DNA of 21,256 bases from a virus, in IMG/VR virus record IMGVR_UViG_3300009164_000420, positions 1-21,256 of that record; one strand, 5' to 3'. The translations under genes were made by a program, and so were the position numbers. Position 1 is the first letter of the stretch. Every line of letters starts with the position of its first letter. The notes under the pieces are model-generated. The model was not told the DNA's origin, ran no database searches, and saw only the letters and a program-made list of their open reading frames with translations. This document shows, one piece after another, positions 1 through 21,256 of the stretch.

Positions 1-61
1 CCTCGTAGAGGATTTCCATGCCAGCACGGTCAAAGGTAAGATTTTCTTTTAAGTAAGCCAT
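1..61 (-). CDS. N-terminal fragment of a head gene, possibly gp21-like prohead protease
   Basis: An ATG at 61 (minus strand) opens a frame that runs off the left edge; only 20 codons are visible, beginning MAYLKENLTF and ending MEILYE. It starts 12 bases after the stop of the gp67-like gene, without an obvious Shine-Dalgarno sequence, so it is probably translated as part of the same head operon. In T4 the order after the portal and core genes is gp21 (prohead protease), gp22, gp23, so position suggests the protease or the next capsid gene. The visible residues are too few to identify the family; the protease call is inference from order and a vague resemblance of the start. Confidence 0.4.
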   Translation of the reverse strand, partial: MAYLKENLTFDRAGMEILYE

Positions 62-73
62 TTTATTTTTCAA

Positions 74-928
74 TTAGCTACCAATGTTGCTTTTGGTGTT
101 AACAGATGACTTACCACTAGTGGTAGAACCTTCTGCTTTGGAAGCACCAGCTTTGGTTGTGTAACCTTTGGTCTTGGCACCAGGAACATTTTCAAAGTTG
201 CCAGCACCGGGTAGGTTGCCTTTACCTTTGGAGTATGCATTAGTTGGCTGTGGAGTTGGCTTGCCGTCAGCAGCTTGTTCTGAACCACCTTTAGCGATGT
301 TACTAGTAGTACCACCCATGTTGTTCGACTTGGCTACAATGCTTTGTTTGTTGATTGCGGCAGACTTACCGGCAGCAACTTCTCCGCCTTCGGACTTGTT
401 GCTAGGCATAGCTACTTTTTCAACGTACTCACGTACCATTTCTTCGCCTTCGTCGCCGCCGAAGTCTGGATCATCTATACCGTCGTTGTGCTCTGGCTCA
501 TGCATTTCGTCGCCCATCAATTGGTCAAACTCAGCTTTTAGTTCGTCTAAGGCTGCTTCCAAGTCCATAACGCGGTCTTCTAAGCCTTCATCGCCTTGGC
601 CTTCTTCGCCTTCTTCACCTGTTTCGTCGTCCATGTCCATGTCCATTTCGCCGCCTTCTTCTTCGCCGGCTTCGTCGTCCATGCCCATTTCCATGCCCAT
701 TTCATCGTCTTCAGCTTCTGGTAAACCTTGTTGATCATCTTCAATGTCTTTGACTAGTTCTTCAACTTGATTGCCATCACCGTGAACCGAATCTTCAAAA
801 TCGTTCTCGTCGATTAGGTTCTCATAAATCTCACGTGACTTTTCAACAACTATTTGGTGAAAGAGTTCACGTGCTTGGTCTTCTTGCTCATTGATAATAA
901 GTTCAATTAGCTTCTCGTATTGGTTCAT
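74..928 (-). CDS. gp67-like acidic prohead core / scaffold protein
   Basis: This 284-residue protein has three visible parts. Residues about 1-45 (starting MNQYEKLIELIINEQ, with QARELFHQ) resemble my memory of the T4 gp67 N-terminus, a LIEAI...AARKLF-type helical segment. Residues about 60-115 are extremely acidic with Asp/Glu/Met repeats, also like gp67, followed by a short coiled-coil-like stretch near 121-141 (EDRVMDLEAALDELK). The last ~110 residues are Gly/Ser/Lys/Asn-rich and probably disordered. T4 gp67 has about 80 residues, so this protein is much longer and may combine core and scaffold roles inside the prohead. It follows the portal and a small gene, as expected for the head cluster. 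Its start has a strong Shine-Dalgarno (AAGGAG) and a late-promoter-like box upstream. The family assignment rests on the N-terminus, composition and position. Confidence 0.6.
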   Translation of the reverse strand: MNQYEKLIELIINEQEDQARELFHQIVVEKSREIYENLIDENDFEDSVHGDGNQVEELVKDIEDDQQGLPEAEDDEMGMEMGMDDEAGEEEGGEMDMDMDDETGEEGEEGQGDEGLEDRVMDLEAALDELKAEFDQLMGDEMHEPEHNDGIDDPDFGGDEGEEMVREYVEKVAMPSNKSEGGEVAAGKSAAINKQSIVAKSNNMGGTTSNIAKGGSEQAADGKPTPQPTNAYSKGKGNLPGAGNFENVPGAKTKGYTTKAGASKAEGSTTSGKSSVNTKSNIGS

Positions 929-965
929 AGGGTATCTCCTTAGTAATTAAGTGTTCGCTTAAAGA

Positions 966-973
966 TATTTACA
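966..973 (-). promoter_or_regulatory. T4-type late promoter-like box for the gp67-like gene
   Basis: The minus strand reads TGTAAATA, 7 of 8 matches to the T4 late consensus TATAAATA, 38 bases before the ATG at 928. A transcript would start near 960 and include the AAGGAG ribosome binding site. The AT-rich intergenic gap of about 94 bases and the gp55 gene in the same window support it, but it is a single-mismatch match in AT-rich DNA. Confidence 0.4.
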
Positions 974-1022
974 TAATAATGTAATATTATGCTTTAAATG
1001 GTGGTATTTTGAAGTATTTTGA

Positions 1023-1256
1023 TTAGATTCCAGGCATTGCACCTGGTTCTGCCGCAGGACGATACTGTTTAGCAATGTCCTCAATTTCTTTTTGATGTTC
1101 AAATTTTCTCAGATCGTTCATGATCCTCAGGCGTTTTATTTGTGCCAATGTCAATCTGCTTTTGCGAACGTCAGACATTTTCTGTACAGAATCATCATCT
1201 TTTTCTGTACGGAAGCCTTCTGCTGATTTAAGATTGTAAAGCTCAGTAATAAACAT
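1023..1256 (-). CDS. small prohead core-region protein (T4 gp67/gp68 position)
   Basis: A 77-residue, highly charged protein, rich in Lys/Arg in its middle (KSRLTLAQIKRLRIMNDLRK) and predicted mostly helical, ending in a short Pro/Ala/Gly tail (AAEPGAMPGI). The ATG at 1256 lies 21 bases after the portal stop; no good Shine-Dalgarno is visible, so coupling to portal translation is likely. In T4 the two genes after portal gene 20 encode the small core proteins gp67 and gp68. Because the next gene here is the gp67-like one, this gene may correspond to gp68 or to a lineage-specific small head protein. I do not recognise a specific family; function is inferred from position only. Confidence 0.6.
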   Translation of the reverse strand: MFITELYNLKSAEGFRTEKDDDSVQKMSDVRKSRLTLAQIKRLRIMNDLRKFEHQKEIEDIAKQYRPAAEPGAMPGI

Positions 1257-1277
1257 ATAGTGTATTTACCAAATGAG

Positions 1278-3005
1278 TTACATTACACCAGGCATAGATG
1301 CAGGTGCCGCTGGTGCTCCCGGAACAACTCCTCCTACACCACCAGGTACGCCGCCAGGTCCTGGCATGCCGGCTTCTGCGCCCGGTACACCGCCTTCTGG
1401 GGGAATAGCTTCAACTGTTGACATATCGTTGCTGATAGCACCAGGAGTAATACCCACACTGCGTAATCCAACATCGGTAGCTTGTTCAGCTGACTTGGTT
1501 TCGCCTTGCTCTTCCAGCCACATTTCTTCGTTTTCTGTCATTTCTTGCTCATTCAAGCCTAGATAACGTTTCATCAAGAATCTCTTAGAGAAGTATTGGA
1601 ACTGCTCTAGTTGTGTATAAGTTGATATTCTGGCTGCATCAATTTCAGTCTGACGATATTGTGCAAAGTTTTGTGGTTCGTTCAGCTTTAGTTCAAACAA
1701 CTGACCGTCAATGTTTATGCCTCTCCAACGCATGAACATCTTGAACTCTTTGTCTAACACACCAACAATCATGTTTTGTAGTCTGATACAATAACGATTA
1801 AAACGCCATTCTTGAATCAGTGCTGTGCCCACACGCCCGTCATTGACTGCTTGTGTACCATCATCTGCACCTGTGGGCAAATAGCTACTGGGAATACGCA
1901 AGCCACGGAATAGCTTGTTGGTAAAGAAACGCAAGTCTGTGATTTCGCCTAGGTTTTGTCCACCTGGCAATACTTCAACTTTACTTCCGCGTCCTTCTGC
2001 AGTCTGCGGAAAGAAAAAGTCTTCATTGGTACTAATAGGATTGTAAGTGGCATCCATCATGTTGCTACCGCCACCTGTTTGCGTAGGTATTCTACGCTGG
2101 TTGATTTCATTTTTAACACGGTCAACAAAGGCCATGGCCATGTGGCTGGGCATGTTACCTACGTCAACATAGAAAACTCTACGCTCTGGAGCACGTTGTA
2201 CACGATAGATAATGATTGAATCTTCTAGCAATTCTTTTTGTTTAAACACTTTAAAGATGTTTTCTAACACACTGTTACCAAATGGCCAGAACAAGTCCAA
2301 GCCTTCTGTCAAACTCAGATGTACCACGTGTTCAGCATTGATTGCCATTTCGTTTTGTGCATGGCCAAATCTACTGCCGCCGGCAAATGGTGCATTAGGC
2401 TGTACATAAGCACCGCTAGGGCCGCCCACTTGTGGATGGTTAGCATAAGTGTCGCTGGTAGTAACTGCTGTCACTGTCAAGTTTTGCAAGTTGGGTGCAA
2501 TGTCTTTGATAATGTACTGTTCAGGCTCTTTGCCTTTGGCTTCGTTTACAATGATTTTGACCACTTTACTCATTTCAACCCACATGAGTTGGAATGTTTC
2601 TGGGTCACGCACAAACACCTGATCGCCGTACTTTAGTGTATTACGCACAATCTTAAAGATACGTTTATTAAAGTCATTGAGTGTGATCCACTGTTGCAAT
2701 TGTTCTTTGATAATATCAACTTCAGTATCTGTAGGCTTTTCTTTGTAGTCTATGTTGAACGGTAATTTTGTTGTTGGCTCAGGTTGGCTACTGAATTCAG
2801 AAAGAATATCCAAGGCAGCATTGACTTCACTGTCCATGTCCATTTGTTCGTACTGATTGTATCGTTCTAGACGATTTGGGTGCCCGATATACACTTCAGG
2901 CAATGTGCTCTGATAGTTTCTATAGCTGGGGCTATGGCCTTGCCCACCACTGATCGGGCTGATCATAGCGGTATTTGGGGCTTTAAAATACTTTTTCCAA
3001 GACAT
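1278..3005 (-). CDS. 20: Portal vertex protein, gp20 family
   Basis: This 575-residue protein matches the T4 portal protein, which forms the dodecameric ring at one capsid vertex, nucleates prohead assembly and is the DNA channel. Recognisable stretches are the N-terminal LPEVYIGHPNRLERYNQYEQ and MDMDSEVNAALDI, the central YRVQRAPERRVFYVDVGNMP (T4 has a very similar RAPDRRVFYIDVGNMP), and VEVLPGGQNLGEITDL (T4: LPGGQNLGE), then KLFRGLRIPSSYL. T4 gp20 has 524 residues; the extra length here is mainly a Pro/Gly/Ala-rich C-terminal tail from about residue 533. The ATG is preceded by AGAGAG and a late-promoter-like box. It lies between the tape-measure gene and the small core gene, and begins the head cluster. 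Confidence 0.95.
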   Translation of the reverse strand: MSWKKYFKAPNTAMISPISGGQGHSPSYRNYQSTLPEVYIGHPNRLERYNQYEQMDMDSEVNAALDILSEFSSQPEPTTKLPFNIDYKEKPTDTEVDIIKEQLQQWITLNDFNKRIFKIVRNTLKYGDQVFVRDPETFQLMWVEMSKVVKIIVNEAKGKEPEQYIIKDIAPNLQNLTVTAVTTSDTYANHPQVGGPSGAYVQPNAPFAGGSRFGHAQNEMAINAEHVVHLSLTEGLDLFWPFGNSVLENIFKVFKQKELLEDSIIIYRVQRAPERRVFYVDVGNMPSHMAMAFVDRVKNEINQRRIPTQTGGGSNMMDATYNPISTNEDFFFPQTAEGRGSKVEVLPGGQNLGEITDLRFFTNKLFRGLRIPSSYLPTGADDGTQAVNDGRVGTALIQEWRFNRYCIRLQNMIVGVLDKEFKMFMRWRGINIDGQLFELKLNEPQNFAQYRQTEIDAARISTYTQLEQFQYFSKRFLMKRYLGLNEQEMTENEEMWLEEQGETKSAEQATDVGLRSVGITPGAISNDMSTVEAIPPEGGVPGAEAGMPGPGGVPGGVGGVVPGAPAAPASMPGVM

Positions 3006-3027
3006 GGTTAATCTCTCTAATTAGCTG

Positions 3028-3035
3028 TATTTATT
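3028..3035 (-). promoter_or_regulatory. T4-type late promoter-like box for the portal gene
   Basis: The minus strand reads AATAAATA, 7 of 8 matches to TATAAATA, 23 bases before the portal ATG. The predicted transcript start near 3021 leaves a short leader containing the AGAGAG ribosome binding site. It lies in the 50-base gap after the tape-measure stop, so the portal could have its own late promoter in addition to read-through. Confidence 0.45.
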
Positions 3036-3055
3036 CAGTATTAACGGGGTTTCAT

Positions 3056-5743
3056 TTAATAACTGTTGTTTAGTAGCTGTTGGTTAATACTCTTGTTGTC
3101 ACTGCTGACACTGACCAAATCACTGACTTTTGCCAGACTTTCTCTCATTATGCTGGTATGCTCACGCATCAAATCACTTAGTACTGCATTAGTTTGTTCT
3201 ATTGTTTCTTTAAGTGTAACTGCCATTGGAACTTCTGTTGGTACTGGCATTGCAGGTTGTTTTGCTTGTAATACATTAGCACTATCTAATGTCATCTTGA
3301 GATCAGATAAAAATTGTGTAAATCCTACATCTAAGCGATCTGTTGGTCGTTCCACAAACGATCTAGCCATGTTTTCTATATTTTCAATTCCAGTCAGCTC
3401 TGGCTTTTGTTTAGCAAATACTGGTTCAGGTTCTTTGGCTACAGCAGGAGTAGCAGGCACAACTGGCACTGGTTCAGGTTCCTTGGGCACCGCCGGAGTC
3501 ATAGGCACAGGTGGTGGTGTAGTCTCTTTAGGTACTGCAAGTGTAACATTAACAGCCGGCACCGGTTGCGGTTCTGGTTCCTTGGGTACTGCAACTGTAG
3601 CAGGTACAGGTGTTGGCTCTTCTGGAGCCATTGCCATGGCCAGAGGTGTTTGAATATTAACCGGAATTGATTTTCCATCCGGAAGCGGAACTACAGCTTC
3701 AGAACCGTGTAGTTTTTCTATAAATCCACTAGACGGACCTCGTGCTATCCCGCCACGTGCTTTGCCTTCTTTTTCTTTAAACCATTCTCTGAAACCACCA
3801 ATTAAACCACCAACCAATCCACCGCCTACTGCTCCTACTACACTACCAGCCACTGTACCAATAACTGGTAACGGAACAGATGCTACACTACCCAGTGCTA
3901 CACCACCAACCATTGCGCCAGTGCCTGCACTTTCTAATGCGGCTCCGCCCACTCTCTTTACTTTGTCAAAAGTACTTTCTACAGGTTTGCCGTCGGCACC
4001 AAGTTTAGTATTTTTAATTTCAGCTTGAATTTGTCTAAATGTAGTATTAATCTCTTCAAGCATTTTAGCTGTCACTGTTGAATACCCTGCAATCAACGGA
4101 TCTAGTGCTTTTTGCAGTGCCAATGTTAAATCCTGTGCGGCTTGTGCCGCTTTGTGAACCGATTGAGTTAATTCATCTGAAGTAGTTTTTTGTGCGGCGG
4201 CATTTGCTTCTCCAGATCTTATAGCCTCTGCTGTCCAAGTCCTTCTGAATTCTAATTCTCTACCCATTTCTTCGGCCACTGCTTGTGCCGCTCCGCCTAC
4301 ATTGGCAAATCCAGCAATTCCAATCTCTGTAGCACCCGCATAGTCTTTACGCTGTTGTTCTGCATTTTTGGCACTAATTTCACGTGCTGTTATTTCATTT
4401 AACTCGCCTCGCTGATAGGTCTGATAATAATCATCCCCTGCATTTTTCAATCCTGAACTCATGGATTCCATGATAGCACCTGTTTTGTTAATAACGTTAC
4501 CGTTAAAAACAACTCTGTCCATAAAGTTTTTACGTTCCTGCTCGCTCATGTTTTCCATTGCACGAAGTGTTGCGGCACGCTGTTTAGGCTCCAACTTGGC
4601 TAGATTTTGTGCAAACGCCAGTTGTGTAGCTTGTTGTCTAACTTGTTCTGATTTTTTCTTGGCATCTTCTCCGCTGATTGCCGCAATAGTACGTAGGTTT
4701 TCAGCATATCGTTTAGTTGATTCTGCAACTTCTGCATCTGTTGCTTTTAGTGGGCCGCCTGCACCTGCCATTCGTTGCATGGTATCTGCTACCAAACTAG
4801 CCTGTTCTTCAAAGCTGTATCCTAAATTAAGCAATTCTTGTTTCATGGCGGCACCGCCAGAACGCAATGCTCCGCCAATTCGTTTAACACCGTCTGTTAC
4901 ACTGAGTCCTGCTCCTGCAATAGTTGTGCTGTTGGCACTAACAACATTTGAAAATTGATCAACGTTTAATCCAGCATCGCCAGCGGCATCCCTCATGCCC
5001 TGTAACCCATCAGCAAACAGTGCGCCAGATGCAGATGTACGTTGGTATGCCGATACAGTTTTTTCTAATTCTTTACTGAGTACTTCTATGCCAAACTTAG
5101 CCAACCTGCTGGTCGAATTGCCCATGAAACCCAGTGCCACACCGGCAACTTGTGCGGCAATACCCAGGCCTCGCAGGGCTGGCTTAGTTGATCCAGCCGC
5201 AATTTGTCCTACACCTTGAATACCGGCTGCGGCAGCTTGTACACCTTGATTGGCTACATCTACTGCACCGCTCATTAACCCAGCAGATAGTGTAAAACTT
5301 GATTGTCCGCTTTGCACACCTTTGACAAATCCGCCTGTGGCACTGGCAACAGAATTTCCCACTTGTGCAGACATTCTGGCAAAGCCTAGAGCCGCGTTTG
5401 ACATCGCGGCATTGAGATTTTGCCGAATTTGATCAGATGTTAGTTCATTGCGCTTTTCACGTAGTAACTTTTCTTCGCCTGCGTTTGTTGTGGCATCAAT
5501 TTGATCTTCAAGATCTTTAATAGAACTTTGAAGACTATTATACTCAGCAGTTTGCCCTTTTAATAACTTTTCAACCACTCTGCTGGCAGAACTGGTTTCT
5601 TTAAGACTCTTGGTTAACTTTTCTAAAGCCTCATTGGCCTTGATTATTCGTTTGGCTTCAATATCAGCTTCCTGGCTCCTGCCAGATCGTGCGATGGCAT
5701 CAGCTAATGCTTCACTCAGTCTATCATAATCAATATCGGCCAT
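3056..5743 (-). CDS. Tail tape measure protein (gp29-like role)
   Basis: The protein is 895 residues from the preferred ATG at 5743 (904 if the ATG at 5770 is used). The short start is chosen because it has AGGGA just upstream, while the upstream ATG lies at or before the transcript start predicted from the late promoter at 5781-5774. Features, numbered from the 5770 start: helical charged N-terminus (about 1-110), Ala/Gly-rich hydrophobic stretches (about 165-215), long helical middle (300-590), a Gly/Val-rich membrane-like segment (about 607-662), the tape-measure motif GGIARGPSSGFIEKLHGSEA followed by VVPLP (about 673-697), a Pro-rich repeat (716-787) and a helical C-terminus. Tape measures set tail length and are ejected ahead of DNA. 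The segment motif, size and divergent gp26-like neighbour support the call; sequence similarity to T4 gp29 is not obvious. Confidence 0.85.
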   Translation of the reverse strand: MADIDYDRLSEALADAIARSGRSQEADIEAKRIIKANEALEKLTKSLKETSSASRVVEKLLKGQTAEYNSLQSSIKDLEDQIDATTNAGEEKLLREKRNELTSDQIRQNLNAAMSNAALGFARMSAQVGNSVASATGGFVKGVQSGQSSFTLSAGLMSGAVDVANQGVQAAAAGIQGVGQIAAGSTKPALRGLGIAAQVAGVALGFMGNSTSRLAKFGIEVLSKELEKTVSAYQRTSASGALFADGLQGMRDAAGDAGLNVDQFSNVVSANSTTIAGAGLSVTDGVKRIGGALRSGGAAMKQELLNLGYSFEEQASLVADTMQRMAGAGGPLKATDAEVAESTKRYAENLRTIAAISGEDAKKKSEQVRQQATQLAFAQNLAKLEPKQRAATLRAMENMSEQERKNFMDRVVFNGNVINKTGAIMESMSSGLKNAGDDYYQTYQRGELNEITAREISAKNAEQQRKDYAGATEIGIAGFANVGGAAQAVAEEMGRELEFRRTWTAEAIRSGEANAAAQKTTSDELTQSVHKAAQAAQDLTLALQKALDPLIAGYSTVTAKMLEEINTTFRQIQAEIKNTKLGADGKPVESTFDKVKRVGGAALESAGTGAMVGGVALGSVASVPLPVIGTVAGSVVGAVGGGLVGGLIGGFREWFKEKEGKARGGIARGPSSGFIEKLHGSEAVVPLPDGKSIPVNIQTPLAMAMAPEEPTPVPATVAVPKEPEPQPVPAVNVTLAVPKETTPPPVPMTPAVPKEPEPVPVVPATPAVAKEPEPVFAKQKPELTGIENIENMARSFVERPTDRLDVGFTQFLSDLKMTLDSANVLQAKQPAMPVPTEVPMAVTLKETIEQTNAVLSDLMREHTSIMRESLAKVSDLVSVSSDNKSINQQLLNNSY
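3410..3625 (-). repeat. Pro-rich AVPKEPEP-type repeat within the tape measure gene
   Basis: About four degenerate copies of a Val/Ala-Pro-Lys-Glu-Pro-Glu-Pro unit separated by 11-16 residues of mostly Pro/Val/Thr/Ala (VAVPKEPEPQPVP, LAVPKETTPPPVP, PAVPKEPEPVPVV, PAVAKEPEPVF). At the DNA level the copies are visible on the plus strand as repeated ggttc(a/c)ggttc-type tracts. The segment is probably an extended rod or linker. Confidence 0.75.
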
Positions 5744-5752
5744 AAAATCCCT

Positions 5753-5760
5753 GATAAATA
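5753..5760 (+). promoter_or_regulatory. T4-type late promoter-like box for the gp26-like gene
   Basis: The plus strand reads GATAAATA, 7 of 8 matches to TATAAATA, 35 bases before the ATG at 5795. The predicted transcript would start near 5767 and include the AGGA ribosome binding site at 5781-5784. It overlaps the 5' leader of the divergent tape-measure transcript. Confidence 0.45.
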
Positions 5761-5773
5761 TTGTACTCAATTA

Positions 5774-5781
5774 TATTTATA
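5774..5781 (-). promoter_or_regulatory. T4-type late promoter (exact consensus) for the tape measure gene
   Basis: The minus strand reads TATAAATA, an exact match to the T4 late promoter -10 consensus used by gp55. Transcription should begin about 6-8 bases downstream, near 5767, giving a leader of about 24 bases before the ATG at 5743. It is one of only two exact copies seen in the window, and both precede structural operons. Confidence 0.7.
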
Positions 5782-5794
5782 GGAAATTCGAACC

Positions 5795-6643
5795 ATGGAA
5801 AATCAGCGCCAAAACCCCTTAGCCGGGCACTTTCGCCAGCCTGCAATTTATCTCACTTTACCCAGTCAAGGTCGATGGTGGGGCGAAAATGCATTGGATA
5901 TGCCTGCTAACCGTGAATTACCCATTTACCCAATGAGTACCAAGGATGAAATTACTTTGCGTACTCCAGATGCCTTGTTGAACGGGCAGGGCTTGATAGA
6001 TGTAATACAAAGCTGTTGTCCTAGCATTAAAAATGCTTGGGAAATGCCCAGTGTAGATGTTGACTCTGTGTTGATTGCCATACGTATTGCCACTTACGGC
6101 AACAGCATGAGTTTTGACAGCAAATGCCCACATTGTGGCGAAGATAACACACACGATGTGGATCTAGGTAAACCTTTAAGTAGCTTACAGTGCCCGGACT
6201 ACAGCAAATTGATGCATTACAAAGACTTGAAAATTAAATTCAAACCACAGCATTACTTTTCGGTTAATAAATCCAATATGATGGAATTTGAAGAACAAAA
6301 GATTATGAGTTTGTTAAATGCCACTGACATGGATCCAGACGATCGATCCAAACAGCTGACAGATAGCATGGGTCGATTATTTGATTTTGGTATTACTTCT
6401 TGTACGCAAAGCACAGAATATATTGAGCTAGATGACGGAACTAGAGTCACAGACGAAGAATTTATCAAAGAGTTTTATAAAAATGCCGAAAGCGCAGTGA
6501 TCACACAACTACAGAAGCAAGTTGCCAATTTTGCCACGCAGGCCAAACCCGACGGACTCAACCTGGGTTGTCAAGAATGTGTCAAAGAATACAAAGTTGA
6601 CTTAACATTTGATTACTCAAATTTTTTCGCCAAAGGCTTTTAA
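5795..6643 (+). CDS. 26: gp26-like baseplate / tail assembly protein (T4_baseplate family)
   Basis: A 282-residue protein. The stretch from about residue 38 (NRELPIYPMSTKDEITLRTP) through WEMPSVDVDSVLIAIRIATYG is typical of the family that includes T4 gp26, a protein needed for baseplate hub assembly but not found in the mature particle, so probably a chaperone. Two CxxC pairs are visible, C111/C114 (CPHC) and C259/C262 (CQEC), which could bind one metal ion; I infer this from spacing only. The ATG at 5795 has AGGA ten bases upstream. The gene is divergent from the tape-measure gene and its 3' end overlaps a second open frame in -1, discussed separately. T4 gp26 is shorter (about 208 residues). 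Confidence 0.8.
   Translation: MENQRQNPLAGHFRQPAIYLTLPSQGRWWGENALDMPANRELPIYPMSTKDEITLRTPDALLNGQGLIDVIQSCCPSIKNAWEMPSVDVDSVLIAIRIATYGNSMSFDSKCPHCGEDNTHDVDLGKPLSSLQCPDYSKLMHYKDLKIKFKPQHYFSVNKSNMMEFEEQKIMSLLNATDMDPDDRSKQLTDSMGRLFDFGITSCTQSTEYIELDDGTRVTDEEFIKEFYKNAESAVITQLQKQVANFATQAKPDGLNLGCQECVKEYKVDLTFDYSNFFAKGF
6619..6628 (+). promoter_or_regulatory. Putative -1 ribosomal frameshift signal (slippery sequence)
   Basis: In the gp26-like reading frame the codons TCA AAT TTT TTC create two overlapping X XXY YYZ heptamers, AAATTTT and TTTTTTC. Both allow tandem tRNA slippage by -1 into the open downstream frame. The zero-frame stop follows at 6641, 12 bases after the second heptamer. Confidence 0.6.
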
Positions 6644-6861
6644 CTTTAACCACTGATGCAGAAGTCATTGCGTTCTTGGAACGTTTTGACAAAGAGGTAA
6701 AAGCCTTAAAGGAAGAAGTACTGCGTATGTGCTGGTATATGCGAGGTGGCATATCCTTTAGTGAACTCATGGAGATGGGCAGTGCAGAACGCGAAATAAT
6801 TGCAGAAATTATCAAGGGCAATTTAGAAACTACTAAAGAAACACGTTTACCGTTTTTCTGA
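6628..6861 (+). CDS. -1 frame C-terminal extension of the gp26-like protein (probable programmed frameshift product)
   Basis: This frame is open from 6613 to the TGA at 6859-6861 and overlaps the end of the gp26-like gene. It has no ATG or GTG in a useful place: the first in-frame ATG is well inside, and the TTG at 6676 has no ribosome binding site. The product looks real: charged helical residues (DAEVIAFLERFDKEVKALKE), then MCWYMRGGISFSELMEM, SAEREIIAEIIKGN and TRLPFF. Just before the zero-frame stop lie two overlapping slippery heptamers, A AAT TTT (6619-6625) and T TTT TTC (6622-6628). A -1 slip would join residue 278 of the upstream protein to 77 further residues, giving 355 in all. The arrangement resembles the G/GT tail chaperones of lambda-type phages. 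Alternatively it is a separate small gene, perhaps in the T4 gp51 role, with a weak start. Confidence 0.7.
   Translation, partial: RQRLLTLTTDAEVIAFLERFDKEVKALKEEVLRMCWYMRGGISFSELMEMGSAEREIIAEIIKGNLETTKETRLPFF
6633..6707 (+). repeat. 10-bp inverted repeat forming a candidate frameshift-stimulating stem
   Basis: AAGGCTTTTA at 6633-6642 is perfectly complementary to TAAAAGCCTT at 6698-6707, with a 55-base loop. The stem begins 7 bases after the first slippery heptamer and 4 after the second, the spacing usual for stimulatory stems or pseudoknots. It also buries the zero-frame stop codon. Confidence 0.5.
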
Positions 6862-6903
6862 TATAGTCGCAATAAGACATTTATCTTTTCTTCTATCACT
6901 GTA

Positions 6904-6921
6904 AGACTTGCAAGCAAGTCT
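6904..6921 (+). repeat. 8-bp hairpin (AGACTTGC/GCAAGTCT)
   Basis: The arms AGACTTGC at 6904-6911 and GCAAGTCT at 6914-6921 are perfectly complementary with a 2-base centre. The hairpin lies directly in front of the terminator hairpin downstream of the gp26-like transcript and may be part of a bipartite terminator or an RNA 3'-end protecting structure. Confidence 0.5.
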
Positions 6922-6955
6922 ATTGCTTCGCTTGTCGCTCAGCAATCTTTTTTTT
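6922..6955 (+). terminator. Rho-independent terminator after the gp26-like gene
   Basis: The arms ATTGCT (6922-6927) and AGCAAT (6941-6946) form a stem whose 13-base loop can pair a little further, followed by C and eight T residues (6948-6955). It lies about 60 bases after the TGA of the -1 frame extension, the expected place for the end of this plus-strand transcription unit. Confidence 0.65.
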
Positions 6956-7065
6956 CATCTAACCTGTTTAAGGGTTATTACTTTTAATAATTCTAATCTC
7001 TTAACGATATTATCTAGATGTAGATCACAATTCGGCCCAGCAGGACAAAATTGTGATTGATGCAT
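6955..7065 (-). CDS. possible 36-residue small ORF
   Basis: The minus strand ATG at 7065 opens a frame reading MHQSQFCPAGPNCDLHLDNI, followed by a Lys/Leu/Val-rich helix-like second half, and ending at a TGA (6957-6955) that overlaps the ATG of a further 12-codon ORF. The composition is plausibly protein-like, with two cysteines flanking a Pro-Gly turn, but the ribosome binding site is weak (AGAG too far upstream) and no family is recognised. The 9-bp inverted repeat at 7024-7057 lies within it, so the pattern may reflect an RNA structure instead. Confidence 0.2.
   Translation of the reverse strand: MHQSQFCPAGPNCDLHLDNIVKRLELLKVITLKQVR
7024..7057. repeat. 9-bp inverted repeat with 16-base loop
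   Basis: ATCACAATT at 7024-7032 and AATTGTGAT at 7049-7057 are perfect reverse complements. No T-run follows on either strand, so it is not a canonical terminator. Confidence 0.5.
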
Positions 7066-7308
7066 TATCTGAGTGCTCTCTTCACACTAACTAAAAAAGA
7101 TTATGTATTGCTACACACGGAAGCGGTCATCCTGTACTCCCTACTTTAGATTCGATTATGACGGTACATTGCGCAAGCTCTAGTTAGCAAACTTGTCAAT
7201 GCATGGGTTGTATCTTTTTTACAGAGCCCAAATCTTTCAACGCCTTACGTTAGCGTCTGCCGTGTAGCGCCTAAGTCTGCGGGTGTTATTTCACACACAC
7301 TCAATAGG

Positions 7309-7326
7309 AATCGAGGTACCTCGATT
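7309..7326. repeat. 18-bp perfect palindrome AATCGAGGT/ACCTCGATT
   Basis: The 18 bases read the same on both strands without a spacer. It sits 27 bases beyond the stop codon of the nuclease gene. No T-run follows, so a binding site for a dimeric protein or a cruciform/RNA hairpin is as likely as a terminator. Confidence 0.55.
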
Positions 7327-7352
7327 AAACAAAGCTACGATGATATTGTGCC

Positions 7353-7874
7353 TTAGTGGCTGGATTCACATAATTGTTGTATTGTACTGACGTTAGCAGT
7401 CCAAAAGGTTTCAAAGTCTTGGATTATCCAGGGACCATAAGTGGGAGAGATATACGTGGTGTAATTGGAGTTTAGTGATAGACTTGGTGTCGGTTGAGTG
7501 GCTATAAAGCTGCCTTTGCGGCTGAACTTCATGATCAATACGTTAAAATCTTTGCTATCTGCAACTTCTAACAATTGGCCAAGCCACTTTTCTAGGATAG
7601 GAACTGATCCTTGATACAGTTGATGAAATGGGAAATCCGCATAGTTCTTTGCTTCTGCATTGAAACGGCCCCATGATGCTGGCGGAACAATGTCTCCTTT
7701 AAAACTTTTAATCTGACTTTCGTCAAGAGTGTCTTTTCTAAAAGAGTTTGTGCCTCCTATGTAAGCACCACTGTGCGGCGCACGAATAAAAGAAGCCGAA
7801 TGCTGGGCAGACAGAAATTTTGCTATCTGTAATTCCCAACTATTACCTTTTCTTTTACTTTTTGATCCGCTCAT
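7353..7874 (-). CDS. PD-(D/E)XK-type nuclease, possibly a junction resolvase
   Basis: A 173-residue protein with the signature of a restriction-endonuclease-like fold. An N-terminal basic start (KSKRKGNSWELQIAKFL) supplies a conserved Glu at residue 14, RAPHSGAYIGG follows at 31-41, GDIVPP gives Asp61, and NAEAKNY gives Glu74-Ala-Lys76, the E-x-K of the active site. Such enzymes cut DNA with a metal ion, and small phage members often act as Holliday junction resolvases or replication-associated endonucleases. It is encoded downstream of gp46/gp47, consistent with DNA recombination or packaging-related trimming. The ATG at 7874 has AAGG upstream. It has no resemblance that I can see to T4 gp49 (endonuclease VII). 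The exact substrate is unknown. Confidence 0.65.
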   Translation of the reverse strand: MSGSKSKRKGNSWELQIAKFLSAQHSASFIRAPHSGAYIGGTNSFRKDTLDESQIKSFKGDIVPPASWGRFNAEAKNYADFPFHQLYQGSVPILEKWLGQLLEVADSKDFNVLIMKFSRKGSFIATQPTPSLSLNSNYTTYISPTYGPWIIQDFETFWTANVSTIQQLCESSH

Positions 7875-7920
7875 TGAATGTTACCTTGTTTTATACTTAG
7901 TGTATATATCTGTCGTACGT

Positions 7921-8010
7921 AAAAAATTAACTACGTGCATGGTGGGTATTAAGTTTACCAGTTCTTAAGTATTATAATTATTATAGATGTTCGTCCACAC
8001 ACGTAGTTAA
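7921..8010 (-). terminator. Candidate rho-independent terminator after gp46
   Basis: On the minus strand TTAACTACGTG (8010-8000) pairs perfectly with CACGTAGTTAA (7937-7927), immediately followed by TTTTTT (7926-7921). The 62-base loop is unusually long but AT-rich with smaller internal pairing. The first arm overlaps the gp46 stop codon. This would end the gp55-gp47-gp46 transcript before the nuclease gene; the rest of the 132-base gap holds no gene. Confidence 0.45.
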
Positions 8011-9773
8011 ATCTCAACGTCAGATCCGTATGTAGTAAATCCGTTGCTCTTGGTAACACGCAAGATATTCTCTACTCGTGCTACCAATTCATCTCTGTGA
8101 CTCACTAACCATACGCTCTTTTTACTATCTCTGCTGATTTTCTTAAGGATAGCCAATGAACTTTCCATTCCACTGGAATCTAATCCTGAATCAACCAGCT
8201 CATCAACAAATAATAAATTGATCTTTTGGTATAGGCTTTCCCAAACATCACGGAATGCCCAGCTCAAGCTCAAAATCAATCTGTTGCGCTCGCCTCTGCT
8301 TAAATTGTCAAAGTCTAGGTCTCTGCCTAGTTCTGTGATACTCACAGTTAAATCATTTTGGAATGCCACCTGATGCGGCAATCCTATTTTTTCCAAGTAA
8401 TAGCTCAGTCTAGTATTCAAGTAATTTAAGTTTTGATCTATAATCTTCTTGCGAATGAAACTATCTTTGTTGGTTAATAGTTTTAACAAGAACTCCTCGT
8501 GGTCTCGAGTGCTAGTTAGTTGATTCATTAGATCATAATTGATTTCTTCTAGAGCAGTCTTGGTCATTTCTTCAATCTGCTCTGCATAAGGATCTGTTTC
8601 ATTTTGCTTGTTGGCTAAACTGACCTGCAGGTTGGCCAGGGTAGCACGATGCTCTACTGCATCTGCTTCGCGATCGTAGAATACTTGCGGTTGTGTACCC
8701 AACTCACCAACTTCGGCAACAGCTTTTGTTAGTTCTTGTGACTGTTCCGTAGTGGATGCAAGTTGTGCTTGTGCTTCGGTCAGTGCTTGTTTTTTATCTG
8801 TTAGCAATTGTTCTTGTCGGTCATTATGAAATGCTTGTCCACAGCTATGGCAAGAATGATTTTCTAATGCTGTGATTTCTTTTTCAATACGTTCAATGTC
8901 TTTTGTTTCGCGTTGCTGATCTAATGTGCATCTTTTAATTGCGGCTGTTAGATCGTTGATATCCTTACGCCGTTGATTGTAAATGTCCAACGCACGATGT
9001 GCCGCAATTTCAGCGTCAATGTCAATTTGATTCAATTGATCATACGCTAATTGCAGTTGATTGCATTCTTCTGTGTGTTTGTTAACCCACATTGTTTGCC
9101 TACGCCGTTGAGCCGCAATTTGTTCTTCGATGCGTTTGTTAGCATCTATAACTGCTTTGATACGGAATTCTTCTTGCTGTATGCCATCTTTGGAAGCACG
9201 TACACGTTCTTTGAGTACTTCTGCTTTTTCACTAAGCAAAGTAATGCCTAGCAATTGCTCAATGATTTCACGTTGCTCATTGGCTTTGAGACTCAAAAAC
9301 GGTTCTGTGTAGGTGTTTAGTGCAACAATGTGTTTGAACATGTTGTGGCTCATGCAAATCAGCCGTTCAATTTCTGATTGTGTTTCTCTACTGTCGCCTT
9401 GACTTTCGTCTGTGATTTCACGCTCAACATCTGCTACATAAAACTTCATTATGTTGGGCTTGCGACCACGTTCAATTTTGTAGTCAGTGCCATCCTTTTC
9501 AAAATCAACAGTGACCAACATGTTTTTGCCGTTGGTTCTATTGATCAAGTTATCTTTCTTGATGTTAGTTAATGCATTTCCGTAGAGAGCATAGCTCACT
9601 ATGTTTAGTAATGCACTTTTGCCTGTGCCATTACGTGCACCGCTATCATCTCCACCCAAGTCCAAGTTCTCACCTAGAATCAACGTTAGATCATTGCGAT
9701 CCAAGTTGACACTTTGTGTAACGTTGCCAATAGAAAGAAAGTTTCGAGCTGTAACAGATTTTATTTTAATCAT
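8007..9773 (-). CDS. 46: gp46 recombination endonuclease subunit (Rad50/SbcC-like ATPase)
   Basis: This 588-residue SMC-type ATPase partners gp47 in resecting DNA ends for recombination-dependent replication. Visible motifs in order: N-terminal Walker A GARNGTGKSALL (about 45-56); a long coiled-coil middle interrupted by the zinc hook CHSC (C308, C311); the ABC signature LSRGERNRL (about 491-499); Walker B INLLFVDELVDSGLD (about 528-542); and the switch His in WLVSHRDE (H559). The length is close to T4 gp46 (560). The start ATG overlaps the gp47 stop (TGATG), so the two are translationally coupled. The order gp55, gp47, gp46 matches that in T4, which carries further small genes between them. 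Confidence 0.96.
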   Translation of the reverse strand: MIKIKSVTARNFLSIGNVTQSVNLDRNDLTLILGENLDLGGDDSGARNGTGKSALLNIVSYALYGNALTNIKKDNLINRTNGKNMLVTVDFEKDGTDYKIERGRKPNIMKFYVADVEREITDESQGDSRETQSEIERLICMSHNMFKHIVALNTYTEPFLSLKANEQREIIEQLLGITLLSEKAEVLKERVRASKDGIQQEEFRIKAVIDANKRIEEQIAAQRRRQTMWVNKHTEECNQLQLAYDQLNQIDIDAEIAAHRALDIYNQRRKDINDLTAAIKRCTLDQQRETKDIERIEKEITALENHSCHSCGQAFHNDRQEQLLTDKKQALTEAQAQLASTTEQSQELTKAVAEVGELGTQPQVFYDREADAVEHRATLANLQVSLANKQNETDPYAEQIEEMTKTALEEINYDLMNQLTSTRDHEEFLLKLLTNKDSFIRKKIIDQNLNYLNTRLSYYLEKIGLPHQVAFQNDLTVSITELGRDLDFDNLSRGERNRLILSLSWAFRDVWESLYQKINLLFVDELVDSGLDSSGMESSLAILKKISRDSKKSVWLVSHRDELVARVENILRVTKSNGFTTYGSDVEI

Positions 9774-10789
9774 CAGAGGGTTTGATAAATTTCTAGTAGT
9801 ATTTTGTTATTGTATTGTTTGCTGTCAATGTTGGTCAATTGATTAGAAACAATTTGATCCACACTTTGGAAAGCAATGTTGCCTTGTGCAACCATGGAGT
9901 CTAAATCCACAGACGACTGCGGAATAAGTTTAATTTCCCTTAACCGATGGCTGGCCATGAATGTTTCTTTGATAAAGCTGGCTTCTTCGTAGCTGATGTC
10001 GATATCCAAGTTAATTCTGGCATGCATATTGAGTTTTAGCAATTGGTCAGGGCGATCTAGTACATTACTTAAATTGTACACACGATAAAGTGGTTGATCG
10101 GGCCAGGCATGATACTCCGGCTCCTTGCCCCACTCAAGAATCATAACACCACGCTCGTCATCGCCGGCATCTGCGTAGTTGTGAGGAAAGCAATTGCCAA
10201 TGTAAGTGATGTTCTTTTTAGTTTGGCGTTTGTGGAAATGCCCAGTGAATACGTGTTCAAAGTTATTGAAGTCTTCACGACGTACTTCACCGTGGTCGGG
10301 CATTTCTACCATGGCATTCATCATGTACCCAGGTAGTTCAAAGTGCCCAAACATGTACTTGCCTTTCAGCTTGGATATGCGTTTATGATCATCGCCGCAT
10401 AACCAAGGAGCAATAACCACGTCGCCGCTACTGAACCAATCGTTACATATGTGTACGTTTGGGAGGTGCCTTGCCCACTCCACACTCTGTATATCCCGTT
10501 TGTCGCGATAATACAAGTCGTGATTCCCAGGAATAAAATACACATCTCTAAAATTTGCATTCAAATGCTCCAATGCCCGTAGGCTATAATTTAAAGTGAC
10601 AATGTTGATGTTAGCTCTATTATTATGCCAATCGCCCAAGAACATGGCTGTTTCGCAACCTTGTTCTCGGGCTAATTCTGTAGCCCAACGAACAAAGTTT
10701 AAACAATCTTCGTTGTGCAATTGACTATTAGATTTAAGACCAAAATGTATATCAGTGAATATCGCGGCTTTTTTAAATAAGTTACTCAT
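9773..10789 (-). CDS. 47: gp47 recombination endonuclease subunit (Mre11/SbcD-like)
   Basis: This 338-residue calcineurin-type phosphoesterase is the nuclease subunit of the gp46/47 complex. Metal-ligand motifs are visible: FTDIHFG (Asp13, His15), FLGDWHNNR (Asp53), FIPGNHDL (Asn89, His90) and the later FGHFELPG and FTGHFHKR with further histidines. The length is the same as, or very close to, T4 gp47. It starts 47 bases after the gp55 stop, with no strong ribosome binding site, and its TGA overlaps the gp46 ATG. The complex generates 3' single-stranded ends for the phage recombinase, which in T4 feeds late replication. Confidence 0.96.
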   Translation of the reverse strand: MSNLFKKAAIFTDIHFGLKSNSQLHNEDCLNFVRWATELAREQGCETAMFLGDWHNNRANINIVTLNYSLRALEHLNANFRDVYFIPGNHDLYYRDKRDIQSVEWARHLPNVHICNDWFSSGDVVIAPWLCGDDHKRISKLKGKYMFGHFELPGYMMNAMVEMPDHGEVRREDFNNFEHVFTGHFHKRQTKKNITYIGNCFPHNYADAGDDERGVMILEWGKEPEYHAWPDQPLYRVYNLSNVLDRPDQLLKLNMHARINLDIDISYEEASFIKETFMASHRLREIKLIPQSSVDLDSMVAQGNIAFQSVDQIVSNQLTNIDSKQYNNKILLEIYQTL

Positions 10790-10836
10790 TAGAACAGTAT
10801 AGCAAATTTGTGTACAGTAAGTCTATCAATCTGGCT

Positions 10837-11718
10837 TTAATCGTGATCGCCATCACCGCCGTAATGTGCTCCTGAGCTCATGCCTTGGCGAGTGTAACTG
10901 GGATTAAAGTTATTCATTTCTAGTATATCATCACGTAAGTTTTGATTGCGTTTTTCAATATTCAAGACACGAGTAAAGCTATTAGTGATAGCGGCAGTAT
11001 AATACGCAAAAGGGTTCTGCGATTTTGACTCGTCAAATTGCAGTCCGATTTGGCTGAGTTGCAACAGGGCTTGGCTTCGCATTTCGTCATTGTAGGTGTA
11101 TCCTCTCCAGTTTGATCTTGTGGCATAACGTTCGCATAGTTTCATAAACATCAGGGCTAGCTTTTTAGTCATGGTGCCGTGTTCTCTGCACCACTCGCCT
11201 GTTTCTAAATCACCTCGCCAATGGCTTTTGCCTACACAGTAAGCATCGCCGCTGGCTGCGACTTTAAAGTGTTGAAATGGCGGAAAATTGCATTTCATGT
11301 ATTTTATTGTAGCGGCAGTGACTTTGACAGTTTCGTCATCATCATATTCGGTATGAGTGGCTTCTTCTTCGGCAGCGGCATCGGCAGCCTTTTTAGTGGC
11401 AACATCGTTAATGGGCACATGACTCCACATCATCACACGAAAGACCACATCTGTTGCAGGAACATCTGCCGCATCGATTAAGAATTCGTCTAGTTTATGC
11501 TTGCTACCTGTGGCATTGGCAGCTTCTAGTGCAAGTTTGGCCAAGCGTTCTGCCCGGTTACTACGTGCCAATTCTATGTTTTCTGCATTAATTTGCTCTG
11601 CGCTGTGTATAATAATGTCATAGTCACAGCAGTCAGGGGATGCATAGGTACAGTAGGTATTTTTGCTACGATGTATCTCCTTGAGAATGTCTTTGTTGTT
11701 TAAGTAATTGTGTTTAAT
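10837..11718 (-). CDS. 55: Late-transcription sigma factor gp55
   Basis: The C-terminal half (RSNWRGYTYNDEMRSQALLQ, FDESKSQNPFAYYTAAITNS, FTRVLNIEKRNQNLRDDI) clearly matches the sigma-region-2-like core of T4 gp55 (FSGYTQ..., NFDETKYKNPHAYITQ...). A start at the TTG at 11571 would give 244 residues, but the frame stays open upstream and encodes HNYLNNKDILKEI, matching T4 gp55 near its N-terminus (YNYVNNKELLQAI, from memory). I therefore extend it to an ATT at 11718, which has AAGGAG seven bases upstream, giving 293 residues. No ATG occurs in frame. The protein is longer than T4 gp55 (185) through an acidic/Cys-containing insert in the middle. It should direct RNA polymerase to the TATAAATA boxes seen in the window. 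The C-terminus (GGDGDHD) lacks the hydrophobic clamp-binding tail of T4. Confidence 0.9.
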   Translation of the reverse strand: MKHNYLNNKDILKEIHRSKNTYCTYASPDCCDYDIIIHSAEQINAENIELARSNRAERLAKLALEAANATGSKHKLDEFLIDAADVPATDVVFRVMMWSHVPINDVATKKAADAAAEEEATHTEYDDDETVKVTAATIKYMKCNFPPFQHFKVAASGDAYCVGKSHWRGDLETGEWCREHGTMTKKLALMFMKLCERYATRSNWRGYTYNDEMRSQALLQLSQIGLQFDESKSQNPFAYYTAAITNSFTRVLNIEKRNQNLRDDILEMNNFNPSYTRQGMSSGAHYGGDGDHD

Positions 11719-11725
11719 TTTTATT

Positions 11726-11731
11726 CTCCTT
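11726..11731 (-). promoter_or_regulatory. Ribosome binding site that favours an ATT start for gp55
   Basis: AAGGAG on the minus strand ends seven bases before ATT at 11718, the ideal spacing, and no ATG, GTG or CTG exists in frame between here and residue 50. The same bases also fall inside a 10-codon ATG ORF (11746-11714) in another frame, so its role as a true Shine-Dalgarno is uncertain. Confidence 0.45.
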
Positions 11732-11810
11732 GGCAGTTTCCTGCATCGTGTAGTTTAACATAACTGATATCTAAAAAGCAACCACGATAAACATACCACA
11801 TTTTGATTGT

Positions 11811-11818
11811 TATAAATA
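11811..11818 (+). promoter_or_regulatory. T4-type late promoter (exact consensus) for the baseplate operon
   Basis: TATAAATA, an exact match to the T4 late consensus. The predicted transcript start near 11825 precedes the ribosome binding site AGAGG and the ATG at 11836. It lies in the divergent 117-base gap between gp55 and the baseplate genes and probably drives the plus-strand cluster. Confidence 0.75.
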
Positions 11819-11835
11819 TACAAAAGAGGTATATT

Positions 11836-12750
11836 ATGGCATCTTGGTTCAATGAAATTGTTAACACAGCAGCCGGAACAGTGGTTGGTGCTGCCAATCA
11901 ACTCACTAGTTTCCTTAACCCCGGTATGGCTAGATTACGGGCCGCTGGATTGAATCCTGGCGGTGGCAGAGTGCTTGGTGGGCTTCTGGATCGTGCCAAT
12001 GTCAATTACAGCAACAGTATAACCAAAGATATTGCTAAAGATTGGCGAGTGCGTGTTAGCTCGAATTCTGAAGCATTACCGTATTCTGGTGTAATGTCTC
12101 CTTTGGGTTTGACACAGGGTGTTATATTTCCATATACTCCTCAAATTGCTGTAACTCATCAGGCAAACTATACTCCGCAAAAGTTTACACACAGTAACTA
12201 TCCTGCATTTTCATATGAAAACAGTGAAGTTCAAAGTATTCAAATAACTGCAGACTTCACAGTGCAAAATGGCAACGAAGCAGCCTACTTGCTAGCTTGT
12301 ATTTATTTTTTCCGCTCGTCTACAAAAATGTTTTTTGGTTCAGGTGACAAAGTGGGAAATCCGCCACCATTGGTATTCTTAGACGGATACGGCAGTCATT
12401 ACTTTCCGCATGTGCCCTGCCTAGTAACACAATTTTCTCACACTATGCCTGCGGATGTAGATTATTTAGAAACCAACGCACAACTGTCACAGGATGCTGT
12501 GGCAGGTGCAATAAACCAGACACCGTTGACTTCTAAATATGTTCAGAATGCCCAACGAGCATTGCAGGTTGGAGTTGGCGACGGCAGTGGAGGAGGTGGT
12601 GGCAATAATGGTAACTCGTCTACTAGAATTCCCACTGTCAGTCAGATCACAATAAGCCTACAACCAGTATACAGTAAAAAAGTAATTGCTGATAATTTTA
12701 GCCTTGAGAGATTTTCTCAAGGTGGACTAATTGATAAAGGATTCCTATAA
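11836..12750 (+). CDS. Baseplate tube initiator/cap protein, gp48/gp54-like
   Basis: A 304-residue protein from the ATG at 11836, which has AGAGG upstream. An in-frame ATG at 11803 is rejected because it lies before the late promoter box. The N-terminus (MASWFNEIVNTAAG) is Ala/Gly-rich; the middle (FPYTPQIAVTHQANYTPQ, then AFSYENSEVQSIQITADFTV) is beta-rich, like tail-tube-fold proteins; a Gly/Asn/Ser linker lies at about 250-264; the C-terminus (PTVSQITISLQPVYSKKVI) resembles the end of T4 gp48 (PSTFTLEITMREIITLNR). In T4, gp48 and gp54 cap the hub and start tube polymerisation. Position at the head of the baseplate operon fits. Whether it is gp48 or gp54 cannot be decided by eye. Confidence 0.55.
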   Translation: MASWFNEIVNTAAGTVVGAANQLTSFLNPGMARLRAAGLNPGGGRVLGGLLDRANVNYSNSITKDIAKDWRVRVSSNSEALPYSGVMSPLGLTQGVIFPYTPQIAVTHQANYTPQKFTHSNYPAFSYENSEVQSIQITADFTVQNGNEAAYLLACIYFFRSSTKMFFGSGDKVGNPPPLVFLDGYGSHYFPHVPCLVTQFSHTMPADVDYLETNAQLSQDAVAGAINQTPLTSKYVQNAQRALQVGVGDGSGGGGGNNGNSSTRIPTVSQITISLQPVYSKKVIADNFSLERFSQGGLIDKGFL

Positions 12751-13052
12751 TGGCTGCCGAGTACAATAAATTTAGTCCATACTATGAAACAGGTACGTTT
12801 GGTCCGTTCTTGGACATAATGGTCAATCGCCCTATTCCTAAAAATCCTCTTGATGTTGAATACAAAATTGACGCTGTGTATAGATATAGACCCGACATGC
12901 TGGCAGCTGACTTGTATGGGCACTCGTCGTTGTGGTGGGTGTTTGCAGCCAGAAACCCAAACGTTATTAAAGATCCAATTTTTGATTTCTTTCCTGGTCA
13001 AACAATTTATATTCCCAATAAACAAACATTGGTTGCCGCACTAGGAATATAA
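12750..13052 (+). CDS. 53: gp53-like baseplate wedge protein
   Basis: A 100-residue protein with the core YRYRPDMLAADLYGHSSLWW, VFAARNP and PGQTIYIPNK, which matches the T4 gp53 pattern (PRPEE...YG...LYWVL) and the LysM-like fold of equivalent proteins in contractile injection systems. gp53 clamps the wedges around the baseplate hub. It is about half the length of T4 gp53 (196), retaining the central domain and little else. Its ATG overlaps the preceding stop (TAATG) and the next gene starts one base after its stop, so it is translationally coupled within the operon. Confidence 0.75.
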   Translation: MAAEYNKFSPYYETGTFGPFLDIMVNRPIPKNPLDVEYKIDAVYRYRPDMLAADLYGHSSLWWVFAARNPNVIKDPIFDFFPGQTIYIPNKQTLVAALGI

Positions 13053-13053
13053 C

Positions 13054-15636
13054 ATGGCTGACTTTCGACTCGCTGAATCATCTATACTAAAAAACGAAAA
13101 TTACCTTCTTGAAAGAAATACCAAGGATCAGGCAGCGGCTGACTCTGCAGTTGACTATAGTTTGTTTCCTAGCAACTTATCATCAAGAGAAAGTGCAGTA
13201 TTAGGGCGAGCAATAAAGAATGGTAGTAGTGATCCCGGTGATGCAGAATCGACTGCCAAATACCTGTTGAGTGGTGACAGCCTGGAAGAGCGTTCTGCAT
13301 TTTTAAAAAATGCTTTTGATGATGAAAATACTGCTGACAGAATAGCCGACAGGATGGATGCCGAAGCAGGTGCAAATACTGTGGGCACCATTGGCAATGA
13401 CGGTGCTGGCGGTGCAGGGGGCGGTGCAGGGGGCGGTGCAAGGGATAACCCGCTAGACGAGTATGCAAATTACACATACGGGTTAACCATGCGGGCAATA
13501 TCCCCATCGGGCTACGATGGTAGTAATAACAATGGACAAGTTTTAATTGCCAGTGCTGGCCGTCGCGGAAACGGATATGATCGTTCACCAGAATTCAATG
13601 AAGATTTCTATTTTGACAATTTCAAAATGACTGGTGTGATAGGATTAAATTCAAGAACTCGTTCATCAAATGTTATCACATTACAGTTCACTATTATAGA
13701 ACCCTACGGTATTACATTTATGAATCGGTTACTGGCGGTTGCTAAAGAGTTAGGCGCACAAAGTTGGCACGAAATGCCATTTGTTATGCAAATTGATTTT
13801 TATGGCAACAGTGATGACGGGGTGCCAATCAATCCATTGCCTGGGCAATCCAAGATTATTCCGTTTAAATTAATTGAGTGTAAAATAAAAGCATCCAGTC
13901 GTGGAGCAGAATATCAATGTAGTGCTGTGCCTTTTAATCACCAGGCATTCCAAGAAAGCGTTGCAACGACTCCTGCACTTTTTGAAATGCGGGCAACAAC
14001 TGTAAAAGACTTTTTTAGCAATGATGAAAAGTCAGGTAGCTACACAGATGCATTAAACAAGTATAGTAAGAAACTGGTAAAGCCAGTAAACACAAAAAAT
14101 CAAAAATACCAAGATACCGAAGACAAGTATATTTTTGAAATTGATGATGACATAGCCAAATCAAAAGTGGTAGGAAATAAAAAAGTTAGCACTGGCCGTA
14201 GTTCAATGGCCGATAAGAACAACAAAAAAGGAACTGCAGAGCAAGGTGCACAAGCAGCCAAAGGTGGCGCACCGGTAACGCTGGATTTAAGTACACAATT
14301 GATTAGTATTAATGCAGGAACATCGATTATTGACGTGATCAATTTGGTATTAAGAAATAGTGAATATTTAACCAAGCAAGTTGACGAGACTGGTTCCAAA
14401 CCAATTAATTGGTTTAAGATAATACCTAAAATTAAACTACTGAAGTTTGACAATACTAGAAAAGTATATCAAAAAGAAATCACCTATAAAGTAATAAAAT
14501 CATTGTACCATAACACCAAGTATCCTGGCGCACCAATGAAGTTACCAGACAAGTGGTCTAAAGAATACAATTACATGTACACCGGTTTAAATCAATCAAT
14601 CATCGATTTCAGCATTGATTTTGATACCATGTTCTATACAGCAATGACTGCTTATAGAACAAAAGAATCGGAACTTGAAACACAACCCGGAGAGACAAAA
14701 CCAGAATCTGGGGCGATTGATAACAAAACACAAGACAATGGCATTGCACCACTGAGCTTGCGATCTGTAGTGGCACAAACAGATGTAGCCAGTAAAGAGG
14801 GTGACAACGATGATAAATCTGTCGCAGCCGCTGACTTATACAAATCTATGATGAGTAGTTCACGCGGCGATATGATCAATATTAAATTAAAAATAGCCGG
14901 CGACCCGGAGTTTATCAAACAAGATGACTTTTATATATCAGATGCAAAAGGCGAATTGGCCAATGGTAGTATTACCTCAGACACCGGAGAAGTATTTGTT
15001 TATTTGCGATTCAGATCGCCTTCTGACTTAATACAAGAAACAGGGCTAATGGATTTTGAAACATACAAGGATACAGTATTCAGCGGGATATACAAAGTTA
15101 TCACAGTTGAGAACGTATTTGAACGCGGGCAGTTTACCCAGTTGTTAGATTTAGTTAGAATGTTTGACCAGCCCAACGATCAAGCCAATGGTGGCGTCGG
15201 CGGTGGTGCAGACAATGAACGTATATTTGTACCGGCTGGCGCAAAAGAATCGGCAGATGCTTTGGCAATAGACGAAGCCTCTAGACTAATGGATGGCGCA
15301 AAGATCGTACCGGCCATGGGCCCGGATTCTGCATGGGTCAAAGCTGGTGGCACAGAAACTGGTGGTGGTGCAGCCACTGGGAACCCAACCATGACAAATC
15401 AAACCAGGTTAGGTAATCCCAATATCACGCCAGGCAGTTTGCGTGATAGAGCCGCACAGGCCAATGCCGCCAGAATGCTAAAAGACACAGTGGACAGCCA
15501 AGCCGAATCCAACAGACCGGACAATGAGGCAGAGACTGCAAGATTGATAAACAGAGCCAATGCCGCCAAATTGTCTAGGATAAAAAACGAACCGATACCC
15601 GTAAACATACTAGGACCTGATACGTTCGGACCATAA
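13054..15636 (+). CDS. Large baseplate hub protein, gp27-like by position
   Basis: This 860-residue protein directly precedes the gp5-like spike gene, the place of a hub protein. Regions: charged N-terminus (1-110), Gly/Ala repeat linker (about 112-130), a beta-rich block (about 165-300, with VITLQFTIIEPYGITFMNRL and PFVMQIDFYGN), a Lys-rich low-complexity stretch (about 340-405), further globular segments (TQLISINAGTSIIDVINLVL; GDMINIKLKIAGDPEFI), then FSGIYKVITVENVFERGQFT, which resembles the closing strands of gp27-type tail hub domains, and a polar disordered tail (about 715-860). T4 gp27 has 391 residues, so this is more than twice as long. AGGA lies 8 bases before the ATG. Structural prediction would settle the hub assignment; direct sequence identity to T4 gp27 is not evident. 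Confidence 0.5.
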   Translation: MADFRLAESSILKNENYLLERNTKDQAAADSAVDYSLFPSNLSSRESAVLGRAIKNGSSDPGDAESTAKYLLSGDSLEERSAFLKNAFDDENTADRIADRMDAEAGANTVGTIGNDGAGGAGGGAGGGARDNPLDEYANYTYGLTMRAISPSGYDGSNNNGQVLIASAGRRGNGYDRSPEFNEDFYFDNFKMTGVIGLNSRTRSSNVITLQFTIIEPYGITFMNRLLAVAKELGAQSWHEMPFVMQIDFYGNSDDGVPINPLPGQSKIIPFKLIECKIKASSRGAEYQCSAVPFNHQAFQESVATTPALFEMRATTVKDFFSNDEKSGSYTDALNKYSKKLVKPVNTKNQKYQDTEDKYIFEIDDDIAKSKVVGNKKVSTGRSSMADKNNKKGTAEQGAQAAKGGAPVTLDLSTQLISINAGTSIIDVINLVLRNSEYLTKQVDETGSKPINWFKIIPKIKLLKFDNTRKVYQKEITYKVIKSLYHNTKYPGAPMKLPDKWSKEYNYMYTGLNQSIIDFSIDFDTMFYTAMTAYRTKESELETQPGETKPESGAIDNKTQDNGIAPLSLRSVVAQTDVASKEGDNDDKSVAAADLYKSMMSSSRGDMINIKLKIAGDPEFIKQDDFYISDAKGELANGSITSDTGEVFVYLRFRSPSDLIQETGLMDFETYKDTVFSGIYKVITVENVFERGQFTQLLDLVRMFDQPNDQANGGVGGGADNERIFVPAGAKESADALAIDEASRLMDGAKIVPAMGPDSAWVKAGGTETGGGAATGNPTMTNQTRLGNPNITPGSLRDRAAQANAARMLKDTVDSQAESNRPDNEAETARLINRANAAKLSRIKNEPIPVNILGPDTFGP
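13408..13443 (+). repeat. Three tandem 12-bp repeats encoding Gly-Gly-Ala-Gly
   Basis: GGCGGTGCAGGG is repeated exactly twice (13408-13419, 13420-13431) and a third time with one change (13432-13443). In frame it gives a flexible Gly/Ala linker in the hub-like protein, a site prone to length change by slippage. Confidence 0.85.
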
Positions 15637-15650
15637 CACTTTAATAAACT

Positions 15651-17819
15651 ATGTCAACAACAGATCGCAGAGTAGGAAAAAAAGTACCGTTAGCGTTTAG
15701 GCGTGAAGATGCCTTGGGCGTCAGAATTGATTCGGGACCGTACATTGGAAAAATTAAAAACAACTTTGATCCAACCCGCACAGGTAGACTGCAAGTTTGG
15801 ATACCAGACATTGGCGCAGGCGATGAAAGTGATCCCAGTAACTGGAGAACAGTTAGCTACGCTAGTCCTTTCTTTGGAGCAACTGCACAACATGAAAACG
15901 ATAAAAATAACAAATTTAAAAACGTAAAACACACCTACGGGATGTGGTTTACTGTGCCGGACCTTGACAACTTTGTTATTTGTACCTTTATTGCCGGCGA
16001 TCCTATGCGAGGATTTTGGTTTGCATGTGTACCAAATCAATTGGGACAGCACATGGTTCCGGCTATTGCAGGATCTAAAAACTTAGATAAAGAGCAGATA
16101 GATGATTCTGTTGTTAAACAAATGTCCAAGGATGGGCCATTACCTGCGGTAGAATTTAACGAAATCTCAAATGAGGATTGGTCTAAGTTTACAGATCTAA
16201 AAAAACCCATCCACGAAGAGCAAACCAAAATACTTGTTGAGCAAGGTTTAGACAGAGATACAACTCGTGGTGTGGTTTCTAGTAGCAGCCAGCGTGAAAG
16301 TCCTAGCACAGTATTCGGTATTAGTACACCGGGTAGACCATTGAGTAATACCACATCGGGAGATGATTATAGAGTGTATGGACGAAAAGGCGGACATACC
16401 TTTGTCATGGATGATGGCGATTTTGAAGAGAAAAATAAACTAGTCAGATTGCGAACAAGCGGTGGTCATCAATTGATAATGAATGACACAGAAGAAGTTC
16501 TTTATATCAGCAACAGTACAGGCGATGCTTGGGTTGAACTAACCGGGTCAGGTAATGTGCATGTGTATGGTGGTTCAAGCATCAACATCAGAGCTAAAGA
16601 AAACTTTAACTTGCATGCGGACAAAGACATTAATATACATGCTGGCGGTAATTTCAATGTACTTAGTAAAAAAGCATTCAAGTTAGAAGGTGAAACAATC
16701 AGTAGCCTGAGTACCAAAGAAACAACTTTTTACGGCAGCGATTTAAAATTAGGAAGTTCTGGACAAATTAACATCGATCCTGCCGGAGCAGGTAGTTTCA
16801 CAGCAGGGCAGAATCTAACACTGGTAGGGCAACTTATTAAATTAAATTCGGGATCTGGTCCTGACGTAGAAAAACCCGAAGCTATAACTGTGTATGATTT
16901 AAACGAAGCAGAAAAAGACGGAAGTGGACAATGGCAAACCAAAGAGGCCAAACTCAAAAGTATCACAAAGATTGCACCCACACACGAACCATGGCCTAGA
17001 GAAGCTGGCAAGCCTAGTGCAACATCCAGTAGTGCATCGTCGGCTTCTAATGCGTCTGGCAGTGGAAATGGTGGAGCTGATGGCACTGGCGGAGCTGATA
17101 GTAATACAGGAACAAGTGCCGCTCCGTCTAATAAAGTAGTCACAGGGTCCGACGGTATTTCTGTAGACAACGCTGGAAAACCGGTGGTCAGTGGTACAAA
17201 CAGCAGTTCAGACGTTGGACCAACAGAAGCATTGACCAAGAGTGTCAGAAAGCCAGCTGACAAAAGTTACATGTCCAGAGACGACAATCCCACACCAAGT
17301 GCGGGTATTGGTCCACTAGATGCAACTCAAGTTAAAGCATTAAAAACACAAATTGCACTCAGCGAAAGTGGATACAACTATGGAGCAACAGAGGCTGCTC
17401 GTGGCAATTACTTAGGCAAGTACCAAATTGGTGGAGCAGTATTGTCGGATCAAGGTTACATCAAACCAGATGCTTACGCAAAATATGGAACTTCTGCTGT
17501 GAACTATCCTAGCAGTTGGACAGGTAAAGATGGCGTCACTTCCAAAGATTCGTTCTTGGCAAACCCAACTGCACAAGAAGCATCCATGGATAGATTACTA
17601 CAGTCAAATTATAAAACCTTATCTAAGATAGGTGCAGTTAACGGTTCTGACGATTCTGCTACGGTGGCAGGTATGTTAAGTACCAGCCACCTATTGGGCG
17701 CAGGCGGCGCAAAAACTTGGAGAAGAACAGGAGAGGGTGCCGATGCCAATAACACATCAGGCACCAGCTATTTCAACATGGGCCGATACGCTGTAAATGT
17801 GTTGGCTAAAACAGGTTAA
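15651..17819 (+). CDS. 5: gp5-like central spike protein with C-terminal lysozyme/transglycosylase-like domain
   Basis: This 722-residue protein has the modules of the cell-puncturing spike in a changed order. The N-terminal OB-fold-like domain (about 28-135) includes YIGKIKNNFDPTRTGRLQVW and YGMWFTVPDLDNFVIC; a linker follows; then a beta-helix of short repeats (about 240-405: GGHTFVMDDGD, RLRTSGGHQLIMNDTEE, INIRAKENFNLHADKDINIH). A Ser/Ala/Gly/Asn linker lies at about 450-500. The C-terminal domain (about 554-722) has ALSESGYNYG with Glu572 as a likely catalytic acid and GKYQIG at 589-594, like the G-x-x-Q-I motif of lytic transglycosylases. In T4 gp5 (575 residues) the lysozyme domain sits between the OB-fold and the beta-helix. 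It would cut peptidoglycan during injection. It follows the hub gene and precedes gp25. Confidence 0.85.
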   Translation: MSTTDRRVGKKVPLAFRREDALGVRIDSGPYIGKIKNNFDPTRTGRLQVWIPDIGAGDESDPSNWRTVSYASPFFGATAQHENDKNNKFKNVKHTYGMWFTVPDLDNFVICTFIAGDPMRGFWFACVPNQLGQHMVPAIAGSKNLDKEQIDDSVVKQMSKDGPLPAVEFNEISNEDWSKFTDLKKPIHEEQTKILVEQGLDRDTTRGVVSSSSQRESPSTVFGISTPGRPLSNTTSGDDYRVYGRKGGHTFVMDDGDFEEKNKLVRLRTSGGHQLIMNDTEEVLYISNSTGDAWVELTGSGNVHVYGGSSINIRAKENFNLHADKDINIHAGGNFNVLSKKAFKLEGETISSLSTKETTFYGSDLKLGSSGQINIDPAGAGSFTAGQNLTLVGQLIKLNSGSGPDVEKPEAITVYDLNEAEKDGSGQWQTKEAKLKSITKIAPTHEPWPREAGKPSATSSSASSASNASGSGNGGADGTGGADSNTGTSAAPSNKVVTGSDGISVDNAGKPVVSGTNSSSDVGPTEALTKSVRKPADKSYMSRDDNPTPSAGIGPLDATQVKALKTQIALSESGYNYGATEAARGNYLGKYQIGGAVLSDQGYIKPDAYAKYGTSAVNYPSSWTGKDGVTSKDSFLANPTAQEASMDRLLQSNYKTLSKIGAVNGSDDSATVAGMLSTSHLLGAGGAKTWRRTGEGADANNTSGTSYFNMGRYAVNVLAKTG

Positions 17820-17827
17820 ATACTACT

Positions 17828-18205
17828 ATGACTACATACTTTGGATTCAGTACCTATAATAGATTACGCAAGTTTACCTTGACAGACTTTGACTTGGTTA
17901 GGCAGGATCTGTTCAATCACTTTTCAATTCGCAAGGGCGAAAAACTCATGAATCCAAAATTTGGCACAATAATTTGGGATCTGTTGTTTGAACCCTTGAC
18001 AGATAACATCAGAGACATTATCACAGATGACATCAAAACAATTGTTGAATACGACCCGCGGATCGCAGCCGACAATGTTGTTATTACCGAGTACGACCGC
18101 GGAATTCAAATTGAATTAGAGTTAAGATATGTGTTAACAAATCAATCCAGTGCAATGGCACTAAAGTTCGAGAGAGATTCAAGAACTTTAACACTTGGCG
18201 GTTAA
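17828..18205 (+). CDS. 25: gp25-like baseplate wedge protein
   Basis: A 125-residue member of the gp25/GPW family (T4 gp25 has 132 residues). Visible features are the N-terminal FTLTDFDLVRQDLFNHFSIR, the conserved GEKLMNPKFGTIIWDLLFEP (residues about 38-57, ending in the characteristic E-P), and PRIAADNVVITEYDRGIQIE. It is a core wedge component that links to gp6 and gp53 and starts the sheath. It begins 8 bases after the gp5-like stop, with AGG just upstream in the gp5 end, and is followed by gp6, as in many contractile tail clusters. Confidence 0.94.
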   Translation: MTTYFGFSTYNRLRKFTLTDFDLVRQDLFNHFSIRKGEKLMNPKFGTIIWDLLFEPLTDNIRDIITDDIKTIVEYDPRIAADNVVITEYDRGIQIELELRYVLTNQSSAMALKFERDSRTLTLGG

Positions 18206-18223
18206 CATACTATATTATAGTAA

Positions 18224-18231
18224 AATAAATA
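18224..18231 (+). promoter_or_regulatory. T4-type late promoter-like box for gp6
   Basis: AATAAATA, 7 of 8 matches to the late consensus, 28 bases before the ATG at 18252, with a predicted start near 18238. It lies in the 46-base gap after gp25, suggesting gp6 has an additional late promoter. Confidence 0.45.
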
Positions 18232-18251
18232 CATAAACAGAGTTTTATAAC

Positions 18252-21200
18252 ATGGCCATTATTTCTCGTCAAACAGGTCTGCTGTCAGCAGAAAACTGGA
18301 AAAAAATATATCAAACCTTCCGTGAGGCAGATTTCACTACCTATGATTTCGAAACCTTGCGAAAGAGCATGATTGATTACATCAAAATATATTATCCAGA
18401 GGACTTCAACGATTTCACTGAAAGCAGTGAATTTATTGCTCTAATCGACCTGATTGCGTTCTTGGGACAGAGTTTGGCGTTTAGAACAGACTTAAATGCT
18501 AGAGAAAACTTCCTAGACACAGCAGAACGCCGCGATAGTGTACTTAAACTGGCCAAACTAATTAGCTATAACCCCAAGCGTAGTATTCCTGCATCTGGCT
18601 ATCTAAAAATAGACAGTATAACCACAACTGAAAACATCTATGACAGTGACGGATTCAACCTCAGCAACGTTATCATCAATTGGAATGACCCTGCCAACGA
18701 TAGCTGGCTAGAACAGCTTACTACCGTTTTAAATAGTGCATTAACTAGCAGTCAAATTGTTGGCCGCCCTGGCAACTCACAGACATTAAACGGAGTTGTA
18801 ACAGATGAATACAGCCTGAACATTGTATCCAGTGTTATTCCTGTGTTTAGATACGACTCGTCTGTGGGCGGTAAGAGCACTTCATTTGAAGTAACCAGTG
18901 CTACCACTGCAGATCAATCATATGTATACGAAGCCGCGCCGGACTTTAGCAAAGTTTTTAATATCTTATACAGAAACGACAACAACGGTAACTCCAGCAA
19001 CAACACCGGTTACTTCTTTTACTTCAAGCAAGGTGAACTGGGTAGCTTTGATTTTAATATTCCTGAGTCGTTGCCTAATAAAATAGTCAACGTTGACATC
19101 AATAATATCAACAACACCGACGTTTGGTTGTACAGCTTGAACAGCGATGGTACTACACAAAATCTTTGGACCAAGGTTCCAGCAACATCTGGTATCAATG
19201 TAATTTATAATGATATCAATGATCGCAATTTATATCAAGTTAACACACGGTCGGCGGATCAAATCAGCTTAGTATTCGGAGATGGTTCATTCTCGAACAC
19301 TCCACAAGGTAACTTTAGATTGTATTACAGAACTAGCAACGGATTGAACTACAGGATCACACCTGACGAAATGCGTGGTATTTCTATATCTTTTAACTAC
19401 ATTAGCCGTCAGAATCGCGAAGAAACTGTCACTTTCCGTGCCAGTTTAAAGTACACAGTGGCCAATGCCGCCACTAGAGAAAGTACTAACGACATTAAAC
19501 AAAAAGCACCACAACAGTACTATACTCAGAACCGAATGATCACCGGCGAAGATTACAATATCTTGCCGTATACTTCGTTCAGTGAGATTGTTAAAGCCAA
19601 AGCCATTAATAGAACCAGTTCTGGCCTAAGCAGATACTTGGACATGCTGGACACAACTGGCAAATACAGCAGTACAAACATTTTTGGCCAAGATGGTGTA
19701 ATATACACTCGTACCTATTCCAAAACAACTAATTTTAGTTTTGACAACATAAACGACATAGAAAAAATTGTATCAACTCAAATACTTGGCAACCTCATGT
19801 CCAGTAAAGAAATGATACATTACTACTATGCTAATACAGCATTGTTCAATCTGTCAAGTGCAACCACAGCCGGTAATTTGATTGCTGGACGCCAGTATAT
19901 AATTGACAATCCTGGGTTTACTGATTTTACAGCATCAGGTGCATCTAGTAACACAGTTGGTGTTAACTTTATAGCAACCAATACAGGTACCAACATAGGT
20001 GTAGGTACAGGCACTGCCCGAGCAGTATTTGCAAGTTGGCATTTGAGTACTGCAGGAACCAACAGTGCAACAGGTTACTTTGTAGCCAACGATAGTCCAT
20101 TGGCAATTTCGACCACAGTGGGATCTAATGCCAAATACCTACGAACAGGTGCAACTATTAAATTTGTTCCTCCTAATGGATATTACTTTAATGTGTCTAA
20201 TGTGTTGGTTCCTGGTGTACCCACATTGGCTGGTGATAAAACAGAAATGTATGCTAGCATTGTAGAAGTTGTAGGAAACGGAAACAACAACGGCGTAGGA
20301 AACTTTATCAATGGAGTTGGCCCTGTTACCCTAAACACCAAAGTGCCAACCGGTGCGTTAATTGATAAAATAATTCCAGTGTATAAAAATTCTTTTGGCA
20401 CTGGCTTTAGAGACATAGTGGTCAACAACATATTTAATTACATTAATTTTGGCCTAGCATACAGTTCAACACAACAGACGTGGAGACTGATAACTGCGGC
20501 TGCTCTGGCAACTGATACGTCGTGGTATTTAAAGTTTGTTTATAACAACACCACAGACCAGTATACCATAACATACCGAGGACTAGACTATATTTTCCAC
20601 AGTCCAATGGAAACAACATTTTACTTTGATAAATCATTGAAAATATATGATAGTAAAACAGCATCAGTTATCTATGATCATATCAAGATATTAAAAACCA
20701 ATTCGTTGCCTGACACACCGGGTGCACTGGGTAGAGATGTCACCTGGAGTGTTTATAATCAGGTGGTCGATGCTGACGGTAATATTGATAGCAGTAGAAT
20801 ATATCTAACCTTTTCAGACAGTGACAGTGACGGAGTACCAGACGATCCTAGACTATTTGAATTTTTAGTTAATCCTGCAGTTAGTGCTAGTACAAAAAAG
20901 ATTTTCTTTAAATCTGTCACTGGCACTGATTACACCAAATATGTTGATTTGCAACTATTGGGTACAGACGAAATTATTGCCAGCTACGCATCACGTGCCG
21001 CTATATTGCCCGACGTTGACAACTACCTTCTTGGGCAGTTATTTTATGCCACACAAGAAGCGGCATTTTATAAAGTGATTGCAGGCCCACTGGTCGATGG
21101 AGAATTTACACAAACCGTTAGTACAGCGTTGACAGGTTATATTGCATACACTGGACGTCAGGACTTGTATTACCAATATAGACACAACTCTCCAAATACC

Positions 21201-21256
21201 CGTCGAGTTGATCCTAGTATCAGCAACATTGTTGATTTGTATGTGCTAACATCATC
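18252..21256 (+). CDS. 6: gp6-like baseplate wedge protein (3' end cut off)
   Basis: An ATG at 18252 opens a frame that I could follow to the right edge; 1001 codons are present. The N-terminus (SRQTGLLSAENWKKIYQTFR, then FTESSEFIALIDLIAFLGQS and DLNARENFLDTAERRDSVLK, then KLISYNPKRSIPASGY) is the conserved gp6 start. The last residues (RRVDPSISNIVDLYVLTSS) match the late part of the gp6/gpJ family, so probably little is missing except the C-terminal domain. T4 gp6 has 660 residues; this one exceeds 1000, with at least one inserted module (about residues 535-600, GRQYIIDNPGFTDFTASGAS... GVGTGTARAVF). gp6 forms the inner ring of the wedges with gp25 and gp53, both encoded just upstream. Confidence 0.92.
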   Translation, partial: MAIISRQTGLLSAENWKKIYQTFREADFTTYDFETLRKSMIDYIKIYYPEDFNDFTESSEFIALIDLIAFLGQSLAFRTDLNARENFLDTAERRDSVLKLAKLISYNPKRSIPASGYLKIDSITTTENIYDSDGFNLSNVIINWNDPANDSWLEQLTTVLNSALTSSQIVGRPGNSQTLNGVVTDEYSLNIVSSVIPVFRYDSSVGGKSTSFEVTSATTADQSYVYEAAPDFSKVFNILYRNDNNGNSSNNTGYFFYFKQGELGSFDFNIPESLPNKIVNVDINNINNTDVWLYSLNSDGTTQNLWTKVPATSGINVIYNDINDRNLYQVNTRSADQISLVFGDGSFSNTPQGNFRLYYRTSNGLNYRITPDEMRGISISFNYISRQNREETVTFRASLKYTVANAATRESTNDIKQKAPQQYYTQNRMITGEDYNILPYTSFSEIVKAKAINRTSSGLSRYLDMLDTTGKYSSTNIFGQDGVIYTRTYSKTTNFSFDNINDIEKIVSTQILGNLMSSKEMIHYYYANTALFNLSSATTAGNLIAGRQYIIDNPGFTDFTASGASSNTVGVNFIATNTGTNIGVGTGTARAVFASWHLSTAGTNSATGYFVANDSPLAISTTVGSNAKYLRTGATIKFVPPNGYYFNVSNVLVPGVPTLAGDKTEMYASIVEVVGNGNNNGVGNFINGVGPVTLNTKVPTGALIDKIIPVYKNSFGTGFRDIVVNNIFNYINFGLAYSSTQQTWRLITAAALATDTSWYLKFVYNNTTDQYTITYRGLDYIFHSPMETTFYFDKSLKIYDSKTASVIYDHIKILKTNSLPDTPGALGRDVTWSVYNQVVDADGNIDSSRIYLTFSDSDSDGVPDDPRLFEFLVNPAVSASTKKIFFKSVTGTDYTKYVDLQLLGTDEIIASYASRAAILPDVDNYLLGQLFYATQEAAFYKVIAGPLVDGEFTQTVSTALTGYIAYTGRQDLYYQYRHNSPNTRRVDPSISNIVDLYVLTS

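Follow-up and report, generated by a model that had tools for sequence, protein, structure and literature searches.

In phage lambda, the tail assembly chaperone comes in two forms, one short and one extended by frameshifting (PMC5009743): gpG and its minor -1 product gpGT, encoded close to the tape measure (Levin et al. 1993; Xu et al. 2004, 2013, 2014). A 2016 review named T4 as the exception to tail-chaperone frameshifting (PMC5009743). Vladimirov, Gautam and Davidson (2022, Virology 566:9-15) proposed chaperone frameshifting for T4-like phages, a study cited in PMC10885494 and PMC12846349; according to these citing papers, the TAC-N genes of T4-like phages carry polyT -1 signals (PMC12846349) and some T4-like phages use a two-gene solution (PMC10885494). 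In the Vandenendeviridae and Andersonviridae, represented by phage Adele, the chaperone gene has a -1 frameshift at a polyT motif that does not vary, close to the TAC-N end, and its extension is open in all relatives (PMC12846349).

The locus discussed here lies in a 21,256-nucleotide stretch of viral DNA, referred to below as the window. It is best explained, with a probability of about 0.9, as encoding a pair of tail assembly chaperones in a T4-like myovirus, a short form and a -1 frameshift-extended form whose synthesis would be stimulated by an RNA stem. As far as the citing papers describe the T4-like chaperones of Vladimirov et al. (2022), the common elements are a gp26-family TAC-N, a polyT site and a TAC-C in the -1 frame, and membership of the locus in this known frameshifting group is well supported at the sequence level. 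The sequence-only reading, which had proposed a frameshifted gp26-like chaperone, is upheld by the conserved site, stem and frame, although the idea itself is not new in view of what is cited from Vladimirov et al. (2022). As with lambda gpG/gpGT, a short form and a minor -1 form are predicted near a tape measure gene, and both are expected to be absent from the virion. However, the slippery site (T TTT TTC) differs from that of lambda, the gene is divergent from the presumed tape measure, and a conserved stem lies downstream; the comparison is one of arrangement. The Adele-type system is alike in its polyT frameshift and open extension, but it belongs to other phage families, its motif is GTTTTT, and the available part of PMC12846349 does not mention a downstream stem. 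The features of the locus, in window coordinates, are the following.

3056-5743, minus strand: divergent neighbour, a virion structural protein of about 895 aa, presumed tape measure (relatives' loci, RaK2 annotation)
5795-6643, plus strand: TAC-N, predicted gp26-like short tail assembly chaperone, 282 aa, 0 frame (PF12322, phrog_150, 68 viral-contig relatives)
6613-6861, plus strand: -1 reading frame, with TAC-C as the 79 residues decoded after the predicted slip, 6622-6858 (homologues, dN/dS, AlphaFold2)
6619-6625, plus strand: a further heptamer, A AAT TTT, canonical, not conserved (the codon before Phe-Phe varies)
6622-6628, plus strand: slippery heptamer T TTT TTC, most likely the working -1 frameshift site (in frame in 73/73 sequences)
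6633-6642, plus strand: 5' arm of the downstream RNA stem (fold, covariation, synonymous-codon null)
6698-6707, plus strand: 3' arm of the same stem (same evidence)

The product of the gp26-like frame matched the Pfam family T4_baseplate (PF12322) in a profile search with 50.6 bits against a curated cut-off of 24.5 (E 2.7e-13), as well as the baseplate hub family phrog_150 (E 1.1e-18), while TAC-C alone matched no Pfam or PHROG family. The gp26-like frame ending at 6641 and the overlapping -1 frame open from 6613, both noted in the sequence-only reading, are present; the former stops at a TAA (6641-6643) and the latter at 6859-6861. Counted from 6622, the peptide in the -1 register is FFRQRLL...LPFF, 79 aa, and the predicted fusion, TAC-NC, comes to 276 + 79 = 355 aa, which reproduces the earlier figure. 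TAC-N (5795-6640) also contains two Cys pairs resembling a zinc-binding motif, CPHC near residue 111 and CQEC near residue 262, which are absent in some relatives (for example L050, L053-L057 and L064).

An IMG/VR scan yielded 68 relatives, 64 of them with a readable 3' end; together with the window and eight isolated giant phages these make up 73 sequences, among which 50 distinct ones were used for codon counts. As the relatives share descent, all such counts overstate independence. Conservation of the heptamer, the stem and the -1 frame was checked in these relatives, and T TTT TTC, the stem and the frame are kept, the stem not in all of them. An in-frame TTTTTT(C/T) occurs near the end of the gp26 frame in 64/64 IMG/VR relatives, in the window and in 8/8 isolates, with TTTTTTT replacing TTTTTTC in a single sequence of the 73, that of Xanthomonas phage XacN1. 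The Phe-Phe pair is encoded by TTT TTC in 49/50 distinct sequences and by TTT TTT in the remaining one; this near-fixed choice contrasts with the gene as a whole, where TTT makes up 76% of Phe codons. The preceding codon ends in T in all 50 but is otherwise variable (AAT, AGT, CAT, CGT, GAT, TCT, GCT). Hence, although both heptamers reported earlier are present in the window in the correct 0-frame phase (X XXY YYZ), A AAT TTT varies among relatives, and the likely working site is T TTT TTC alone.

The -1 extension is found in every relative with a readable end and in the eight isolates, the L036 copy running into the contig end. Its peptide, FFRxRLL, is conserved starting at the slip site itself. 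The Arg at position 3 is present in 48/50 distinct sequences and is encoded by all four CGN codons (CGC 17, CGG 13, CGA 11, CGT 7). This mix of codons indicates that the -1 frame is constrained as coding sequence even ahead of any point where a start codon could operate. Past the slip site, the residues of the 0 frame vary among relatives, and the 0-frame stop lies, depending on the lineage, 7 to 40 nt 3' of the heptamer start, with the -1 frame continuing regardless. Further, the extension is homologous across 35 sequences (alignment A3) with invariant W, M, R and N residues, and is under purifying selection (median dN/dS 0.19 over 35 pairs). The other two frames of this region have several stops in every sequence.

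The perfect 10-bp stem described earlier (AAGGCUUUUA/UAAAAGCCUU, 6633-6642 with 6698-6707) is present, starts 4 nt after the downstream one of the two heptamers, and is part of the minimum-energy fold of the window segment (-25.5 kcal/mol, z = -2.66; z -6.23 for the fold of L021). It recurs in most relatives at the same spacing from the heptamer with differing sequences and compensatory changes, as in the arms GGCUUUUG/CAAAAGCC, GGCUCUUA/UAAGAGCC, GCCUCUUGA/UCAAGAGGC, GGAUCUUAAC/GUUAAGAUCC and CCAUCAAGUCC/GGACUUGAUGG. Against a register-free null, in which the downstream synonymous codons were randomised using the codon usage of the gp26 body, the stem was significant at 0.05 in 21/35 representatives, with a Fisher p of about 6e-16 that is approximate because the representatives are related. 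This null replaced one based on the codon usage of the extension itself (Fisher p 2e-12), which the stem may bias. The covariation score was 0.227 (alignment A1) compared with 0.125 for shuffles, 0/500 of which reached it, and 0.03-0.14 for slid registers. Over the 28 aligned sequences 78.9% of cells pair, above all 500 shuffles and all slid registers, whereas simply counting changed pairs or pair types gave values not clearly above the shuffles. Since the stem sits in a different register in a few lineages, RNAalifold returned no structure for all 28; it recovered the stem for the 23 in-register sequences. As these 23 are a chosen subset, weight is placed on the register-free null and on the count over all 28. 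The stem was undetected in lineages L016, L036, L046, L055, L064, L072, L074 and L077, and therefore may not be essential. In cyanophages S-PM2 and P-SSM2 a compact hairpin occupies its place. Overall, we infer from these patterns that the stem stimulates the slip.

Sequencing errors classically break a frame at a homopolymer, and an indel could in principle have split a single in-frame gene or marked a decayed one. The chance of this is negligible, as the same break falls at the same T6 in 73 sequences from independent metagenomes and from isolates of many hosts, conservation is seen on both sides of it, and the extension is under purifying selection. No relative with the extension fused in one continuous frame was found, an arrangement that would have argued against a programmed slip. 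Slippage of RNA polymerase, adding a U in the T6 run, would reach the -1 frame without any ribosomal slip and give an identical product, and a T homopolymer run is indeed present in every relative. However, polymerase slippage usually occurs at runs of about eight or more, and nearly all relatives have just six T here. The run invariably keeps the X XXY YYZ phase, and a stem with covariation lies at fixed spacing; both are explained by slipping of the ribosome and not of the polymerase, which makes the transcriptional route very unlikely.

Ribosomes could instead terminate at 6641 and begin anew in the -1 frame, so that the extension would be made as a separate small protein. A good share of the relatives have an ATG or TTG overlapping the stop (ATGA in Phosso, Atu_ph07, L038, L044 and L054, TTGA in others), and a separate extension gene is annotated in some records. 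Yet 16/50 distinct sequences lack an ATG, GTG or TTG of the -1 frame at a distance of up to 30 nt from the stop, and restart there thus cannot be general. The window is among them, in agreement with the sequence-only reading that its extension has no usable start. Further, conservation of the -1 peptide begins ahead of any such start and the slippery site is invariant, while the 0-frame stop and the nearby start codons are not conserved; no independent extension gene with a conserved ATG was seen among the 50 distinct sequences. As a general account, restart is accordingly about as improbable as polymerase slippage, if not slightly more so, though it is possible as an addition in the relatives with an ATGA or TTGA overlap.

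Under the favoured reading of a stem-stimulated frameshift, most ribosomes would end at the stop at 6641 and release the 282-aa TAC-N. A minority would slip back one base at U UUU UUC (6622-6628), where two Phe tRNAs could re-pair on UUU UUU, with the RNA stem starting 4-6 nt downstream of the heptamer acting as a stimulator. The slipped ribosomes would read the -1 frame to 6859 and produce the 355-aa TAC-NC with a helical C-terminal domain. That ribosomes slip at the locus, and how efficiently, we infer from its sequence. By analogy with lambda gpG/gpGT, many copies of TAC-N and few of TAC-NC would coat the tape measure, TAC-C would recruit tail-tube subunits, and both forms would leave before the tail is completed. 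Tape-measure binding, a need for the pair in making tails and its absence from the virion are likewise expected by analogy. In T4 itself, the two forms would be supplied by genes 26 and 51.

The AlphaFold2 model of TAC-C is all-helical and confident (pLDDT 90.9), and that of TAC-N is good (pLDDT 85.4). A Foldseek search of both models against the PDB gave no significant solved structure, though folds may still be alike, and a PDB sequence search gave no useful match. The chaperone role is hence based on family and gene context and not on fold. Compared with BFVD, the TAC-C model is similar to uncharacterised phage proteins that are short and stand alone (best E 0.025, TM 0.75); its match to the Moogle tape measure chaperone (E 2.5) is at chance level and serves as a lead only.

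The presumed client of the chaperone is the divergent neighbour at 3056-5743. More than 50 of the related loci also carry, on the opposite strand, a relative of this protein, and the RaK2 relative is annotated as similar to a tape measure protein. No sequence similarity to T4 gp29 was detected, so the neighbour is a presumed tape measure. It lies beside a portal gene. On the other side of the locus, the roughly 490 bases past the -1 stop (6862-7352) contain no listed ORF of at least 60 aa and are followed by a PDDEXK/RusA-like resolvase gene on the other strand. tRNA and Rfam scans of the window, this gap included, gave no relevant match.

The arrangement extends well beyond the immediate relatives. 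The end of the gp26 gene carries TTTTTTC in S-PM2, P-SSM2, KVP40 and phiW-14 and TTTTTTT in HTVC008M and phiM12, each followed by an extension of about 55-65 residues. The abstract of the study proposing T4-like chaperones is said to describe frameshifting as conserved in several T4-like groups, with T4 using genes 26 and 51. The frameshift-type isolates have one PF12322 gene per genome, compared with two in T4, namely genes 26 and 51, and two in Campylobacter phage CP220. Seven long relative contigs (G001-G007), some of which may be partial genomes, gave one match each; the window is a 21-kb fragment, so its own count is not genome-wide. The two CP220 genes (L103, L101) lie about 9 kb apart, and one of them has a C-terminal stretch resembling the T4 gp51 tail (LYPFEREIFISLI). 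T4 gp51 has an extra C-terminal stretch that is alike to the cyanophage-type extension, whose profile aligned with gp51 207-246 in hhalign (E 1e-4, 59% probability). The window-group extension is homologous to that of RaK2-like jumbo phages (E 7e-17, hhalign) and weakly similar to the cyanophage type, and its link to gp51 runs via the latter. The equivalence of the pair to gp26 and gp51, suggested in the sequence-only reading, gains from the gene counts and from this indirect match, while the window's own extension aligned directly with gp51 at 4.8% probability and out of register.

Records of the isolates (L070-L077) carry no annotated fusion. In Phosso, BF and Kaldavass the extension is listed as a hypothetical protein of its own, Atu_ph07 has a shorter ORF, and the RaK2 and PA5oct records lack it.

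A wider proposal, to which we give somewhat less than even odds, is that chaperone frameshifting through much of the T4-like superfamily relies on a conserved stem whose pairing, and not its sequence, is kept, and that in T4 genes 26 and 51, each expressed separately, take the place of an RNA-tuned ratio. Under this proposal, the stem of the window's group may be long-range, with a loop of about 30-60 nt that may hold an inner hairpin or form a pseudoknot.

Together, this locus and the related ones point to a broad occurrence of the frameshift among T4-like phages, giant phages included, which would make T4, with its two genes, the special case. The present additions are the range of metagenomic and giant phages that share the frameshift site and the covariation of the stem over dozens of metagenomic relatives. 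The covarying stem is the least described part of the system and offers a direct handle on how the TAC-N:TAC-NC ratio is set.
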